Shown here: piece by piece, positions 1 through 64,000 of the stretch
How the letters are laid out: every line of letters starts with the position of its first letter
How positions within the stretch are numbered: the first letter of the stretch is position 1
DNA from: Tomitella biformata AHU 1821
GTDB lineage: Bacteria > Actinomycetota > Actinomycetes > Mycobacteriales > Mycobacteriaceae
DNA: 64,000 nucleotides
NCBI RefSeq assembly: GCF_000524475.1
Contig: NZ_BAVQ01000072.1
Span: forward strand, 1-64,000
Direction of reading: 5' to 3'
The notes under the pieces: model-generated
Database searches by the model: none
Told to the model about the DNA's origin: nothing
The model's input: the letters and a program-made list of their open reading frames with translations, nothing else
Translations under genes and position numbers: made by a program

Positions 1-744
1 GCTGTGTTCACAGCGGACGCGGGCTTCAGCAACTCCACCTCTGCCGGTCATTCGGTGACGGTGACGACGGCGGTGGTGCCGGATGTCGACACCACCACCA
101 CGGTGACCGAGCCCGACTCGGCTGAGGTCGGCGTGGGAGTCAACATCTCCGCGCAGATCAGCCCGACCCCGACCGGCGGCACCGTCCAGTTCAAGGACGG
201 CGGCAACAACATCGGCGCAGCGGTCGACGTCGACGCGAACGGCTCGGCGACGTTGTCGCAGCACGTGTTCACCACCGACGGCTCGCACAGCATCACCGCG
301 GTGTACAGCGGGACCACGGGCTTCGAGGGCTCCACCTCGCAGACTCGCACGGTGACGGTGACGGCTCCGGTCGTCGAGGACGTGGCCACCACGACCACGC
401 TGACGGTGCAGGGCGCGGCCGCAGAGGGTGAGACGGTCACTCTCACCGCGACGGTCGACCCGGCGCAGGCTGGCGGCACGGTGCAGTTCAAGGTCGGCGG
501 TGTCGAGGTCGGCACACCGGTCGCGATCGGCACGGATGGTGTCGCGACCATGACGCACGCCTTCACCGCGGCCGGCAGCCACGACGTGACCGCAGAGTTC
601 ACGGCTGATGCCGGGTTCAAGGACTCGTCCTCTGCCGTCAGCAAGATCGTCGTGGGCGACGGCGGAAACGGCGGCGGCAACGACGGCGGCTCGCTGGCCA
701 GCCTGGGCACGCTGGGCGGGCTCTTCGGCTCGCTGGGCGGCTGA
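1..744 (+). CDS. Ig-like repeat surface protein, C-terminal part (5' partial)
   Basis: The reading frame is open to the first base of the window, so the gene starts upstream and only the C-terminal ~247 residues are present. Two full bacterial Ig-like repeats of about 90 residues can be seen, each starting near a TTTT(V/L)T motif, carrying GGTVQFK in the middle and ending with a (D/S)GS-H-(S/D) and F/Y-x-G/A-x-x-GF signature; the end of a third repeat is at the window edge. After the repeats comes a Gly/Asn-rich linker and a GSLASLGTLGGLF tail with no LPXTG motif. Such repeats build stalks of exported adhesin-like proteins in actinobacteria; the surface location is inferred from the family because the signal peptide is out of view. 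A perfect hairpin follows the stop codon. Confidence 0.75.
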   Translation, partial: AVFTADAGFSNSTSAGHSVTVTTAVVPDVDTTTTVTEPDSAEVGVGVNISAQISPTPTGGTVQFKDGGNNIGAAVDVDANGSATLSQHVFTTDGSHSITAVYSGTTGFEGSTSQTRTVTVTAPVVEDVATTTTLTVQGAAAEGETVTLTATVDPAQAGGTVQFKVGGVEVGTPVAIGTDGVATMTHAFTAAGSHDVTAEFTADAGFKDSSSAVSKIVVGDGGNGGGNDGGSLASLGTLGGLFGSLGG

Positions 745-791
745 GCGGCCCTCCCAACAATGGATGGCGCTCCACCAACAATTGAATAGAC

Positions 792-838
792 AGAGGAGGA
801 GGGCGCGGCACCGGTTTGGTGCCGCGCCCTCCTCCTCT
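792..838. terminator. bidirectional hairpin terminator
   Basis: A perfect 21-bp inverted repeat (792-812 with 818-838) and a 5-base loop lies between the converging Ig-repeat gene and the VOC gene. There is no T-run, as is usual in high-GC actinobacteria. It probably ends transcription from both sides. Confidence 0.7.
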
Positions 839-847
839 ACGCGCTGC

Positions 848-1381
848 TTACCGCGGACGACGGGCGAAGATCTGCTCCCACACCGTGTGGTCGGTGCGCG
901 GCCCGCTGGGAGTGTCCGCGCCGTAGCGGGCAATCTCCGCGGGGATGTCGAGCGGGCGGGTCGGGGGCATCCCCGGCACCAGCTCGTCGGCCACCTTGGC
1001 GTCCGGCACTAGCCAGCACACCTCGAACTCGATGCCGTCGGGGTCCTGGGCGTAGAGCGCCTTGGTGGACCCGTGGTTGCTGGCACCGGTGAGGGCACCG
1101 GCCGCAGTCAGCCGATCCCGCATTGTGGCCAGCTCGCTCAGCGAGCCGACCTCCCACGCCAGGTGGTAGAGCCCGACGCGCGGGCCTGCCGACTGGGTGG
1201 TGGGGCCGATCTCGAAGAGTCCGAGATCGTGATCGTTTGCGGACTCCGCGGCCTGCAGAAACGCAGCGCCGGCGAACCCGCCGGGGAGCTTGCGGAAGCC
1301 CAGCACATTCTCATAGAACGCGAGACTGCGCGCGAGGTCGGAGACGAATAACACCGCATGGTTGAGCCTGTGGATACCCAT
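848..1381 (-). CDS. VOC family protein (glyoxalase/extradiol dioxygenase-like)
   Basis: The 177-residue protein has the paired beta-alpha-beta-beta-beta modules of the vicinal-oxygen-chelate superfamily. Likely metal ligands are His8 in the N-terminal LNHAVLFV strand, His73 in the LYHLAWEV strand and Glu120 in DPDGIEFE, a pattern like catechol-2,3-dioxygenase relatives. The substrate cannot be told; members of this branch are annotated both as ring-cleaving dioxygenases and as glyoxalase-like enzymes. It stands alone, convergent with the preceding gene and separated from rpf by about 30 bases, so it could be read through from the rpf side. Confidence 0.8.
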   Translation of the reverse strand: MGIHRLNHAVLFVSDLARSLAFYENVLGFRKLPGGFAGAAFLQAAESANDHDLGLFEIGPTTQSAGPRVGLYHLAWEVGSLSELATMRDRLTAAGALTGASNHGSTKALYAQDPDGIEFEVCWLVPDAKVADELVPGMPPTRPLDIPAEIARYGADTPSGPRTDHTVWEQIFARRPR

Positions 1382-1414
1382 GCGCCCAATTATCCCCGCG
1401 CGGGCCGGGCCGGA

Positions 1415-1987
1415 TTAGACGTTGAGCGTCTGGCCCACGAAGATCAGGTTGATGTCATGGACCTGGTCGGCCAGGGCGTCGAGCGAGACGCCATGGGCCT
1501 GGGCGATCTTGGACAGCGTGTCGCCGGCCTCGACGAGGTAGTTGCCGGCCTCACCCGAGATGGGGGTGCTCTGCACAGCGGAGGTCTCTTGCACGGGGGC
1601 AGTCTGAACTGGGGCCTGCTGGGGGGCGGACTCCGAGCCGGGGGTGCTGCCACCGGTCAGTTGCTGCCCGCACACGGGCCACGCGCCGACGCCCTGGCCC
1701 TCGAGCACGTTCTCCGCGACGCGGATCTGCTCGGACTGGCTGGCGTCCGCCGCGTTGCCGGTGCCGCCGTAGGCCGCCCACGTGCTCGGCGAGAACTGCA
1801 GGCCGCCCTGGTAACCGTTGCCGGTGTTCGCGGCCCAGTTGCCGGAGGACTCGCACTCGGCGACGCCCGACCAGTCGTGGCCGCCGGCGGCGGAGGCGGT
1901 GCCCGCGCCCATGGCGAGGGGGATGGCGACGATCGCGGCGGCGGTCGCGGTGGTGCCAAGGATGCGCTTGATGCTGAAGCTGGTCAT
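1415..1987 (-). CDS. rpf: resuscitation-promoting factor with C-terminal LysM
   Basis: Secreted lytic transglycosylase-type muralytic enzyme that cleaves peptidoglycan during resuscitation and growth. Starting at the ATG at 1985-1987 (GGAGAGGA ribosome site in front) the 190-residue product has a signal peptide (residues 1-33, ending ASA-A), an Rpf domain (about 37-108) with the catalytic Glu46 in CESSGNW and the disulfide pair Cys45/Cys106, a Pro/Gln/Thr-rich linker, and one LysM peptidoglycan-binding module (about 149-190). The frame is open further upstream but the extra residues do not look like a signal peptide. The LysM arrangement recalls the Micrococcus Rpf. The transcript appears to have a long (~170 nt) leader. 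Confidence 0.93.
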   Translation of the reverse strand: MTSFSIKRILGTTATAAAIVAIPLAMGAGTASAAGGHDWSGVAECESSGNWAANTGNGYQGGLQFSPSTWAAYGGTGNAADASQSEQIRVAENVLEGQGVGAWPVCGQQLTGGSTPGSESAPQQAPVQTAPVQETSAVQSTPISGEAGNYLVEAGDTLSKIAQAHGVSLDALADQVHDINLIFVGQTLNV

Positions 1988-2163
1988 TCGGGTAAATCCT
2001 CTCCGCACCATTACCGGGACGGCCTCGAACACAGCCGCAAAGGCTGGGCAAGGTCCAAGTGATGTCCCGTTCCTGCCCCTCGAAGGTTTTGGGAGTCCGT
2101 GCCCGCGGGGCAGGTGGAGATGGTGGCGGGCCGGCGATGCCCGGTCTGTTCGGGCTGCCAATG

Positions 2164-2192
2164 ACGCTAGGGGAAGATCACGGATTGGTCAC
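2164..2192 (-). promoter_or_regulatory. candidate rpf promoter
   Basis: On the minus strand GTGACC (-35-like) is followed after 17 bases by TAGCGT (-10-like, TAnnnT). Transcription would start near 2157, giving rpf a leader of about 170 nt. Confidence 0.35.
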
Positions 2193-2456
2193 GGACGAGT
2201 TTTTTGGCCGAGAATCCCCAGGTCGTCGGTCCAGAATCGGCTTCATGCTGGTCGCGTCGGCGTTTCACGGCGGCCTCAGTTGGCTGAACGTTCAAGTGTT
2301 TGTGGTGAGCGGCACAATGGATTCATGGCGGCCGTCACGGGAGCGGGTGCGTCGTATATGGATCGTGGCGCACGAATCGCTGGCTCTCGGGCGCCGGGTG
2401 GGGCGGGGGAGTGGGGTTGGCGCCCCCGTCCGGGGGTGATCCAGCCAAAGGGCTGG

Positions 2457-2472
2457 TGTGCGCCACGTCACT
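2457..2472 (+). promoter_or_regulatory. candidate Crp/GlxR-type cAMP receptor site upstream of acs
   Basis: TGTGC-N6-TCACT matches 9 of the 12 specified bases of the TGTGANNTANNTCACA consensus. It lies 116-131 bases before the acs start and just ahead of a TAAATT -10-like box. A class III adenylate cyclase is encoded in this same window. Acs genes are cAMP-receptor targets in several bacteria; the assignment here is inference. Confidence 0.3.
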
Positions 2473-2587
2473 GCACGTAAATTGGCATCACACCGGAAGA
2501 CAGCTCGCACCGGGCGCCCTCCACAGCATCGCCCGCCAATGCGGCACCACGCGAATGCAGCAACTCGGAGCACTAGGAGAAGATTCA

Positions 2588-4549
2588 GTGTCAAAGGACC
2601 CGACAATTTCGGCATTGAGCAATGAGGTCAGGACGTTCGCGCCCCCTGCGGATTTCGTGGCGAACGCGAATGTCACCGCCGCGGATTACGAGGAGGCGGA
2701 TAGGGATCGCGTCGCGTTCTGGGGCAAGCAGGCCGAGCGCATCACCTGGGCAGAGCCCTATGACCAGATCCTGGACTGGGACAACGCGCCGTTCTCCAAG
2801 TGGTTCGTCGGCGGCAAGCTCAACGCCGCCTATAACTGCGTGGACCGGCACGTGGAGGCCGGCAACGGCGACCGCGTCGCCTACTACTTCGAGGGCGAGA
2901 TGGGCGACACCCGCACCATCACCTACGCCGACCTCAAGGACGAGGTCAGCAAGGCCGCGAACGCGCTCATCGAGCTCGGCGTCAAGACCGGCGACCGCGT
3001 CGCGATCTACATGCCGATGATCCCGGAGACGGTGTTCGCGATGCTGGCCTGCGCCCGCATCGGCGCCCCGCACACCGTGATCTTCGGCGGCTTCTCGGCC
3101 CGCGCGATCGCCGACCGCGTCAAGGACTGCGGCGTAGAGATCGTCATCACCTCGGACGGGGGCTACCGCCGCGGCAAGCCGTCGGGGCTGAAGGCCACCG
3201 TCGACGAGGCGATGAAGGAGTGCCCCGAGGTTCGCAACGTGCTGGTGGTCAAGCGCACCGGCCAGGAGGTGGACTGGGCCGAGGGCCGCGATATCTGGTG
3301 GGACGACATCGTCGGCAGGCAGTCCGCCGAGCACACCCCGGAGGCGTTCGACTCCGAGCACCCGCTCTACGTCATGTATTCCAGCGGCACGACGGGTAAG
3401 CCCAAGGGCATCCTGCACACCACCGGCGGCTACCTCGTCGGCACGTCCTATACCCACTGGGCGGTCTTCGACATCAAGCCCGAGACCGACGTCTACTGGA
3501 CCGCGGCGGACATCGGCTGGGTCACCGGCCACTCGTACATCGTCTACGGCCCGCTCGCCAACGGCACCACGTCGATCATGTACGAGGGCACACCTGACAC
3601 CCCGCACCAGGGCCGCTGGTGGGAGATCATCGAGAAGTACAAGGCCACCATCTTGTACTGCGCGCCCACCGCGATCCGCACGTTCATGAAGTGGGGCCGT
3701 GACATCCCCGCGAAGTTCGACCTGACCTCCCTGCGCCTGATCGGGTCCGTCGGCGAGCCCATCAACCCCGAGGCGTGGATGTGGTACCGCGAGCACATCG
3801 GCGGCGGCAAGTGCCCGGTCGTGGATACCTGGTGGCAGACGGAGAACGGCCAGATACTCATCAGCCCACTGCCCGGCGTCACTGCGACCAAGCCGGGCGC
3901 GGCGATGCGCGCGTTGCCCGGCATCGTCGCCGACGTTTACACCGAGGACGGCAAGCCGGTCGGCAACGACGAGGGCGGCTACCTGGTGATCAAGGAGCCG
4001 TGGCCCGCGATGCTCCGCACCCTGTGGGGCGACGACGAGCGCTACAAGAGCACCTACTGGTCCCAGTACCCCGGCGTGTACTTCGCTGGCGATGGCGCCA
4101 AGCGTGACAAGGACGGCGATATCTGGGTTCTGGGCCGCGTGGACGACGTGATGAACGTGTCCGGGCACCGACTCTCCACCACGGAGATCGAGTCGGCGCT
4201 GGTCTCACACGACATGGTGGCCGAGGCTGCGGTGGTCGGCGCGGCCGACGAGACGACGGGCCAGTCCATCGAGGCGTTCGTGATCTTGCGCGAGAGCGCG
4301 CACGGCGGCGGCGAGGACGTGGTGAAGGTGCTGCGCCAGCACGTGCGCGACGAGATCGGCGCGATCGCCAGCCCGCGCTCGATCATGATCGTGCACGAGC
4401 TGCCGAAGACCCGCTCCGGCAAGATCATGCGCCGGCTGCTCCGCGACATCGCGGAGAACCGCGAGCCCGGCGACTCGACCACCCTCGCGGACTCCTCCGT
4501 GATGGACCGCATCAAGGCCGAGCTGCTCAGCGGTAGCGGCGAGGGGTAG
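2588..4549 (+). CDS. acs: acetyl-CoA synthetase
   Basis: AMP-forming acetate:CoA ligase: activates acetate to acetyl-AMP and then acetyl-CoA in the cytoplasm. With the GTG start at 2588 (AGGAGA ribosome site 8 bases ahead) the product is 653 residues, the normal Acs length; the open frame extends upstream without support. The phosphate-binding P-loop YSSGTTGKPKG lies near residues 263-273, the WWQTENG acetate-pocket motif follows, and the adenylation Lys that is usually regulated by acetylation is in RSGKIMRR near residue 611. Monocistronic, ended by a 12-bp hairpin. Confidence 0.97.
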   Translation: MSKDPTISALSNEVRTFAPPADFVANANVTAADYEEADRDRVAFWGKQAERITWAEPYDQILDWDNAPFSKWFVGGKLNAAYNCVDRHVEAGNGDRVAYYFEGEMGDTRTITYADLKDEVSKAANALIELGVKTGDRVAIYMPMIPETVFAMLACARIGAPHTVIFGGFSARAIADRVKDCGVEIVITSDGGYRRGKPSGLKATVDEAMKECPEVRNVLVVKRTGQEVDWAEGRDIWWDDIVGRQSAEHTPEAFDSEHPLYVMYSSGTTGKPKGILHTTGGYLVGTSYTHWAVFDIKPETDVYWTAADIGWVTGHSYIVYGPLANGTTSIMYEGTPDTPHQGRWWEIIEKYKATILYCAPTAIRTFMKWGRDIPAKFDLTSLRLIGSVGEPINPEAWMWYREHIGGGKCPVVDTWWQTENGQILISPLPGVTATKPGAAMRALPGIVADVYTEDGKPVGNDEGGYLVIKEPWPAMLRTLWGDDERYKSTYWSQYPGVYFAGDGAKRDKDGDIWVLGRVDDVMNVSGHRLSTTEIESALVSHDMVAEAAVVGAADETTGQSIEAFVILRESAHGGGEDVVKVLRQHVRDEIGAIASPRSIMIVHELPKTRSGKIMRRLLRDIAENREPGDSTTLADSSVMDRIKAELLSGSGEG

Positions 4550-4558
4550 CAGCTGAGG

Positions 4559-4598
4559 ACGCGGCCCCGGTTCTCCATTCGGAGGGCCGGGGCCGCGT
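4559..4598. terminator. hairpin terminator between acs and the aldo/keto reductase
   Basis: Perfect 12-bp inverted repeat (4559-4570 with 4587-4598) between the two converging genes, without a T-run. Confidence 0.65.
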
Positions 4599-4601
4599 GA
4601 G

Positions 4602-4646
4602 TGCCGGGCGGAGCCGGTTAGAGCCATTGCCGGGCGGAGCCGGCTA
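4602..4646. repeat. 19-bp imperfect direct repeat at the 3' end of the aldo/keto reductase
   Basis: TGCCGGGCGGAGCCGGTTA at 4602-4620 is repeated at 4628-4646 with one difference (C for T at base 17). The second copy runs into the stop codon of the minus-strand aldo/keto reductase gene. It looks like a small local duplication. Confidence 0.6.
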
Positions 4647-5492
4647 AGCCGGAATCCAGTCGAAGACGTCCGGGTCTGGCCCGATGCGCCCCGCAGCGCC
4701 CTCGTCCAGCGCCGCGATCTGGGCCATCGTGTCGCCGTCGAGCTCGAAATCGAACAGCGCCAAGTTCTCCCGGATGCGCTGCGGGGAAACGGATTTCGGG
4801 AACACGATGTTGCCGAGCTGGAGGTGCCAGCGCAGCGTGATCTGCGCCGGGGTCCGGCCCAGCCGCTCCGCGATCGCCAGGATCTGCGGGTCGGTGATCA
4901 CCTTGCCCTGCGCGATCGGCGACCACGCCTCGACGGCGATGCCGTGCGCCCGGCAGAACTCGCGCACCTCGCCATTGCCGAAGTAGGGGTGTGCCTCGAT
5001 CTGGTTGACGGCTGGCACGGTGCCGGTCTCCTCGAGAAGCCTGTTCAGGTGCGGGACCTGGAAGTTCGAGACGCCGATGCTGCGGGCCCGGCCGTCGGCC
5101 GCGAACTCCTCCAGGACCTTCCAGGTGGAGACGAAGTCGCCGTCGTAGCGGGTGGGCAGGGGCCAATGGATGAGGAACAGGTCCACATAGTCGGAGCCGA
5201 GCGCGGTGAGGGTCCTCTCGAACTCGCGGCGTGCGTCGTCGGGGCGGTGGAAGCTGTTGTTGAGCTTGCTCGTGAGGTAGACCTCGGACCGGTCCACGCC
5301 GGCGTCGCGGAGGCCCTGGCCCACGCCGGCCTCGTTGCCGTACATCTGCGCGGTGTCGATGTGCCGATAGCCGGCCTCTAGCGCGGCGGCCACCGCCGTC
5401 GCGGTCTCTTCGGGCTTGATCTGGAAGACCCCGAAGCCGAGCTGGGGGATCGTGTGGCCGTTGTTCAGGGTGATTGCGGGTACCTGTGGCAT
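4644..5492 (-). CDS. aldo/keto reductase (2,5-diketo-gluconate reductase type)
   Basis: NADPH-dependent carbonyl reductase of the AKR5-like branch, 282 residues from the ATG at 5490-5492. The AKR tetrad is visible: Asp and Tyr in DTAQMYGNE, Lys in LTSKL, His in LIHWPLP, and the C-terminal NADPH site in the IVFPKS stretch. Physiological substrate unknown; mycobacterial relatives are linked to methylglyoxal and ketone detoxification. The frame stays open 12 codons upstream (to 5528), but the MPQVPAITLNNG start matches the family. It is convergent with acs and divergent from the SDR gene at 5641. Confidence 0.88.
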   Translation of the reverse strand: MPQVPAITLNNGHTIPQLGFGVFQIKPEETATAVAAALEAGYRHIDTAQMYGNEAGVGQGLRDAGVDRSEVYLTSKLNNSFHRPDDARREFERTLTALGSDYVDLFLIHWPLPTRYDGDFVSTWKVLEEFAADGRARSIGVSNFQVPHLNRLLEETGTVPAVNQIEAHPYFGNGEVREFCRAHGIAVEAWSPIAQGKVITDPQILAIAERLGRTPAQITLRWHLQLGNIVFPKSVSPQRIRENLALFDFELDGDTMAQIAALDEGAAGRIGPDPDVFDWIPA

Positions 5493-5640
5493 GCCCTTGA
5501 TACTGCCGCGGGATGGCCGATTTCGCATGGGGCCGGGCGGCGATGGGAGGGCGGCTTTGCAGTAGACGCCGGTCCAGGATTGAATGTGTCTCAGGGCACA
5601 TCGGTGTGTGCTCAGGGTTCGGCCGAGAAGAGGACATCAC

Positions 5641-6504
5641 ATGGGTTTCGCCAATGACCGGATCGTTGTGGTCACCGGGGCCAGCCGCGGGGCGGGCAAG
5701 GGCATCGCGCTGGCGCTCGGCCAGCCGGGGACCACGGTCTACGTGACTGGCCGGACCGAGCTCGAGGGTGACGCGCCGCTGCCCGGGACGGTGGCCGCGA
5801 CGGCCGCCGAGATCACCGCGCGGGGCGGCGTCGGCGTGCCCGTGATCTGTGACCACGCGGACGATGCGGCGGTGGAGCGTCTGTTCAGCCGGGTCGCCTC
5901 CGACCACGGCCGCCTCGACATCCTCGTCAACAACGCGCTGGCCGTCCCAGACGAGCTTGCGTTGCGCGGGCCGTTCTGGGAGAAGCCGCTTTCGATGCAG
6001 AAGATCCTCGACGTCGGTATGCGCTCGACGTACGTGGCCAGCTGGTATGCCGCACCCCTGCTGGTGGCTAACGGGGCGGGCCTGATTGTGAACACCTCGT
6101 CCTTTGGCGCTCGCTGCTACATGCACGGCCCGGCGTACGGCGCAGGCAAGGCGGCCGTCGACAAGATGGCCCACGACATGGCCTTGGATCTGAAACCATT
6201 TGACGTGGCGGCGATCTCGCTGTGGATGGGGATGCTCAAGACGGAGCGGACGGCGGCGGCCATCGGCGGCAATGTCGAGGCCTATAAGCAGTTCGCCGCG
6301 CACGCGGAGTCCGCGGAGTTCCCGGGCCTGGTCATCGACGCGCTGGCCCGCGACCCCAAGCTGATGGCGCGCACCGGCCAGGTGCTGATCGGCGCGGAGG
6401 TCGCGCTCGAGCTGGGCGTGACCGATATCGACGGCAACCAGCCGCCTTCGCACCGAGGATTCCTCGGGGATCCGACTATCTTCAGCGACGCGGTGGTCCA
6501 GTGA
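5641..6504 (+). CDS. short-chain dehydrogenase/reductase (DHRS1-like)
   Basis: Rossmann-fold NAD(P)-dependent oxidoreductase of 287 residues. The cofactor motif TGASRGAGKG is at residues 12-21, NNA lies in the middle, and the catalytic Tyr166-x-x-x-Lys170 is in YGAGK after a Ser-rich stretch. Overall composition recalls the DHRS1-type branch found in actinobacteria; substrate unknown. The ATG at 5641 has an AGAGGA ribosome site; earlier in-frame starts lack one. Its stop overlaps the next start by one base (TGATG), so the two genes are translationally coupled. Confidence 0.88.
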   Translation: MGFANDRIVVVTGASRGAGKGIALALGQPGTTVYVTGRTELEGDAPLPGTVAATAAEITARGGVGVPVICDHADDAAVERLFSRVASDHGRLDILVNNALAVPDELALRGPFWEKPLSMQKILDVGMRSTYVASWYAAPLLVANGAGLIVNTSSFGARCYMHGPAYGAGKAAVDKMAHDMALDLKPFDVAAISLWMGMLKTERTAAAIGGNVEAYKQFAAHAESAEFPGLVIDALARDPKLMARTGQVLIGAEVALELGVTDIDGNQPPSHRGFLGDPTIFSDAVVQ

Positions 6505-6980
6505 TGGCGCAAAAGCGGCCCGCCCAGCTCGACTCCGCCCTTGTGGGGCCTTCGATCAAGTACATGGCGAAGGTCAATACCTGGCTGTACAAGCGCACCG
6601 GGGGGCGTATCGGCGGCAAGTGGCGTATCGGCGCTGGCCTCCGGAAGCCGGTGCCGACCTTGCTGTTAGAGCACCGAGGGAGAAAGTCCGGCAAGACGTT
6701 CACCGCGCCGCTGCTGTATCTGGTGGACGGGCCGGACATCGTGGTGGTCGCCTCGCAGGGTGGGCTGCCGAAGAACCCGCAGTGGTTCCACAACGTGGTG
6801 GCTACGCCCGACGTGCTGGTGCAGATCGGCTCCGAACGCCGCCCGGTGCGCGCGGTCGTGGCTGATGAGGCGGAGCGGGCGCGGCTGTGGCCGCTGCTCC
6901 TCGAGCTGTACGCGGACTTCGAGAACTATCAGGCGTGGACCGAGCGAGAGATCCCGATCGTGGTGCTCAAGCCGCGCTGA
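6504..6980 (+). CDS. deazaflavin (F420)-dependent nitroreductase-family protein
   Basis: A 158-residue protein of the Ddn/Rv3547-like split-beta-barrel family, which uses reduced coenzyme F420 to reduce quinones and nitro compounds. The family signature is visible in the middle: LLLEHRGRKSGKTFTAPLLY followed by VVVASQGG and a PxWFHN stretch (here PQWFHNVVATPDV). The ATG at 6504 overlaps the upstream SDR stop; a GTG at 6501 is an alternative. Coupling to the SDR suggests a shared redox task, which is inference. Its presence hints that the host makes F420. Confidence 0.88.
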   Translation: MAQKRPAQLDSALVGPSIKYMAKVNTWLYKRTGGRIGGKWRIGAGLRKPVPTLLLEHRGRKSGKTFTAPLLYLVDGPDIVVVASQGGLPKNPQWFHNVVATPDVLVQIGSERRPVRAVVADEAERARLWPLLLELYADFENYQAWTEREIPIVVLKPR

Positions 6981-7063
6981 CCCCCGCCCGGCCCGCCGCA
7001 CCCGCCTCCCCTCGCGAATGGGGGCGGCTGGGGGCTGGGGCTGGGCGGCGGGCCAGGGCAGGG

Positions 7064-8575
7064 TTACAGCACCGTGTCGCGGATCGTGTGCTTGGTGAGC
7101 TTGCCCGACGGGTTGCGCGGCAGCGCGTCGACGGTGATGGCCTCGCGCGGGAGCTTGTAGCGGGCGAGCTTGTCGGACAGGTACTCCCGGATCTCCTCGA
7201 TGCCCAGGTCCGCGCCATCGGCGGTGACGACCACGGCGACGACGACCTCGCCCCACTGCTCGTCCGGCCGGCCGATCACGGCGATGTCCGCGACGCGCGG
7301 ATGCGCACGCAGCGCCTCCTCGACCTCCTGGGAGTACACGTTCTCGCCGCCGACGATGATGACGTCCTTGAGGCGGTCGACGATGAACAGGTAGCCCTCC
7401 GCGTCGATGCGGGCGACGTCGCCGGTGCGGTACCAGTCGCCGGCGAACACCTCGGCCGTCGCGCCCGGGTTGCCCAGGTAGCCGCGCATGCGGGTGTCGG
7501 CGCGCATCCAGATCTCGCCCGTCTCACCGGGTTTCGCGTCGGTGATCACGCCTTCGGGCCCCCCGGGGGCGACCACCCGCAGGTCCACGCCCGGCATGCC
7601 GCCGCGGCCGATCGAGCCGGCGTGCGCGATCTGCTCCTCCGGGTACAGGGCGGTGCCCACCGGGCCCATCTCGCTCATGCCATACACCTGGTAGAACCGG
7701 TCGGTCCGGTAGGCGTCGATGAGCATGCGCGCGGTGTCCTCGCCCAGGGGCGCGCCGCCGTAGATCCACTTGTCCACGCTGGACAGGTCAAAGGACTCGA
7801 AGTCCAGGCCCTTGGCCTTGCAGGCCTGCAGCGGCGCGAGGTACGCGATGGGCGCGCCGAAGAACGCGGTGACCTGGTGCTCCTGGACCGTCTCGAGGAA
7901 CCCGATGGGCTCGTACTCGGTCATCAGCACGACGGTGCCGCCGAGGAACAGGGTCGTGAGCAGCCAGTCGTTGAGCGGCGCCGCGTGCCAGATCGGCATG
8001 GCGATGAGCATGCGGTCGTCGCGGGTGAAGGGGATGGTGGAGGCGATGAGCGGAGCCACGGTCGCGATGCTGCGGTGTGTGTGCTCGCAGCCCTTGGGGG
8101 CGCTGGTGGTGCCGGAGGTGTACAGGATCTGCGCGAGGTCGTCCTCGGTGATCGCGATGCCCCCGGACTCCTGCGCCGCATCGACGGCCGAGCGGAACGA
8201 GTCGGTGGTGTGCCAGGACGTGCCGGGGGCGGCGGCCGTCGCGATCCCGGCGAGGGCCGAGGTGACGACGCCGACGCGGGCCCCGCTGTGCTCGATCGTG
8301 TAGCGCACCTCCGGGACCTGCAGCTTGTGATTGACCGGCACCAGCACCCCGCCGGCGCGCCAGATGCCAAACGCGGCGATCACGAACTCGGGGGTGTTGG
8401 TGGTCATCACCGCGACCTTGTCGCCCCGGCCCACCCCGGCCTCGGCGAACACCGTGGCCGCGCGGCGGCTCGCGGCGAGCAACTCCGCGTAGGTCAGCCG
8501 CCGCTTGCCGTGGATCAGCGCATCCTTGGCAGGGAACTTCCGGGCGGTGGACTCTAGAAGGGTGTTCAGGTTCAC
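7064..8575 (-). CDS. AMP-dependent acyl-CoA ligase (FadD-like)
   Basis: ANL-superfamily ligase of 503 residues that activates a carboxylic or fatty acid as acyl-AMP and acyl-CoA. The P-loop ILYTSGTTSAPKG, the YxxTE-equivalent VYGMSEMGPVG, the WYRTGDVARID hinge motif and the C-terminal catalytic Lys in NPSGKLTKHT are all present. The GTG at 8573-8575 has GGAG 8 bases before it; the open frame runs beyond the operator upstream, which cannot be coding. It is divergent from the TetR-aidB operon, with a palindrome between, so it is probably under that repressor. Chain-length specificity cannot be read. Confidence 0.92.
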   Translation of the reverse strand: MNLNTLLESTARKFPAKDALIHGKRRLTYAELLAASRRAATVFAEAGVGRGDKVAVMTTNTPEFVIAAFGIWRAGGVLVPVNHKLQVPEVRYTIEHSGARVGVVTSALAGIATAAAPGTSWHTTDSFRSAVDAAQESGGIAITEDDLAQILYTSGTTSAPKGCEHTHRSIATVAPLIASTIPFTRDDRMLIAMPIWHAAPLNDWLLTTLFLGGTVVLMTEYEPIGFLETVQEHQVTAFFGAPIAYLAPLQACKAKGLDFESFDLSSVDKWIYGGAPLGEDTARMLIDAYRTDRFYQVYGMSEMGPVGTALYPEEQIAHAGSIGRGGMPGVDLRVVAPGGPEGVITDAKPGETGEIWMRADTRMRGYLGNPGATAEVFAGDWYRTGDVARIDAEGYLFIVDRLKDVIIVGGENVYSQEVEEALRAHPRVADIAVIGRPDEQWGEVVVAVVVTADGADLGIEEIREYLSDKLARYKLPREAITVDALPRNPSGKLTKHTIRDTVL

Positions 8576-8618
8576 GGTGGTGCTCCAGACGATCGACACG
8601 GGGCTATTGCTTTGAAGT

Positions 8619-8636
8619 ATTGAATCATGATTCAAT
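8619..8636. promoter_or_regulatory. TetR operator palindrome
   Basis: ATTGAATCATGATTCAAT is a perfect 18-bp palindrome in the 83-bp gap between the divergent acyl-CoA ligase and TetR genes, 22 bp before the TetR start. It is the expected site for the adjacent regulator. A related core (TGAAT-N4-ATTCA) occurs before the TetR at 39258. Confidence 0.75.
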
Positions 8637-8658
8637 CCTTGTGGGAAGAGGAGGCTAG

Positions 8659-9285
8659 ATGGCATATCGACCGACCGACCGCACGCGTGGCGTCGCCGAG
8701 CAGCGTCGTCAGCGTTATCTCGACGCCGCGACCGGGATGGTTGCCCAGCACGGCTTCGTCGGGGCCAAGGTCAAGGCCATCGCGGAGGAGTGCGAGACCA
8801 GCGTGGGATCGGTCTACTCCTACTTCGACGGCCGGGCGGAACTGCTGGCCGAGGTCTTCCGCGGGGCCGCGAACCACGAGCTGGCCACGGTGGGCCACGC
8901 CGTGGAGAACGCCGGCCCGTCCGCGCCGGAGAAGCTGGACGCGCTGGTGGCCACGTTCGCCTCGCGCGCCTTGACCGGCCGCCAGCTCGCCTACTCACTG
9001 CTCTTCGAGCCCGTGGACCCGGTGGTCGAGGCGGAGCGCCTGCGATTCCGCGCGGCCTACCACTCGATGGGCGAGCGGGTGCTGCGCGAGGGCATCGCCG
9101 CCGGCGAGGTGCCCGCGCAGCACGCGCCCATCACCGCCGCGGCGATCATCGGTGCCATCTCGGAGGCCCTGGTCGGCCGGCTGACCCCCACTCCCGCAGG
9201 ACTTGACCCTGCCCTCTCGGACGACGCGATCGTCGCCGAGATCCAGAATTTTTGTCGACGAGCGATCGGAGCGCAGCAGCCATGA
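8659..9285 (+). CDS. TetR/AcrR-family transcriptional regulator
   Basis: A 208-residue one-component repressor with the N-terminal helix-turn-helix in about residues 13-60 (YLDAATGMVAQHGF ... TSVGSVYSYF) and a ligand-binding C-terminal domain. The ATG has a strong AGGAGG site. The gene overlaps the aidB-like gene by 4 bp (ATGA) and faces an acyl-CoA ligase across a perfect palindrome, so it most likely controls both; the ligand may be an acyl-CoA, which is inference. Confidence 0.92.
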   Translation: MAYRPTDRTRGVAEQRRQRYLDAATGMVAQHGFVGAKVKAIAEECETSVGSVYSYFDGRAELLAEVFRGAANHELATVGHAVENAGPSAPEKLDALVATFASRALTGRQLAYSLLFEPVDPVVEAERLRFRAAYHSMGERVLREGIAAGEVPAQHAPITAAAIIGAISEALVGRLTPTPAGLDPALSDDAIVAEIQNFCRRAIGAQQP

Positions 9286-10910
9286 TCAAGACCCATGTCA
9301 CCCACGAGGTGTTCAACCAGGCGGCGCCCCGCGTCGACATCAACGAGTACACGACCAACGTCGCACTCGTGGAGGGCGTCGGCCGCTACGGCGGGGACTG
9401 GGCCAGCAGGGAGCTCGAGGAGGTCGGCGCCCTCGTCGGCAGCGAGTCCTATCAGCGGGACGCGGAGCTGGCGAACACGATCACCCCGGTGCTGCGCACC
9501 CACGACCGGTGGGGCAATCGCATCGACGAGATCGACTTCCACCCCGCCTACCACCGGGTGACCGCAGAGTCCGTGAAGTACGGCGCGCACACCCGCGCCT
9601 GGGCCGGCCCGCAGCCCGGCGCGAACGTTGTGCGCGCTGGCGTGTTCATGCAGTTCGCGCAGATCGAGCCCGGCCACACCTGCCCCATCTCGATGACTCA
9701 CGCCGCCGTGCCCTCGCTCAAGCTGACCCCGGAGATCGCCGACATCTGGCTGCCCCGCGCCTACTCCCGCGAGTACGACCCGCGCCACATCGCCGGCAAA
9801 TCCAGCGCCATCTTCGGTATGGCCATGACGGAGAAGCAGGGCGGCTCCGACGTGCGCGCCAACACGACCCGCGCGGAGGAGCTCTCAGACGGCACGTGGG
9901 CGCTGACCGGCCACAAGTGGTTCTGTTCCGCGCCGCAGTCGGATGCCTTCCTGGTGCTGGCACAGGCCAACGCCGGCCTCACCTGCTTTCTGGTGCCCCG
10001 CGTGCTGCCCGACGGCGAGCGCAATGTCTTCCGCATCCAACGGCTCAAGGACAAGCTGGGCAACAAGTCCAACGCGTCCTCTGAGATCGAGCTCGACGGC
10101 ACCATCGGCTGGCTCGTCGGCGAGGTCGGCCGGGGCGTGCCCACCATCATCGAGATGGTCAACCGCACCCGGCTGGACTGCGTTTACGGCTCGGCCGCCG
10201 GCATGCGCCAGGCCGTTGCCGAGGCCGCCTGGCATGCCCGGCACCGCGCCGCGTTCGGCAAGACCCTGATCGACCAGCCCGCCATGACCGCCGTCATCGC
10301 GGACCTGCAGCTCGAATCGGAGGCCGCGGCCTGGACCGCGATGCGCCTGGCTGCCGCCCACGACGACGAGACCGGCGAGCAGGCGTCATTCCGCCGCCTG
10401 GCGACCGCCGTGTCCAAGTACTGGGTGTGCAAGCGCGGGCCGAACCACGCTTACGAGTCCCTCGAGTGCCTCGGCGGCAACGGCTACACCGAGGATTTCC
10501 CCCTGGCACGCCGCTATCGCGAGCAGCCGGTGATGGCCGTGTGGGAGGGCTCCGGCAACGTCATCGCCCTCGACGTCCTGCGCGCGATGGCCCGCGAGCC
10601 CGAGTCCGTGACCGCGTTCGACAACGAGGTCGCGCTGGCCGCGGGCACGTCCACGACGTTCGACGCTCATCTGGCCAAGATGCGCCGCCAGCTCGCTGAA
10701 CTAGCCACTGAGCCCGATGCCGCCCAGGGCCGCGTCCGCCGCACCGTCGAGTCCATGGCCCTGGCCCTGCAGGCCTCGGTGCTGTTGCGCGAGGCGCCCA
10801 CCGCCGTCGCCGAGGGCTTCATCGCGGCGCGCCTGGGCGAGGACCGCGGCTTCGAGTACGGAAACCTGCCCGACGGCGTGGATGTCGCGGTGATCGCCGC
10901 CCGCGCCTAA
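9282..10910 (+). CDS. aidB: AidB-like acyl-CoA dehydrogenase
   Basis: Flavoprotein of 542 residues in the acyl-CoA dehydrogenase superfamily. The N-terminal region with FMQFAQIEPGHTCPISMTHA and the long extra domain mark the AidB subfamily (E. coli AidB is 541 residues and is linked to the alkylation response) rather than ordinary beta-oxidation FadE. FAD-contact motifs AMTEKQGGSD and the LGGNGYTED region with a downstream WEGSGN are visible. The start is the ATG overlapping the TetR stop; GGAGCG lies ahead. It could be either a repair-related protein or an isovaleryl-type dehydrogenase; the operon with an acyl-CoA ligase and TetR argues for acyl-CoA metabolism. Confidence 0.88.
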   Translation: MIKTHVTHEVFNQAAPRVDINEYTTNVALVEGVGRYGGDWASRELEEVGALVGSESYQRDAELANTITPVLRTHDRWGNRIDEIDFHPAYHRVTAESVKYGAHTRAWAGPQPGANVVRAGVFMQFAQIEPGHTCPISMTHAAVPSLKLTPEIADIWLPRAYSREYDPRHIAGKSSAIFGMAMTEKQGGSDVRANTTRAEELSDGTWALTGHKWFCSAPQSDAFLVLAQANAGLTCFLVPRVLPDGERNVFRIQRLKDKLGNKSNASSEIELDGTIGWLVGEVGRGVPTIIEMVNRTRLDCVYGSAAGMRQAVAEAAWHARHRAAFGKTLIDQPAMTAVIADLQLESEAAAWTAMRLAAAHDDETGEQASFRRLATAVSKYWVCKRGPNHAYESLECLGGNGYTEDFPLARRYREQPVMAVWEGSGNVIALDVLRAMAREPESVTAFDNEVALAAGTSTTFDAHLAKMRRQLAELATEPDAAQGRVRRTVESMALALQASVLLREAPTAVAEGFIAARLGEDRGFEYGNLPDGVDVAVIAARA

Positions 10911-10968
10911 TCCTAGCCTCCCTGCCCGCCCCCCGCCCGCGAATTCGCCGCGCTTACGCAGCGCCGCC

Positions 10969-10982
10969 GCGCTTGCAAGCGC
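10969..10982. repeat. 14-bp perfect palindrome
   Basis: GCGCTTGCAAGCGC lies in the intergenic space between the aidB-like gene and the convergent epimerase. It may help terminate transcription or be a repeat element; nothing in the sequence decides this. Confidence 0.45.
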
Positions 10983-10997
10983 AGTGCGCCGACGCAA

Positions 10998-11041
10998 GCG
11001 CGGCGACCTTGAAAATGCAGCGCGGCGACCTCGAAAATGCA
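10998..11041. repeat. two tandem copies of a 22-bp repeat
   Basis: Unit 1 (10998-11019) and unit 2 (11020-11041) are identical apart from one T/C change, with core GCGCGGCGACC-T/C-TGAAAATGCA read from the first copy. They sit just before the 3' end of the epimerase gene. Confidence 0.6.
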
Positions 11042-11051
11042 GCGTCGAAGG

Positions 11052-12032
11052 TCAGCCCGCGAACTGGCGCGAGCTGATCAGGAAGGTGATGAGGTCCTGG
11101 ATGGTCTCGGCGGCCCGGCGGGGCTGGTAGCCCAGCTCGGAGGAGGCCTTCGAGCCGTCGACCTCGGGCTGGGCGATGAGCGCGCCCATCGCGGCCTTGG
11201 AGACGAGGTCAGAGCCGAACTTCGCGGCGATCGGTTCGGCGACGGGCAGGATCGCGACGATCCAGCTTAGGGGGAACGCGACGATGGGCCCGCGACGGCC
11301 CGTGATCTTCGCCGCCATGTTGAATACCCATTTCATGTTCAGCATGTGCCCGGTGAGCAGGTAGTTCTCGCCGGTGCGGCCCTTCTCGGCGGCCAGGGTA
11401 AGGCCGATGACGACATCGCGCACGTCCACCAGGTCGAAGCCGCCGGTGACCACGGCGGGGATGCGGCCACGCGCGGAGTCGCGGAGCATGCCGTTGATCC
11501 TGGAGAGGGCGCCGAAGTCGGTGGGGCCGTACACGCCGGTCGGGTTGCAGATCACCGCGTCGAGGCCCTTGGCGATGACCTTCTGCAACTCCTGCTCGCC
11601 CGCCCACTTCGAGCGGTCGTAGACGGGGATCTCCGGGCTCTCGGAGCGTCGGGAGGCCTCGTTGAGGAAGCCGCCGCAGCTGTACTGGTCGAACGAGTGG
11701 ACCGAGCTGCAGTGGACCAGGCGCCGGACGCCCATCTTGAGGGCGGCCTCGGCGACGATGCGCACACCCTTGGTATTGAGGTTCCAGGCGGTCTCGTCCT
11801 GCTGCTTGAGGGTGATCATCGCGACCATGTGGTACGCGATATCGACACCTTCGAGGGCGGCTTCCATGGCGGCCGGGTCCAGGACATTGCCCTCGATGAA
11901 CGTCACGCCGTGGGTGGGCCAATGCTCCGCGGCAATCCGGTCGATGGCGACAACGTCGTGGCCCTGCTCCACTAGGAGGTCCACAAGATTCGATCCGACG
12001 AAGCCCGCGGCCCCTGTCACTGCAACCTTCAT
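11052..12032 (-). CDS. NAD-dependent epimerase/dehydratase family protein
   Basis: Extended SDR enzyme of 326 residues. The Rossmann motif GAAGFVGSN is at residues 7-15 and the catalytic YDRSK tetrad part is near the middle, after VHCSSVHSF. This branch includes 3-beta-hydroxysteroid dehydrogenase/dihydroflavonol-reductase-like and sugar epimerase proteins; I cannot choose a substrate. The ATG at 12030-12032 starts directly at the MKVAVTGAAG nucleotide-binding strand; an ATG ten codons upstream is possible. It stands alone and converges with the aidB-like gene. Confidence 0.82.
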   Translation of the reverse strand: MKVAVTGAAGFVGSNLVDLLVEQGHDVVAIDRIAAEHWPTHGVTFIEGNVLDPAAMEAALEGVDIAYHMVAMITLKQQDETAWNLNTKGVRIVAEAALKMGVRRLVHCSSVHSFDQYSCGGFLNEASRRSESPEIPVYDRSKWAGEQELQKVIAKGLDAVICNPTGVYGPTDFGALSRINGMLRDSARGRIPAVVTGGFDLVDVRDVVIGLTLAAEKGRTGENYLLTGHMLNMKWVFNMAAKITGRRGPIVAFPLSWIVAILPVAEPIAAKFGSDLVSKAAMGALIAQPEVDGSKASSELGYQPRRAAETIQDLITFLISSRQFAG

Positions 12033-12148
12033 GCCTTTAGTCCTCTTCTCATCCACCGGCATAGTGCCATCAATAAGTAGAACACGTTGCAGTTAGTTGT
12101 GTCCAGAGTCCTGTTTGGCAATCGTCGGCGTGGGACTGTCGGGGGGAG

Positions 12149-12763
12149 ATGGAAGGCTGGTGGTGCGGCGTCGAAGAAATCGGCGCGCTCATCGAGAGGC
12201 TGAGGGTGTTGTCTGAGGAACTGGCGGAGTCCGGGGAACTGGCTGATCCACCGCGTCGAGGCTGGCCCGCCACATGGCCAGCTGCCGCGAAGAATGCCGC
12301 GGACTTGCTACTGACGGGCTTGTGGCGCGTGCGGCAAAACGCGGAGGATGATTCCGCCGCGACGGCGGCGGCGCTGGGCGAGGCGATAACGGAGCTGGCG
12401 AAGCACGGCGGTCCGGCGCTGCCACTCCAGGCCGCCATGATCCGAGAATTGCTCGAGCGCGCCTATCCGGACGGGTTCACCGGCAAGGTGGTGCAGGAGG
12501 TGTTGATGCGGTGCGTCGGCGCCGCGTCGGAGCTGATGGACGACGAGGGGCTGATCGAGGACCTGGCGCTGGTCGTGGGCGGCGCGCTGGGGATGTCCGA
12601 GGAGTTCGGGGAGTCCGCGGGGCCCCGAGCGGCAGCCCGTTTCCTGCGGTCCGGGCTGCTGGTGCTGGATGATCTGCTGTCGCGCACAGGGCTCGACGCC
12701 GGGGTGGCCGTCGAGACGGCGATCGGCGAGATCTGGCGCTCGGAGACAATGGAGATGCCGTGA
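12149..12763 (+). CDS. hypothetical protein, 204 aa
   Basis: I do not recognise a family. The protein is acidic, helical in appearance and rich in Ala, Leu and Glu, with no signal peptide or membrane segment. N-terminal residues 1-30 look like an amphipathic helix; two similar helical blocks follow, ending in a conserved-looking GEIWRSE motif. The codon use fits its neighbours, and the reverse-strand frames give low-complexity protein, so it is likely real. The start is uncertain because a G-rich stretch runs right up to the ATG. It precedes the hslR-like gene by 60 bases and may share its transcript. Confidence 0.6.
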   Translation: MEGWWCGVEEIGALIERLRVLSEELAESGELADPPRRGWPATWPAAAKNAADLLLTGLWRVRQNAEDDSAATAAALGEAITELAKHGGPALPLQAAMIRELLERAYPDGFTGKVVQEVLMRCVGAASELMDDEGLIEDLALVVGGALGMSEEFGESAGPRAAARFLRSGLLVLDDLLSRTGLDAGVAVETAIGEIWRSETMEMP

Positions 12764-12823
12764 CGGGCCGGCCATGACGGGCGGACCGTCACAGGAATTC
12801 GAGACTCGAGCTAAGGAGCCGCG

Positions 12824-13207
12824 GTGACGCCGGGGATTGTGCGGGTAGACAGCTGGACGTGGTCGGTGCGGCTATTCAAGACCAGGTCGGCGGCGGCCGC
12901 CGCGTGCCGCGCGGGCCAAGTGCGGGTGAACGGCGCGGCGGTCAAACCCGCCCGGCCGCTGGTGGTGGGCGACGAGGTCCGGGTCCGGGTGGATGGGTTC
13001 GAGCGGATTGTCGAGGTCGTGCGGTTGATCCACAAGCGCGTCGGCCCGCCGGTGGCGGCGGAGTGCATGATCGATAAGAGTCCGCCGCGGCCGCCCCGTG
13101 AGGCGATCCTCGGCATTCCCCTCCGCGACCGTGGCGCGGGGCGGCCCACCAAGCGGGACCGCCGCGAGATTGAGCGGCTGCGCGGGCGGTTTCCGGAAGA
13201 GCGCTAG
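12824..13207 (+). CDS. hslR: S4-domain RNA-binding protein (Hsp15/HslR-like)
   Basis: 127 residues, with an S4 RNA-binding domain near residues 6-60: RVDSWTWSVRLFKTRSAAAAACRAGQV followed by VNG and the GDEVRV strand. The basic C-terminal tail (GRPTKRDRREIERLRGR) matches the ribosome-associated heat-shock Hsp15 family, which binds stalled 50S subunits carrying peptidyl-tRNA. The GTG start has an AAGGAG site. A strong hairpin terminator follows. Confidence 0.85.
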   Translation: MTPGIVRVDSWTWSVRLFKTRSAAAAACRAGQVRVNGAAVKPARPLVVGDEVRVRVDGFERIVEVVRLIHKRVGPPVAAECMIDKSPPRPPREAILGIPLRDRGAGRPTKRDRREIERLRGRFPEER

Positions 13208-13219
13208 CGGATCCGGACG

Positions 13220-13259
13220 CACAAGAGCCGGCGACTGCTAGGGGTCGCCGGCTCTTGTG
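13220..13259. terminator. 16-bp hairpin terminator
   Basis: Perfect 16-bp inverted repeat (13220-13235 with 13244-13259), 8-base loop, between converging hslR-like and small membrane protein genes. Confidence 0.7.
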
Positions 13260-13266
13260 GGAAGGG

Positions 13267-13470
13267 CTATTTGTCCTGGGTTGCCGTCGGCGCCGCCTGG
13301 GCTGCCGACTCATGCACCGAGGGGCCGGTGGAGGCAGGGGACTTCCAGTTGTTCAGGAAGTTCGGCCAGATCGAAACGATGAACAGCAGTAGTGAGACCA
13401 AAATGGCCATCACAAGGGATCCCACAAGCACGACGGTGCCGACGCCGGACATAATGCTGGTCCAGTCCAT
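13267..13470 (-). CDS. small single-pass membrane protein, 67 aa
   Basis: From the ATG at 13468-13470, which has a perfect GGAGGT site 7 bases ahead, the product is 67 residues: a short polar start, one long hydrophobic segment (about residues 8-36, very rich in Val, Leu and Ile) and a Ser/Ala/Pro-rich tail after WPNFLNNWK. It has no cleavable signal and no lipobox. Function unknown; its size recalls small accessory or envelope proteins of mycolata, but it does not resemble PorA or PorH. Monocistronic. Confidence 0.65.
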   Translation of the reverse strand: MDWTSIMSGVGTVVLVGSLVMAILVSLLLFIVSIWPNFLNNWKSPASTGPSVHESAAQAAPTATQDK

Positions 13471-13555
13471 CAGATCAACCTCCAAGGCAGACTGTCACGG
13501 AGCTACACAATTGCCGTTGACACTACTCTGACGCGGGTGTGGGATTCAAACTGGT

Positions 13556-14089
13556 CTAGGTGGCGTTCAAGAGGTTGGCGGCGGAGACGAACGCGTTCAC
13601 GATCGAGTCGGTGCAGCTGGCACCCATCCCCATCGCCCAGTGCCGGCGGGCACCGTTGGTGCAATAGATGAAGGTCGCGGTCATCTCGCCGGCCTGCTGC
13701 TGGTGGAATGACGTGACCTCCATGGGGAAGCCGGCCTCGTGCAGCATCGCGGTCATCGCGGAGATCGGCCCGGCAGCATCCGCGCTTGCGTGACAGATGG
13801 TGCGCTCGATACCGAGGGTCGCGGAGTAGGTGGACTTCGCCGAGTTGATGCGCTGTTCGCTCCACGCCGACAGCCGCAGTGGGCCCGAGGATGGTGCATA
13901 GGCGGCCTCAAATGTGGGCCAGGACATCTGGGCGGCCTCGAGGCGGAGCTCGCGGGGCAGGGCCTTCCCGAAGCGCTGGGCGAACGGGTCGGCCGGACGT
14001 GCGGCGCGGCGGTCCTGGCCGGAGATCCGGGACGGGGCGGGGCACCGTGCGGCGATGGCCAAGGGGCTGGTGATGCTGGGAGAATTCAT
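13556..14089 (-). CDS. stand-alone LeuA regulatory (allosteric) domain protein
   Basis: 177 residues. The C-terminal part (about 90-177) resembles the leucine-binding dimerisation domain of 2-isopropylmalate synthase: a G-I-x-R strand, the A-A-G-P-I-S-A-M-T-A-M-L-H helix, a V-T-S-F-H-Q-Q strand and an A-T-F-I-Y strand. The catalytic TIM barrel is missing. Homologous small proteins are annotated in Rhodococcus/Gordonia-type genomes without known function. It may sense leucine or modulate LeuA; that is inference. Strong support comes from its leader: an apparent Leu/Val attenuator lies directly upstream (14090-14247). The ATG has GGAAGA about 10 bases ahead. Confidence 0.75.
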   Translation of the reverse strand: MNSPSITSPLAIAARCPAPSRISGQDRRAARPADPFAQRFGKALPRELRLEAAQMSWPTFEAAYAPSSGPLRLSAWSEQRINSAKSTYSATLGIERTICHASADAAGPISAMTAMLHEAGFPMEVTSFHQQQAGEMTATFIYCTNGARRHWAMGMGASCTDSIVNAFVSAANLLNAT

Positions 14090-14121
14090 GAGAAGCGGTC
14101 TTCCGTGATGTGAATCAGGGG

Positions 14122-14177
14122 GGACCGACTGGGTAGCTCAAAGACCCGCAGAGAGGGGTCGGTCCGAATCAGACCCC
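14122..14177 (-). promoter_or_regulatory. transcription attenuator with mutually exclusive stems
   Basis: On the minus strand, in order of transcription: segment A GGGGTC (14177-14172, the last two sense codons of the leader peptide), segment B GGACCGACCCC (14165-14155) and segment C GTCGGTCC (14129-14122). A pairs with GACCCC of B (6 bp); C pairs with GGACCGAC of B (8 bp). The two stems share 14158-14160 and cannot coexist. This is the arrangement of a ribosome-mediated attenuator: a ribosome stalled at the Leu/Val codons leaves A free to block the B:C stem. There is no U-run after C. Confidence 0.6.
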
Positions 14178-14210
14178 GCTGCGGCGGTGAACTACGAGAA
14201 GGCGCTTCAT
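14169..14210 (-). CDS. leader peptide with Leu-Leu-Val-Val control codons
   Basis: Thirteen codons: M-K-R-L-L-V-V-H-R-R-S-G-V then TGA. Four consecutive branched-chain amino acid codons (CTT CTC GTA GTT, 14190-14201) precede the alternative stems. A good promoter (TTGCCG-17-TAGTAT) puts the transcription start within 0-3 bases of the ATG, so the peptide would be read leaderless, as known for actinobacterial amino-acid leader peptides. Confidence 0.6.
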   Translation of the reverse strand: MKRLLVVHRRSGV

Positions 14211-14218
14211 GGCCGCCA

Positions 14219-14247
14219 ATACTACCGCCGATCCGCACTGTCGGCAA
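14219..14247 (-). promoter_or_regulatory. promoter of the leader peptide / LeuA-regulatory-domain gene
   Basis: On the minus strand TTGCCG (14247-14242) and TAGTAT (14224-14219) are separated by 17 bases. The predicted start at about 14212 is essentially the leader-peptide ATG at 14210. Confidence 0.6.
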
Positions 14248-14330
14248 CGCCGCGGGTGGGCGCGGGCCCCAGCGCTGGTATCGGAAGTATTCACGACTCT
14301 ACGATTTTGGGTAGATAGATGTATGCGGCT

Positions 14331-14360
14331 CTGACATTATTTGAGGCAGTTCCCTACACT
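14331..14360 (+). promoter_or_regulatory. leaderless promoter of the 161-aa membrane protein
   Basis: CTGACA, 18 bases, TACACT. The predicted transcription start at 14367 falls one base before the GTG start codon at 14368. Confidence 0.55.
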
Positions 14361-14367
14361 TAAAACC

Positions 14368-14853
14368 GTGATCCTTGAGAGCCACGCGCGGCGCGGCGTG
14401 CGAATCCCCCCCGCGAGCCTCCCGATGGCGAGCTTCGGGGCGACGGCCGTGGTGGCCGGCGGGATCGTGGCCGCGGCGACCGCATCTGCGCCGAGCCAGC
14501 CCGCGGCGTGGGCATCGGCGTACCTGGTGCTGGTCGTCGGGGTGGTGCAGGTGGCGTTGGCCGTCGGGCTGGGGCTGCTCGCGGTGCGGCCGATCACCGG
14601 GTCGATGCAGGCCTGGGCCTTCGGACTGTTCAACCTGGGCAATGCCGCGGTGCTGGTCGGAACGCTGCTCGACGGCACAGGGGGCGGAGTGTGGATCGTC
14701 GACCTCGGTGGCGTGCTGCTGCTCGCCGCGATGGGGCTACTCCTCTATTACGTGCGAGGGGCGCGGCGAAGCTGGTTGCTGGCCCTGTACGTCGGCGTGG
14801 TGGGCGTGATCGTGGTGAGCATGCCGATCGGCCTGGTGCTGTCCCGGGTGTGA
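14368..14853 (+). CDS. four-helix integral membrane protein
   Basis: 161 residues from a leaderless GTG start. After an N-terminal basic stretch there are about four hydrophobic segments (roughly residues 20-45, 50-75, 85-105/113-128 and 135-158), with the third and fourth linked by a short positively charged GARRS loop. No recognised family motif. The frame is open 9 codons further up to a TTG, but the promoter overlaps that stretch. It is followed 75 bases later by the ATPase gene. Confidence 0.65.
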   Translation: MILESHARRGVRIPPASLPMASFGATAVVAGGIVAAATASAPSQPAAWASAYLVLVVGVVQVALAVGLGLLAVRPITGSMQAWAFGLFNLGNAAVLVGTLLDGTGGGVWIVDLGGVLLLAAMGLLLYYVRGARRSWLLALYVGVVGVIVVSMPIGLVLSRV

Positions 14854-14869
14854 GTGGCTTATATGTATT

Positions 14870-14895
14870 TCTACGACACTGGCTAGAGTCGTAGA
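14870..14895. promoter_or_regulatory. inverted repeat in front of the ATPase gene
   Basis: TCTACGAC (14870-14877) and GTCGTAGA (14888-14895) form an 8-bp inverted repeat with 10 bases between, in an AT-rich stretch. A looser relative TCTAC-N8-GTAGA is at 14298-14315 before the preceding gene. Likely a regulator site. Confidence 0.45.
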
Positions 14896-14915
14896 TATTC
14901 ACCTGATCTCGTTGC

Positions 14916-14921
14916 TACCGT
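14916..14921 (+). promoter_or_regulatory. extended -10 element of a leaderless ATPase transcript
   Basis: TGC-TACCGT gives a predicted start at 14928, one base before the ATG at 14929. No convincing -35 is present. Confidence 0.4.
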
Positions 14922-14928
14922 CGGCGGC

Positions 14929-16116
14929 ATGGACCCAGTACGCAATCCCTATGCGCCTGGCGCAGGGCAGCGGCCGCCGGAGCTGGCGGGCCGTGACAAG
15001 CAGATCGAGGCCTTCGAGGTAGTGCTTGAGCGCATTGCCCGCGGCCGTCCCGAGCGCTCCGTGCTGCTGACGGGTCTGCGCGGGGTGGGCAAGACGGTGC
15101 TGCTGAACAAACTGCGCTCGTCCGCCATTTCCCGCAGTTGGGGGACCGGGAAGATCGAGGCGCGGCCCGGCCAGGGCCTGCGCCGTCCGCTGTCCTCCGC
15201 GCTGCACATGGCGGTGCGCGAGATCGCGCCGGCGCACCGCGATCCAGAGCAGGTGGAGAACTTCCTGGGTGTGCTGAAGGCCTTCGCACTGCGCGCCACC
15301 GCGGACAAGGGGATGCGGGAGCGCTGGCAGCCGGGCATCGACGCCGTCCTGGTCTCGGGCCGGGCGGACTCCGGCGACATGGAGATCGACCTGGTGGAAC
15401 TGCTGCTCGACGCGGCCGCACTAGCCCGAGACGTGGGCGTGGGTATTGCGATCTTCATCGACGAGATGCAGGACCTCGCGGCAGAGGACGTGTCCGCGAT
15501 CTGCGGCGCGTGCCACGAGCTCAGCCAGGACGGCGCCCCGCTGATCGTCGTCGGGGCGGGCCTGCCGCACCTGCCCGCGGTGCTGACTGCCTCCAAGAGC
15601 TATTCAGAACGGCTGTTCAGCTATCACCGCATCGGCCGCCTGGACCGCGATGCCGCGGACTTGGCGCTGACGGCGCCGGCTGAGCGGGAGGGCGTCGAGT
15701 TCACGCAGTCGGCGCTCGACCAGTTGTACTCGGCGGCGGATGGCTACCCCTACTTCGTGCAGGCCTACGGGAAGGCCGCGTGGGACCAGGCGGCGACGAG
15801 CCCCATCACCGATGTCGACGTTCGGGTGGCGGCGCCGCTCGCTGAGGAGGAGTTGGCCGTCGGCTTTTTCGGTTCGCGCTATGAGCGTGCGACGCCGGCT
15901 GAGCGGGAGTACATGCGGGCGATGGCCGAGCTCTCGGGGGACGACGGGCCGGTGCCGACCGCGTCGATCGCGGAGCAGCTAGGGCGCAAGCCCGCGTCGC
16001 TGTCCCCGGCGCGGGACGGGCTGATCAAGAAGGGCCTGATCTTCTCGGCCGAGCGCGGCTCCATCGGGTTCACCGTCCCGCACTTCGGCCGTTATCTGCG
16101 GGCGCAGTCGGAATAG
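14929..16116 (+). CDS. AAA-type ATPase with C-terminal winged helix
   Basis: 395 residues. An N-terminal LAGRDKQIEAFE motif leads into the P-loop GLRGVGKT (about residues 48-55), and the Walker B IAIFIDEMQDL is near residues 175-185; a sensor-like VVGAGLPHLP follows. The last ~70 residues (ASIAEQLGRKPASLSPARDGLIKKGLI) look like a winged helix. This is the AAA_16/archaeal-ATPase-like group, often found as orphans in actinobacteria; function unknown. The gene is flanked by an inverted repeat at its promoter and an AT-rich 16-bp hairpin after its stop. Confidence 0.8.
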   Translation: MDPVRNPYAPGAGQRPPELAGRDKQIEAFEVVLERIARGRPERSVLLTGLRGVGKTVLLNKLRSSAISRSWGTGKIEARPGQGLRRPLSSALHMAVREIAPAHRDPEQVENFLGVLKAFALRATADKGMRERWQPGIDAVLVSGRADSGDMEIDLVELLLDAAALARDVGVGIAIFIDEMQDLAAEDVSAICGACHELSQDGAPLIVVGAGLPHLPAVLTASKSYSERLFSYHRIGRLDRDAADLALTAPAEREGVEFTQSALDQLYSAADGYPYFVQAYGKAAWDQAATSPITDVDVRVAAPLAEEELAVGFFGSRYERATPAEREYMRAMAELSGDDGPVPTASIAEQLGRKPASLSPARDGLIKKGLIFSAERGSIGFTVPHFGRYLRAQSE

Positions 16117-16130
16117 CCGCGTCATCTTTG

Positions 16131-16168
16131 TATATATCAATCTAGTGTAAAAACTAGATTGGTATATA
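16131..16168. repeat. AT-rich 16-bp inverted repeat
   Basis: Left arm TATATATCAATCTAGT (16131-16146), loop GTAAAA, right arm 16153-16168; all pairs match except one T-G. Its base composition is strikingly unlike the surroundings. It may terminate the ATPase transcript or be an operator for the downstream ferritin-VIT1 gene. Confidence 0.6.
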
Positions 16169-16172
16169 TATC

Positions 16173-16182
16173 CCTCATGAGG
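16173..16182. repeat. 10-bp palindrome CCTCATGAGG
   Basis: Perfect palindrome just downstream of the AT-rich hairpin and about 90 bases before the ferritin-VIT1 gene; possible regulator site. Confidence 0.3.
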
Positions 16183-16220
16183 TCATCGTGGGATCGCCTG
16201 CTCCGGTAGGGTTGCCGACC

Positions 16221-16271
16221 ATGTGGTCACAGTTTCAGCAGGTAGTCCAGGGTGCGGCCGGGCATGGTTGA
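16221..16271 (+). CDS. possible upstream ORF (16 codons) overlapping the ferritin-VIT1 start
   Basis: A TAGGGT -10-like box at 16207-16212 predicts transcription from about 16219, two bases before an ATG at 16221. The frame M-W-S-Q-F-Q-Q-V-V-Q-G-A-A-G-H-G ends in TGA at 16269-16271, overlapping the ATG of the main gene at 16264. This would couple translation of the main gene, which lacks a clear ribosome site of its own. The -35 is weak, so this is tentative. Confidence 0.3.
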   Translation: MWSQFQQVVQGAAGHG

Positions 16272-17343
16272 GGAGCGGCTCAACGCGACGCCGACACAGG
16301 TCAAGCGCTGGCGCGGCCTGCTCGCCGATGAGCGTGCGGAGGCGGGTTTCTACCGCACCCTCGCCGCCCGGCACGAGGGCGAGGACCGCGAGATCCTGTC
16401 CGCGATTGCGGACGCCGAGGAGCGCCACATCTCGCACTGGGCGGACCTGCTCGGCGACGAGGCCGGTGAGGTGGGGCGAGGCAGCTATCGCCTGAGACTG
16501 CTGGGCTGGCTATCCCGCTGGTTCGGCTCTGTGTTCATCCTCGCGCTCGCGCAGCGGGCGGAGACCCGCTCACCCTATTCGGTGGACCCCGACGCAACCC
16601 CCGCGATGGCCGCAGACGAGCGCGTCCACGAGGAGGTGCTGCGCGGCCTCGCCGCGCGGGGTCGAGCCCGGGTCTCGGGCACGTTTCGCGCCGCCGTGTT
16701 CGGCGCGAACGACGGCCTGGTCAGCAACCTGGCGTTGATCCTGGGCGTGAGCGCGGGCGGCGTCGCCCCGGAGGTCGTGCTTCTGACCGGCATCGCCGGC
16801 CTGCTCGCCGGCGCGCTGTCGATGGCGGCGGGGGAGTACATCTCCATCCGCTCGCAGCGAGAACTCCTGGAAGCCTCTGAGCCCAGCAGCGACGCGGCCC
16901 GGGTCCTCCCGGATCTCGATGTCGACGCGAACGAGCTCGCGCTGGTCTACCGGGCGCGGGGGATGCCCGCCGCCGCGGCGCAAGCGCACGCCGACGAGGT
17001 GCTCGCCGGCAGCTCCCAGTCCCTGGAGCACCCGGGCGGCGGGGAGGCTAACGGTGAGGACATCGTCGGCTCGGCCCGCGGCGCAGCGATGTGGAGCTTC
17101 CTCTCGTTCGGCCTGGGCGCGATGGTGCCGATCCTGCCGTTCCTGTTCGGCCTGACCGGCATCGCGGCGCTGGCCCTGGGGATCGTCCTCGCCGGGGCGG
17201 CGCTGCTGACCACCGGCGCGATCTCCGGCATCCTGTCCGGTGGCCCGCCGCTGCTGCGGGGCCTCCGGCAGTTGGGAATCGGCGCCGCGGCCGCCCTCAT
17301 CACGTATCTGTTGGGCCTGGCCGTTGGCGTCACGCTCGGCTGA
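16264..17343 (+). CDS. ferritin-like/VIT1-CCC1 fusion, metal transporter (MbfA-like)
   Basis: 359 residues. Residues 1-~125 form a rubrerythrin/ferritin-like four-helix domain with the ExxH-type iron-ligand pattern (LADERAEAGFYRTLA ... DAEERHISHW). The C-terminal part is a VIT1/CCC1-type iron/manganese transporter domain: AAVFGANDGLVSNLALILGVSAG, GALSMAAGEYISIRSQRE, then three hydrophobic segments. MbfA-like fusions export iron in other bacteria; metal choice here is inferred. A GTG at 16252 is an alternative start. Confidence 0.85.
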   Translation: MVEERLNATPTQVKRWRGLLADERAEAGFYRTLAARHEGEDREILSAIADAEERHISHWADLLGDEAGEVGRGSYRLRLLGWLSRWFGSVFILALAQRAETRSPYSVDPDATPAMAADERVHEEVLRGLAARGRARVSGTFRAAVFGANDGLVSNLALILGVSAGGVAPEVVLLTGIAGLLAGALSMAAGEYISIRSQRELLEASEPSSDAARVLPDLDVDANELALVYRARGMPAAAAQAHADEVLAGSSQSLEHPGGGEANGEDIVGSARGAAMWSFLSFGLGAMVPILPFLFGLTGIAALALGIVLAGAALLTTGAISGILSGGPPLLRGLRQLGIGAAAALITYLLGLAVGVTLG

Positions 17344-17409
17344 GCTCGTGTCTAGGCTGGCCACAATGCAATCTTGGGCGTGGGGCGACCCGCGGAATTG
17401 GAGCTAGTC

Positions 17410-18813
17410 ATGCAGGCAGCGCACACCGACGTCTTCGTCATCTTCGGCATCACCGGCGACCTCGCCCAGAAGATGACGTTCCAATCGCTGTACCGGCTGG
17501 ATAGGCGTGGCCTGTTGGACTATCCGCTGATCGGGGTCTCCAACCAGGACATCACGGCCGATGAGCTGATGGCCTCCGCGCGGTCCGCGTTGGAGAATCT
17601 AGACGAGGACATAGACGAGGACGCGTTCGCGGCGTTCGCCGCCCGCTGGTCGTATATCTCCGGCGATGTCGGCGCCCCGGAGACGTATGAGCGGCTCGGC
17701 AAGGAGATCCGCGCCCGGCAGCGCTCGGGCTCCGACGAGGTCCGCAATGCGCTGTACTACCTGGAGATGCCGCCGTCGCTGTTCGGCCCCATCGTGGAGC
17801 ACCTCGGCGCCGCGGGCCTGGTCGGCGGCGCGCACGTGGCGGTGGAGAAGCCGTTCGGCCACGACCTCGCGTCGGCGCTCGAGCTCAACGCCCGCCTGCG
17901 CGCGGTGATCGGCGAGGATCAGCTGCTGCGGGTGGATCACTTCTTGGGCAAGGAGCCCGTGATCGAGATCGAGTACCTGCGCTTCGCGAACCGCCTGCTC
18001 TCGGGGCTGTGGGATCGAGATTCGGTCACCTGCGTCCAGATCACCATGGCGGAGAGTTTCGGCGTGGAGGACCGGGGGCGCTTCTACGATCCGGTGGGGG
18101 CGATGCGCGACGTCGTGCAGAACCATCTGTTCCAGGTGCTCGCGCTGGTCGCGATGGACCCGCCGGTCGGCGGCGCGGCGCACGACCTGCAGGATCGCAA
18201 GTCCGAGGTGTTCCGGTCCATCCGGCCGCTGGACCCCGCGCAGTGTGTGCGCGGCCAGTACGACGGCTACCAGGGGATCGACGGCGTCGCTGCGGACTCC
18301 GACACCGAGACCTATGTGGCCATGCGCCTGGAGATCGACAACTGGCGCTGGTCCGGGGTGCCCGTGTTCCTGCGTGCGGGCAAGTCGCTGCCCGAGACGG
18401 TCACCGAGGTGCGGCTGTTCCTGCGCAGCACCCCGGCCGTGCCCTTCCTGCCGGGCATCGAGACCGTGGAGCCCAACCAGATTGTCCTGCGCATCGACAA
18501 GAACGCCGGGGTGCGGCTGCAGCTGACAGGGCACGACGAGGCGGATCAGTGGCGACCCGTGCATCTGGACACGCTGTTCAAGCAGGAGTTCGGCGCGCCC
18601 CAGCTGCCCTACGAGCGGCTTCTGCACGCGGCGCTGGTTGGGGACCATCGGCTCTTCGCCCGCGAGGACGCGGTGGAGGAGACCTGGCGGATAGTGCAGC
18701 CGCTAATCGACGCGCCGTCGGCCGTGCAGCCCTATGCCCAGGGCTCCTGGGGCCCGGCCAGCGCAGCCGAGCTGGTGGCCGGCTACCCCGCGTGGCAGGA
18801 CCCCTGGGTTTAG
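17410..18813 (+). CDS. zwf: glucose-6-phosphate 1-dehydrogenase (Zwf1 type)
   Basis: First enzyme of the oxidative pentose phosphate pathway, 467 residues from the ATG at 17410 (GGAGCT site 6 bases ahead), close to the 466 residues of the stand-alone M. tuberculosis Zwf1. The NADP-binding motif is FGITGDLAQKM near residues 11-21 and the substrate/catalytic motif is RVDHFLGKE (usual form RIDHYLGKE). It is not next to opcA, tal or tkt, unlike the Zwf2 operon, so a second copy is likely elsewhere. Its stop overlaps the stop of the minus-strand RidA gene. Confidence 0.93.
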   Translation: MQAAHTDVFVIFGITGDLAQKMTFQSLYRLDRRGLLDYPLIGVSNQDITADELMASARSALENLDEDIDEDAFAAFAARWSYISGDVGAPETYERLGKEIRARQRSGSDEVRNALYYLEMPPSLFGPIVEHLGAAGLVGGAHVAVEKPFGHDLASALELNARLRAVIGEDQLLRVDHFLGKEPVIEIEYLRFANRLLSGLWDRDSVTCVQITMAESFGVEDRGRFYDPVGAMRDVVQNHLFQVLALVAMDPPVGGAAHDLQDRKSEVFRSIRPLDPAQCVRGQYDGYQGIDGVAADSDTETYVAMRLEIDNWRWSGVPVFLRAGKSLPETVTEVRLFLRSTPAVPFLPGIETVEPNQIVLRIDKNAGVRLQLTGHDEADQWRPVHLDTLFKQEFGAPQLPYERLLHAALVGDHRLFAREDAVEETWRIVQPLIDAPSAVQPYAQGSWGPASAAELVAGYPAWQDPWV

Positions 18814-19193
18814 TTCTCGAGAGACGCGATCGCGTCGATCTCCACCGTCGCGCCATACGGGAGCGCGCTGACCTCCATGAAGGTGCGGGCGGGCCGCGGG
18901 TGCGCGAAGAGCCGCTCGTACTGGCGGTTGGCCTCGTCGCGCAGCGTCACGTCGGTGACGAAGTAAGTCAGCTTCACCACGTCCGCGAGGGTGCCGCCGA
19001 CCGTCGCGAGGCGCTCGGTCATCCGGTCGATGGCGGCGTCAAGGGCCTCGCGTCGGCCCGGTACCGCGACGCCGTCCGCGTCGATGGACAGCGCACCGGA
19101 GACAAAGGCGAGGCCGCCCACCGCGACGGCGGGGCTATACGGATGGGGGTCCAGCTCAGACTGTGGTGAGGGGCTCTGGGTATCGGCGGGCAT
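18810..19193 (-). CDS. RidA-family protein
   Basis: 127 residues of the YjgF/YER057c/UK114 family, whose RidA members hydrolyse reactive enamine/imine intermediates. The family signatures VGGLAFVSGALSIDADG, a central VVKLTYFVTDV and the C-terminal PARTFMEVSALPYGATVEIDAIA are present; the key Arg is in the PARTF motif. Convergent with zwf, whose stop overlaps by four bases, and 14 bases downstream of the LON-domain gene, so likely in one operon with it. Confidence 0.9.
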   Translation of the reverse strand: MPADTQSPSPQSELDPHPYSPAVAVGGLAFVSGALSIDADGVAVPGRREALDAAIDRMTERLATVGGTLADVVKLTYFVTDVTLRDEANRQYERLFAHPRPARTFMEVSALPYGATVEIDAIASLEN

Positions 19194-19207
19194 GGCTTTT
19201 CTCGCTT

Positions 19208-19843
19208 CTACTCGGTTAGTTGGAACTCGACGATGGCGAGCACCCCGGCGATCGCGTCGGTCAATGCCGCCGCACGCTCCTGGGCGCCGGGTGCGCTCAG
19301 GATGGACAGTCGATCGGCCTGGCCCATCGGGACCTGCGTGGCCAGGGCGTAGAGCAGGTCGCCAGGGTCGGCAGGCAGATTCTCGAACTTCGGCGGGGGT
19401 GGGGAGACTGCGTTCTGCCGCTCCGCGAGCCGGTCTATTCGACCGTACAGGTGCGTGATGTCCTCGAGCAGCGAGGTCACCTCCACCTGGGGCGGCCCGG
19501 TGGGGGTGTCGGGCCAATCCTCCACCTCGGCAAGCGGATACGGATCGTCCGCGAGCCAGCGCGTGACGCGGATGCGGTGCTCGCCCAGGCAGTCCAGCTG
19601 GAATCGTCCGGGTCCGAGCCCCCGATGGCCGACGATCCGCGTTCGCACGCCGACGCCCTGGCGCATCTCCCCGCCACCAACCTCCGAGCCGCGCTCAATC
19701 AGCACCACACCGAACAGCGGGCCGGCGGGTGAGGCCAGACAATCCGCGAGCAACTTCTGATAGCGGTCCTCGAACACGTGCAGCGGCAGGCTCTCGCCCG
19801 GCAGCACCACGCCCCCGAGCGGGAACATCGGCAAGATCGGCAT
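19208..19843 (-). CDS. LON substrate-binding domain protein
   Basis: 211 residues made of the N-terminal (LAN/PF02190) domain of Lon protease without ATPase or protease parts. It begins PILPMFPLGGVVLPGESLPLHVFEDRYQ, the classic opening, and continues with the FGVVLIERG strand and GRFQLDCLGEHRIRV. Stand-alone members are common in actinobacteria; they are thought to bind proteins or peptides but the function is unknown. The ATG at 19841-19843 is preceded by CATGCT six bases before, compatible with leaderless transcription; an ATG six codons upstream is the alternative. Confidence 0.85.
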   Translation of the reverse strand: MPILPMFPLGGVVLPGESLPLHVFEDRYQKLLADCLASPAGPLFGVVLIERGSEVGGGEMRQGVGVRTRIVGHRGLGPGRFQLDCLGEHRIRVTRWLADDPYPLAEVEDWPDTPTGPPQVEVTSLLEDITHLYGRIDRLAERQNAVSPPPPKFENLPADPGDLLYALATQVPMGQADRLSILSAPGAQERAAALTDAIAGVLAIVEFQLTE

Positions 19844-19894
19844 GCTTAGAGCATGCCCCATGCCGGGTGGATGGCGCGCGAAGATCGCGGCGGG

Positions 19895-20743
19895 TCAATG
19901 GAGTTCGCGCGCGGGCTCCCCCGACTCGGTCTGATGGATGGCGAAGGCCCCCACCACGCCGACGACGATGAGCGCGACCCCGAACCACACTGGCGCGGCG
20001 CTCAGGCTCAGCGAGACGATGCCGACCACGGCGGTCATTTTCAGCAGCGGGCTCAAGAACTCCGTGAACGGCGGCGCGGGCTCCGCGCGCTGGCCGTCGG
20101 GTTGCGGCGACTGGGCGCGCGCGACCTTCGGGTACCACGAGGTGAACTCCGCGGCGACGAGGATCGCGATGATCTGGATGATCCAGTTGGTCCACACGTT
20201 GCTGGAATTTTGCAGCGCCAGCTCGCCGATCAGCCCGGCGATAGACGCGACGAGGAACGCCGCCGCCCACACCGCGGTGATCGCGTAGTTGATCCTCATG
20301 AATGTCGGCGTGTGCCAGTACTGTTTGGCAACCTGCTCACGGGCGTACTGCATGGTGAACGGCATTCTGAACAGGATCGAGGCCACGATCACCACCGTCA
20401 GCGTGATATTGCTGATCTCGCCGAGCCAGGTCTCGAGCCAGCGCAGCCCGTCGGCGCTGACCACGTGCGAGAGCACGAGCAAGGCGGTGAAGAACGCGAC
20501 ATCCACGACGTTGAGAATCTTGAGCGAGCGACGGCGGAGCAGATCCATCGCCACAAAGAGCACCGACAGCGCCAACGCGGCCGCCGCCGCCCAGCTGGTG
20601 CGCCCGGGGCCCTCGAAGACGCCGACGACAACCCAGGGGATCAGCCCGATGATGGGACTGTCAAGAATCCGTCCGACTTGGCCCGAGAAACCGGGATCCG
20701 TGATTGACGTGGACGTGTCAGACACCTGGCTATGACCGTTCAT
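19895..20743 (-). CDS. multi-pass integral membrane protein
   Basis: 282 residues with about seven hydrophobic segments (starting near residues 30, 52, 82, 110, 155, 180 and 235) and a Pro-rich cytosolic loop (RAQSPQPDGQRAEPAPP). An R-R-R-S-L-K basic stretch after the second helix and a YAREQVAKQYWHTPTF loop are the only distinctive motifs. I do not recognise a family. The low number of charged residues in the helices argues against a classical transporter. It diverges from the aldo/keto reductase gene. Confidence 0.7.
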   Translation of the reverse strand: MNGHSQVSDTSTSITDPGFSGQVGRILDSPIIGLIPWVVVGVFEGPGRTSWAAAAALALSVLFVAMDLLRRRSLKILNVVDVAFFTALLVLSHVVSADGLRWLETWLGEISNITLTVVIVASILFRMPFTMQYAREQVAKQYWHTPTFMRINYAITAVWAAAFLVASIAGLIGELALQNSSNVWTNWIIQIIAILVAAEFTSWYPKVARAQSPQPDGQRAEPAPPFTEFLSPLLKMTAVVGIVSLSLSAAPVWFGVALIVVGVVGAFAIHQTESGEPARELH

Positions 20744-20929
20744 CGCAGCACGCTTTCAGCGGGACGCAGATTATTAAGGATTGATGCGGATCTCACGATA
20801 CGCCCCGAAAGCGCCGTTGATAAGGGTTTTTCGTTCCGCTTCCGCAGTTCGCCCCGCACACCGGGCGGGGTGTCTAGCGTGGTGGGTGGGACGAGCACCC
20901 TCGATCGCGGCCCGGATGAGAGGCAAGCC

Positions 20930-21955
20930 ATGGCATATCGGTTCTTGGGCGAGAGCGGCCTGAAGGTATCGGAGGTGGTCTACGGGAACTGGCTGACGCA
21001 CGGTTCGCAGGTGGAGAATGACACCGCGACGGCCTGTGTGCGGGCGGCTCTGGACGCGGGCATCACCTCGTTCGACACCGCCGACGTGTACGCGGACGGG
21101 GTCGCGGAGTCGGTGCTGGGGGCGGCGCTGCGCGGCGAGCCTCGGGAGTCCCTGGAGATCTTCACCAAGGTCTATTTCCCGGTGGGGCGACGAGGCCCGA
21201 ATGACACCGGGTTGTCTCGCAAGCACATTCGCGAGGGCATCGATGGCTCGCTGCGCCGGCTCGGGGTGGACTACGTGGATCTGTACCAAGCGCACCGATT
21301 CGATCACGAGACCCCGCTCGAGGAGACGATCCAGGCGTTCGCAGACGTGGTGCGCCAGGGCAAGGCCCTCTACATCGGCGTCTCGGAGTGGACCGAGCAG
21401 GAATTGCGGGAGGGCCAGGAGCTTGCGCGGCAGGCAGGCTTTCGCATCGTCTCCAACCAGCCCCAGTACTCGATGTTGTGGCGGGTCATCGAATCCAGGG
21501 TGGTGCCAGCCAGTCGCGTGGTGGGGATCTCGCAGATCGTGTGGTCCCCGATGGCGCAGGGCGTGTTGAGCGGGAAATACCTGCCGGGCCAGGCTCCGCC
21601 CGCCGGCTCGCGCGCCACCGACGACAAGGGCGGCGACGTGATGATCAAGGGCTACCTGCGGGATGAGGTCCTCGCCGCGGTGCAGGGGCTTCGGCCGATT
21701 GCCGACGGGCTCGGAATCACGATGCCGCAGTTGGCGATCGCGTGGGTGCTGGCCAACGACAACGTGTCCGCGGCGCTGGTGGGAGCTACGCGGCCGGAGC
21801 AGATCGCGGAAAATGTCAAGGCGCTGGAGGTGCGGCTCACCCCGGAGGTGCTCATCGCCATCGACCACGCGCTGGGCGGGCCCGACTCTGAGCTGATCGA
21901 GAGGGATCCGGCGAGGACGAAGAGTCCGTCGCATCGGCTCGGCGGCGTCCGTTGA
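20930..21955 (+). CDS. aldo/keto reductase (Kv-beta/YghZ-like)
   Basis: 341 residues, AKR superfamily, of the voltage-channel beta-subunit/YghZ-like branch. Visible catalytic residues are Asp and Tyr in FDTADVYADG, Lys in FTKVYFP and His in YQAHRFD. The NADPH-binding C-terminus has VGATRPEQIAENV. Members reduce aldehydes such as methylglyoxal. The ATG at 20930 has GAGAGG; the longer open frame upstream lacks support. It overlaps the aldose epimerase by 4 bases (TTGA), forming a two-gene operon. Confidence 0.9.
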   Translation: MAYRFLGESGLKVSEVVYGNWLTHGSQVENDTATACVRAALDAGITSFDTADVYADGVAESVLGAALRGEPRESLEIFTKVYFPVGRRGPNDTGLSRKHIREGIDGSLRRLGVDYVDLYQAHRFDHETPLEETIQAFADVVRQGKALYIGVSEWTEQELREGQELARQAGFRIVSNQPQYSMLWRVIESRVVPASRVVGISQIVWSPMAQGVLSGKYLPGQAPPAGSRATDDKGGDVMIKGYLRDEVLAAVQGLRPIADGLGITMPQLAIAWVLANDNVSAALVGATRPEQIAENVKALEVRLTPEVLIAIDHALGGPDSELIERDPARTKSPSHRLGGVR

Positions 21956-22875
21956 CCACGGCGCACCCTCCGTCCGGGGATCAGCACACGATCCGATTCC
22001 ACGACCAGGTGGCGACGATTGTCGAGGTCGGCGGAGGGATTCGGTCCTATGCCGTGGGCGGCCGAGATGTGCTGCACCCCTACGATATCGAGGCGATGTG
22101 CGATGGTGCGCACGGAACGCCGCTGATTCCCTGGCCGAATCGGCTGGCCGACGGGAAGTACGTCTTCGACGGTGCCGCGCAACAAGTTCCGCTGACGGAG
22201 CCGGGCAAGGGCAATGCGATCCACGGACTCACCCGCTGGCGCTCCTGGACGGCCGCCGAGCGCACCGACGCAGCGGTGACGATGGCGATGACTCTGCGGC
22301 CGTCCCCCGGCTATCCGTTCGCGCTGGCGCTGCGCATCCGCTATGCGCTCGGGGACGATGGGCTGAGCGTGCGCACCACGGCCCGCAATATCGGTACACA
22401 CGAGTGCCCCTACGCGCACGGGCAGCACCCGTATCTATCGCCCGGCCGGGGCTCGCTCGACGACTGCGTGCTCGAGTTCGGCGCCGCGACGAGGATCCGC
22501 ACTGATTCAGAGCGTCAGCTGCCGGTGGGGGCGGTGGCCGTCGGGCGCGGCACGGACTACGACTTCACCGGGGGGCGGTCCCTGCGAGGGCGGTTGCTCG
22601 ACGACGCCTTCACAGACTTGGACCGCGACGGCGAGGGGCTGGCCCGGGTGATACTGCGCCGGCCGGATGGGGGGCGGGTGCGGCTGTGGGCCGACTCGGC
22701 GTTCCGGTATTTACAGGTCTACACCGCGGACACCCTCGCACCGGCGCGTCGGCGGGGCGGGGTCGCGGTGGAGCCGATGACGGCGCCATCCAACGCTTTC
22801 GCCAGCGGTGAGGGGGTGATTCGGCTCGCGCCGGGCCAGACTGCGGAGACCAACTGGGGTGTGATGCTCAGCTAG
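21952..22875 (+). CDS. aldose 1-epimerase family protein
   Basis: 307 residues, a galactose-mutarotase-like beta-sandwich. Active-site motifs of the family are present: GTPLIPWPNRLADGKY near the N-terminus, NAIHGLTRWRSW with the first catalytic His, and YAHGQHPYLSPG with the second. Substrate probably a hexose or phosphosugar. It starts at a TTG overlapping the stop of the upstream aldo/keto reductase, so it depends on coupled translation, and its 3' end overlaps the minus-strand regulator gene by 8 bp. Confidence 0.88.
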   Translation: MTTAHPPSGDQHTIRFHDQVATIVEVGGGIRSYAVGGRDVLHPYDIEAMCDGAHGTPLIPWPNRLADGKYVFDGAAQQVPLTEPGKGNAIHGLTRWRSWTAAERTDAAVTMAMTLRPSPGYPFALALRIRYALGDDGLSVRTTARNIGTHECPYAHGQHPYLSPGRGSLDDCVLEFGAATRIRTDSERQLPVGAVAVGRGTDYDFTGGRSLRGRLLDDAFTDLDRDGEGLARVILRRPDGGRVRLWADSAFRYLQVYTADTLAPARRRGGVAVEPMTAPSNAFASGEGVIRLAPGQTAETNWGVMLS

Positions 22876-23608
22876 CGGCGGCGGGGTCCGCGCCAGAACC
22901 GTTGCTCCCGCTCTCGGCCGACTCGTTGGGGAGAACGGCGGCCTGGCACATCGTCGGGGTGGCCCACGGGGTGATCTTGGCCTGATAGCCGACTCTGGTG
23001 AGGCGCTCGATGGTGCCGCGCAGCAGCCCCAGGTGGATATTGCACACGATCTCTGGGTGCTCGGCGGCGATTGCCCCGAATGGGCAGGCGTGTAATTCGA
23101 AATGGATGCCGTCTGCGGTGTCGAGCAGTTCCGGCTCGAAGCCGATCTCGGTGAACATCGCGTTGACCTCGGCGGCGACCTGGACGAGCGGGCGCTGGCC
23201 CGCTTCGCTCTCGGAGATGCTGGATTTCGCCCACTCGCGGCCGGCCTGCTCGGCGCGTTCTGCGGGGGTGCCCCCGGTGTTGGAGGCCCAGCTCTGGGCC
23301 ATGAGCCGGGAGAGCTGCAGGTAGGAATCCTCCTCCGAGGTCTGCGCCATCTGCGAGACCGAGCTGTAGAGGAGCCGGGGGCGGCCGCGGCCGTTGCTGG
23401 GGGCGGTGGTCGACGCCACGAGGCCCGCGGTGATCAGCGCCTCGAGGTGGAACCGGACCGTGGTCACATGGAGCCCGCAGATCTCGGACAGCTGATGGGC
23501 GTCAAGGGGGCCGCCGGCGGTGCGAAGTTCGTTGATGAGCGCTACTCGGCTCGGCGAGGACAGTGCCGAGTGAGTTTTGGCGCGGTTGGTTGCAGCCATA
23601 CGTACCAT
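22868..23608 (-). CDS. SufR/ArsR-like regulator with C-terminal Cys/His motif
   Basis: 246 residues. Residues ~10-75 form a winged helix (HSALSSPSRVALINELRTAGGPLDAHQLSEICGLHVTTVRFHL). The C-terminal half carries HxC-P-F ... P-E-I-V-C-N-I-H, the spacing seen in SufR-type regulators that bind an Fe-S cluster or metal. This suggests redox or iron-sulfur sensing; target unknown. The ATG at 23606-23608 has AGAGGT in front; ATG at 23599 is an alternative. GTAC-N6-GTAC overlaps the start (possible autoregulation). It diverges from a degenerate ferredoxin ORF. Confidence 0.75.
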   Translation of the reverse strand: MVRMAATNRAKTHSALSSPSRVALINELRTAGGPLDAHQLSEICGLHVTTVRFHLEALITAGLVASTTAPSNGRGRPRLLYSSVSQMAQTSEEDSYLQLSRLMAQSWASNTGGTPAERAEQAGREWAKSSISESEAGQRPLVQVAAEVNAMFTEIGFEPELLDTADGIHFELHACPFGAIAAEHPEIVCNIHLGLLRGTIERLTRVGYQAKITPWATPTMCQAAVLPNESAESGSNGSGADPAAAS

Positions 23609-23677
23609 TTTGTACTACCTCTTTTAAGTATGAGTAAAATTCGGTAAATTGATGCGCGAGGTTGTCAGCCGGGCCGG

Positions 23678-23857
23678 GTGGCACACGTGATCGCGGAACC
23701 CGACATCGACGTCATGGGCCGCGCGTGCGTCGAGGAGTACCCCGCCGACTGTCTCTACGAGGTGGCCGCGCGCTGTGTCCCCTGCCAGGGTGGGAGTGAA
23801 GCGGTGACGGGCAAGGCTTCCTCTCTCTCGCGAAATACCGGGACGTTAGCAATGTAA
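23678..23857 (+). pseudogene. degenerate FdxA-like ferredoxin ORF (59 aa)
   Basis: The frame V-A-H-V-I-A-E-P-D-I-D-V-M-G-R-A-C-V-E-E-Y-P-A-D-C-L-Y-E aligns with the N-terminus of the actinobacterial 7Fe ferredoxin FdxA (VIAEPC..V....ACIEECPVDCIYE). Two of the four N-terminal cluster Cys are changed (Cys9 to Asp, Cys21 to Tyr). After Glu28 the similarity ends; two more Cys (33 and 36) follow and the ORF stops after 59 codons, about half the family length, with no clear ribosome site. Most likely a decayed ferredoxin; a divergent small metal-binding protein cannot be excluded. Confidence 0.55.
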
Positions 23858-23946
23858 ACGGTTTTCCTGACTCGTGCGATTGGCACGTCCTGGGATCCCA
23901 CTGGACGGTATAAATGGCGTCCACCTTCCATTCGCAACGCGATATA

Positions 23947-23961
23947 TAGGAACGTGTTCTA
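23947..23961. promoter_or_regulatory. KstR/TetR-like operator before the acyl-CoA dehydrogenase
   Basis: TAGGAACGTGTTCTA has the AAC-N2-GTT core of the KstR consensus TnnAACnnGTTnnA, missing only the first T. It lies in an AT-rich patch about 75 bases before the start of the acyl-CoA dehydrogenase. Which regulator binds is unknown. Confidence 0.4.
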
Positions 23962-24032
23962 TATTTAGCGCAGACGTGTAACCCGGACGGCCGAGGCTGC
24001 CGCTCGGGACCCCCTTGAACGGAGTTGTACAG

Positions 24033-25271
24033 ATGTACGAGTGGTCCGAAACTGATCTGATGGTGCGCGATGCGGTGCGCGGGTTCATCGACAAGGAGAT
24101 TCGGCCGGTCTCGGAGCAGTTGGAGAGCGGCGAGCTGCCCCCGTTCGGCGTGCTCCGCAAGCTGTTCCAAGCCTTCGGCCTCGACGAGATGGCCAGGGAG
24201 TCGCTGCAGTCCGCGCTCGATCGCGAGTCCGGCGTCGTAGCGGAGGACGGCGAGAAGAAGGACGGCGGCTCCTACAGCGGTGCCGGCAGTATGGGCGTGA
24301 TCCTCAACAGCGAGCTGGCCACCGTCAGCCTCGGCCTGGTCGCGTCGATGGGCGTCTCCGTCGGCCTGACCGTCGGCACCATCCGCAGCCGGGGAACCCT
24401 GGCGCAGAAGAAGCGCTGGCTGCCCGAGCTGGTGACATTCGAGAAGGTCGGCGCCTGGGCGATCACCGAGCCGGACTCCGGCTCCGACGCGTTCGGCGGC
24501 ATGAAGTCGACCGTGCGCCGCGACGGCGAGGACTACATCCTCAACGGCCAGAAGACGTTCATCACCAACGGCCCGTACGCCGACGTGATGGTGGTGTTCG
24601 CCAAGCTCGACGAGGGTGACGCCACGGTCGACCGCCGCGACCGCAAGGTGCTCACCTTCGTTCTGGACACTGGTATGGAAGGCCTGGTCCAGGGCAAGCC
24701 AATGAAGAAGATGGGCATGAACTCCTCGCCCACCGGCGAGTTGTTCTTCGACAACGTGCGCCTGACGCCGGACCGCCTGCTGGGCGAGAGCGAGGAGTTC
24801 GCCAAGAAGGACGGCAAGGCGAGCGCGAAGGACAGCTTCGTCGCCGAGCGCATCGGTATCGCGTCGCTGGCGCTGGGCATCATCAATGAGTGCCATCGCC
24901 TGTCCATCGATTACGCGAAGAGTCGTATGCTCTGGGGCCAGCCAATCTCGCAGTTCCAGCTCATCCAGCTCAAGCTAGCCGAGATGGAGATCGCCCGGAT
25001 CAACGTGCAGAACATGGTCTTCAACGCGATCGAGCGGATGCAGGCCGGGCATAAGATCCCGCTCTCGGAGGCGTCGGCCGTGAAGCTCTACTCCTCGCGC
25101 GCGGCGACCGAGGTGGCGATGGAGGCGGTGCAGCTCTTCGGGGGCAACGGCTATATGTCCGAGTACAAGGTGGAGCAGCTCGCCCGCGATGCGAAGTCGC
25201 TCATGATCTACGCGGGCAGCAACGAGATCCAGGTGACGCATATCGCGAAGGGTCTGCTTGCTGATAATTGA
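24033..25271 (+). CDS. acyl-CoA dehydrogenase (FadE-like)
   Basis: FAD-dependent enzyme of 412 residues introducing a trans-2 double bond in acyl-CoA. Family signatures are AWAITEPDSGSDAFG (FAD contact), the middle KTFITNGPYAD strand, and QLFGGNGYMSEY with the C-terminal YAGSNEIQ that carries the usual catalytic Glu position. A long insertion (residues ~60-90, Asp/Gly/Lys rich) is unusual compared with short-chain dehydrogenases. The ATG at 24033 has GGAG 9 bases ahead. A hairpin ends the gene, then a TetR gene follows. A KstR-like site precedes it, but a role in sterol breakdown is only a possibility. Confidence 0.9.
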   Translation: MYEWSETDLMVRDAVRGFIDKEIRPVSEQLESGELPPFGVLRKLFQAFGLDEMARESLQSALDRESGVVAEDGEKKDGGSYSGAGSMGVILNSELATVSLGLVASMGVSVGLTVGTIRSRGTLAQKKRWLPELVTFEKVGAWAITEPDSGSDAFGGMKSTVRRDGEDYILNGQKTFITNGPYADVMVVFAKLDEGDATVDRRDRKVLTFVLDTGMEGLVQGKPMKKMGMNSSPTGELFFDNVRLTPDRLLGESEEFAKKDGKASAKDSFVAERIGIASLALGIINECHRLSIDYAKSRMLWGQPISQFQLIQLKLAEMEIARINVQNMVFNAIERMQAGHKIPLSEASAVKLYSSRAATEVAMEAVQLFGGNGYMSEYKVEQLARDAKSLMIYAGSNEIQVTHIAKGLLADN

Positions 25272-25293
25272 AAGGCAGTATGACTATTAACGT

Positions 25294-25319
25294 CGGGCCG
25301 ACGGTGATCCGTCGGCCCG
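25294..25319 (+). terminator. hairpin terminator after the acyl-CoA dehydrogenase
   Basis: Perfect 9-bp stem CGGGCCGAC / GTCGGCCCG with an 8-base loop, 22 bases after the stop codon. Confidence 0.65.
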
Positions 25320-25353
25320 GCCTTAAGATTTGGACGGTCGATCGACTCGGAAG

Positions 25354-25382
25354 CTGACAGTTCGATCACCGTGTCGTAGCAT
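25354..25382 (+). promoter_or_regulatory. leaderless promoter of the TetR gene
   Basis: CTGACA, 17 bases, TAGCAT; the predicted start falls exactly on the A of the ATG at 25389. Confidence 0.6.
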
Positions 25383-25388
25383 GGGCCC

Positions 25389-26027
25389 ATGACAGAGCGA
25401 GTTTCCGAGCGCCGATACCGCGGCCTCCCCCCCGAAGTGCGCCAAGCTGACCGCCTGCATAGATTCCGCGAAGCTGGCCTGGACGCGTTCGCGACCTCGG
25501 GGTATATGAACAGCTCTGTGCCAGAGATCTGTAAACTGGCCGGATTGTCGACTCGTCAGTTCTATGAGGAATTCTCCTCCCGCGAGGGTCTGATCCTGGA
25601 CCTGTACACCCGCATCCACGCCGAGGCCCGGGCGAAGGTTATCGAAGCTGTGGAGGGGGCGGTCGGCCGCAGCTATCGCGAGGTGGCCACCACAGCCGCG
25701 ACGGCGTACATCCACGCGATCGCGGACGACCCGCGGCGCGCCCGCCTGGCCTTAGTGGAGGTCGTCGGCCTGAACCAGAAGGTGGAGGGCTGGCGGGAAG
25801 CCAACACCGCCGACTGGGCCCAACTGATCGAAAAAATCCTCCGTGACATGGTGCCGGCTGGCCACGAGCCCACCGGCGGCTACCGGCTGGTGATGGTGGG
25901 GATGGTCGGCGCCGTCAACGCGCTGGCCCAAGACTGGAGCGAGAGCTCGCCCCGCCCGCCGATGTCGGACCTCATCGACATCATCATCCCCCTGACGCTC
26001 TCCCTGTTCGGCCTTCCGCTCGAGTAG
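25389..26027 (+). CDS. TetR-family transcriptional regulator
   Basis: 212 residues. The DNA-binding domain spans about residues 22-65 (FREAGLDAFATSGYMNSSVPEICKLAGLSTRQFYEEFSS); the C-terminal half is a helical ligand pocket. Transcribed leaderless. It sits between an acyl-CoA dehydrogenase and the mscR operon in the same direction; an inverted repeat CCTGTTCG-N11-CGAACAGG in front of mscR is a candidate operator for it. Confidence 0.9.
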   Translation: MTERVSERRYRGLPPEVRQADRLHRFREAGLDAFATSGYMNSSVPEICKLAGLSTRQFYEEFSSREGLILDLYTRIHAEARAKVIEAVEGAVGRSYREVATTAATAYIHAIADDPRRARLALVEVVGLNQKVEGWREANTADWAQLIEKILRDMVPAGHEPTGGYRLVMVGMVGAVNALAQDWSESSPRPPMSDLIDIIIPLTLSLFGLPLE

Positions 26028-26118
26028 TCGCCTGGCGCTGTCGGATGCGTGGCCTGGCCAGCATTCCCACGCGCCCAATGGTCAATGTCGGCGGGCGATG
26101 AGATCATGGTTTCACGTA

Positions 26119-26145
26119 CCTGTTCGTTGAGCTCTCGCGAACAGG
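26119..26145. promoter_or_regulatory. 8-bp inverted repeat upstream of mscR
   Basis: CCTGTTCG (26119-26126) and CGAACAGG (26138-26145), 11 bases apart, 25 bases before the mscR start. A plausible TetR operator or 5' UTR hairpin. Confidence 0.5.
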
Positions 26146-26169
26146 ATGTCATGAGCTCAGGAGGCCACG

Positions 26170-27258
26170 TTGTCACAGACAGTCATGGGCGTCATTGCCC
26201 GATCCAAGGGTGCGCCCGTCGAGTTGGTTCCGATCGTCATCCCTGATCCCGGCGCTCGCGAGGTCGTTGTGAAGATCGCGGCCTGCGGGGTCTGCCATAC
26301 CGACCTGGCGTATCGCGATGGCGGCATTAACGACGAGTACCCGTTCCTGCTGGGCCACGAGGCCGCGGGCATTGTGGAGACCATTGGCTCCAATGTCACG
26401 CACGTGCAGGTTGGCGACTACGTGGTGCTCAACTGGCGCGCGGTCTGCGGCCAGTGTCGGGCGTGCAAGAAGGGCTCCCCGCACCTGTGCTTCGACACGT
26501 TCAACGCCGAGCAGAAGATGACCCTCGAGGACGGGACCGAACTCTCACCGGCGCTGGGCATCGGGGCGTTCGCGGATAAGACCCTCGTCCACGAGGGCCA
26601 GTGCACGAAGGTGGACCCGGCTGTCGATCCCGCCGTCGCCGGTTTGCTGGGCTGTGGCGTGATGGCCGGCCTGGGCGCGGCCGTGAACACCGGCAACGTG
26701 GGCCGGGGGGACTCTGTGGCCGTGATCGGCTGCGGCGGCGTCGGCGATGCCGCGATCATGGGCGCGCGCTTGGCAGGGGCGTCGACGATCATCGCTATCG
26801 ACCGCGACGCGCAGAAGCTCGAGTGGGCGGTTGACCTCGGCGCGACGCACACCATCAACGCAACCGAGGTCGCCGACGTGGTCGAGGCGGTCAAGGAGCT
26901 GACCGACGGGTTCGGCGCGGACGTCGTGATCGACGCCGTCGGCCGGCCCGAGACCTGGAAGCAGGCGTTCTACGCCCGCGACCTCGCCGGCACCGTGGTG
27001 CTGGTGGGCGTGCCCACCCCGGACATGGTGTTGGAGATGCCGCTGGTGGACTTCTTCTCGCACGGCGGGTCGTTGAAGTCGTCCTGGTATGGGGACTGCC
27101 TGCCGGAGCGGGACTTCCCGACGTATGTGGACCTGCACCTGCAGGGCCGGTTGCCGCTGGACAAGTTCGTCACCGAGCGGGTCGGCCTCGGCGAGGTCGA
27201 GGCCGCGTTCGAGAAGATGCACGCGGGCACGGTCCTGCGTTCGGTGGTGGTGTTGTGA
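26170..27258 (+). CDS. mscR: S-(hydroxymethyl)mycothiol dehydrogenase
   Basis: Zinc-dependent class III-like alcohol dehydrogenase, 362 residues, that oxidises the formaldehyde-mycothiol adduct and can reduce S-nitrosomycothiol. Catalytic Zn ligands: Cys42 (GVCHTD), His63-Glu64 (LGHEAAG); structural Zn ligands Cys93, Cys96, Cys99, Cys107; NAD motif GCGGVGDA. It starts with TTG, supported by AGGAGG six bases ahead. It overlaps the MBL-fold gene by 4 bases, the same mscR-hydrolase pairing as Rv2259-Rv2260 in M. tuberculosis. Confidence 0.92.
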
Positions 27259-27887
27259 GCGGCGAGTTGCGGATCGACCATGTGGTGACGTCGGGGCAGT
27301 TCTGCCTGGACGGTGGCTGCTGGGACGTCGACAACAACATCTGGCTGATCGGCGATGACTCCGAGGTGGTCGTCATCGACGCCGCGCATGCGGTCGAGCC
27401 CATCGTCGCGGCCATCGGCAACCGGAAGCTCGTGGCGGTGCTGCTCACGCACGCGCACAATGACCACATCACCGTCGCCCCGGAGTTGGCCGCGCGCTAT
27501 GGCGCACCGATCCTGCTGCACCCGGATGATGATGTGCTGTGGCAGCAGACCCATCCCGGAGTGGAGTACACGCCGTTGGCGGATCAGCAGCGGATCCCCG
27601 TCGCCGGCACGCACCTCGAGGTGCTGCACACGCCCGGGCACTCACCGGGCTCGGTGTGTCTTTACCAGCCGGCAAAGGGTGTCGTATTCAGTGGCGACAC
27701 GTTGTTCAATGGTGGGCCGGGGGCGACGGGCAGGTCGTTCTCGGACTTCCCGACGATCATCGCCTCGATCAGCGAGCGGCTCCTGACACTGCCCGGCGAG
27801 GTGCAGGTGCACACCGGGCACGGGGACAACACGTCGATCGGCGCGGAGGCCCCGAACCTGCAGAGCTGGATCGACAGGGGCAACTGA
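27255..27887 (+). CDS. MBL-fold metallo-hydrolase (MscR partner)
   Basis: 210 residues, metallo-beta-lactamase fold of glyoxalase II type. The metal motif HAHNDH gives His66, His68, Asp70 and His71; a later HTPGHSPGS motif and FSGDTLF supply the remaining ligands. In formaldehyde detoxification with mycothiol it would hydrolyse the thioester product S-formyl-mycothiol; this role is inferred from operon context. GTG start overlaps the mscR stop (GTGA). Confidence 0.9.
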
Positions 27888-27937
27888 GCATCAGCGGTAT
27901 CGGCACGGTTCTGGAACTGCGCACCTCGATTATCGGG

Positions 27938-28618
27938 GTGCTTGATCGCGCGAGCGTCGGCGGATCTGGGACCGTGCCGTCCGCTATGGGCAAGCGCCTC
28001 CGCGGGGGGCCCGTGTGGCTGGGGGAGCTCGGGTTCGACGGCGATCAGCAGGCGGACCGCAAGAACCACGGCGGGCCGGCCAAGGCCGTGCTGGTCTACC
28101 CCGCCGAGCACTACCCATTTTGGCTTGGCCGGTATGGCTTCTCATTCGACGACCGCGGGCTCGGCGAGAACCTCCGAACCAGGGGGTGGGACGAGACGAC
28201 GGTGCACCCCGGCGACCGCTTCCGCATCGGCGAGGCGCTGGTACGGGTCACCGCTCCGCGCCGTCCCTGCTACAAGCTGGGGTTGAACCAGGGCATCAAG
28301 GATCTCGCGGTGCACGTGCAGGCCACCGGCCGCACGGGTTTCTACCTGGCCGTAGAGGGGCCGGGTTTCGTCGAGGTCGGCGTCGCCATCGAGCTCGTCG
28401 AGGCCGCGGCGCACGGCGTGAGCGCCTTCGAGGTGAACCGGGTGCTCAACATCGACAAGTTCGACCAGTCCGGCATCGAGCGCGTGCTGACCGCGGCCGA
28501 CTATCTGCCCGGGCCTTGGGTGGAGAAACTGTTGGGCCGGAGGGCGTCGACCCGCGATGAACCGCCGAGGGGCCCGGCGTCCTTGGCGGCCGAGGACGAT
28601 CCGCGGCTGTTCGGCTGA
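27938..28618 (+). CDS. MOSC domain protein (YiiM-like)
   Basis: At least 226 residues with a MOSC domain: GELGFDGDQQADRKNHGGPAK at the start, GENLRTRG in the middle and the conserved Cys in APRRPCYKLG. Related YiiM handles 6-N-hydroxylaminopurine through molybdenum cofactor-linked sulfur chemistry; activity here is unknown. The start is unclear: coding-like sequence reaches back to 27884, where only a CTG overlapping the MBL stop is available; the first canonical start in frame is the GTG at 27938. Third gene of the mscR operon. Confidence 0.7.
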   Translation: MLDRASVGGSGTVPSAMGKRLRGGPVWLGELGFDGDQQADRKNHGGPAKAVLVYPAEHYPFWLGRYGFSFDDRGLGENLRTRGWDETTVHPGDRFRIGEALVRVTAPRRPCYKLGLNQGIKDLAVHVQATGRTGFYLAVEGPGFVEVGVAIELVEAAAHGVSAFEVNRVLNIDKFDQSGIERVLTAADYLPGPWVEKLLGRRASTRDEPPRGPASLAAEDDPRLFG

Positions 28619-28648
28619 GCCGCACGCAGAATAACTAAGCCGCCTGAA

Positions 28649-28678
28649 TTGACGTTACTCCCCAGTAACAAGTGTTAC
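28649..28678. promoter_or_regulatory. overlapping inverted repeats and -35 element before the mycolyltransferase-like gene
   Basis: TTGACG at 28649 runs into GTTACTCCCCAGTAAC (28654-28669), which overlaps GTAACAAGTGTTAC (28665-28678). The two palindromes share GTAAC and lie where the promoter should be, 40-70 bases before the start codon; likely regulator sites. A clear -10 box is missing. Confidence 0.5.
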
Positions 28679-28719
28679 CGTCGGACGCTGTCGTAATTCG
28701 ACGTTCGGGAGGGGTAAAC

Positions 28720-29787
28720 GTGATCCAGAATCGACGTGGCCGTGTGGTGGGGATGGCAGGCGCAGCCTTGATCGCCTCGATGCTGCTGTCCGGCGGCATT
28801 GCGGGTGCCGCACCGGACACCGGGAGCGAGGGTGCCGATGACGCGATCCGGGGTTTCACCACCCCCGAGTTCCTGCAGGACGAGCCGCAGCCGTTGCCGC
28901 TGACCCGCGACGGCATCTCGGCGGCCGCAGTAGTTGAGAACCAGCAGATCTCGGAGCAGGTTCGCAAAATCACGATCGCCTCGCCGGCCTTGGGCCGTGA
29001 CGTCACAGTCGATGTGCTGCTGCCTGCGGACAACTCCGTCCCGCGGCCGGTGCTCTATATGCTCGACGGCGTCGACGCCCCCGACGACTACAGCAAGTGG
29101 ATGATCAACGGCGCCCCCGAGTTCTTTGCGGATAAGAACGTGAATGTGGTGCTGGTCAACGGCGGTGAGGCCAGCATGTATACGGACTGGGAGCAGGAGG
29201 ACCCGGAGCTGGGCTGGAACCAGTGGGAGACCTACCTGACCCAGGAGCTGCCGGCGCTGATCGACGCGGAGCTCGGGACCAGCGGGGTTCGCGGGATCGC
29301 GGGCAACTCGATGGGCGCGCAGGCCGCCCTGATGACGGTCACCCGAAACCCCGAGCTCTACAGCGCAGTGGCGGGTTTCAGCGGCTGCTATTCCGCGTCG
29401 GATCCCATGGGGATGCTCACCACCCGCTCCACCGTGACCGCGCGCGGGGGCGACCCCGACAACATGTGGGCACCCGGCGGCCCGGCCTGGGAGCAGCACG
29501 ACTCCGTGGTCAACGCCGAGGCGCTGCGCGGCAAGACCATCTACCTGTCGGTGGGCAATGGCGCCGTGGGCCGGCATGAGCCCAACCCGACGCTGTCCAA
29601 CGTCGTCGCCGGTGGAGTCCTTGAAGGCGGTGCCAACTACTGCACGCGGTCGATGGATGCCCGCCTCGGCGAGCTTGGTATCCCCGCGGTGATCGATTAC
29701 GAGCCCGAGGGCATCCACGCCTGGGGCTACTGGACTGACCAGCTGCCGAAGATGTGGCCGACGATCTCGGCGGGGCTGGGGCTGTAG
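28720..29787 (+). CDS. antigen 85-family mycolyltransferase-like esterase
   Basis: 355 residues, secreted. A signal peptide spans residues 1-32 (basic start, then AALIASMLLSGGIAGAA). The alpha/beta-hydrolase nucleophile Ser197 is in GNSMGAQAA and the His333 in HAWGYW replaces the HSWEYW seen in antigen 85. Such enzymes transfer mycolates to trehalose or arabinogalactan, or act as related esterases, which marks a mycolate-bearing host. The GTG at 28720 has GGAGGGG six bases ahead. Monocistronic, with overlapping palindromes at its promoter. Confidence 0.85.
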   Translation: MIQNRRGRVVGMAGAALIASMLLSGGIAGAAPDTGSEGADDAIRGFTTPEFLQDEPQPLPLTRDGISAAAVVENQQISEQVRKITIASPALGRDVTVDVLLPADNSVPRPVLYMLDGVDAPDDYSKWMINGAPEFFADKNVNVVLVNGGEASMYTDWEQEDPELGWNQWETYLTQELPALIDAELGTSGVRGIAGNSMGAQAALMTVTRNPELYSAVAGFSGCYSASDPMGMLTTRSTVTARGGDPDNMWAPGGPAWEQHDSVVNAEALRGKTIYLSVGNGAVGRHEPNPTLSNVVAGGVLEGGANYCTRSMDARLGELGIPAVIDYEPEGIHAWGYWTDQLPKMWPTISAGLGL

Positions 29788-29845
29788 CTGCGGGGAACAT
29801 GCGCTGGGTGTGCGCCTCGGGCGATGGGGTGTCGGGTGCTGGGCA

Positions 29846-30655
29846 TCATGTGCTCTCGCCATTGCCGAAGGTTCCGTGGCGGCCGGCGCCGGCCGCGAAT
29901 TCCGCGGCGCCGCGGGCACCCTCGGCTTCGACGATCGGGATGCCGGCTGCGCCCTCGGCCCGCAGGGCGTCGGCCAGCGGCAGGTCTTGGGAGCGATAGG
30001 CAGACGCGCGGTCGGCGAGCATGCACAGCTGGGGGAACGCGGCGAGCTGGCCCGCCAGCTCCTGGGCCGCGCCCAGCGCATCGCCGACGGGGACGACGCG
30101 GTTGGCCAGGCCGAACGCGAGGGCCTCCTGCGCGTCGACGGGACGGCCGGTCAGGATCATGTCGAGCGCCCGGCCCTGGCCGATGACGCGGGGCAGGCGC
30201 ACGGTGCCGCCGTCGATGAGCGGCACCCCCCAGCGGCGGCAGAACACGCCGAAGACGGAGGCCTCCTCGCACACCCGCAGGTCGGCCAGCAGCGCGAGCT
30301 CGAGGCCGCCGGCCACGGCATATCCGCTGACGGCGGCGATCAGGGGCTTGGTCAGGGCCATGCGGGTGGGCCCCATGGGGCCGGTGCCGCCGCCCTCAGG
30401 ATTCAGCTCATGCACCCGCGCCGGGTCGGAGACGGCCGTGAGGTCCGCGCCGGCGCAGAATGTGCCGCCGGCACCCCAGAGGATGGCCACTAGTTGGGAG
30501 TCGTCGGCCTCGAACTGTAGGAACACGTCGCGCAGTTGGGCGGCCATGGGGCCGTCGACGGCGTTCTTGCGGTCCGGCCGGTTCATCACGATGGTGGTCA
30601 CCGGGCCGTCGTGCGTGACGTAGACGTCGGTGGATGGTGATGATCTCTCGGGCAC
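29846..30655 (-). CDS. enoyl-CoA hydratase/isomerase (crotonase) family protein
   Basis: 269 residues. Crotonase fold with the oxyanion-hole strands GTFCAGADL and the GYAVAGGLELALLADLRV helix; at the position of the usual second catalytic Glu there is GVPLIDGGTVRL, where Asp occupies the place, so hydratase activity is uncertain. Possibly a 3-hydroxyacyl-CoA or other acyl-CoA processing enzyme. GTG start at 30653-30655 with GAGG about 8 bases ahead. Followed on the same strand by nothing before the mycolyltransferase-like gene, with which it converges. Confidence 0.88.
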   Translation of the reverse strand: MPERSSPSTDVYVTHDGPVTTIVMNRPDRKNAVDGPMAAQLRDVFLQFEADDSQLVAILWGAGGTFCAGADLTAVSDPARVHELNPEGGGTGPMGPTRMALTKPLIAAVSGYAVAGGLELALLADLRVCEEASVFGVFCRRWGVPLIDGGTVRLPRVIGQGRALDMILTGRPVDAQEALAFGLANRVVPVGDALGAAQELAGQLAAFPQLCMLADRASAYRSQDLPLADALRAEGAAGIPIVEAEGARGAAEFAAGAGRHGTFGNGEST

Positions 30656-30698
30656 GGCGGAGTCCTCACGGTCGCGGTTACGGTTGTTCCAGGCTGGT

Positions 30699-31136
30699 TC
30701 AGGACCCCAGCAGCGTTGGAGAGTAGGAGCGCTCCTCGCGCCGAGTGTGGATCCGCCAGCCCGCGGCGGTGCGGACGAAGGCGTCGACGTACCAGAAGCC
30801 GCAGTGCATCACGAGGGGTTGGCCGGCGTCCCCGGTGGCGATCATCGGGTTGTGACAAATGGTCTTGCCGGTCGCGGTATCGCCGGCGATGGTGATCTTG
30901 CTGGTGGAGATCATGTGCTGAAAACCCGCGAAGTTCGGCAGCGCGGCGGCCAGGAACTCCTTGGTGTGCGCCAGATCGCCGCTGCTGCCGCCCATCGCCG
31001 TGTAGTCGATGTGCGCGTCGACGGTGAACACGTCGTCCAGGCCGTCCCAGTCCATGGAGTCGACGCAGTGGCAGTACTCCACCAGCAGATCCTGGATCTC
31101 GAGACGGTCGGAGAGGTGCTGCAGGGTCATGGTCAT
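30699..31136 (-). CDS. SnoaL-like/NTF2 domain protein
   Basis: 145 residues of the NTF2-like superfamily: an N-terminal helix LSDRLEIQDLLVEYCHCVDSMDWDGLDDVFT, then the HIDYTAMGG strand and the C-terminal curved sheet ending RIHTRREERSY. Family members are polyketide cyclases, ketosteroid isomerases or dehydratases; the D/H residues are kept but the reaction is unknown. It precedes the crotonase by 43 bases on the same strand, suggesting one operon. Start at 31136 has CATGAT six bases before (leaderless-like); 31130 is an alternative. Confidence 0.8.
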   Translation of the reverse strand: MTMTLQHLSDRLEIQDLLVEYCHCVDSMDWDGLDDVFTVDAHIDYTAMGGSSGDLAHTKEFLAAALPNFAGFQHMISTSKITIAGDTATGKTICHNPMIATGDAGQPLVMHCGFWYVDAFVRTAAGWRIHTRREERSYSPTLLGS

Positions 31137-31176
31137 CGCAAGATCATGGCACGGTCGGCGGCTGGGCTGAGGGCTA

Positions 31177-31686
31177 TTACGCGAAGGTCTTCCGGGCTGC
31201 CGCGATGAACTCGGACTTATGGCCCTGGTAGTTGTCGCTGAAGCCATCCCGGTCCTTGACGCCGTCCATCGCGGAGTGGGTTAAGAACTCGAAAAGCGTT
31301 TCCGCGCAAGCCAACACATCCTTGGGCGCACTGAGCCGAAGCTCGTTGTGCAGGCTGGCCAGGGTCAGGATCGACTGCGCCAGCTTGCGCACGCCGGGAT
31401 TGTCCGATTCGAGCGCGTCCTCCAGCTCCACATCCTCGAGGTCCTTGCGGTCCACGGAGAGGAGGCTGTTGTGCCCGGAGTCGGCGGCCTCGATGAATGC
31501 CAGGTAGCTCTCGCGCAGGCCCAGGTCCGGGGCAGTGCCCTCGGTGGGACTCGAGCCCCGGCGGCGGCCGCGGCGGGTGAGCGCCATGGTGGCGAAGACG
31601 CCGACCAGCGATCCGATGATGAGTCCAAGAAGCGCACCGGCCCAGAGGGTCGTGTCGGTGTTCAGCAGTGTCACCAGCGAGGTCAT
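31177..31686 (-). CDS. membrane-anchored protein of unknown function, 169 aa
   Basis: One N-terminal membrane segment (about residues 12-36, AGALLGLIIGSLVGVFATMAL) followed by the basic TRRGRRRG stop and a cytosolic helical domain rich in Leu, Asp and Glu. No recognised family. An extended -10 element TGC-TACGCT (31701-31693 on the minus strand) predicts transcription starting exactly at the ATG, so it appears leaderless. Confidence 0.65.
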   Translation of the reverse strand: MTSLVTLLNTDTTLWAGALLGLIIGSLVGVFATMALTRRGRRRGSSPTEGTAPDLGLRESYLAFIEAADSGHNSLLSVDRKDLEDVELEDALESDNPGVRKLAQSILTLASLHNELRLSAPKDVLACAETLFEFLTHSAMDGVKDRDGFSDNYQGHKSEFIAAARKTFA

Positions 31687-31692
31687 GGCGGA

Positions 31693-31701
31693 AGCGTAGC
31701 A
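31693..31701 (-). promoter_or_regulatory. extended -10 of a leaderless transcript
   Basis: TGC-TACGCT on the minus strand; predicted start at 31686, the first base of the ATG. Confidence 0.45.
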
Positions 31702-31708
31702 ATACTGG

Positions 31709-32608
31709 CTACCAGTACTTGAGGACTCGACCGCTCTCGAACCGGCGCAGGGCGCCCGTTAGCGGATCCTTGAACTCGAGGGACCGCGCTAGCAGCTGCA
31801 GAGGATCGGTGAATGTGGTCGGTGCCGCCGCGTCCAAGGTGACGGCGGGGTAGAGGGGATCCCCGAGGATCGGCGCGCCGATGGAATCCAGGTGAACCCG
31901 CAATTGGTGCGTCTTGCCGGTGCGAGGGCGCAGGATGAAGCGGTGGTCCGCAACCTGCTCGATATAGGTCTCGGCATTCGGCTCCCCGTCGATTTCCACG
32001 GCCTGCAGATTGCCCCGGTCCTTGACCATGCGGCTGCGAAGGAGGAGGGGAAGCTCGACGCGGGGAACTGAATCACTCACGGCCTCATAGATTTTGCGCA
32101 CGGATTGTCCCGCGAAGAGCTCCTGGTATGGCCGTCGGGCGGCTGGGTTGCAAGTGAACATCAGCACGCCGGCGGTGAGCCGGTCGAGCCGATGGGCCGG
32201 TACGAGCAAGGGGTTGTCGAACTGCCGCCGCAGTCGCACCAAGGCGGTCTCCACGACGTGTTGCCCCCGCGGGGTGCTGGCTAGAAAGTGGGGCTTGTCG
32301 ATCACCAGCAGGTCCGCGTCGTGGTGCAAGATCTCGAGCTCGAACGGCACCGGCGTCTCGGGCGGAGGGTCGCGGTAGAGGTGGATGAAGGCTCCGCCGA
32401 CCATCGGGGTCGCGTCGGTGATGGGGCAGCCGTGGTCGTCGACCACCTCGCCGGCGCTGACCTTCTCGGCCAGTCGGGCGGCGTCCGTCGGGAAACGGGC
32501 CACCAGGTGCTCGAGCACGGTGCCGACGCTGTCGCGGGGCAGCAGAACCCGGCTGGGATTGAGGCCCTCGCGGACGGGGAGGGGGCGACGGGCTTGGGAG
32601 CGGCTCAC
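31709..32608 (-). CDS. RluA-family pseudouridine synthase
   Basis: 299 residues. The catalytic Asp is in the family motif HRLDR (V-P-A-HRLDRLTAG), with LLVIDKP and RTGKTHQLRVH in their usual positions, as in RluA/RluD/RluC-type rRNA or tRNA pseudouridylases. The S4 domain is not evident. The specific uridine is not predictable. Starts with GTG, with TACGCT on the minus strand placing transcription exactly on the start codon. Confidence 0.88.
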   Translation of the reverse strand: MSRSQARRPLPVREGLNPSRVLLPRDSVGTVLEHLVARFPTDAARLAEKVSAGEVVDDHGCPITDATPMVGGAFIHLYRDPPPETPVPFELEILHHDADLLVIDKPHFLASTPRGQHVVETALVRLRRQFDNPLLVPAHRLDRLTAGVLMFTCNPAARRPYQELFAGQSVRKIYEAVSDSVPRVELPLLLRSRMVKDRGNLQAVEIDGEPNAETYIEQVADHRFILRPRTGKTHQLRVHLDSIGAPILGDPLYPAVTLDAAAPTTFTDPLQLLARSLEFKDPLTGALRRFESGRVLKYW

Positions 32609-32614
32609 GGCTGG

Positions 32615-32620
32615 AGCGTA
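32615..32620 (-). promoter_or_regulatory. -10 element of the leaderless pseudouridine synthase transcript
   Basis: TACGCT on the minus strand; predicted transcription start at 32608, the first base of the GTG. Confidence 0.4.
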
Positions 32621-32625
32621 ACGCG

Positions 32626-32664
32626 CTCGGCCGGCCCCAGCATGGTGCGCTGGGGCCGGCCGAG
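32626..32664 (-). terminator. 16-bp hairpin terminator
   Basis: Perfect inverted repeat CTCGGCCGGCCCCAGC with 7-base loop (32626-32641 with 32649-32664), between the LGFP lipoprotein gene and the pseudouridine synthase promoter. Confidence 0.65.
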
Positions 32665-32704
32665 GCGGAAGACGAAGCCAATCCGTCAGTTGACAGCCGA
32701 GACG

Positions 32705-33223
32705 TCAGTTGGTGACGATGTCGGTCTTGCCGTCCTTGTGCGTGACGTGGCCCTTCTGGAAGTCGACCTGCACGCCGCCGTCGGTGTCCTTCGGGTCGTC
32801 GGTCGGGTAGCCGAGCGCGTCCAGCCCGCCATTGTCGTTGAACGCGACGAGGATGTCGCCGGAGACGAAGTGCGCACCGGTGGCCGGGCTCCAGAAGATG
32901 ACGCCGTGCTCGAAGTTCACGAATGCGCCGCCGTCGGGGCCGGACTCCTGCTCGCCGGACGGTGCGCCGAAGTGCCCGACCGGTCCGCCGATTTCCGCGT
33001 ACTTGTCGGCGATCTCCCTCTGGACCTCGATCTTGCCGTTGGGTCCGTCAAGCGTGGCATCGCTGGTCTGATCGTGGTGGTCGACGGCCTCGCCCGCGTT
33101 GTCATGGGTGGTCGTCGCGGCGGCGTTATCGGAGCTGCCGTCGCTCGAGCATCCCGCGAACAGCGCGCCAGCGGCGGCCAGCGCGGTAATCGACACTGCA
33201 ATCCTACGAGCCTTGATATTCAT
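32705..33223 (-). CDS. lipoprotein with LGFP-like repeats
   Basis: 172 residues. A signal peptide with lipobox L-F-A-G-C (Cys25) is followed by a Ser/Asp/Thr-rich spacer and, from about residue 67, two LGFP-type repeats (GGPVGHFGAPSGEQES ... F-E-H-G-V-I-F-W-S-P-A-T-G-A and G-G-L-D-A-L-G-Y-P-T). LGFP repeats are typical of mycolata cell-wall proteins and are thought to anchor them to the envelope. GGGGAGAGGAA precedes the ATG. A 7-bp hairpin (33249-33269) is in its upstream region. Confidence 0.85.
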   Translation of the reverse strand: MNIKARRIAVSITALAAAGALFAGCSSDGSSDNAAATTTHDNAGEAVDHHDQTSDATLDGPNGKIEVQREIADKYAEIGGPVGHFGAPSGEQESGPDGGAFVNFEHGVIFWSPATGAHFVSGDILVAFNDNGGLDALGYPTDDPKDTDGGVQVDFQKGHVTHKDGKTDIVTN

Positions 33224-33248
33224 AGTTCAGAATTCCTCTCCCCAAGTT

Positions 33249-33269
33249 GGACCACTGTCTTTGTGGTCC
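33249..33269. repeat. inverted repeat GGACCAC-N7-GTGGTCC
   Basis: Seven-bp arms in the gap between the amidase stop and the LGFP lipoprotein start; either a weak terminator for the amidase operon or a leader hairpin. Confidence 0.4.
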
Positions 33270-33328
33270 TCAGGCGACACGATAGCTGGCGGGTGGGAGG
33301 AAAAGCGAAGAATGGACTTTCGGCGGGT

Positions 33329-34774
33329 CTACATTTGTTGAATTAGGGCGAAGGGCTGTGCCTGCTCTAATTCGAATGCCAACTCCAGTAAAGTGCGCTC
33401 GTCGCCGCGGTCGGCCGAGAAATGCATGCCGATGGGCAGCCCCGCACGGGATCGGGCCAACGGCAGTGAGATGGCCGGACCGCCTGACGCGTTGTTGAGC
33501 GGGGTGAAGGCCGTGTAGGTGGTGAGCTTGCGGAACAGCTCCTCGTAGCCCTGCTCGGGGGAGAGGAAACCGATCTCGGGAGTCGTGTGGGCGACCACTG
33601 GGGACAACACCACGTCGAACTGCTGGAACATCTCCGCGTATTGCCGGTAGGTGCGGCGCAGCCGGTAAAGAACCTGCGGGGTCTTCGCCATTTTCTTGCG
33701 ATACATCACAGCCAGGCCTTTGCTGAGCGTGTCAGTGTGGTTGCTATTGAAACTGGGCCCGTACATCTGCTTGCCGCCCGTGGCGATAGCGAATGACAGG
33801 AACCCCCAGTACACGCTGAAATCCTCGATGAAGGATTCGCCGACGGGGATTGCGGCCTCCTCGACGTGGTGGCCCAGCCCGGCGAGGAGATCGGCGGTGT
33901 GGGCGACGGCGGCGCGGGTCTCGCCATCGGTGGGGATGCCGGTGATGGAGTCGACGATGACGCCGATCCGCAGCCGGGTGGCCGCCGGGCCCGCGACCAG
34001 ACGGACGGGGGCCAGCTTCGGGTTGCGGTAGTAGGCCTCGGCCCCGGCGAAGAACCTGGCGGTGTCCCGGACGGTGCGGGTGAGGACACCCTGGCCGATG
34101 ATCCTGATCGGCAGCGAACGGTCCGCGTCCTCCAGGACCATGCGCCCGCGGGAGGGCTTGAGCCCGACCAGCCCGCACGCGGCGGCGGGAATGCGGATGG
34201 AGCCGCCCCCGTCGTTCGCGTGGGCGATCGGCAGCGCCCCAGCGGCGACCAGGGCCGCGGAGCCGCCCGAGGACGCGCCGGCGGAGTACTCGGGATTCCA
34301 TGGGTTGCGCACGGGGTCCGCGCCGACGTACTCGGTGGAGGCATTGAACCCGAACTCGGGCAGTCGGCTCTTGCCCAGGTTGACCAAGCCCGTGGACAAC
34401 AGCTGGCGGGTGAAGGCCCCGTCCTTCTTGGCGGGCCCGGCATCGAGTGCGGCGGAGCCCTGATTGGTGGGCAGGCCCGCGACGTCGATGTTGTCCTTGA
34501 TGATTGTCGGCACTCCCGCGAATACGCCGGTGTGGGGCTTGTCGGCCTCCGTCAGCGCCCGGTCGTAGGCCGCAAACGCGACGGCGTTCAGGGCGGGCTG
34601 CAGGAGTTGTGTCCGCTCGATCGCGGCCTGGGCGACCTCTCGCGCGGACACCTCGCCGGCGGCGATGCGGCGGGCGATCTCGGTGGCGTCGTCGCGGCCG
34701 AGCGCGTCGTAGCGGAAGGCGTGGACGTGGGGCTCGGTGCTGCGGGGAGCGGAGCTGGGGGCGTCGGGGCTCAT
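33329..34774 (-). CDS. amidase-signature family amidase
   Basis: 481 residues. The Ser-cis-Ser-Lys triad has the family spacing: Lys93 in IIKDNIDVAG, Ser168 in AGASSGGSAA and nucleophile Ser192 in GGGSIRIPAA. Substrate unknown; relatives hydrolyse amides such as acetamide, indoleacetamide or peptides. The frame is open 180 codons further but the ATG at 34772-34774 matches family starts and lies 11 bases after the RDD gene stop. Last gene of the repeat-protein/RDD/amidase operon. Confidence 0.9.
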   Translation of the reverse strand: MSPDAPSSAPRSTEPHVHAFRYDALGRDDATEIARRIAAGEVSAREVAQAAIERTQLLQPALNAVAFAAYDRALTEADKPHTGVFAGVPTIIKDNIDVAGLPTNQGSAALDAGPAKKDGAFTRQLLSTGLVNLGKSRLPEFGFNASTEYVGADPVRNPWNPEYSAGASSGGSAALVAAGALPIAHANDGGGSIRIPAAACGLVGLKPSRGRMVLEDADRSLPIRIIGQGVLTRTVRDTARFFAGAEAYYRNPKLAPVRLVAGPAATRLRIGVIVDSITGIPTDGETRAAVAHTADLLAGLGHHVEEAAIPVGESFIEDFSVYWGFLSFAIATGGKQMYGPSFNSNHTDTLSKGLAVMYRKKMAKTPQVLYRLRRTYRQYAEMFQQFDVVLSPVVAHTTPEIGFLSPEQGYEELFRKLTTYTAFTPLNNASGGPAISLPLARSRAGLPIGMHFSADRGDERTLLELAFELEQAQPFALIQQM

Positions 34775-34785
34775 AGGTTCGCAGC

Positions 34786-35241
34786 CTAAGTGATGTGCTT
34801 GGGCTGCCAGTCGTAAACCACGCGGGTCCGAAACACAATGTCGTGGCCGGAGCGGCGCTGGCGATCCACCACGGCCCACAGCAGCCCGACGGGGAAGATG
34901 ACGCACAGCCAGGCGCGGCCGAAGGCGATGATCCAGCGCAGCTTGGAGGGGGTGGACTTCTCGACGCGGATGCCCATGAGCACCGAGCCGATGGTCCGGC
35001 CGGTCATGCCCCAGCATCCGGTCAGGTACACCACCGACAGGGTGAGGAAGCTGACTGAGGAGAGCAGCGCGTGCGGGCTCGGGAACGTGAAGTCCTGCGG
35101 GGCGAACATCAGCCGGAAGAAGACCCGGCCCAGGTAGATCCCGCCCATCAGTAGACAGACGACCAACAGGTCGATGCCGGCTGCGAGGAGCCGGGTGACG
35201 ATGCCCGCGCTGCCGGTGGGCGGGGCGTCGTGGGTGGTCAT
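34786..35241 (-). CDS. RDD-domain membrane protein
   Basis: 151 residues with three to four membrane segments and the RDD signature: G-I-V-T-R-L-L-A-A-G-I-D near residues 13-24 (Arg-Asp), then WGMTGRTIGSVLMGIRV. RDD proteins are poorly understood, sometimes tied to ion exchange. The gene overlaps the upstream repeat-protein gene by 4 bases (ATGA), so their products are probably made together. Confidence 0.85.
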   Translation of the reverse strand: MTTHDAPPTGSAGIVTRLLAAGIDLLVVCLLMGGIYLGRVFFRLMFAPQDFTFPSPHALLSSVSFLTLSVVYLTGCWGMTGRTIGSVLMGIRVEKSTPSKLRWIIAFGRAWLCVIFPVGLLWAVVDRQRRSGHDIVFRTRVVYDWQPKHIT

Positions 35242-35948
35242 GCGCCGCCGCCAGACTGGTCAGGATGGGAGTCTCGCCCGAGCAGCCGGTCCACGAATCC
35301 GGAGACGGCGGCATCGGCGTCGACCCCGCGGGTGCGCACCCCGCGCACGGCGTCCGTGGACAGCGCGCCGGTGGACTCGCGGATGATCTCGGTGAGGTTC
35401 ACCCCGTCGATGATCTCGTTCGCGAGCCCGAGCAGGTCTACCTGGTGGACCGCGGCGTCGAGGTCCACGCCGGTGATGATCTTGTCGAGGTCCACCTGAT
35501 CGAGGACCAGCGTCGTCAGGTCCAACTGCCTGATGACCTGGTGGACCAGCCCGAGCAGGTCGAGCCGGGTGATGATGGCGTCGATGTCGATCTCCGCCGC
35601 GATCGCGTCGAGGTCGACGTGCTTTAGCACCAGCCACGTCAGGTCCAGTCTCTCGAGCGCGGCGAGTTCCTCGAAGACCATGGGGACAACGGCGCGCAAC
35701 AGTTGGCGCGTCAGAGTCTCGGCCAGTGTGCGGGTCCGTTGCGCGACGGCAGTCCCGGTCTCGGCCAGCGCGCCGATTGCGGAGTCGAGGGGAGCCGCGG
35801 CCCCGGGCAACCGGCGGGCCAGCTGCCATAGCGGGCCGGCGAACGAGCGGGCAGTGCGTTCGATCCCACCCACGAGGACGGCTGCGGCGCCGACTGCGAT
35901 GGCGGCAGGCTGGGGGAGTTCCGGGTGCGGCCCGACCTGGCTGGACAT
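35238..35948 (-). CDS. repeat protein with a duplicated 41-residue unit
   Basis: 236 residues from the ATG at 35946-35948 (CGGAGG six bases ahead). After a helical N-terminal half the sequence contains two tandem 41-residue units, each made of four short steps: LDLTxLVLxx, VDLDxI, IDIDAI/VDLDAA, and xDLLGLxxxxI. The third unit begins VNLTEIIREST and stops after ~10 residues, followed by a conserved-looking VRGVRTRGVDADAAVSGFVDRLL end. The pattern resembles a solenoid of LD-rich repeats common in actinobacterial proteins next to RDD genes; function unknown. Confidence 0.8.
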   Translation of the reverse strand: MSSQVGPHPELPQPAAIAVGAAAVLVGGIERTARSFAGPLWQLARRLPGAAAPLDSAIGALAETGTAVAQRTRTLAETLTRQLLRAVVPMVFEELAALERLDLTWLVLKHVDLDAIAAEIDIDAIITRLDLLGLVHQVIRQLDLTTLVLDQVDLDKIITGVDLDAAVHQVDLLGLANEIIDGVNLTEIIRESTGALSTDAVRGVRTRGVDADAAVSGFVDRLLGRDSHPDQSGGGA

Positions 35949-36032
35949 GGCGGCCTCCGTTCCGAGGGTGATCTCTAGATCGTAGCCAGCAGGGCAAGGC
36001 TCGCTGCGCGCATGGGGCATGGCCGGTGTGGC

Positions 36033-36713
36033 TCAGCAGCTTTGGCGGATGGGCCACTCTCCGTTGACGTCGGAGGCGTCCTTGCCCTGGCGGGTCAGGT
36101 AGGCGGCGAAGTCGCGCTGCCGCTCCGCATGCCAGGCGGTCTGCTCCGAGACGATGTCGAGAGTGGTGATCTGCGGATACTTCGCGGTGAGCGCCCGAAC
36201 GAGGTGGGCCGCCGCGAGGGCGTCGGCCTCCGCCTCGTGCGAATTCTCCAGCGGGACCCCGTAGTGGGCGCTGACGTCGCCGAGGGTGCGCTTGCCGCGG
36301 CGGTACTTGTCCATCTCGCGGTCGATCACGAAGGGGTCCACCACCAGCCCGGGGTCGAGGGGCGTCAGGCCCAGTCGCAGCCCCTCGGCGTTCATCAGCG
36401 TGAGGTCGAAGGACGCGTTGAACGCCACGACCATCTGCCCGGCCGCCCACGCCTGGGTCAGCGCGTCCCGGATCTGGCTATATCCGGCGGCGTAGTCCTG
36501 GCCGTGTTCGCGGGCGTGCTCGGTGGTGATGCCGTGGACGTTGGTGGCGCCCTGTGGGATATCCGTCTGCGGGTCCAGCAGCCAAGTGCGGGAGGAGATC
36601 TCGGTGCCGGTGATCGTCGCGACACAGGCGGTGACGATCCGTGCGTGGGACGGATCAGGTCCGGTGGTCTCGAGATCGAACGCACAGATCGATTGTTCAG
36701 ACCAGGTGCTCAT
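36033..36713 (-). CDS. DnaQ-like 3'-5' exonuclease
   Basis: 226 residues with the DEDDh exonuclease motifs: FDLETTG (Asp-Glu) at residue 12, the middle VVAFNASFDLTLM motif and SHEAEADALAA near residue 175. A V-H-G-I-T-T motif precedes. Such stand-alone proteins act in DNA repair or as polymerase III epsilon-like editors, or degrade RNA; the substrate is not set. GAGGCACCG precedes the ATG. Confidence 0.9.
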   Translation of the reverse strand: MSTWSEQSICAFDLETTGPDPSHARIVTACVATITGTEISSRTWLLDPQTDIPQGATNVHGITTEHAREHGQDYAAGYSQIRDALTQAWAAGQMVVAFNASFDLTLMNAEGLRLGLTPLDPGLVVDPFVIDREMDKYRRGKRTLGDVSAHYGVPLENSHEAEADALAAAHLVRALTAKYPQITTLDIVSEQTAWHAERQRDFAAYLTRQGKDASDVNGEWPIRQSC

Positions 36714-36835
36714 CGGTGCCTCACTTGCGGTGTGCCGCGGCGGATCCGCGGCGGGGAGTTCGTGTGCGCACCACTGTGCCTTGCTCCTCTGACATTTTCC
36801 CCATCGGGCCTGGCCCAGCTATCGCGCATTCCGGC

Positions 36836-36841
36836 TAGGTT
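36836..36841 (+). promoter_or_regulatory. -10 element of the leaderless 115-aa protein transcript
   Basis: TAGGTT; predicted start at 36848, the first base of the GTG. No clear -35. Confidence 0.4.
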
Positions 36842-36847
36842 GGGGCG

Positions 36848-37195
36848 GTGACCACCAAAGACTCGACCGCCAACGATCCAGAGCCGGACTTCGCGCACAC
36901 CGACCAGGCCGCGCGCATGCGCCGGGAGAAGGCTGTGGAGATCGCGCGGTTCGTGTGGGACCGCGCGATCACCGGGGCGGAGCTGCTGGCTTTGCCCGAG
37001 GCGCAGTTGCGGAAGCTCGCGCGCGCGGCGGGGACGCATCCACCGAGCTCGATGGAGACGTGGAATGTGGCCGTCGAGCTACTGGCGGAGAAGGCCGAGT
37101 GGGCCCAGCGCAACCCCGGCCATCCCGCGGCGGCGCGGGCCCACGAGGAAGAGCGGATCATGTGGGTCAAGCGCCCGGTGCCGGGCTGGAGCTGA
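36848..37195 (+). CDS. conserved hypothetical protein, 115 aa
   Basis: A GTG-started protein with a helical, charged sequence (residues 20-50: ARMRREKAVEIARFVWDRA; 70-95: TWNVAVELLAEKAEW) and a final W-V-K-R-P-V-P-G-W-S. No recognised domain, no membrane segment. A TAGGTT -10 box (36836-36841) predicts a transcript beginning exactly on the GTG, so it is probably leaderless and expressed on its own. Codon use fits the neighbours. Confidence 0.65.
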   Translation: MTTKDSTANDPEPDFAHTDQAARMRREKAVEIARFVWDRAITGAELLALPEAQLRKLARAAGTHPPSSMETWNVAVELLAEKAEWAQRNPGHPAAARAHEEERIMWVKRPVPGWS

Positions 37196-37206
37196 CCGTC
37201 CGCGCG

Positions 37207-38043
37207 CTAGTGGCTCTGTGTCGCGTGCGTGCCGGGGGTGTAGCCGTGCTCCTTGGTGAACGCGGCGACAAAGGCCGAGGGACTGGAATACCCGACTCGG
37301 TGCGCGACCGCGCCCACCGAGTGCGAGCCGAGCAAGGCCCGGGCCGCGCGCAGGCGCAGGGCGGAGCGGAACTGGGAGAACGGCATCCCGAACTCCCGCG
37401 CGAAGTCGCGTTGGAGGGTCTTGACAGATAGGTGCAGCCGTTCAGCCCACTCGTCGAGCCGGGTGTTATCGGCCGGGTCCAGGGCGAGGGTGCGCGCGAC
37501 GGCGAGTGCGTAGCCGGCACCACCCGACCGGGCCGGGGCTGCTGGGGCCAGCGCCGATGAGACCAGCGCCGACGTGCCCAGGCCCGCCATGATCCGGGTG
37601 CGAGCGACGAGCGCAGTCGCCTCGTTCTGGCCGTTGCGGGCGAGCTGCGCGATCAGCTGGGCGGCCTCGTCGTCGACGGTCGCGAGGCTGGCGACATGCG
37701 GGGCCAGCGCGGGCGGGACCTGCCGCAGGCAGACGCGGTACACCGTCTGCCAGTCCGGCGCGTGGACCTCGTGCCGAACTCCGCGCGGCGCCCAGAACGC
37801 CTCGCCGGGCCCCATGAAGCGCAGATCCGCGCCGGCGCGGGCGGAGAGGATCCCGTCCGGCGACCAGTAGAGCTGATGCAGGAAGTCCTGGCGGCTCTCG
37901 CCGAAGTCCAGAGCGCCGGCGGTGCGGTATTTGACCACGAGGATGCCGTCCGGGCGGCCGAGCCCGTAGCCGTGCTCGGTGCAGGATTCGGGATCCGCGC
38001 CGAGGTGGGGGACGAGCGTCACCGAAGAGCCTGGCGTCGACAT
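37207..38043 (-). CDS. AraC-family transcriptional regulator
   Basis: 278 residues from the ATG at 38041-38043 (GAGGAGG site 7 bases ahead). The N-terminal two-thirds is a sensor with cupin-like strands (FWAPRGVRHEVHAPDW); the C-terminal ~100 residues hold two helix-turn-helices (LDEWAERLHLSVKTLQRDFAREFGM and VAHRVGYSSPSAFVAAFTKEHG). It diverges from an iron-siderophore binding lipoprotein across an IdeR/DtxR-like box, so it may control siderophore uptake as some AraC regulators do. Inference from context. Confidence 0.9.
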   Translation of the reverse strand: MSTPGSSVTLVPHLGADPESCTEHGYGLGRPDGILVVKYRTAGALDFGESRQDFLHQLYWSPDGILSARAGADLRFMGPGEAFWAPRGVRHEVHAPDWQTVYRVCLRQVPPALAPHVASLATVDDEAAQLIAQLARNGQNEATALVARTRIMAGLGTSALVSSALAPAAPARSGGAGYALAVARTLALDPADNTRLDEWAERLHLSVKTLQRDFAREFGMPFSQFRSALRLRAARALLGSHSVGAVAHRVGYSSPSAFVAAFTKEHGYTPGTHATQSH

Positions 38044-38074
38044 GGTGTGACCTCCTCGCGACACTGAAACCTCA

Positions 38075-38093
38075 CTTAGTGAGGCTAGCCTAA
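38075..38093. promoter_or_regulatory. IdeR/DtxR-type iron box
   Basis: Read on the minus strand TTAGGCTAGCCTCACTAAG matches the TTAGGTTAGSCTAACCTAA consensus at 14 of 19 positions. It lies between the divergent AraC regulator and the siderophore-binding lipoprotein, about 30 bases before the former and 50 before the latter. Iron-loaded IdeR/DtxR would repress both. Confidence 0.6.
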
Positions 38094-38143
38094 CTAGCGG
38101 ACGGCAGTTGCTGCCGAGGCCCACCCCGAACCGAAGGAACGAC

Positions 38144-39175
38144 ATGACGCCTGCTCGACCAATACTGCGGGGACTCGCGATGCTCGCGCTGTCCGCGGCC
38201 CTGCTCACGGGGTGCGCGTCCACGGATCCCGGCGGCTCTGAGGGTGGCGCCAGTGGCGGGTATGCCAGCGGCGGGGACGCCGGGGCGACGCGGGTGTTCG
38301 CGGCCGACAACGGCGATGTCGCCACCCCGGTGGACCCGCAGCGGATCGTGGCCACCGGCTACGCCGTGCCCGCCCTCATCGAGGCGGACGCCGCTCTCGT
38401 GGGTATCTCCTCGTGGGACCGCGGGGTGCCGATGATGACCAAGGTGGACCGGGCCACCTACGAGGGCCTCGACAACGTCGGCGGGGAGCGGGCCGACCTG
38501 CTCAATTATGAGGCTGTCGCGCTGGCACAGCCGGACCTCATTATCGTCGGCGTCCCCATCCCCGGCCTGGTAGATGTGGACATGGCTCGGCTGGAGTTGA
38601 TCGCGCCGGTTGTGGTGCTCGGCCCCACGGTGCCGTCGGCATGGCGCGAGCTGACCCGCCGACAGGCCGACGCGGCCGGTCGGCTGGGCGCGTTTGAGCA
38701 GGCCAAGGCCGCATATGACGAGCGGGCAACCGAGTTGCGGGAGAAGTACGGCGCTGCTCTGCGGGGCGCGGAGTTCGCCCATCTGGGTGCGTACGGCGAC
38801 GTCTCGGCGGGGACATTCCAGCGCGAGTTCGGCGACTCGTGGGGGACCAACATCGCTCAGGACATCGGCGTCGAGTACTACGGCGAGGTCAAGGAGAAGG
38901 GCGGCGGCGCGCGCGACGTGGCGGAAACCCCGTCCATGGAGATGATCGTGGAGAGCTTCGCGGCCGCGGACGCCATCACCTACTCGCTCGCGGTCGACGG
39001 CTCCGTGCCCGCATCGGTGCAGGCTGTGTTGGACTCCCCGCTGTGGCAGCAGCTGCCGGCGGTGCAGGCGGGCAAGGTCATTCCGCTGCGCTACACGGAG
39101 GCCGCGACATACGCGTCGGCGCTGCTGACTCTGGACTCGATCGACGACGCGCTGGCCCCGCTCCGGCAGGACTGA
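38144..39175 (+). CDS. iron-siderophore ABC transporter substrate-binding lipoprotein
   Basis: 343 residues. A lipoprotein signal ends in ALLTG-Cys (Cys23), followed by a Gly/Ser linker. The rest is a class III periplasmic-binding fold (FecB/FepB type): residues around PQRIVATGYAVPALIEADAALVGISS and a second lobe with GKVIPLRYTEA. It is expected to deliver an iron-siderophore to a permease; no permease or ATPase gene is adjacent. The ATG has AAGGAA 5 bases ahead. An iron box lies upstream and a hairpin downstream. Confidence 0.88.
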   Translation: MTPARPILRGLAMLALSAALLTGCASTDPGGSEGGASGGYASGGDAGATRVFAADNGDVATPVDPQRIVATGYAVPALIEADAALVGISSWDRGVPMMTKVDRATYEGLDNVGGERADLLNYEAVALAQPDLIIVGVPIPGLVDVDMARLELIAPVVVLGPTVPSAWRELTRRQADAAGRLGAFEQAKAAYDERATELREKYGAALRGAEFAHLGAYGDVSAGTFQREFGDSWGTNIAQDIGVEYYGEVKEKGGGARDVAETPSMEMIVESFAAADAITYSLAVDGSVPASVQAVLDSPLWQQLPAVQAGKVIPLRYTEAATYASALLTLDSIDDALAPLRQD

Positions 39176-39186
39176 GGCGCACGGTC

Positions 39187-39219
39187 GCTGGGCCCGCCGG
39201 AATTCCCGACGGGCCCAGC
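39187..39219 (+). terminator. hairpin terminator after the siderophore-binding lipoprotein gene
   Basis: Ten-bp stem GCTGGGCCCG / CGGGCCCAGC (39187-39196 with 39210-39219), 11 bases after the stop. Confidence 0.6.
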
Positions 39220-39227
39220 TCTGGAGT

Positions 39228-39241
39228 TGAATCACTATTCA
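39228..39241. promoter_or_regulatory. TetR operator palindrome
   Basis: TGAAT-CACT-ATTCA, in the promoter of the TetR gene at 39258 and just before its TACGGT -10 box (39245-39250). It shares the TGAAT-N4-ATTCA core with the palindrome at 8619-8636. Confidence 0.55.
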
Positions 39242-39257
39242 GGTTACGGTGGTGGAC

Positions 39258-39995
39258 GTGTCCCCAGCACACCCCGAGCCCGCAGCAGTCGAGTCGAGCG
39301 CGTCCGCGCCGCAGGACTCCGCGCCCTCGATGGTCAGTCCGGCGCTGCTGCACACCCTCCCGGTCACGGAGCGCGGAGTCCGGCGACGCAACGAGCTGAT
39401 CGACGCGGCCCGCATCGTGTTCGAGCGCGCCGGCTATCTGGAATCGCGCCTCACCGATATCACCCGGCAGGCGGGCTGCGCGACGGGTTCCTTCTACACC
39501 TACTTCAACAACAAAGAGGAGATCTTCGCCGCGGTGCTGGACCGCGCCCAGGAGGACATGCTGCACCCCGGGATGGGGCGGGTGCCGGGCGACGATGTGT
39601 ACGCGGCCCTCGAGGCGGCGAACCGCGCATATCTCCTGGCCTACCGCCGCAACGCCAAGATGATGGCGCTGATGGAGCAGGTCGCCACCATCGACGACGG
39701 CTTCCGAGAGCAGCGCCGCCGCAGGGGCCGGGTGTTCATCGAGCGCAACGCGAAGGCGATCGCCGGGCTGCAGGAGCGCGGCCTGGCGGATCCCGAGCTG
39801 GATCCCACGCTGGCCTCGCGCGCGCTGTCCTCGATGGTCGACCAGGTCGCCTACAGCGTCTTCGTCGTGGACCGTGCCAGCAAGGTGGGACTAGAGGACC
39901 TCGTCCACACCGTCACCCGCATCTGGGCGAACGGTCTGCGAATGACGACCCCCGATAAGCCAAAAATCAGTGCAGACAACCAGGAGGAACTGTGA
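39258..39995 (+). CDS. TetR-family transcriptional regulator
   Basis: 245 residues from the GTG at 39258, which is one base from the transcription start predicted by TACGGT; GTGs at 39249/39252 are alternatives. A disordered Ala/Ser N-terminus leads to the helix-turn-helix (about residues 40-85: NELIDAARIVFERAGYLESRLTDITRQAGCATGSFYTYF). Overlaps the fabG-like gene by 4 bases. A TGAAT-N4-ATTCA palindrome in its promoter is the likely autoregulatory site. Probably controls the SDR and MFS genes downstream. Confidence 0.88.
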   Translation: MSPAHPEPAAVESSASAPQDSAPSMVSPALLHTLPVTERGVRRRNELIDAARIVFERAGYLESRLTDITRQAGCATGSFYTYFNNKEEIFAAVLDRAQEDMLHPGMGRVPGDDVYAALEAANRAYLLAYRRNAKMMALMEQVATIDDGFREQRRRRGRVFIERNAKAIAGLQERGLADPELDPTLASRALSSMVDQVAYSVFVVDRASKVGLEDLVHTVTRIWANGLRMTTPDKPKISADNQEEL

Positions 39996-40747
39996 GTGCT
40001 CAGCGAGTAGCCATTGTCACCGGCGCAGCGCGCGGAATCGGCGCGGGCGTCGCCAAGCGGCTGGCGTCCGACGGCATGGCGGTGGCCGTGCTCGACCTCG
40101 ACGCGGCCCACAGCCAGGTCGTGGTCGATGAGATCACCGCGGCCGGCGGCACGGCCCTGGCGGTCGGCGCGGACGTCTCCGACGAGGCGTCGGTGGCGGC
40201 GGCCGTCGAGCTGGTGGCCGAGCAGCTCGGCGCGCCCACGGTGCTGGTCAACAACGCCGGCATCATCCGCGACAACATGCTGTTCAAGATGAGCGTGGAC
40301 GACTGGGACGCCGTCATGGGCGTGCACCTGCGCGGGGCGTTCCTGCTGGCGCGCGCGACGCAGTCCTTCATGGTCAAGGAGAAGTTTGGCCGGATCGTGA
40401 ACCTGTCGTCGACCTCGGCGCAGGGCAACCGCGGCCAGGTCAACTACTCCGCGGCAAAGGCTGGCATGCAGGGCTTCACCAAGACCCTCGCCCTGGAGCT
40501 CGGCAAGTTCGGCGTCACCGCCAATGCGATCGCGCCCGGCTTCATCGAGACGGAGATGACGCACGCGACGGCGGAGCGGATGGGCGTGGCCTTCGAGGAC
40601 TTCGAGAAGGCTGTGGCCAGCCAGACTGCCGTCAACCGGATCGGCCAGCCCGAGGACATCGCCCACACCGCGTCGTACCTGTGCAGCGCGGGCGCGGGCT
40701 TCGTCTCCGGCCAGGTCATCTACGTCTCCGGCGGGCCCGCGGACTGA
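39992..40747 (+). CDS. 3-oxoacyl-ACP reductase-like SDR (FabG type)
   Basis: 251-residue classical SDR: cofactor motif TGAARGIGAG at residues 10-19, NNAG at ~89, catalytic Ser in LSSTSAQ and Tyr-x-x-x-Lys in YSAAK. Over all it looks like FabG paralogs acting on acyl-thioesters or other secondary alcohols. GTG start coupled to the TetR stop by a 4-base overlap, with AGGAGGAACT ahead. Precedes an MFS gene by 4 bases, so all three form an operon. Confidence 0.88.
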   Translation: MSAQRVAIVTGAARGIGAGVAKRLASDGMAVAVLDLDAAHSQVVVDEITAAGGTALAVGADVSDEASVAAAVELVAEQLGAPTVLVNNAGIIRDNMLFKMSVDDWDAVMGVHLRGAFLLARATQSFMVKEKFGRIVNLSSTSAQGNRGQVNYSAAKAGMQGFTKTLALELGKFGVTANAIAPGFIETEMTHATAERMGVAFEDFEKAVASQTAVNRIGQPEDIAHTASYLCSAGAGFVSGQVIYVSGGPAD

Positions 40748-40751
40748 CCTT

Positions 40752-42161
40752 TTGGCTACCATTGGGCGAGCGGGCGGCGACCAGATCCCGCTGAGATTGT
40801 CCCTGGGCCTCGGCTCGGGCTCAATGCTCCAACCGCTGAACTCGTCGATGATCGCGGTCGCGATCATCGCGATCGCGGATCAATTCGGCTCCATCGACGG
40901 CACCGCGTGGGTGATCTCGGGGCTCTACATCGCGACGGCCGTCGTCTCACCCGCGGCGGGCCGGCTCGGCGTGCTGTTCGGGCCCCGCCGGATGTACCTC
41001 GCGGGGCTGGCGATCATCGGGGTCGGCTCGATCGTCGGCGCGCTGGCGCCGACGATCGGCTGGCTCATCGCCGCCCGCATCCTCCAGGGCATCGGCACCG
41101 CCAGCCAATACCCGACGGCGATGATGATCGTCCGCAACGTCGTGGACCGCACCGGCGGCACCGCGCGCTCTGCTCTCGCAGTGCTGACCATCTGCGCCCA
41201 ATCGATGGTGGCGCTGGGGCCCACGGTCGGCGGACTGCTCACCGGCATCTTCGGCTGGCAGTCGATCATGTGGGTCAACCTGCCGATGATCGCCATCACC
41301 GCGGTCTGGGTGCTGCGCGTCGCCCCGCCCGACGACGGCCCCGCCGCCAGCGAGGAGCACGGGTGGGCCAAGGCGCGGGAGATCCTCATCAAGCTGGACC
41401 TGCCTGGCACGGCGCTCTTCCTCGGCGGCATCACCACGACGATGCTGTTCCTGCTGTCGGTCGCGCATCAGCCGCAGTGGGCCCTGGCCCCGGTGATCGT
41501 GGTGTTCGGCGGGCTGTTCTGGTGGCGCGAGTGCCGGGCGTCGGCGCCGTTCATCGACGTGCGCACGATTATGCGGAACCGGCCGCTCACGATGACGCTC
41601 GGCCGCTCCATGGTCACTTACACCGCGTTCTACCTGGTCTTCTTTGGGCTGCCGCAGTGGCTGCAGGTGAGCCGGGGCCTGTCTGCGTCGCTGGCCGGGG
41701 CGCTGATGCTGCCGATCGCGGTGGTCAGCATCGGCTCGACCTTCATCGCGAACAAGATGTATGGCGAGCGGGGGCCGCGGCGCACACTCTTCGTCGGCAC
41801 CGTCGGCCTCGTGATCAGCGGCGTCATGATCGTCACGCTGCTCAATGACCAGGTGTCGCTGGGGATGATGATCTTGATCGCCGCAGTGCTCGGCATCCCG
41901 AACTCGTTCAACAACATGGGCAATCAGAACATCATCAACGCGGTGACCACCCGGGCGGAGATCGGCGTCGGGCTCGGGATGTACCGCACGGTGCAGTACA
42001 TCGCGGCGAATATCGCCGCCGTGATCATCGAGCTCGCGTGGGCCGACGGCATCAACGACGACGGACTGCGCCGCACCGGCCTCGTGATCACGGGGCTCGG
42101 TGCGGCGCTGTTGGTCAGCGTTATCTGCTCACGCTCGCTGCGGAGCCAACGGGTCCGATAG
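40752..42161 (+). CDS. MFS transporter (DHA2-like)
   Basis: 469 residues, about 12-14 membrane helices. Motif A-like GRLGVLFGPRRMYLAG and the LQGIGTASQYPTAM stretch point to the multidrug/DHA2 branch of the major facilitator superfamily. Starts with TTG four bases after the upstream stop; the ATG 24 codons in would delete part of helix 1. Its 3' end overlaps that of the next MFS gene by 33 bp. Substrate unknown; co-expression with TetR and SDR fits an efflux or intermediate-export role. Confidence 0.85.
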   Translation: MATIGRAGGDQIPLRLSLGLGSGSMLQPLNSSMIAVAIIAIADQFGSIDGTAWVISGLYIATAVVSPAAGRLGVLFGPRRMYLAGLAIIGVGSIVGALAPTIGWLIAARILQGIGTASQYPTAMMIVRNVVDRTGGTARSALAVLTICAQSMVALGPTVGGLLTGIFGWQSIMWVNLPMIAITAVWVLRVAPPDDGPAASEEHGWAKAREILIKLDLPGTALFLGGITTTMLFLLSVAHQPQWALAPVIVVFGGLFWWRECRASAPFIDVRTIMRNRPLTMTLGRSMVTYTAFYLVFFGLPQWLQVSRGLSASLAGALMLPIAVVSIGSTFIANKMYGERGPRRTLFVGTVGLVISGVMIVTLLNDQVSLGMMILIAAVLGIPNSFNNMGNQNIINAVTTRAEIGVGLGMYRTVQYIAANIAAVIIELAWADGINDDGLRRTGLVITGLGAALLVSVICSRSLRSQRVR

Positions 42162-43856
42162 GCCCCCCGCTGACTCTGGGGCATCCGCCTCGAGGGTGTC
42201 CGCATTGAGGGCCTCGGAGGTGAGGACCTGTCCGGCGATGGCCTCGGCGACGCCTGACTCCTCGGCCGCAGTGGAGGCGAGCTGCTCGAGGCCGCTCTCG
42301 TCACGCAGCTTCACCTCGCGGATGAAGATGATCGCGACGAAGGCCAACACGGAGATGACGGCGGAGACGAGGAAGATCCGCGCGGTGGCGTCGCCGTAGG
42401 ACGCGCGCACGATCTCCTGGATGGGCCCGGGCAGCTCGTTGAGGTTGTTCAGCCCGGCCGCGCCCATGCCGCCGGTGTCGATGCCGAGGGCGGCGAGGCC
42501 CTTCGCGATCAGCGAGGCCACGTGGTTGGACAGCACCGCGCCCAGCACGGACACGCCGGCCGCGCCGCCGAGCGAGCGGAAGAAGGACACCGTCGACGTG
42601 GCCGAGCCGAGGTCCTTGGCCGCCACCGTGTTCTGCACCGCCAGCACGAGGTTCTGCATCACGCAGCCCATGCCGAGGCCCAGCACCAGCAGGTATGCGC
42701 CGATCAGCACGATGCTGGTGGTGTGGTCGATGGTCGCGAGCAGGAAGAACCCGATCGACATGAACACGGCGCCGCCGACGAGGAAGCCCTTCCAGCGGCC
42801 GAACTTGGTGATCAGCGCGCCGGAGACGCCAGAGCTGATCATCGAGCCGAGGATCATGGGCAGGGACAGCAGCCCGGCGATGGTGGGCGAGTAGCCGCGC
42901 GAGATCTGGAAGTACTGGCCGAGGAAGACCGCGCTGCCGAACAGTGCCACGCCCACCGAGATGCTGGCGATCGTGGCCAGGGTGGTGGTGCGGTCCCGGA
43001 ACAGGTGCAGCGGGATGATCGGCTCGGCGGCCTTGGACTCGACGAACACGGCCAGCGCGAGTACGAGGATGGAGCCGATGACCAGGGCGAACGACAACGC
43101 TGACGTCCACTCGAAGCTCTTGCCCGCGAGGGTGACCCAGATCAGCAGGACGCTCACGCCGGCGGCGATCAGGGTCGCGCCGAGGTAGTCGATCTGGACC
43201 TTGCGGCGCACGATGGGCAGGTTCAGGGTGCGCTGGATGACGAGCATCGCGACGACGGCGAGCGGGACGCAGGCGAAGAACGTCCAGCGCCAGCCGAGCC
43301 AGCTCGTGTCGACGATGACGCCGCCGATGAGCGGTCCGGCGATGGTGGCGACGGCCATAACCGCGGCGATCGGGCCCTGGTAGCGGCCGCGCTCACGCGG
43401 GCTGAACATCGCGGCGATAACGATCAGGACCAACGCCTGCAGGCCGCCCAGTCCGAGGCCCTGGATGACGCGGGCACCGATCAACATCGGCACGGTGTGG
43501 GAGAAGCCGGCGAGCACGGACCCGAGGGTGAAGACCGCCAGCGCCAGCTGGACCAGCAGCTTCTTGCTGACTAGGTCCGAGAACTTGCCCCAGATGGGGG
43601 TCGTGGCGGTGGATGCCAGCAGCGTGGCGACGACCACCCAGGTGTACTGGTCCTGCGTGCCGTGCAGCGCCGGGATGATGACGGGCAGCGCGTTCGAGAC
43701 GATGGTCGACGACAAGAACGCGACGAACATGCCGAGCAGCAGTCCAACGAGAGCCTCGATGCGCTGGCGATGCGTCATGGTCTCGATAGACATCGGGGAC
43801 CCGGTGGGCTCGGGGGACGTGGCCGGAGGCGAGGCTTCGGCCTCGGTGTTCTTCAT
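42129..43856 (-). CDS. EmrB/QacA-type MFS drug exporter (14-TM)
   Basis: 575 residues. Begins MKNTEAEASPP, then ~14 membrane segments with the DHA2 signatures VSNALPVIIPALHGTQDQYTWVV, WGKFSDLVSKK (motif A), GLGLGGLQAL and SPRERGRYQG. Polar C-terminal tail of ~45 residues overlaps the tail of the preceding MFS gene on the other strand. AGGAG 5 bases before the ATG. A TTGCA-CTC-TGCAA inverted repeat (43945-43957) lies upstream, a possible repressor site, but no regulator gene is adjacent. Confidence 0.9.
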   Translation of the reverse strand: MKNTEAEASPPATSPEPTGSPMSIETMTHRQRIEALVGLLLGMFVAFLSSTIVSNALPVIIPALHGTQDQYTWVVVATLLASTATTPIWGKFSDLVSKKLLVQLALAVFTLGSVLAGFSHTVPMLIGARVIQGLGLGGLQALVLIVIAAMFSPRERGRYQGPIAAVMAVATIAGPLIGGVIVDTSWLGWRWTFFACVPLAVVAMLVIQRTLNLPIVRRKVQIDYLGATLIAAGVSVLLIWVTLAGKSFEWTSALSFALVIGSILVLALAVFVESKAAEPIIPLHLFRDRTTTLATIASISVGVALFGSAVFLGQYFQISRGYSPTIAGLLSLPMILGSMISSGVSGALITKFGRWKGFLVGGAVFMSIGFFLLATIDHTTSIVLIGAYLLVLGLGMGCVMQNLVLAVQNTVAAKDLGSATSTVSFFRSLGGAAGVSVLGAVLSNHVASLIAKGLAALGIDTGGMGAAGLNNLNELPGPIQEIVRASYGDATARIFLVSAVISVLAFVAIIFIREVKLRDESGLEQLASTAAEESGVAEAIAGQVLTSEALNADTLEADAPESAGGLSDPLAPQRA

Positions 43857-43944
43857 GATGCTCCTGGAGCTTCGGGATTCCCTCGAGAGCGGGGAAATTT
43901 AAGAACCGGACCCGGGTGCGGGAGAGGCGAGGCAGCGAGATTGT

Positions 43945-43957
43945 TTGCACTCTGCAA
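43945..43957. promoter_or_regulatory. inverted repeat upstream of the EmrB-type exporter
   Basis: TTGCA-CTC-TGCAA, 89 bases before the start codon of the minus-strand exporter, in a locally AT-rich stretch; operator candidate. Confidence 0.4.
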
Positions 43958-44122
43958 GTAAATTCGCGACAGTGAAACATTAGGGATTTGATTGCGTCCG
44001 CGCAAGCAATTTAGGTGTGATGATCGCCGCAGTGCAGACACCCCGGCTGTGTCCGGGCTAGTTGTCGCACCGAGTGTGCGATAGGGCGCTCAGAATCGCG
44101 ACCGGTCCGCGAGACTGGAGCG

Positions 44123-44950
44123 ATGGACCCACAGACGCTCCGCATCGGCGAGATCGAGTTCGAGATCGAGTTCGACGGCCCTGCGGACGGCACGCCTGTC
44201 CTGCTGCTGCACGGCTTCCCGGAGACCGCGGCGTGTTGGCGGCCGGTGGCCGAGCTGCTCGTCGGGCACGGCATCCGCACCATCGCTCCCAACCAGCGCG
44301 GATACTCCCCTGGTGCGCGGCCCCTCGTCGTGGCCGAGTACGCGATGGAGCTCCTGGTCGCGGACGTGATCGGGCTGCTCGACGCGCTGGGTCTGGCGCA
44401 GGTGGATCTCGTCGGGCATGACTGGGGCGCCGCGGTGGCCTGGGCCGTGGCCAGCATGCGCCCCGACCGCATCCGGAGCCTGACGACGCTCTCGACCCCG
44501 CACCCGGCAGCGTTCGGGCGGGCGCGCTCGCGGGACGGGGAGCAGCGGTCGAAGTCGTCGTATATCGACCTGTTCCGAGAAGCGGGGACGGCCGAGCGGC
44601 TGCTGCTCGACGACGGTGCGCGTCAACTCCGCGCGGTGTTCGGGGATGAGGTGGCGGCGGAGCTCGTCGAGGAGCATATCGCCACACTGACCGAGCCGGG
44701 TGCGCTGACCGCGGCGCTCAATTGGTATCGGGCGATGGGGCGATGGGCTGGCGACGACGCGCCGATCGCGGTGCCGACCACCTATATCTGGGGTGCGCAC
44801 GATGTGGCCATCGGTCGGATGGCTGCCGAGGGGTGCGGGGAGTTCATCGCCGCGCCATACCGGTTCATCGAGGTGCCCGACGCGGGGCACTGGCTGCCGG
44901 AGACCCAGGCGGGGGTCGTCGCATCCGCGATCCTCAAGTCTCTGGGCTGA
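44123..44950 (+). CDS. alpha/beta hydrolase, epoxide-hydrolase-like
   Basis: 275 residues. HGFPETAACW (oxyanion/HGxP motif) and VGHDWGAAVAW place the nucleophile Asp, not Ser, at the GxDxG elbow, as in soluble epoxide hydrolases and haloalkane dehalogenases. C-terminal Asp (IWGAHDVAIG) and His (DAGHWLPE) complete the triad. Substrate unknown. ATG at 44123 has only GGAG two bases before it and a GAGACT -10-like box six bases before, so it could be leaderless. Confidence 0.9.
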   Translation: MDPQTLRIGEIEFEIEFDGPADGTPVLLLHGFPETAACWRPVAELLVGHGIRTIAPNQRGYSPGARPLVVAEYAMELLVADVIGLLDALGLAQVDLVGHDWGAAVAWAVASMRPDRIRSLTTLSTPHPAAFGRARSRDGEQRSKSSYIDLFREAGTAERLLLDDGARQLRAVFGDEVAAELVEEHIATLTEPGALTAALNWYRAMGRWAGDDAPIAVPTTYIWGAHDVAIGRMAAEGCGEFIAAPYRFIEVPDAGHWLPETQAGVVASAILKSLG

Positions 44951-45087
44951 GGGGAAGCGCTGCCGGAGTTTGCCGGGACAATAATCCCTTCCTCAAGCAG
45001 TGGCCCGGGACACATTGGTAGCGTAATGAGGCTACTGTCAATCCACTGGGCGCAGCGATGTGGCTGGGCCGTGATGATGGAGGAATC

Positions 45088-45852
45088 ATGACTTCCGGAC
45101 CGAATGATCCCAACGTGCCCGGCACCCCTGATCCCTATCCCGGCGGAGTTCCTCAGCCGGGCGCCCCGGGAGCCGGCGCGCCGCAACCCGGTGGGCCGCA
45201 GCACCAAGCGCCCCAGTACGGGGCACCGCAGTACGGGGCCCCGCAGCATGGCGCCCCTCAATATCAGGCACCCCAGTATCAGGCCCCGCAGTACGGCGGC
45301 CAGCAGCCACATCCCTCGGGAATGAACCAGATGGCGGGAGCGGGGCGCCCGGCGGATCTGGGCATACGCTTCGGCGCGCGAATCCTGGACGGGATCATCG
45401 TCGGGATTCCCGTGGCCATCGTGTGGACGATCCTGCTCGTGATCGGCGGGGTCACGGGCTCGGTGGGATCATGGTTCTTCGGCGTGCTCGCCTCGGTCGT
45501 CGCGCTTGTCGCGGTCATGGGCTATTTCGCCTGGCTGGAGGCCAATAAGGGGCAGACTCTCGGCAAGCAGATCTGCAAATTGCGGACCGAGGGGCCGAAC
45601 GGCGGCAACCCGACGATGGAGCAGGCGGTCAAGCGCAACGCCTTCTACCTGTTCGGGTTGGGCGGATCGCTGATCAGTGCGGTGTTGAGCATCGGATTCT
45701 TGTGGATTATCGGGTCGATCATCTCCTTCATCGCCGGCCTGGCCGGGCTCGCAGCGATCATCATCATCGCGGTGACCATCAACTCCAGCCCCACGAAGCA
45801 GGGCAAGCACGATGAGTTTGCCGGTGGCACAAAGGTTGTCACCACCGGATAG
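45088..45852 (+). CDS. RDD-domain membrane protein with APQY repeats
   Basis: 254 residues. The first ~80 residues are a disordered Pro/Gly/Gln tract with pentapeptide-like APQY(G/Q) repeats, then the RDD domain: a D-L-G-I-R-F-G-A-R-I-L-D motif (Arg-Asp), GQTLGKQICKLRTEG (the third D/K signature) and three to four membrane helices. GGAGGA precedes the ATG. Function of RDD proteins is uncertain. No clear operon partner. Confidence 0.85.
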   Translation: MTSGPNDPNVPGTPDPYPGGVPQPGAPGAGAPQPGGPQHQAPQYGAPQYGAPQHGAPQYQAPQYQAPQYGGQQPHPSGMNQMAGAGRPADLGIRFGARILDGIIVGIPVAIVWTILLVIGGVTGSVGSWFFGVLASVVALVAVMGYFAWLEANKGQTLGKQICKLRTEGPNGGNPTMEQAVKRNAFYLFGLGGSLISAVLSIGFLWIIGSIISFIAGLAGLAAIIIIAVTINSSPTKQGKHDEFAGGTKVVTTG

Positions 45853-45950
45853 TTCGGCCATAACGCCGGTCACAGCACACGCCCGCGGCGTGCGCGGTGG
45901 CCGGCGTAGTCATGTGGTTGGCGGGTTGGCACCGGAGTCCTGCTACGCCG

Positions 45951-45956
45951 TATGGT
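45951..45956 (+). promoter_or_regulatory. -10 element of the leaderless RNase H transcript
   Basis: TATGGT with a TTGGCA -35-like box 19 bases upstream; predicted start at 45963, one base before the GTG at 45964. Confidence 0.45.
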
Positions 45957-45963
45957 CTAGTGC

Positions 45964-46515
45964 GTGATCATGGTCAGCACGGACGGCTCTTGTTTACGCA
46001 ATCCCGGCGGCGCAATCGGGTGGGCATGGGTGAACCATGAAGGCGAGTCGAAGTCGGGTGGTGAATCCAGCGGCACCAACCAGATCGCGGAGTTGCGCGC
46101 GCTGCTCGAGGCCGTGAAGGCACACCCCGGCGACGAGCCGCTGATGATCGAATCCGATTCCCAGTACGCCATCAAATGTGCCAGTGAGTGGCTGCCGGGC
46201 TGGAAGCGCAAGGGCTGGAAGACGGCCGGCGGCGCACCGGTCAAGAACCTGGAGCTGGTGCAGGCCATCGATAAGGCGATCACCGGGCGGACCGGCCCCG
46301 TGCGGTTCCGCTGGGTGCGCGGCCACGTGGGGAACCACTACAACGAGATCGCCGACCAGTTGGCGGGCGAGGCCGCGCGTGCGGTCAAGGCGGGCAAGCC
46401 CGCACCGGCCGTTTCCTCCCCGGCCGCACTCGTCGTCACTGCTCCAGCCCTGGCGGCCAAGTCGCCGATCGCCGCGCCGGCCGCCGAGCCCGACGACGAA
46501 TTCACCCTGTTCTAG
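45964..46515 (+). CDS. rnhA: ribonuclease HI (type 1 RNase H)
   Basis: 183 residues. The DEDD metal-binding carboxylates are Asp7 (STDGSC), Glu43 (IAELRALL), Asp65 (IESDSQYA) and Asp131 (NEIADQLA). It degrades the RNA strand of RNA-DNA hybrids. The last ~45 residues are an Ala/Pro/Lys-rich tail with no known domain. GTG start is leaderless. It meets the minus-strand membrane protein gene tail to tail 10 bases downstream. Confidence 0.92.
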   Translation: MIMVSTDGSCLRNPGGAIGWAWVNHEGESKSGGESSGTNQIAELRALLEAVKAHPGDEPLMIESDSQYAIKCASEWLPGWKRKGWKTAGGAPVKNLELVQAIDKAITGRTGPVRFRWVRGHVGNHYNEIADQLAGEAARAVKAGKPAPAVSSPAALVVTAPALAAKSPIAAPAAEPDDEFTLF

Positions 46516-46525
46516 CTTCTCGGGC

Positions 46526-46963
46526 CTAGAAGAACTGCCCGTTCACGAACCCCGCGACCAGCACTGCGGAGCCGCCGATCTCCCCGGCGATCAGCGCGAA
46601 CATGAACGCATGGGTGCCGCCGACGGGATGGGCGAACTGGTTGTCGGTGTCCTTGAGGAATCCGTGCGCGGTGTAGCTGACGATGGCCCCGACAAAGAAG
46701 AAGACGACCACCAGCATGGCGATCATGTTGACGGCCGTGGGCCAGCCGCTGAGCTCCACGAAGGCGGCCAGCAGCAGTGTCGCGAACGAGTACATCAGGG
46801 CTGCCCGATGAGCGATATCGACGTAGGGGTGCGCCAGGTGGTTCTCCGACGTCGCCATCTGCTGGTACTTCCACACCCCCAGCGCGAGGGCCCACAGGAA
46901 GATCAGCCCCGCGAGTAACAGGGTGACGCGGGTGTCCACACCCAACTCGGCGACGGTGTCCAT
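46526..46963 (-). CDS. four-helix membrane protein with conserved His
   Basis: 145 residues with four hydrophobic segments (about 13-32, 52-72, 77-98 and 118-140) and a loop ENHLAHPYVDIAHRAALM carrying three His, plus GGTHAF later. The His placement could bind heme or metal, which is speculation. Unrecognised family; homologous proteins probably exist across mycolata. It sits 21 bases after the adenylate cyclase stop on the same strand, likely one transcript. Confidence 0.65.
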   Translation of the reverse strand: MDTVAELGVDTRVTLLLAGLIFLWALALGVWKYQQMATSENHLAHPYVDIAHRAALMYSFATLLLAAFVELSGWPTAVNMIAMLVVVFFFVGAIVSYTAHGFLKDTDNQFAHPVGGTHAFMFALIAGEIGGSAVLVAGFVNGQFF

Positions 46964-46984
46964 CGTGTCTAGTCTTCCCCTCTT

Positions 46985-48133
46985 CTATTCGGCAACGTCG
47001 CCGCGCTCAGGATGTTTGCGGTGGCGCAACAGGTGTGGCCGCAGCTTGGAAAACCCGCGCACCTTGAGCGGGCGCAGCGATCTCGTTTCGACGGCGCCGT
47101 CCTCGGAGAGGGCGTCGTTCAAGGCGTTGTCGATCAGGACCGTGCCGGGCTTGGCAGAGCTGGTGAGCCGGGCCGCGATGTTGACGACGGAGCCGAATGC
47201 GTCGCCGAAGCGGAGCAGCACCGGGCCGTACGCCATGCCCACGCGGATCATCGGCAGGTCGTCGAGGCTTTTGATCGCGTCCTGCAGTGCGAGGCCGATC
47301 GCCGCCGCGTCGTCCGGGTTGGTGACCGCGAACATGACCTCGTCGCCGAGGTTCTTGATGATCCAGCCGTGGTTCTCCGCGATGACCCGGGTGGCGGTCG
47401 ACTCGAAGTCCTCGAGGAGGTCGGTCAGACTGCCGACGTCGATGCGCCGCGTGAGATGCGTGTAGCCGACCATGTCCGCGAAGCCGATGGCGAGCAGCTG
47501 CGTCTCGTTGGAGTCGGAGGCCCGCACGACCGTGCGCTCGACGGCGGCAGCCAGATGCCTGCGCCACACATGGGTCTGCAGCGACTGCATGAGCGGAAGC
47601 ATGAACTCCGTTGCGCGGTGCACGGAGTCGACGACGAACTCCTCCGCGAACTGCACCTGGCCGTCGTCAGGCTGGTTGGCGAGCAGCTCCTGGCCGAGAT
47701 GCCGGATCATCAGCGACACCTGCCACTCCGCCATCCGGGACATCGCCTGGGCCGTCGCGCGGACCATCGCCCCCTCGATGTCCGTGGTGAGCACGCCGAT
47801 CTGGGCCAGCTGGGAAAGGCCGCGCAGAGCCTCGACGTCGGCGTCCGTGTAGTTGCGCTCGGTGGGATCGGGGCTGATCGCGAAGCCCATCGCGGTCCAC
47901 AGCGCGGCCGTGTGCTCGAGGCTGACGCCGGTGAGCTCGGAGACTTCGTCCCGCGTGTACTTGCGCTCGCCGCCGAGCAGCGCCATCTCGGCCTCCCTCC
48001 GGACCCGGTCCAGCAGCTCGGGGGACAGCCGTGATTGGACCTCGCGGTTGACATCGTGCTGCTCGCTGATCCGGACGGCACTCTTGATAGCCAGGCCGTC
48101 CGGACTGGGCTCCGCTGAAGGGTCGGGGGCCAC
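46985..48133 (-). CDS. class III adenylate cyclase (Rv2212-like)
   Basis: 382 residues, close to the length of M. tuberculosis Rv2212 (388). The N-terminal ~200 residues form a helical autoinhibitory/pH-sensing domain; the catalytic homology domain starts near residue 208. Metal Asp220 (GFADMVGYT) and Asp264 (NLGDEVM), adenine-selecting Lys260, and the GSVVNIAARL motif with the transition-state Asn and Arg are present, so it should be active as a homodimer. Makes cAMP for Crp-type regulators. GTG start with AAGGAG. Confidence 0.9.
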   Translation of the reverse strand: MAPDPSAEPSPDGLAIKSAVRISEQHDVNREVQSRLSPELLDRVRREAEMALLGGERKYTRDEVSELTGVSLEHTAALWTAMGFAISPDPTERNYTDADVEALRGLSQLAQIGVLTTDIEGAMVRATAQAMSRMAEWQVSLMIRHLGQELLANQPDDGQVQFAEEFVVDSVHRATEFMLPLMQSLQTHVWRRHLAAAVERTVVRASDSNETQLLAIGFADMVGYTHLTRRIDVGSLTDLLEDFESTATRVIAENHGWIIKNLGDEVMFAVTNPDDAAAIGLALQDAIKSLDDLPMIRVGMAYGPVLLRFGDAFGSVVNIAARLTSSAKPGTVLIDNALNDALSEDGAVETRSLRPLKVRGFSKLRPHLLRHRKHPERGDVAE

Positions 48134-48333
48134 GACGCTCCTTCACTGCGGTCGGCGGGCTGTTGGTGCGAATACTAGTCGGTGGCACACGTGGCGCAAC
48201 CGCGATCGAGCCACTTGCGCCGAATTATCGGCGCTGCGGGTGGTCTGCGGCGGTCGATGTCCGCTGGTGAGTTGTGCGGTCGTGTCCGAGCAGTGTGGGA
48301 CAGTGGTGCATTGTCGATTGGAAGGAATCACCC

Positions 48334-49089
48334 ATGGCTTCGGGCACGCCGGCTGGACCGGTCAATGCGTCGTTGAGCAACGAGGAGTTGGCGCTGCTTG
48401 CGGCGGGGCTCACCGAGAACAAGCGGCCGACTGTCTATCTGCGAGAGGCGATCCCGAGCCTGGGGCTGCCGGAAGGCAGTTCCGCGCGGGTGGTGTCGAT
48501 CAGTGGACGCTCGCTCACTGTGAAGCCGCGGGGGGTGGCCGACGAGCTGCCGTTCGAAGCCGACGAGGTGCGGTTCACCCGCAAGGCGCCGGCCCCTGCC
48601 AAGCGCGCGCCGCGGAAGGCTCCGGCGAAGGCCGCGACGGTGAAGGTTCCCGCAGCCAAGGTGCCTGCCGCGAAGGTGCCTGCCGCGAAGGTGCCGGCTG
48701 CCAAGGCCGCACCCATTGCGGCGAAGGCCCCCGTGGCCCCCGCCTCCGCGCCGGTTGTCCTGCCGGAGTCAACGCCGGTAAAGGCTGTCCCGGTGAAGGC
48801 CACCCGAGCCCGCCGCGGCCCCGCCTCGGTGAGCGTGATCATCGAGGGGACCGCCGACAACGAGTGGACGGTGTCGGTGCTGCGCGGGGCGAAGCGGGTG
48901 GGCAAGCAGGCGTCAGTGCCCGCCGACGCAGTGGGCCGGGCGGTGACCGCACTGGGCGGTACCGCGTCCGTCGAGGTGTCCGGGCTGCTGAACGCGGCCC
49001 GCGAGCAGGCGGAGCAGCGTGTCGCGGACCTCGCCCGCCAATTGGAGGAGGCGCAGCGGGCGCTGAAGTCGTTGGAGTCGGGCGCGTAG
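48334..49089 (+). CDS. DUF6319-like protein with histone-like KVPAA tail
   Basis: 251 residues. Residues ~10-75 are a small folded region (LSNEELALLAAGLTENKRPTVYLREAIPSLG); residues ~88-160 form a low-complexity Lys/Ala/Pro tail with four KVPAA repeats, like histone H1; residues ~165-251 are a beta-rich domain followed by a coiled coil (EQAEQRVADLARQLEEAQRALKSLE). Probably binds DNA or RNA; function unknown. AAGGAA site precedes the ATG. Convergent with ilvD across a hairpin. Confidence 0.75.
   Translation: MASGTPAGPVNASLSNEELALLAAGLTENKRPTVYLREAIPSLGLPEGSSARVVSISGRSLTVKPRGVADELPFEADEVRFTRKAPAPAKRAPRKAPAKAATVKVPAAKVPAAKVPAAKVPAAKAAPIAAKAPVAPASAPVVLPESTPVKAVPVKATRARRGPASVSVIIEGTADNEWTVSVLRGAKRVGKQASVPADAVGRAVTALGGTASVEVSGLLNAAREQAEQRVADLARQLEEAQRALKSLESGA
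48643..48702 (+). repeat. four tandem 15-bp repeats encoding KVPAA
   Basis: Units AAGGT-(T/G)-CC-(C/T/G)-GC-(A/C/T)-GC-(C/G) run without gaps; the middle two are identical. They make the K-V-P-A-A tail of the DUF6319-like protein and are a likely site of length variation. Confidence 0.7.
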
Positions 49090-49105
49090 CTGGCCCCATG
49101 CCGCT

Positions 49106-49136
49106 TTCGCGGACGAATTGTCAATTCGTCCGCGAA
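49106..49136. terminator. 14-bp bidirectional hairpin terminator
   Basis: TTCGCGGACGAATT and its complement flank a 3-base loop between the converging DUF6319-like and ilvD genes. Confidence 0.75.
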
Positions 49137-49158
49137 GCCGGACGGGAAGGGCCGGAGG

Positions 49159-50862
49159 CTAGCCGCAGACGGCCCCCACCGACGCGGACTGCACCAGCTT
49201 CACGTACTTGGCCAGCACACCGCGGGTGTAGCGCGGGGGCAGCGGCTCCCAGCCCTCGCGCCGGGCCGCCAGTTCGGCCTCGTCGACGATGAGGTCCAGC
49301 GTCCCGCGGGAGACATCCAGCTCGATGCGGTCGCCGTCGCGGATGAACGCGATCGGCCCGGCGTCCACAGACTCGGGCGCGATGTGGCCGACGCACAGTC
49401 CGGTGGTGCCGCCGGAGAAGCGCCCATCGGTGAGCAGCAGGACGGTCTTGCCCAGCCCCGCGCCTTTGATGGCGGCGGTGATGGCGAGCATCTCGCGCAT
49501 GCCGGGCCCGCCCTTGGGCCCCTCGTAGCGGATGACGACGACGTCGCCCGCGGTGATGGTGCCGTCCTCGAGGGCATCGAGGGCGGCGCGCTCGCGGTCG
49601 AAGACGCGGGCGGTGCCGGCGAACACGGAGTCGTCGAAGCCAGCGGACTTGACGACTGCGCCGTCCGGGGCCAGGGAGCCCTTGAGGATGGTGATGCCGC
49701 CGGTCGGGTGGATGGGGGAGTCCATCGCGCGCAGCACCGCGCCGTCCGGGTCCGGCGGGTTGATCTCGGCGAGGTTCTCGGCGAGCGTCTTGCCAGTGAC
49801 GGTGAGGCAGTCGCCGTGCATGAGGCCCGCGTCGAGCAGCGCCTTCATGACTACGGGGACACCGCCCTCGCGGTCGACGTCGAGCATCACGTGCTGGCCG
49901 AACGGTTTGACGTCCGCGAGGTGCGGGACCTTCTCGCCGATCCGGGTGAAGTCGTCGAGGGTGAGGTCGACCTCCGCCTCGTGGGCGATGGCAAGCAGGT
50001 GCAGGACCGCGTTGGTGGAGCCGCCGTATGCCATGACCACGGCGATCGCATTCTCGAAGGCCTTCTTCGTCATGATGTCGCGGGCGGTGATGCCAGCCGC
50101 GATGAGTTTGACGACGGCCTCGCCGCTGCGCCGGGCGAAGCCGTCGCGGCGCCGGTCGGAGGCGGGCGGGGCGGCGCTGCCGGGCAGGGACATGCCGAGG
50201 GCCTCGGCGACGCAGGCCATGGTGTTCGCGGTGTACATGCCGCCGCACGCGCCCTCGCCGGGGCAGAAGGTGCGCTCAATTGTGTCGACGTCCTTGCGGC
50301 TCATCAGTCCGCGCGAGCAGGCGCCGACGGCCTCGAACGCGTCGATGATGGTGACCTCGCGCTCGGTGCCGTCCTCCATCTTCGCGATGCCGGGCAGCGT
50401 GGAACCGGCGTACATGAACACGTTGGCCAGGTCCAGGCGGGCGGCCGCCATCAGCATGCCGGGCAGGGACTTGTCACAGCCGGCGAGGAGCACGGAGCCG
50501 TCGAGGCGCTCGGCCTGCATGACGGTCTCGACGCTGTCCGCGATGACCTCGCGGGAGACGAGGGAGAAGTGCATGCCCTCATGGCCCATCGAGATGCCGT
50601 CGGAGACGGAGATGGTGCCGAACTCGAGGGGATAGCCGCCGGCGGCGTGCACGCCGTCCTTGACCGCGGTCGCGAGCCGGTCGAGGGATAGATTGCAGGG
50701 GGTGATCTCGTTCCACGACGAGCCGACGCCGATCTGGGATTTCACCCAATCGGCGTCGCCCATGCCAACGGCCCGGAGCATTCCGCGGGCGGCGGTCTTC
50801 TCCAGGCCGTCGGTGACATCTCGACTGCGCGGCTTAACATCGGCATTGCGCTCTTCGGTCAT
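49159..50862 (-). CDS. ilvD: dihydroxy-acid dehydratase
   Basis: 567 residues; catalyses dehydration of 2,3-dihydroxyisovalerate and its homolog in Ile/Val/Leu synthesis using a [2Fe-2S] cluster. Cys motifs are present: [29 protein letters not shown] and, between them, [10 protein letters not shown]. Alone here, not with ilvB/N/C. No convincing ribosome site before the ATG at 50860-50862. Together with the LeuA-domain attenuator it is the second branched-chain gene in the window, but the two are 35 kb apart. Confidence 0.96.
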
Positions 50863-50907
50863 GAGTGGCCCTTTGGCTCGGCGAACGGACTGTTATCCAC
50901 CAGCCAA

Positions 50908-50920
50908 CCCCTAGCAGGGG
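50908..50920 (-). terminator. short hairpin after trxA
   Basis: CCCCTAGCAGGGG (5-bp stem, 3-base loop) 20 bases after the thioredoxin stop codon on the minus strand. Confidence 0.4.
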
Positions 50921-50939
50921 CAATAGAGCAAGACGGAGG

Positions 50940-51299
50940 TCAGGCCTCGGTGGCGAGCTGCTTGCGCACCTCGGCCATATCCAGGCCCTTGACCTGCTCA
51001 ACGAGCTGCTCGAACTGAGTCGGGGGCAGCGCGCCGGCCTGCGAGAACACGAGCACGCCCTCGCGGAAGGCCATCAGCATGGGGATCGAGGAGATGTTGG
51101 CGGCCTGCGCCAGGCCCTGCTCGGCCTCGGTGTCGACCTTGCCGAACACGATGTCCTCGTGCTTGGTGGACGAGGCCTCGAAGGTGGGGGCGAACTGGCG
51201 GCACGGGCCGCACCAGGCCGCCCAGAAGTCGACGAAGACGATGTCGTTCTCGGAGATCGTCTGCTCAAAAGTCGTTGCGGTCAGGTCAACGGTGGCCAT
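50940..51299 (-). CDS. trxA: thioredoxin
   Basis: 119 residues of the thioredoxin fold with the redox motif Cys30-Gly-Pro-Cys33 in FWAAWCGPCRQF and the cis-Pro in SSIPMLM. A disulfide reductase; the long C-terminus (residues 108-119) is a little longer than usual. GGAGCGGCTCC precedes the ATG. The FAD oxidase gene upstream on the same strand ends 105 bases before. Confidence 0.95.
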   Translation of the reverse strand: MATVDLTATTFEQTISENDIVFVDFWAAWCGPCRQFAPTFEASSTKHEDIVFGKVDTEAEQGLAQAANISSIPMLMAFREGVLVFSQAGALPPTQFEQLVEQVKGLDMAEVRKQLATEA

Positions 51300-51404
51300 G
51301 GAGCCGCTCCATTCGGTAGATATTGGGTCAGGTGGCAGCCACGTGGTCAGACGCCGCCCCTCACAAGATCACAACAGATGATGCGCTGCCATCATTCCCC
51401 ACCC

Positions 51405-52772
51405 CTAGAACACAGCGCCCGGATTGAGTAGGTTTCGCGGGTCGAGGGCGTCCTTGATCCGCTGGTTCAGCGCCATCTCGTCCGGCCCGAGGTAGGCGGG
51501 CAGCCAGTCCTTCTTCATCCGGCCGACGCCGTGCTCGCCGGTGATGGTGCCGCCGAGCCCGATGGCCAGCTCCATGACCTCGCCGAATGCCAGGTGGGCG
51601 CGCGCGGCGACGTCGGGGTCGTGGGGGTCGGACACAATCAGCGGGTGGGTGTTGCCGTCCCCGGCGTGCGCGACGACGGCGATGGTGACCCCGCGGCGCT
51701 CCGCGATCTCCGCGATGCCGGTCACCAGCTCCGGCAGGTGCGTCATGGCCACGCCGACATCCTCGAACAGGAGCTCGCCAAGGGCCCCGACGGCGGGGAA
51801 CGCGGCGCGGCGGGCGGCGCAGAACGCCTCGCCCTCCGCGGGGTCGTCGGTGCTGAAGATCTCGGTGGCGCCGTTCGCCTCGCAGGCCGCGACCATCTCC
51901 GCGAGCTCGTGGGAGCAGTGCGCGCCGGCCGCGTCGGACTGCGCGATCAGCATGGCCTCCGCGGTGCGGTCCAGGTCCATTTTCAGGTAGTCGTCGACCG
52001 CGATGATGGAGACCTTGTCCATGAACTCGAGCATCGCGGGCCGCATCGTGGCGGTGATCGCCAGGACCGCGTCGGCCGCCTCCTGCAGGGTGGCGAACGA
52101 CGCGACCATCGTCTGCGCGGGTGGCTGCGCGGGCATCAGCCGCAGCGTGATCTCGGTGACGATGCCGAGCGTGCCCTCGGAGCCGACGAACAGCTTGGTC
52201 AGCGACAGCCCGGCGACGTCCTTGAGCCGCGGCCCGCCCAGGCGCACCAGGGTGCCGTCGGCGAGCACCACGTGCAGGCCCAGCACGTAATCGGTGGTGA
52301 CGCCGTACTTCACACAGCACAGCCCGCCGGCGTTGGTGGCGATGTTGCCTCCGATGGAGCAGATCTCGAACGAGGATGGATCCGGCGGGTACCACAGACC
52401 ATGCTCGGCGACAGCCGCCTTGACCTCGGCGTTGAGCAGGCCGGGCTGCACGACGGCGGTGCGGGTGGCCGGGTCGACCGAGATCGCGCGCATCCTCTCC
52501 AGGCTCAGCACGAGGCCGCCGTCGACGGCGCTGGCGCCGCCGGAAAGACCGGTCCCGGCGCCGCGGGGCACCACCGGCACGCCGTGCTCGTGGGACCAGC
52601 GCATGACGGCCTGGACATCCTCGGTGCAGGTGGCGCGGACGACGGCGAGCGGCTGCCCGGCATCAGGCTGCTTGGCCCAGTCCTGCCGGTAGCCGGCGGT
52701 GACGTCGGGCTCGGTGAGCACGGATTTCGCCGGCAGCGCGGCGATCAGGGAATCGAGGCGGGGGTCGGTCAT
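51405..52772 (-). CDS. FAD-linked oxidase (GlcD/D-lactate dehydrogenase-like)
   Basis: 455 residues. N-terminal PCMH-type FAD-binding domain with VVPRGAGTGLSGGA and ICSIGGNIATNAGG; C-terminal domain with VVAHAGDGNTHPL and TITGEHGVGRMK, motifs of glycolate oxidase GlcD/D-lactate/D-2-hydroxyglutarate dehydrogenases. It oxidises a D-2-hydroxyacid; which one is unknown. ATG with AAGGAG. Monocistronic. Confidence 0.93.
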   Translation of the reverse strand: MTDPRLDSLIAALPAKSVLTEPDVTAGYRQDWAKQPDAGQPLAVVRATCTEDVQAVMRWSHEHGVPVVPRGAGTGLSGGASAVDGGLVLSLERMRAISVDPATRTAVVQPGLLNAEVKAAVAEHGLWYPPDPSSFEICSIGGNIATNAGGLCCVKYGVTTDYVLGLHVVLADGTLVRLGGPRLKDVAGLSLTKLFVGSEGTLGIVTEITLRLMPAQPPAQTMVASFATLQEAADAVLAITATMRPAMLEFMDKVSIIAVDDYLKMDLDRTAEAMLIAQSDAAGAHCSHELAEMVAACEANGATEIFSTDDPAEGEAFCAARRAAFPAVGALGELLFEDVGVAMTHLPELVTGIAEIAERRGVTIAVVAHAGDGNTHPLIVSDPHDPDVAARAHLAFGEVMELAIGLGGTITGEHGVGRMKKDWLPAYLGPDEMALNQRIKDALDPRNLLNPGAVF

Positions 52773-52851
52773 GCCAGCTCCTTGTGTTCTGTGTTGCAGC
52801 TAGAGTGGCAGATCCGTGGCGCCGCGGCGTGAAGTGGGTCACGATGGAGCG

Positions 52852-53907
52852 ATGAGCCCCGCATTGGCGTTCCCCATCCCACCGATGCTGGCGAAGGCTG
52901 CCGAGAAGGTGCCGCCCCAGCCCGACGGCGCCGAGCACGTCTGGTCCTACGAGCCGAAGTGGGACGGTTTCCGCGTCATCATCTTCCGCACCGGCTCGGA
53001 CGTCATCCTCGGCTCGCGCGGCGGCAAGGACCTCGGCCGATATTTCCCAGAGATGCTCGATGCGGCGCGCGCCGAGCTGCCCGACGGCTCCATCGTCGAC
53101 GGCGAGCTGGTGGTGCCGCGCACCGTCGACGGGCACACCCGGCTGGACTGGGAGGCGTTGTCCGCCCGCATCCACCCGGCCGCGAGCCGGGTCACGCTGT
53201 TGGCCGGGCAGGACCCCGCGCAGTTCGTCGCCTTCGACCTGCTCGCGCTCGGCGGGCGCGAGCTGACGGGGGAGCGGTTCCGCGAGCGGCGGCGGCTCCT
53301 GCTGGAGACGGTGGGCGGCGGCCCGACGATCCACGTCACGAACGCGACCGCCGACACGGCCCTGGCCCAGGACTGGTTCGCACGCTTCGAGGGTGCGGGC
53401 CTCGACGGGGTGATCGCCAAGCGTCTCGACTCGGAGTACCTGCCGAACAAGCGGGAGATGGTGAAGGTCAAGCATTCCCGCACCGCGGACTGCGTGCTGA
53501 TGGGCTTCCGGCCGCATAAGAGCAAGAAGGGGATCGGCTCGCTGCTGCTCGGCCTGCACGGGGCGGATGGCGAGCTGATGATGGTCGGCGGAGCCTCCGC
53601 GTTCACCGACGTCCGGCGCGTCGAGCTGCTCGCGGAGCTCGAGCCCCTGCGGGCTGGCGAGGACCAGCTCGGGGAGGCCAGCCGCTGGGCCAAGGCCATC
53701 GACAAGTCCTGGACCCCGCTGCGACCCGAACGGGTGGTGGAGGTGGCATACGACCAGATGGAGGGCTCGCGCTTTCGGCATGCCGCCCGATTCCTGCGCT
53801 GGCGGCCGGACCGCGATCCGGCCTCGTGCGGCTTCGGCCAACTCGAGGTGCCGGCCAAATACGATCTCGCAGATGTGCTCGCGGGAAGGAGCCCCGATGG
53901 CAAGTAA
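52852..53907 (+). CDS. ligC: ATP-dependent DNA ligase (LigC type)
   Basis: 351 residues, resembling M. tuberculosis LigC (Rv3731, 358 residues). The nucleotidyl-transferase motif E-P-K-W-D-G-F-R holds the adenylated Lys36; motifs III-V appear as FVAFDLLALGG, GLDGVIAKRLDSEY and MVKVKHSRTADC. C-terminal OB-fold present. ATG at 52852; a GTG at 52816 is possible. It overlaps the PolD gene by 11 bases, so the two are translated together; repair of strand breaks or ribonucleotide gaps is expected. Confidence 0.93.
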   Translation: MSPALAFPIPPMLAKAAEKVPPQPDGAEHVWSYEPKWDGFRVIIFRTGSDVILGSRGGKDLGRYFPEMLDAARAELPDGSIVDGELVVPRTVDGHTRLDWEALSARIHPAASRVTLLAGQDPAQFVAFDLLALGGRELTGERFRERRRLLLETVGGGPTIHVTNATADTALAQDWFARFEGAGLDGVIAKRLDSEYLPNKREMVKVKHSRTADCVLMGFRPHKSKKGIGSLLLGLHGADGELMMVGGASAFTDVRRVELLAELEPLRAGEDQLGEASRWAKAIDKSWTPLRPERVVEVAYDQMEGSRFRHAARFLRWRPDRDPASCGFGQLEVPAKYDLADVLAGRSPDGK

Positions 53908-54937
53908 AGCCGAGGAGATCGACGTGCAGGGGATCGCGGTGCGCCTGTCGAGCCCCGACAAGATCTACTTCCCACAGCTCGGCGCCGAGGGCGGCACGAA
54001 GCGGCACCTGTTCGAGTACTACCGGGCGGTCGTTGATGGTGTCTCAGGGGGCGGGCCGCTTTTTGACGCGCTGCGGGACCGGCCGGTGTACCTGCAGCGG
54101 TTCCCCGAGGGCATCGAGGGCGAGGAGGTCTATCAAAAGCGCGTCCCGAACCGGCGTCCCGAGCACATCGAGTCCTGCCGGGTCACGTTCCCCTCGGGCC
54201 GCACCGCGGAGGCGCTCAAGGTGACGACGGCCGCCGATATCTGCTGGGCGTCGAACCTGGGGACCATCACGTTCCACCCGCTGCCGGTCCGCTGCCCGGA
54301 CACCGACCGGCCCGACGAGATGCGTATCGACCTGGACCCGCAACCAGGCACCGGCTTCGAGCAGGCCCGCCGCGTGGCGCTCGACCTGCTGGCCCCGCTG
54401 TTGGACGAGCTGGGGCTCACCGGCTATCCGAAGACCTCCGGCGGCCGCGGCATCCATGTGTTCGTGCCGATCGAGCCCACCCAGGAGTTCACGATCGTCC
54501 GCCGCGGCGTCATCGCCCTGGCCCGCGAACTCGAGCGGCGCGCACCCGACGCCGTCACCAGCAAGTGGTGGAAGGAGGAGCGCGGGGAGCGGATCTTCAT
54601 CGACTACAACCAGGCCGCGCGCGATCGCACCATGGCCGCCGCCTACTCGGCCCGGCGCACTCCCATCGCCACCGTCTCGACCCCGGTGACCTGGGCCGAG
54701 CTGGCGGACGTGCATCCGGACGACTGCACCATCGCGACCGTGCCCGGCCTCCTCGCCAAGCGCGGCGACCCCATGGCCGGCATGCACGAGAGCCCCGGCT
54801 CGCTGGCCAAGCTGCTCGAGCTGGCGGACCGGGACCAGGCCGCCGGGCTTGGCGAGATGCCCTACCCGCCGAACTATCCGAAAATGCCGGGCGAGCCGCC
54901 GCGGGTGCCGCCGAGCAAGGCCAAGTCGACGGACTAA
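53897..54937 (+). CDS. LigD-type polymerase/primase domain protein (PolD1-like)
   Basis: 346 residues of the archaeo-eukaryotic primase superfamily, the polymerase domain of LigD as a single protein. Catalytic Asp145-x-Asp147 in RIDLDP, SGGRGIHVFVPI, and a third acidic FIDYNQ motif are present. Expected to fill gaps with dNTPs or NTPs. ATG inside the end of ligC, with AAGGAG; overlap 11 bases. In M. tuberculosis the paralogous Rv3730c lies beside ligC as well. Confidence 0.92.
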   Translation: MASKAEEIDVQGIAVRLSSPDKIYFPQLGAEGGTKRHLFEYYRAVVDGVSGGGPLFDALRDRPVYLQRFPEGIEGEEVYQKRVPNRRPEHIESCRVTFPSGRTAEALKVTTAADICWASNLGTITFHPLPVRCPDTDRPDEMRIDLDPQPGTGFEQARRVALDLLAPLLDELGLTGYPKTSGGRGIHVFVPIEPTQEFTIVRRGVIALARELERRAPDAVTSKWWKEERGERIFIDYNQAARDRTMAAAYSARRTPIATVSTPVTWAELADVHPDDCTIATVPGLLAKRGDPMAGMHESPGSLAKLLELADRDQAAGLGEMPYPPNYPKMPGEPPRVPPSKAKSTD

Positions 54938-54949
54938 GGAGCAACATCC

Positions 54950-56305
54950 ATGCGCCACAAGCTCTTAGCGCCCCCACCCCCGGGCAGCAGTCTCGAGCCG
55001 ATTTACGGGAGCGGGGACCCGGGTCTGGTTGAGCTGCTGCGCACCTTCCACAATCCGCTCGCCATGATCACCAAGCGCCGGGCCCAGTTCGGCGACATCT
55101 CCTACGTCAACGCGTTCGGGCTCAAGTTCGTGACGCCGCTGACCGCGGACGGTGCGGAGGCCGTCGCGATGAACAGGGGCCAGGCCCTCGCGAACGAGCC
55201 GGCGTGGGGGTTCCTCATCGGACCGTTCTTCCACCGCGGCATCCTGCTGATGGACTTCGAGGAGCATCACCACCACCGCCGGATCCTGCAGCAGGCGTTC
55301 ACCGCCCCGCGGCTGAAGGACTACCTGGGCGCCATGCAGCCGCTGATCCGGGACCGCGTCGCTGCGCTGCCCACCGGCGACGGCGTCCGGCTGCTCGTGG
55401 AGTTCAAGAAGCTCACCCTGGACGTGGCGCTCGAGGTGTTCCTCGGCCTGCGGCTGCCGCGCGCGGAGGCGGACCGCGTCAACCACGCCTTCATCGCGTG
55501 CGTGGACGCCGGGATGTCGTTGGTCCGCAAGGACATCCCCGGCTCCAAGTGGGCGCGCGGGCTGGCCGGGCGCCGGGCGCTGGAGGAGTTCTTCCGGGAG
55601 CACCTGCCCGCGAAGCGCGCGCGGCGGACCCCGGACCTGTTCTCGGTGCTGTGCCACGTGGAGTTCGAGGGGCAGGCGTTCGCCGACGAGGACATCGTCA
55701 ACCACATGATCTTCATGCTGATGGCCGCGCATGACACGACCACCATCACCCTGACCACCATGGCGTATTACCTTGCGCGGCACCCGGAGTGGCAGGACCA
55801 GGCGCGCGCCCAGTCACTGGCGATGGCCCCGGGGCTGGGTGATGGCGCGTTGGACTACGACGCGCTGGGGGAGCTCACTGTGCTCGACGCCGTCATGCGC
55901 GAGGCCCTGCGCCTGAACTCGCCGGTGCCGGGCCTGGCGCGCCGGGCGGTGCGGGACACGGAGATCTGCGGCAGCTTCGTGCCGAAGGGGGCCTATGTCA
56001 CCGCGACGCCGATGGCCAGCCACTACGACCCGTCGCTGTGGACGAGCCCGGAGCACTTCGACCCCGACCGCTTCTCGCCGGAGCGCGCAGAGGACAAGCG
56101 GCATCGGTTCGCGTGGATGCCGTTCGGCGGGGGCGTGCACAAGTGCATCGGGATGTACTTCGCCCAGCTCGAGGTCAAGACCGTCATGCACCATCTGCTG
56201 CGCGGCTACGAGTGGTCAGTGCCGGCGGAGTACCGGTGGAAGCTCGACAACACGACGCTGCCGGTGCCGAAGGACCGGCTGCCGGTGACGCTCCGCGCGC
56301 GGTAA
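54950..56305 (+). CDS. cytochrome P450
   Basis: 451 residues. I-helix A-A-H-D-T-T (Asp262-Thr263-Thr264), ExxR pair Glu318/Arg321 in EALRLNS, and the heme-ligand loop FGGGVHKCIGMYFA with Cys399. The first ~30 residues (MRHKLLAPPPPGSSLEPIYGSGDPGL) lack a membrane anchor. The overall motif set resembles CYP51/CYP120-like families acting on sterols or lipids; substrate unknown. AAGGAG before the ATG and only 12 bases after the PolD stop, so it is in the same operon, a combination I would not have predicted. Confidence 0.93.
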   Translation: MRHKLLAPPPPGSSLEPIYGSGDPGLVELLRTFHNPLAMITKRRAQFGDISYVNAFGLKFVTPLTADGAEAVAMNRGQALANEPAWGFLIGPFFHRGILLMDFEEHHHHRRILQQAFTAPRLKDYLGAMQPLIRDRVAALPTGDGVRLLVEFKKLTLDVALEVFLGLRLPRAEADRVNHAFIACVDAGMSLVRKDIPGSKWARGLAGRRALEEFFREHLPAKRARRTPDLFSVLCHVEFEGQAFADEDIVNHMIFMLMAAHDTTTITLTTMAYYLARHPEWQDQARAQSLAMAPGLGDGALDYDALGELTVLDAVMREALRLNSPVPGLARRAVRDTEICGSFVPKGAYVTATPMASHYDPSLWTSPEHFDPDRFSPERAEDKRHRFAWMPFGGGVHKCIGMYFAQLEVKTVMHHLLRGYEWSVPAEYRWKLDNTTLPVPKDRLPVTLRAR

Positions 56306-56384
56306 GTTCGGCGGCCCGCCGCGGCCGTGGTTAAAGTTGAACTCATGCCCACCGTCCGGGGGGACAGCGAGGAAGCATGGTGTT

Positions 56385-57233
56385 ATGAACGACGGTTTCG
56401 AGATGATCGCCCGTGAGCCCGGGGTGGAGCTGGCGGTCAAGCGCTCCGGATCCGGCCCGGCGGTCCTACTGATCGGCGGGTTGGGCATGCCCTCCCTGGT
56501 ATGGGACATCTGTGGGCTGGCGGAGGCGTTGATCGCCGAGGGGTTCAGCGTCATCTCGTACAACGCCCGCGGCATGGCGCCTTCCTCCGCACCCGCGGCG
56601 CCCTACTCGATCGCGGGACTCGCGGAGGACGCGACCGCGATCTTGGACCACTTCGAGGTGGCCGACGCAATCGTCGTCGCGTATTCGATGGGCTGCTACA
56701 TCGCCCAAACGCTGCTGCGCGAGAGCCCTGAGCGGGTGCGGGCAACGGTCCTGTTCGCGGGGCTGCAGCCGACGCCGTTCAACAGCATCGTCGGCGAGAT
56801 GGAGCTGGGGCTGATCGAGAAGTACGGCGAGGTGCCCCACGAGGTGCTGGTCTTCGAGCAGCTGGTCACCACGCTGCACCCGGCGATGCTGCAGGACCCG
56901 GTGATGGTGCAGAACTGGCGAGATCTGCTGGCGGCGGGCAGTGGCGGCTGGGCGGGGCCGGAGGGCTTCAAGGGCCAGCTGGCCGCGTCGCAGGAGTGGC
57001 TCGGCGCGGGCGAGCCGATGCCGGAGCGGCTGGCTGAGATCGCGGTGCCGACTCTGGTCCTGGCTTTCGAGCACGACCTGTTCTTCCCACCGGCCCAGTC
57101 CGAGGCGACCGCGCGGCTGATCCCGCAGGCGGAGTTCGCGCAGATCGACGGCGTCGGGCACGGCGGTCTGTTCACCGGCCCCGGAGACAGCGTGGCGAGG
57201 ATCGCGAAATTCTGCGTGGAGCAGGGCAAATAG
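56385..57233 (+). CDS. alpha/beta hydrolase
   Basis: 282 residues. HG-type oxyanion loop LLIGGLGMPSLVW, nucleophile Ser in VVAYSMGCY (G replaced by A in the elbow), Asp in LAFEHDLFFPP and His in GVGHGGLF. It resembles actinobacterial hydrolases of uncertain substrate, often beside lipid or steroid genes. Sits 80 bases after the P450; co-transcription is possible. Convergent with the ATP-grasp gene across a terminator. Confidence 0.88.
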   Translation: MNDGFEMIAREPGVELAVKRSGSGPAVLLIGGLGMPSLVWDICGLAEALIAEGFSVISYNARGMAPSSAPAAPYSIAGLAEDATAILDHFEVADAIVVAYSMGCYIAQTLLRESPERVRATVLFAGLQPTPFNSIVGEMELGLIEKYGEVPHEVLVFEQLVTTLHPAMLQDPVMVQNWRDLLAAGSGGWAGPEGFKGQLAASQEWLGAGEPMPERLAEIAVPTLVLAFEHDLFFPPAQSEATARLIPQAEFAQIDGVGHGGLFTGPGDSVARIAKFCVEQGK

Positions 57234-57235
57234 CG

Positions 57236-57273
57236 AACCGGCAGCGTGCGGACAGATCCGCGCGCTGCCGGTT
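57236..57273. terminator. 11-bp hairpin terminator
   Basis: AACCGGCAGCG (57236-57246) and CGCTGCCGGTT (57263-57273) with an inner CGG/CCG pair, between the converging hydrolase and ATP-grasp genes. Confidence 0.65.
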
Positions 57274-57302
57274 GAGCTGGCCTGGACAGTCGGCCGAGTC
57301 CC

Positions 57303-58484
57303 CTACTTGGGGAGGGGGTGGCCGTCCCACTCGTGGTCGTGCATGAACGCCTCGGGGATGCCCACCTTGTAGCGGACGGCCTCGCGGAGGATGCTCACCA
57401 TCGCCAGCGGCATCGCGAAGGCCGGCTTCAGATCGTTGCGCTGGGTGATGACCTCGTCGGTGCGCAGCACATCGCGGATGAACTCGCGCATCGTGTGGCC
57501 GCCCCGCGCCGACTTCCGCCAGCCGTACATGAGCATGCCTGGACCGACCATCTTGCGCACCCCGGGATTGGGGGTGACCACGGTGTCATTGGTGCCGAAG
57601 AACGCGCGGTCGATCTGGTTGTTGGCCTCGAAGAGCATGATTCCGCTGGTGGCGCGCGGGTTGCACTCGATGGTCAGGAGGCGGCCGTCCGGCACGTCGA
57701 TGAAGTCGAAGCCGATCTGGCCGGTGAAGTTGATCGCCTTCACGCGGTCGCGGACCCACTGCGCGATGGCCTCGTGCTCCACATGCGCGTAGTCCAAGCA
57801 GGAGTGGCCATCGATGGCGTAGTTCACCGGATAGAGGGTGTGGGCGAGCACTTCGCCATTGCGGCAGATCGAGTACGAGCAGTAGTTCTTGCCCTTGATC
57901 CACTCCTGCGCGATCCACGGGTTGCCGGGATCGAAGGTCACGTCCGGGAGGTTGCCAGGGTAGACCTTGTGGACGTCCTGCGACCCGCGGGAGTAACACT
58001 GCTTCAGCGCGAACGGCACCGTGAAGTCCAGGGCCTCGAGCTCCTCCTGGCTGCTGACCCGGGCAAACTTCATGGTGTCCACACCGAGGGAGTCGAGCAG
58101 CACCTGGAACTCATACTTGTTGTGCAGCCGGACTTCGGACTCGAAGTCGGAGAGGAACAATTGGCAGCTGTCCGGGAAGAGGTCCGGGTAGCGGCGCACC
58201 ACCTGGGCGAGGATGTCCGTCTCCTCATGGACGGTGATCACTAGGTCGATGTGCTGCTCACGCACGATGCGGGCGATGTCGCGGGCCCACTCGACGGGCT
58301 CAAACTTCGGCCGTGCCACCCGGAACGCCTTCGTCACCGAGTTGGAGTAGCGCGAGATGGGGAAGCGCACTGAGTCCGCGACAAACACGGTGTGGCCGCC
58401 GGCTCCCATCAACCTGGCAATGTCTAGAGTTAGGAAAGACCTGCCAAAGGTGATGAGAATGTTTTTCCCACCTTGGTTGGACAT
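57303..58484 (-). CDS. ATP-grasp family enzyme
   Basis: 393 residues. N-terminal pre-grasp fold (ILITFGRSFLTLDIARLMGAGGHTVFVADS), then the ATP-grasp core: FALKQCYSRGSQ, WIAQEWIKGK, and the metal-binding G-F-D-F-I-D ... ECNPRATSGI. Such enzymes ligate a carboxylate to an amine or thiol through an acyl-phosphate. No known substrate; relatives are in Nocardia/Gordonia-type genomes. CGGAGG five bases before the ATG. It is divergent from an EamA-type transporter gene across an AT-rich spacer. Confidence 0.88.
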   Translation of the reverse strand: MSNQGGKNILITFGRSFLTLDIARLMGAGGHTVFVADSVRFPISRYSNSVTKAFRVARPKFEPVEWARDIARIVREQHIDLVITVHEETDILAQVVRRYPDLFPDSCQLFLSDFESEVRLHNKYEFQVLLDSLGVDTMKFARVSSQEELEALDFTVPFALKQCYSRGSQDVHKVYPGNLPDVTFDPGNPWIAQEWIKGKNYCSYSICRNGEVLAHTLYPVNYAIDGHSCLDYAHVEHEAIAQWVRDRVKAINFTGQIGFDFIDVPDGRLLTIECNPRATSGIMLFEANNQIDRAFFGTNDTVVTPNPGVRKMVGPGMLMYGWRKSARGGHTMREFIRDVLRTDEVITQRNDLKPAFAMPLAMVSILREAVRYKVGIPEAFMHDHEWDGHPLPK

Positions 58485-58500
58485 CTGACCTCCGAGTTGA

Positions 58501-58511
58501 CTAATTATTAG
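58501..58511. promoter_or_regulatory. palindrome in the ATP-grasp/EamA divergent promoter
   Basis: CTAAT-T-ATTAG; a second element TTGGCATGCTAA follows at 58520-58531 (10 of 12 symmetric). The 164-bp spacer is much more AT-rich than the surroundings. Both look like regulator sites. Confidence 0.45.
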
Positions 58512-58648
58512 ATGATGATTGGCATGCTAACGGACCTGCCATGATCTGAGACATATTATTTGCTCTGAGCACGGCCTGATTCGCGGACCCGTCAAGTGTT
58601 CATTACTCTGATGGCTTTGACAAAATTCATTAGGAAAGGGGTGGGCGC

Positions 58649-59587
58649 GTGTTCTTTTTTGGGGTGCTCTTCGCCAGCCTCGCTGCCGTTGCTTACGGGG
58701 TCTCGACGGTCCTGCGGGCGATGGGCGCACGCGATGCGGCGATCCTCGAGGAAGGGCAGTCGTCCGCCACCACCAAGAATGACGGCCCGTCGCTCGAATC
58801 CACCGTGAACACCTTCCGGAACCCGGAGTTCGTGTGGGGCACAGCATTTTTGGTAGTCGGCTTCATGGGTGGGGCGGTGGCGGCCAGATTCCTGCCCCTA
58901 TTCCTATCGCAGACCATTGTCTCAGCCAACCTCATTGTCACCGCGCTGATCGGCTCCGTCGCACTTCGCAATAAGCTGCACGGCCGCGACTGGGTGGCGA
59001 TGACCGTGGTGATCGGGTCGCTGTGCGCGTTGGGGTTCTCGTCCTCACACACGACCGGCGGCGGCGAGGACCGCACCTTCCACTGGGCCCTGTTCAGCGC
59101 GACGATGGTGCTGTCCGCCGTCGCGCTGTTGTGCGTGTGGAAATTGGGCAAGCGGGGGCCACTGCTGTACGGCGCGATCGCGGGCGCGATGTTCGGGATT
59201 ATCGCGGTGGGCGTGCGAATCCTGGACGGAGTGGACCCCTTCGACCCGGCGGTGCTGCTACTGGACCCGGCCGCCTGGACCATCGCGGTCGCGGGCAGCG
59301 TCGGCTTCTACGTGCAGACTGTCGCGTTGCAGGTCGGGCGGGTCAATGGGGTGACGGCGGTACTGGTGGTCGGGGAGACCGCGGTGCCTGGCTTCATCGG
59401 CGTCCTGTTCTTGGCCGATGCCGCGAAGCCCGGTCTGCAGTGGTTGGCGGTCGTCGGCTTCGTCGGTGCGGTCGTCGGCGCGATCCTGGTGGCGCTGTAC
59501 AACTCTGGCGAGTCCGACCACCTGGACGAGAAGGCGCCGCCCGCCGGTGGTTGGAGCCTGCGGGGCCGTTTCTCCACGGCGCACTAG
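58649..59587 (+). CDS. EamA/DMT-superfamily transporter-like membrane protein
   Basis: 312 residues with nine to ten membrane segments in the drug/metabolite-transporter arrangement; two homologous five-helix halves are suggested by the repeated V-x-x-x-L-x-G-x-x-x pattern. A charged stretch (residues 27-52) follows helix 1. GTG start with AAAGGGG. Divergent from the ATP-grasp gene, so it may export a product of that enzyme. Substrate unknown. Confidence 0.82.
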   Translation: MFFFGVLFASLAAVAYGVSTVLRAMGARDAAILEEGQSSATTKNDGPSLESTVNTFRNPEFVWGTAFLVVGFMGGAVAARFLPLFLSQTIVSANLIVTALIGSVALRNKLHGRDWVAMTVVIGSLCALGFSSSHTTGGGEDRTFHWALFSATMVLSAVALLCVWKLGKRGPLLYGAIAGAMFGIIAVGVRILDGVDPFDPAVLLLDPAAWTIAVAGSVGFYVQTVALQVGRVNGVTAVLVVGETAVPGFIGVLFLADAAKPGLQWLAVVGFVGAVVGAILVALYNSGESDHLDEKAPPAGGWSLRGRFSTAH

Positions 59588-59623
59588 GACGCCGGCGGCC
59601 CGCCCCGGGCTCCAGGCTTCTGG

Positions 59624-60901
59624 CTAGTCGCTGAACGGGGGCCGCTCGTCCACCCGCAGCGAGCCGCGCCCCGCAGTGCGCCACGCGCGGGCCACCACAT
59701 CGGAGTCCTCCTCGGTGACGAGGTTGCCCATCACCCGCACCGCGACCTTCATCAGAGTCCGCGAGCGCATGCCGACGGGCCCGGTGGCGGGGAGGAAGCG
59801 CGGGACGGTGAGCAGCCCGGCGAGCCGGCGGGCGATCGAGAACGCCGCGCCGTAGTGCTCGCCCAGCAGAGCAGGCCAGGCCCTGGTCAGATTCGTGTCC
59901 AGGCCGCGCTCGCCCAGCAGGTCGACGAGTAGCCGGCCACCCTCAAGCCCGTAGTCGATGCCCTCGCCGTTGAGGGGGTTCACGCACGCGGCCGCATCCC
60001 CCACCAGCGCCCAGTTGGCGCCCGCGACGCCGGAGACCGCGCCGCCCATCGGGAGTAGGGCCGACGCGATCGCGTCGGGCTCGCCCGTCAGCCCCCAGTC
60101 GGCGCGGCGCTGCTCCACGTAGTGGTTGAGCAGGGGACGCAGCGCGCCGGGGGAGGGGCGCTTGGCCGTCGCGAGGGAGCCGACGCCGATGTTCACCCGG
60201 CCGTCGCCGAGGGGGAAGATCCACCCGTAGCCGGCCATCAGGGTGTCGGCGGGGTCGCGCAGTTCCAGATGTGAGGAGATCCAGGGGTCGTCATGGCGCG
60301 CGGAGTCGATATAGGCGCGTGCCGCCACGCCGTAGGCGGTGTCCCGGTGCCACTGCCGGCCCAGGAGCTTGCCCAGGGTGGAGCGGACGCCATCCGCGAC
60401 GACGAGCACCTGGCAGCGGATAGTGTGCTCGCCGGCCGCGGTCCGCAGGGTCACCGAATCCACGCGGCCACCCGTCTCGAGCACCCGGATCGCCTGTGCG
60501 CCCTGGGCCATCACGGCGCCGGACTCCACGGCGGCCCTGCGGAGATGGTCATCCAGCTCGGCGCGGGGGACGGCGCTGCCCTCGTCGGGCAGGGAGCCGC
60601 CCGGCCATGGCAGCGTGAGGTCCTGGCCGAAGCCCATCAGGCGCAGGCCCTTGTTCACGGTGTGCCCGCGCACCCACGCGCCGAGGCCCAGTCGGTCCAG
60701 CTCCGCTAGCGCTCGGGGGGTCAGCCCATCACCGCAGGTCTTGTCGCGGGGGAAGGTTGCGGAGTCCACCAGGACCACGTCATATCCCGCGCGCGCGGCC
60801 CACGCGGCGGTGGCCGCGCCAGCCGGTCCGGCGCCGACGACAAGCACCTCGGCTGATGAGGGCAGAACACCAGGATTGGGACCAGTTAGGGTGGACGACA
60901 C
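59624..60901 (-). CDS. menJ: menaquinone-reducing geranylgeranyl reductase family protein (MenJ-like)
   Basis: 425 residues of the FAD-dependent geranylgeranyl-reductase family. FAD-binding GAGPAGAATA at residues 24-33, DKTCGDGLTPRA, and the C-terminal GDAAACVNPLNGEGI are present. MenJ (Rv0561c) saturates one isoprene unit of menaquinone in mycobacteria. The GTG at 60899-60901 has CAAGAT six bases ahead, compatible with leaderless transcription. It diverges from grcC1, the polyprenyl synthase, as in M. tuberculosis. Confidence 0.93.
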   Translation of the reverse strand: MSSTLTGPNPGVLPSSAEVLVVGAGPAGAATAAWAARAGYDVVLVDSATFPRDKTCGDGLTPRALAELDRLGLGAWVRGHTVNKGLRLMGFGQDLTLPWPGGSLPDEGSAVPRAELDDHLRRAAVESGAVMAQGAQAIRVLETGGRVDSVTLRTAAGEHTIRCQVLVVADGVRSTLGKLLGRQWHRDTAYGVAARAYIDSARHDDPWISSHLELRDPADTLMAGYGWIFPLGDGRVNIGVGSLATAKRPSPGALRPLLNHYVEQRRADWGLTGEPDAIASALLPMGGAVSGVAGANWALVGDAAACVNPLNGEGIDYGLEGGRLLVDLLGERGLDTNLTRAWPALLGEHYGAAFSIARRLAGLLTVPRFLPATGPVGMRSRTLMKVAVRVMGNLVTEEDSDVVARAWRTAGRGSLRVDERPPFSD

Positions 60902-60920
60902 CAGTCCATCTTGTCAGGCG

Positions 60921-60949
60921 CTGCCAGCGATACCCGTCACCGCTACCAT
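60921..60949 (+). promoter_or_regulatory. candidate grcC1 promoter
   Basis: CTGCCA, 17 bases, TACCAT. The predicted start is near 60956, with a short leader to the ATG at 60980. Confidence 0.4.
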
Positions 60950-60979
60950 TGCGCTACGCGGGGGGCGCCACGAGTCGGC

Positions 60980-62041
60980 ATGACAATGGTGGGACCCGAG
61001 CAACGAGACAGGACGGGTATTGAGATCGTGAGCACAGACGGGTCTACGGACACGATTGTCGCCGGGGTTGATCTGGGCGATCCGGTCTTCGCCGATCACA
61101 TCCGCAACCGGATGGAAGACGTGGAGAAGCTGCTGATCAGCGAGCTGTCCATGGGGGAGGACTTCCTCACCGAGCCGGTGCTGCACCTCGCCATCGCCGG
61201 CGGGAAGCGCTTCCGCCCGCTGTTCACTTTGCTGACCAGCCAGTTCGGTCCCCACCCGGAGAGCTCCGACGTGGTCACCGCGTCGGTGGTTCTGGAGCTG
61301 GTGCACCTGGCGACGCTCTACCACGACGATGTGATGGACGAGGCCACGATGCGCCGGGGCGCCGTCAGCGCGAACTCGCGCTGGGGCAACAGCGTCGCGA
61401 TCCTGGCTGGCGACTACCTGTTCGCGCAGGCCTCCCGCCTGGTGTCCACACTGGGCCCCGCCGCCGTCGAGATGATCGCTGTCACCTTCGCGGCCCTCGT
61501 CACAGGGCAGATGCGGGAGACCGTCGGCGCACGGGAGACCGCGCCCGTCGAGCACTACCTCGAGGTCATCAGTGAGAAGACGGCGTCGCTGATCGCCGCG
61601 GCCGGCAAGTTCGGCGGCACCTTCTCCGGCGCGGACAACGAGCGCATCGCGACCCTGCAGCGACTTGGCGACGCGGTCGGCATGGCCTTCCAGATCTCCG
61701 ATGACATCATCGACATCTCGTCGAACTCCGACCAATCCGGCAAGACCCCGGGCACCGATCTCGTCGAGGGCGTGCACACCCTGCCGGTGCTGTTCGCGCT
61801 GGCCGAGGAGGGGCCCGACGCGGCCCGGCTGCTGGAGCTGCTGAAAGAGCCGGTCGCCAATGACACCGATCTCGCCGAGGCGCTGGCGCTGCTCGACGCG
61901 TCCCCCGGCATGGGCAAGGCCAAGGTCGTTCTCGGCGAGTACGCCGAGCGGGCCCGGGCGGAGCTGCGCACTTTGCCAGCGGGGCAGGCCAACACCTCGC
62001 TCCAGCGGCTGGTGGACTACACCGTCGAACGAGTCGGTTAG
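60980..62041 (+). CDS. grcC1: polyprenyl (heptaprenyl) diphosphate synthase, GrcC1-like
   Basis: 353 residues of the trans-prenyltransferase family. The two Asp-rich motifs are visible: LYHDDVMDE (first) and ISDDIIDI (second). Makes the long isoprenoid side chain, probably for menaquinone, next to the reductase menJ. Closely follows the M. tuberculosis Rv0562 in sequence. Start uncertain: the ATG at 60980 or the GTG at 61028 (closer to the length of relatives). Confidence 0.92.
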
Positions 62042-62121
62042 CGGCCAGGCCGGCGGGGAATGGGAACCGCCGGCCCCTGCTGACCGTTGGGTGTGTGTGT
62101 ACCTCTTGTGAAGGAGTTGAC

Positions 62122-62982
62122 GTGCATTCACACGCAAATGGCCTGAAGACAGCGCTCTTGCTCGGCGGCATGTCGGCGCTGATCGTCGTGATCGGCGGGC
62201 TCTTCGGCCAGACCGCCCTCATCATCGCCGTCGTCCTGGCCGTGGGCATGAACGCCTATGTGTACTTCAACAGCGACAAGCTGGCTCTCAAGGCCATGCA
62301 CGCGATCCCCGTGACCGAGGTCGAACAGCCCGCGATGTACCGCATAGTGCGGGAGCTCGCGACCATCGCGCACAAGCCCATGCCGCGGCTCTACATCAGC
62401 CCCACCAACGCCCCCAACGCCTTCGCCACGGGTCGCAACCCGCAGAACGCGGCTGTGTGCTGCACCCAGGGCATCCTGGACCTCCTGGACGAGAGGGAGC
62501 TGCGGGGAGTCCTGGGGCATGAGCTCTCCCACGTCTACAACCGCGACATTCTGATCTCGTCCGTGGCGGGCGCGATGGCGGCCGTCATCACGGGCCTGGC
62601 CAACTTCGCGATGTTCGCGGGGATGTTTGGAGGGCGCCAGGAGGGGTCCAACCCGTTGGCGCTACTGCTGGTCGCGATGCTGGGGCCGGTCGCCGCGGGC
62701 CTGGTCAAGATGTCCGTCTCCCGTTCCCGGGAGTACCAGGCGGACCAGTCTGGCGCGGAGCTCTCCGGGGATCCGATGGCGCTGGCCTCGGCTCTGCGCA
62801 AGCTCGAATACGGCACCCAGGCCGCGCCGCTCCCGCCGGACCCGAAGCTGGCCGCGCAGTCCCACATGATGATCGCGAACCCGTTCCGGGTGGGGGAGAA
62901 GATGGGCAACATGTTCGCCTCGCATCCGCCTATGGCGGAGCGCATCCAACGGCTGGAGGGGATGGCCGGGCGCCGTCTCTGA
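62122..62982 (+). CDS. htpX: protease HtpX
   Basis: 286 residues, identical in length to M. tuberculosis HtpX. Membrane segments at about 12-30 and 33-52; the M48 metalloprotease motif [10 protein letters not shown] carries the two His and Glu; [12 protein letters not shown] and [12 protein letters not shown] supply the third ligand. Involved in quality control of membrane proteins. GTG at 62122 with AAGGAG five bases ahead. Confidence 0.96.
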
Positions 62983-63018
62983 GCGGACGCGCCCGGCCCC
63001 TGCCCGCAGTCTGGGGAG

Positions 63019-63510
63019 CTAGCGGTAGTTCACGAACTGCAGCGCGATGCCGAAGTCAGTGCCCTTGAGCAGCGCGATGACCTGTTGCAGGTCGTCGCGC
63101 TTCTTGCTCGAGACCCGCAGCTCGTCACCCTGGATCTGCGCCTTCGCGCCCTTGGGGCCCTCATCGCGAATCGTCTTCGCGATCTTCTTGGCGTTCTCGC
63201 TGGTGATGCCCTGCACGATGGTGCCGGTCAGCTTGAAGCCCTTGCCGGAGGCGATGGGCTCCCCCGCCTCGAAGGCCTTCAGTGAGATATCGCGTCGGAT
63301 CAGCTTCTCCTTGAGCACCTCCAGGGCGGCGAGGGTGCGCTCCTCCGCGTCGGCGGTGATCACGATGTCCTCCTCGCCGGACCAGGCGATGCCGGCGCCG
63401 GTGTTGCGGAAGTCATAGCGGGTCGTCAACTCTTTGGCCGCTTGCTGCAACGCGTTGTCGACCTCCTGCCGGTCGACCTTGCTCACCACGTCGAAGGATG
63501 AATCAGCCAC
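63019..63510 (-). CDS. yajQ: YajQ-family nucleotide-binding protein
   Basis: 163 residues; two RNP-like alpha/beta domains. The [21 protein letters not shown] start and the [19 protein letters not shown] and [12 protein letters not shown] motifs are characteristic. Relatives bind tRNA, GTP or c-di-GMP. Two GTG codons are adjacent; the second (63510) has AAAGGAG with better spacing. Same position relative to htpX as in M. tuberculosis Rv0566c. Confidence 0.95.
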
Positions 63511-63567
63511 CACACACTCCTTTGCTGCTTGTGCGCCGACGAAAGGCTCGTCGACGCGATCAGACTT

Positions 63568-63602
63568 GTCCGGTCCGGGGACGATCCGAGACTGGACCGG
63601 AC
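63568..63602. repeat. 9-bp inverted repeat upstream of yajQ
   Basis: GTCCGGTCC (63568-63576) and GGACCGGAC (63594-63602), 17 bases apart, in the gap before yajQ; a possible operator or leader hairpin. Confidence 0.4.
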
Positions 63603-63666
63603 CACACCCCTAAGACCGTATAGGGGACGTGAAAACCCTGCGATGCACACCGATTTGCCAGCCGGT

Positions 63667-63697
63667 TTGCGTTCCCATGGGGGATAGCCTGTAGTCT
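63667..63697 (+). promoter_or_regulatory. candidate tRNA-Tyr promoter
   Basis: TTGCGT and TAGTCT, 19 bases apart; start near 63704, about 50 bases before the tRNA. Confidence 0.35.
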
Positions 63698-63752
63698 CCG
63701 TAACGCACACAGCGAACAAATCCCCTCGGGGGTTTATCGCCGTGTGCAGCAC

Positions 63753-63835
63753 GGCAGATTGCCCGAGCGGCCAATGGGAGCGGACTGTAAATCCGCCGGC
63801 TTACGCCTACGTAGGTTCGAATCCTACATCTGCCA
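63753..63835 (+). tRNA. tRNA-Tyr (GTA)
   Basis: Acceptor stem GGCAGAT pairs with ATCTGCC; anticodon loop CTGTAAA in stem GCGGA/TCCGC gives anticodon GTA; long class II variable arm; T-loop GGTTCGAATCC. CCA is not encoded. A terminator with a T-run follows 11 bases later. Confidence 0.96.
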
Positions 63836-63845
63836 CACCATGGAG

Positions 63846-63887
63846 GTCCCCGGACCGCAGCGCAAGTTGCAGTCCGGGGACTTTTTT
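63846..63887 (+). terminator. intrinsic terminator after tRNA-Tyr
   Basis: A stem of about 14 bp (GTCCCCGGAC-GCA core, one mismatch) with loop GCGCAAGT followed by TTTTTT at 63882-63887. This is the only canonical hairpin-plus-T-run terminator in the window. Confidence 0.85.
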
Positions 63888-63947
63888 GGAGCGAGTTACT
63901 GGGAAGGTCTCCGGATCTGCCTGGAATACCCGCGCTGAACTGCCGAT

Positions 63948-63977
63948 TTGGTGTCTTGGCGGGTCAGTGTGTAATCT
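63948..63977 (+). promoter_or_regulatory. candidate promoter for a gene beyond the window end
   Basis: TTGGTG, 18 bases, TAATCT, reading toward the window edge. In related genomes further tRNA genes and rpmG follow here; the gene itself is out of view. Confidence 0.35.
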
Positions 63978-64000
63978 TGCGAAGGCTTAACCAACAGGTG

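Follow-up and report, generated by a model that had tools for sequence, protein, structure and literature searches.

The window analysed here, a stretch of 64,000 nt from Tomitella biformata AHU 1821, carries on its minus strand a gene for a small protein that resembles the C-terminal linker and regulatory domain of 2-isopropylmalate synthase (LeuA). We refer to this protein as the orphan. Its gene is preceded by a promoter, by a short leader ORF and by an RNA segment with several helices (H1, the pseudoknot helix PK, P1 and P0), which are located as follows.

14219..14247, minus strand: promoter, TTGCCG (14247-14242), 17 nt, TAGTAT (14224-14219), from the sequence
14169..14210, minus strand: leader ORF MKRLLVVHRRSGV plus TGA, 13 codons, with the sensor codons CTT CTC GTA GTT
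14204..14208, minus strand: helix P0, 5' strand GAAGC at the transcript 5' end, from the minimum-energy fold
14188..14195, minus strand: helix P1, 5' strand GUAGUUCA, containing the Val codons, from the minimum-energy fold
14172..14184, minus strand: helix H1, 5' strand CCGCAGCGGGGUC, the codons for the peptide end, from RNAalifold
14158..14165, minus strand: helix PK, 5' strand GGACCGAC, in the H1 loop
14146..14160, minus strand: helix H1, 3' strand GACCCCUCUCUGCGG, from RNAalifold and the minimum-energy fold
14133..14140, minus strand: helix P1, 3' strand UGAGCUAC, from the minimum-energy fold
14122..14129, minus strand: helix PK, 3' strand GUCGGUCC (DNA GTCGGTCC), also the putative anti-Shine-Dalgarno segment
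14097..14104, minus strand: Shine-Dalgarno region GGAAGACC, predicted off-state partner of 14123-14126 and 14119-14120
14092..14096, minus strand: helix P0, 3' strand GCUUC, just before the gene start, from the minimum-energy fold
13556..14089, minus strand: gene for the stand-alone LeuA linker/regulatory-domain protein, 177 aa, by profile homology

An earlier note on this DNA had reported the promoter TTGCCG-17-TAGTAT and the leader ORF at 14210-14169, and both were confirmed when the minus strand was read again. The leader ATG at 14210 follows the TAGTAT box after 8 nt, and it is from this promoter spacing that we take the leader to be probably of the leaderless type, with a transcript start at or near the ATG. 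The leader ORF is separated from the orphan gene by 79 nt. A search for the leader core pattern found it once in the window and not at all in 100 shuffles; a chance origin of the leader is excluded because it is conserved across loci, as described below.

The same note had described the controlled gene as a stand-alone LeuA domain and not an enzyme, which is correct, as the 177 aa contain no catalytic domain; two full leuA genes of Tomitella lie on other contigs. The Pfam family LeuA_dimer (PF08502) matches with 19.6 bits, below its cut-off of 24.9, and the end of the 2-isopropylmalate synthase model matches at E 1.3e-6. A profile of the orphan family matches LeuA of M. tuberculosis (PDB 1sr9) at 2.5e-8 over residues 481-571 and again over residues 616-643. 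A tree was built from 20 orphans together with 16 LeuA C-termini; one of its branches (100/100) has all the orphans, which are long-branched, on one side. Judged by this homology, the orphan protein is derived from the C-terminus of LeuA.

The domain had further been called leucine-sensing. The orphan is homologous to the M. tuberculosis domain, but its leucine contacts are only partly kept and residues beside them are changed, so that sensing of leucine is at most putative. The leucine contacts of LeuA (taken from PMC2704214, in part) were followed in alignment A3. Besides the protein of the window, it contains 63 proteins out of a non-redundant set of 70 found by a leader pattern (seven were omitted). 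In the 64 orphans, the place of L535 holds Val, Ile, Leu or Met in 63, that of A536 holds Ala in 46, that of V551 holds Ile in 31, Met in 15 and Thr in 13, and that of Y554 holds Phe in 61; the place of A565 falls in a gap and that of A567 is mostly Thr, Val or Ile (Thr in 48/64). Glu, His-Gln and Thr replace A550, Y555-E556 and A569 in all 64 orphans, and in 28-29 of the 30 proteins of the profile A1 described below. As these altered residues lie at or next to the leucine site, we expect the ligand of the orphan to be changed or lost.

Three orphans from the same genus (L008, L010 and L011, 239-240 aa) have an N-terminal extension with the cysteine motifs CGC and PCTEC that is not present in the window protein. 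Directly downstream of the orphan gene, an ORF of 67 aa (13267-13470, minus strand), with GGAGG before its start, contains a hydrophobic stretch and possibly encodes a small membrane protein. No operon partner emerged from the gene neighbours of 12 loci, which were compared as unannotated ORF sequence: the mycobacterial loci L054, L059, L082 and L084 share a neighbour of some 500 aa, and the other neighbours differ between genera.

A protein search of 61 genomes (the own genome and others of the genus, family and order) gave matches in 45, many of them to full-length LeuA. The best 30 places were used; the open frame measures 157-272 aa at 29 of them and 531 aa at the remaining one (L022). The profile A1 was built from these 30 proteins. 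With A1, a short orphan frame was found at E <=7.5e-26 in 38 of the 42 sampled genomes of the own family, the four in which it was not found being G006, G033, G086 and G268. The orphan gene is therefore not an oddity of one genome. In the remaining 207 genomes of the order no match was better than 3.7e-21; among the matches listed for them the frames are LeuA-sized, apart from shorter ones in G067 (377 aa), G114 (166 aa) and G211 (152 aa). In a sample of the class, nine of 148 genomes match at E 1e-24, all nine from the own family; among the unmatched genomes listed, one (G086) belongs to that family. In the order and class samples, the orphan family thus occurs at no comparable score outside its own bacterial family. 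A tblastn search of plasmids and phages with the orphan protein gave no match.

Scanning species genomes with the leader pattern yielded at least 118 stretches; the 80 listed with a title come from Mycobacterium, Mycolicibacterium, Mycobacteroides, Nocardia, Rhodococcus, Rhodococcoides, Williamsia, Smaragdicoccus, Antrihabitans and two bins with less precise names, and 106 of the 118 listed have the orphan downstream according to an automatic test of length and HQ motif. As the pattern selects for CGTAGT, and some matches are the same loci as among the 30, these matches cannot prove the Val codons. No Rfam family was found at E up to 5, and a search for related loci with the single protein gave 157 stretches, none of which is a relative.

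Conservation of the leader was assessed on the 30 loci found by protein similarity, the Tomitella locus included. A recognisable leader with a -10-like hexamer is kept in 27 of them, on which the following counts are based; L022, L023 and L029 were dropped for want of a clearly recognisable leader start. All 27 loci have a TANNNT box 6-10 nt ahead of the start of the leader, and 25 have a TTG at -35, compared with 1.1% and 0.3%, respectively, of 8100 random places in the same loci. In the pattern-enriched set, a box is found 5-10 nt ahead of a start in 110 of 143 leaders; 21 of the 33 leaders without the box are named, 20 from Nocardia and one from Mycobacterium. That this is a conserved cis-regulatory leader we regard as near certain.

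The leader had been proposed to sense leucine and valine. Its constant part is the valine pair: Val-Val stands at the sensor place in 24 of the 27 unselected leaders and at least one Val in all of them, whereas Leu right before the first Val is less constant (23/27, and 114/142 in the pattern-enriched set). The sensor residues of Tomitella are LLVV; in M. gordonae, M. asiaticum and other mycobacteria the peptide ends in AVVASTRSGV, with a Val pair that has no adjoining Leu. Almost all leaders use GTA as their first Val codon; this codon is rare in ORFs of the window, accounting for 39 of 84 Val codons in the 27 leaders vs 3 of 170 in six window ORFs.

Further tests used a set of non-redundant elements, which numbered 56 after removal of L006 (no anchor), of four elements outside the length limits and of those with >90% identity, and 55 once L029 had been taken out. 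The spacing between the Val codons and H1 varies in length, yet the frame is kept in 53 of the 55. In three of the 27 leaders (L006, L014 and L018) a UAG stop lies within the first half of the H1 5' strand, so that a terminating ribosome would not reach GGACCGAC; this counts against the mechanism that we favour below.

Two stems had been described in the earlier note and their coordinates are exact: GGGGTC at 14177-14172 pairs with GACCCC at 14160-14155, and GGACCGAC at 14165-14158 with GTCGGTCC at 14129-14122 (minus strand). It is also true that the first stem is built on the last sense codons of the leader, as the 5' strand of H1 consists of the codons for the peptide end. The two stems had, however, been thought to be mutually exclusive, and this part we do not uphold. 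They overlap by only three bases (14160-14158) and need not exclude each other, since a pseudoknot in which the first stem is shortened a little can accommodate both. H1 then pairs the leader end with the segment behind the stop codon, and PK pairs the H1 loop with GUCGGUCC.

According to that note, its proposal could be checked on an alignment of related genomes and would be refuted if neither peptide nor stems were conserved in homologs; the peptide is kept in 27 of 30 loci, and H1 and PK covary. RNAalifold assigns 11 pairs to H1, four of which have changed on both sides with the pairing kept. In alignment A2 (51 rows, some chosen by the leader pattern, which are the 55 elements minus L020, L032, L105 and L142), 99.3% of the cells of H1 and PK are paired and five pairs have changed on both sides; none of 500 shuffles reached this level, and slid versions pair in 38-59%. 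For PK, 100% of the cells are paired in the six pairs counted, one of these pairs being AU in 29 rows, GC in 14 and GU in 7. To judge from A2, the rows of which are partly pattern-chosen, the leader RNA seems better conserved than the orphan protein, perhaps a sign that the RNA has an additional role. The orphan leader L023 (in G036) is very different in sequence and, by eye, appears to have kept H1 (CCCCGGTGGAGG/CCTCCACACGGGG) and PK (GGACTAAC/GTTGGTCC) by wholesale compensation.

When partners were swapped among the 55 elements the pairing energy worsened for P1 (z -7.0), for H1 (z -5.9) and for PK (z -7.0, with 0 of 5000 swaps as good as the cognate partners). Three comparisons in which no helix was expected gave z values of 0.1, -1.9 and -2.5, which show the noise that relatedness introduces into this test. 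P1 joins the Val codons to a segment that lies upstream of the PK 3' strand. It reached the set criterion in 36 of 55 cognate pairs vs 23.6 +/- 2.4 swapped ones, its strands being different elsewhere, e.g. GUAACAAC/GUUGUUAC and GUAGUAAG/CUUGCUAC. Covariation of P1 is thus seen in part, and its absence from 19 of the 55 elements counts against the favoured mechanism.

These data bear on the idea that the leader is a relic, left when a duplicate of leuA lost its catalytic part, which now serves mRNA stability or basal translation and senses nothing. Leader and protein do both resemble parts of leuA, and the branches of the orphan protein are long; against this stand the Val-Val pair at the sensor place of the 24 unselected leaders and the compensatory changes in H1 and PK, and we consider a mere relic very improbable.

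Kinship with the leaders of leuA emerged from a covariance model (R1) trained on the orphan leaders and searched against 61 genomes. It found at least 105 places in 51 of these genomes. Of these at least 105 places 18 were examined, and 16 precede leuA, often with Leu runs similar to MQRALLLGCRGGV (L196 was assigned to leuA from the position of its LeuA match); many of the other 87 listed coincide in place with orphans or LeuA from the protein search. R1 did not report the divergent leader of the orphan in G036. The other two of the 18 R1 matches examined, on C32 and C53 of the own genome (E 4.5e-4), look like chance and were rejected, as they have neither a leader with a Leu/Val run nor a LeuA-type gene. 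Because R1 finds leuA leaders in the same genomes, the orphan RNA is a relative of the LEU element, which precedes leuA in Actinobacteria and whose parts are a leader, a pseudoknot and, at its base, a stem with the Shine-Dalgarno box (Seliverstov et al. 2005, PMC1262725, in part). The proposal of an attenuator before the orphan gene is borne out as regards leader, sensor codons and alternative pairings, but it is a variant of the LEU element and not an isolated new attenuator.

Tomitella's own leaders fit into this picture. Those of its two leuA genes read as MQRVRLLGCRDGV and VSLSLLLLRRRCGA, and its ilvB leader has CTC GTA ATC and a T-rich, terminator-like stretch. Together with the R1 matches they indicate that the orphan leader combines an RNA plan of the leuA type with sensor codons resembling those of the ilvB leader. 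At L035 (G000:C90), L188, L192 and L200 the encoded LeuA has a diverged regulatory domain, and each has its own Leu-rich leader; the C90 protein resembles the orphan more closely (36% identity) than does the second LeuA of Tomitella.

For the LEU element of leuA a regulatory protein has been argued from leader mutations and the phylogenetic pattern (PMC1262725, in part), and the orphan RNA might likewise be a protein binding site, with the leader peptide of secondary importance. The high mean column identity of A2 (65%, DNA, rows partly pattern-chosen) vs that of A1 (31%, protein) would agree with this, as would the three of 27 leaders in which the peptide end is lost yet the RNA core kept. 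A binding site would, however, hardly account for a reading frame that is kept in 53 of 55 elements despite varying spacing, for the conserved start codon and promoter spacing of the leader, or for sensor codons that differ on one RNA plan, being Leu before leuA and Val before the orphan. We regard this explanation as improbable.

For the 124-nt transcript of Tomitella, folding is more favourable than for shuffled versions of it (z -3.1; 2 of 200 shuffles equally good), and the fold holds P0, P1, H1 and a Shine-Dalgarno hairpin simultaneously. Three pairings are thereby added to those of the earlier note: 14188-14195 with 14133-14140, 14204-14208 with 14092-14096, and 14123-14126 with 14097-14100 beside the Shine-Dalgarno bases. 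Folds of 43 elements have a mean z of -3.2 and contain P0 in 26 cases, P1 in 37, the Shine-Dalgarno hairpin in 32 and all three in 15. P0 was tested on the 43 of 56 elements with a found start. Cognate vs swapped partners gave z -4.3 in the 43 sequences; among the 13 most distant, z was -0.9 and thus without significance, which counts against the mechanism favoured below. A previous version of this test gave 37 of 56 vs 29.8 +/- 2.8 swapped.

When the 3' region was folded, 49 of the 55 elements had at least four of seven bases of GUCGGUCC paired to the 26 nt that immediately precede the gene. The complementarity of GUCGGUCC to the Shine-Dalgarno region has a z of -12 vs shuffled letters, but only -2.65 vs swapped partners, a weak cognate covariation that is no stronger than the unrelated comparison at -2.5 and counts against the favoured mechanism. 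The same applies to a simple folding test, in which imposing PK raised the mean exposure of the Shine-Dalgarno region only from 0.36 to 0.43 (exposure was higher in 36 of 55 elements, by >0.2 in 10). As exposure differs little between the states, our switch is argued from complementarity and not from computed accessibility.

The lack of a U-run, remarked on for Tomitella, proved general: a run of five or more T before the gene, as expected for an intrinsic terminator, is found in only 2 of 55 elements. Together with the predicted off-state pairing of the Shine-Dalgarno region, this scarcity fits translational control better than intrinsic termination. Premature transcription termination could also be the output if stalling or completion of the leader exposed or hid a site for Rho. 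Rho has been suggested for mycobacterial cys leaders (PMC1262725, in part), and the lineage seems to use transcriptional attenuation, given the T-rich stretch in the Tomitella ilvB leader. The missing T run in 53 of 55 elements speaks against termination, though Rho needs none, and the PK partner strand of GGACCGAC is predicted to pair with the Shine-Dalgarno region, so that we see Rho as a serious but rather unlikely alternative.

Our preferred mechanism is attenuation at the level of translation, governed by charged Val (and Leu) tRNA: the leader peptide and pseudoknot would form an RNA of the LEU-element kind, re-coded from Leu to Val (with Leu), that controls translation of the orphan protein. 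To this reading as a whole we assign a probability of roughly 0.6. It builds on the observed conservation, promoter spacing, reading frame and absent terminator, on the covariation of H1 and PK (of P1 in part), and on the homology to leuA leaders and LeuA. A response to branched-chain aminoacyl-tRNA is likely, as is Val, judged by the codons, over Leu as the main signal; a translational rather than transcriptional output is favoured.

From these features we infer the stalling amino acid, the level of control, the order of the switch and the target as follows. RNA polymerase would start at or near the leader ATG and a ribosome would begin immediately. If Val-tRNA (or Leu-tRNA) is scarce, the ribosome would stall on CUC GUA GUU, covering the 5' end of the transcript and the P1 strand and leaving GGACCGAC free. 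Free GGACCGAC would capture GUCGGUCC in the pseudoknot, which would keep both GUCGGUCC and the 5' end from pairing with the Shine-Dalgarno region and allow translation of the orphan gene. A ribosome that reaches the UGA would instead cover GGACCGAC, letting GUCGGUCC pair with GGAAGACC; once the 5' end is freed, P0, P1 and H1 would close the structure and the orphan gene would be off. Under this scheme the orphan protein would be made during a shortage of valine or leucine.

Expression of the small protein is thus probably induced by a lack of valine or leucine. Its most plausible field of action is the metabolism of branched-chain amino acids, with LeuA as the obvious partner. An effect on LeuA, as a trans-acting, diffusible regulator, is possible, but at present a guess. 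2-Ketoisovalerate is the common precursor of valine and leucine, and this branch point is known for the feedback of leucine on LeuA. One scenario, speculative and on balance doubtful, is that leuA was duplicated in the Mycobacteriaceae (in the wide sense), that leader and C-terminal domain were kept and the leader re-coded from Leu to Val, and that the free protein binds and throttles LeuA under valine shortage, so directing 2-ketoisovalerate to valine (and pantothenate) and not to leucine. If true, this would show an attenuator changing its amino-acid specificity within the same RNA frame, by swapped sensor codons, beside a truncated copy of the enzyme. The orphan locus offers a direct way to ask whether valine controls LeuA via a separate protein, and the orphan leaders provide many natural variants of the LEU element. 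We found no description of the orphan protein or its leader in the open-licence papers searched; the data point to a protein family present in 38 of 42 sampled genomes of the family, including mycobacteria, Nocardia and Rhodococcus.

Several known systems are comparable. IlvN is a separate small regulatory subunit for IlvB. The orphan is likewise a detached regulatory domain of a branched-chain enzyme, but is without a known partner and does not lie beside its presumed enzyme. With the C-terminal linker and regulatory domain of LeuA (1sr9) it shares homology over the regulatory domain, but differs in having no catalytic domain. The leaderless poly-cysteine short ORFs of mycobacteria also place a short ORF before a gene (PMC4633059, PMC13236596, both in part), and regulation of the cysteine genes in M. 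smegmatis has been called translation attenuation (PMC13236596, in part); their codons are for cysteine, and we liken them to the orphan leader by description only.

The attenuators of ilvB and ilvBNC are closer, having Leu-Val codons (LVVI in M. tuberculosis, leaderless MNIIRLVVITTRRLP in C. diphtheriae; PMC13236596, PMC5784534, both in part), and the sensor residues of the Tomitella ilvB leader (LVI) are similar as well. They differ in that the M. tuberculosis attenuator has an intrinsic terminator (same sources, in part) and the Tomitella ilvB leader its T-rich stretch, neither of which is present in the orphan leader. The LEU element shares the leader peptide, the pseudoknot and the absence of a terminator, and its stem between 5' codons and Shine-Dalgarno box (PMC1262725, in part) may have a counterpart in P0. 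P1 is a difference insofar as the part of that paper used here does not mention it. The mechanism of the LEU element was left open in 2005, and mutations in the S. coelicolor leuA leader gave results inconsistent with classical attenuation (PMC1262725, in part), which counts against the mechanism favoured here. What is new in the orphan system, compared with the LEU element, is the controlled gene, a stand-alone regulatory domain in place of leuA itself, and the sensor codons, in which the Leu run has given way to (Leu)-Val-Val.
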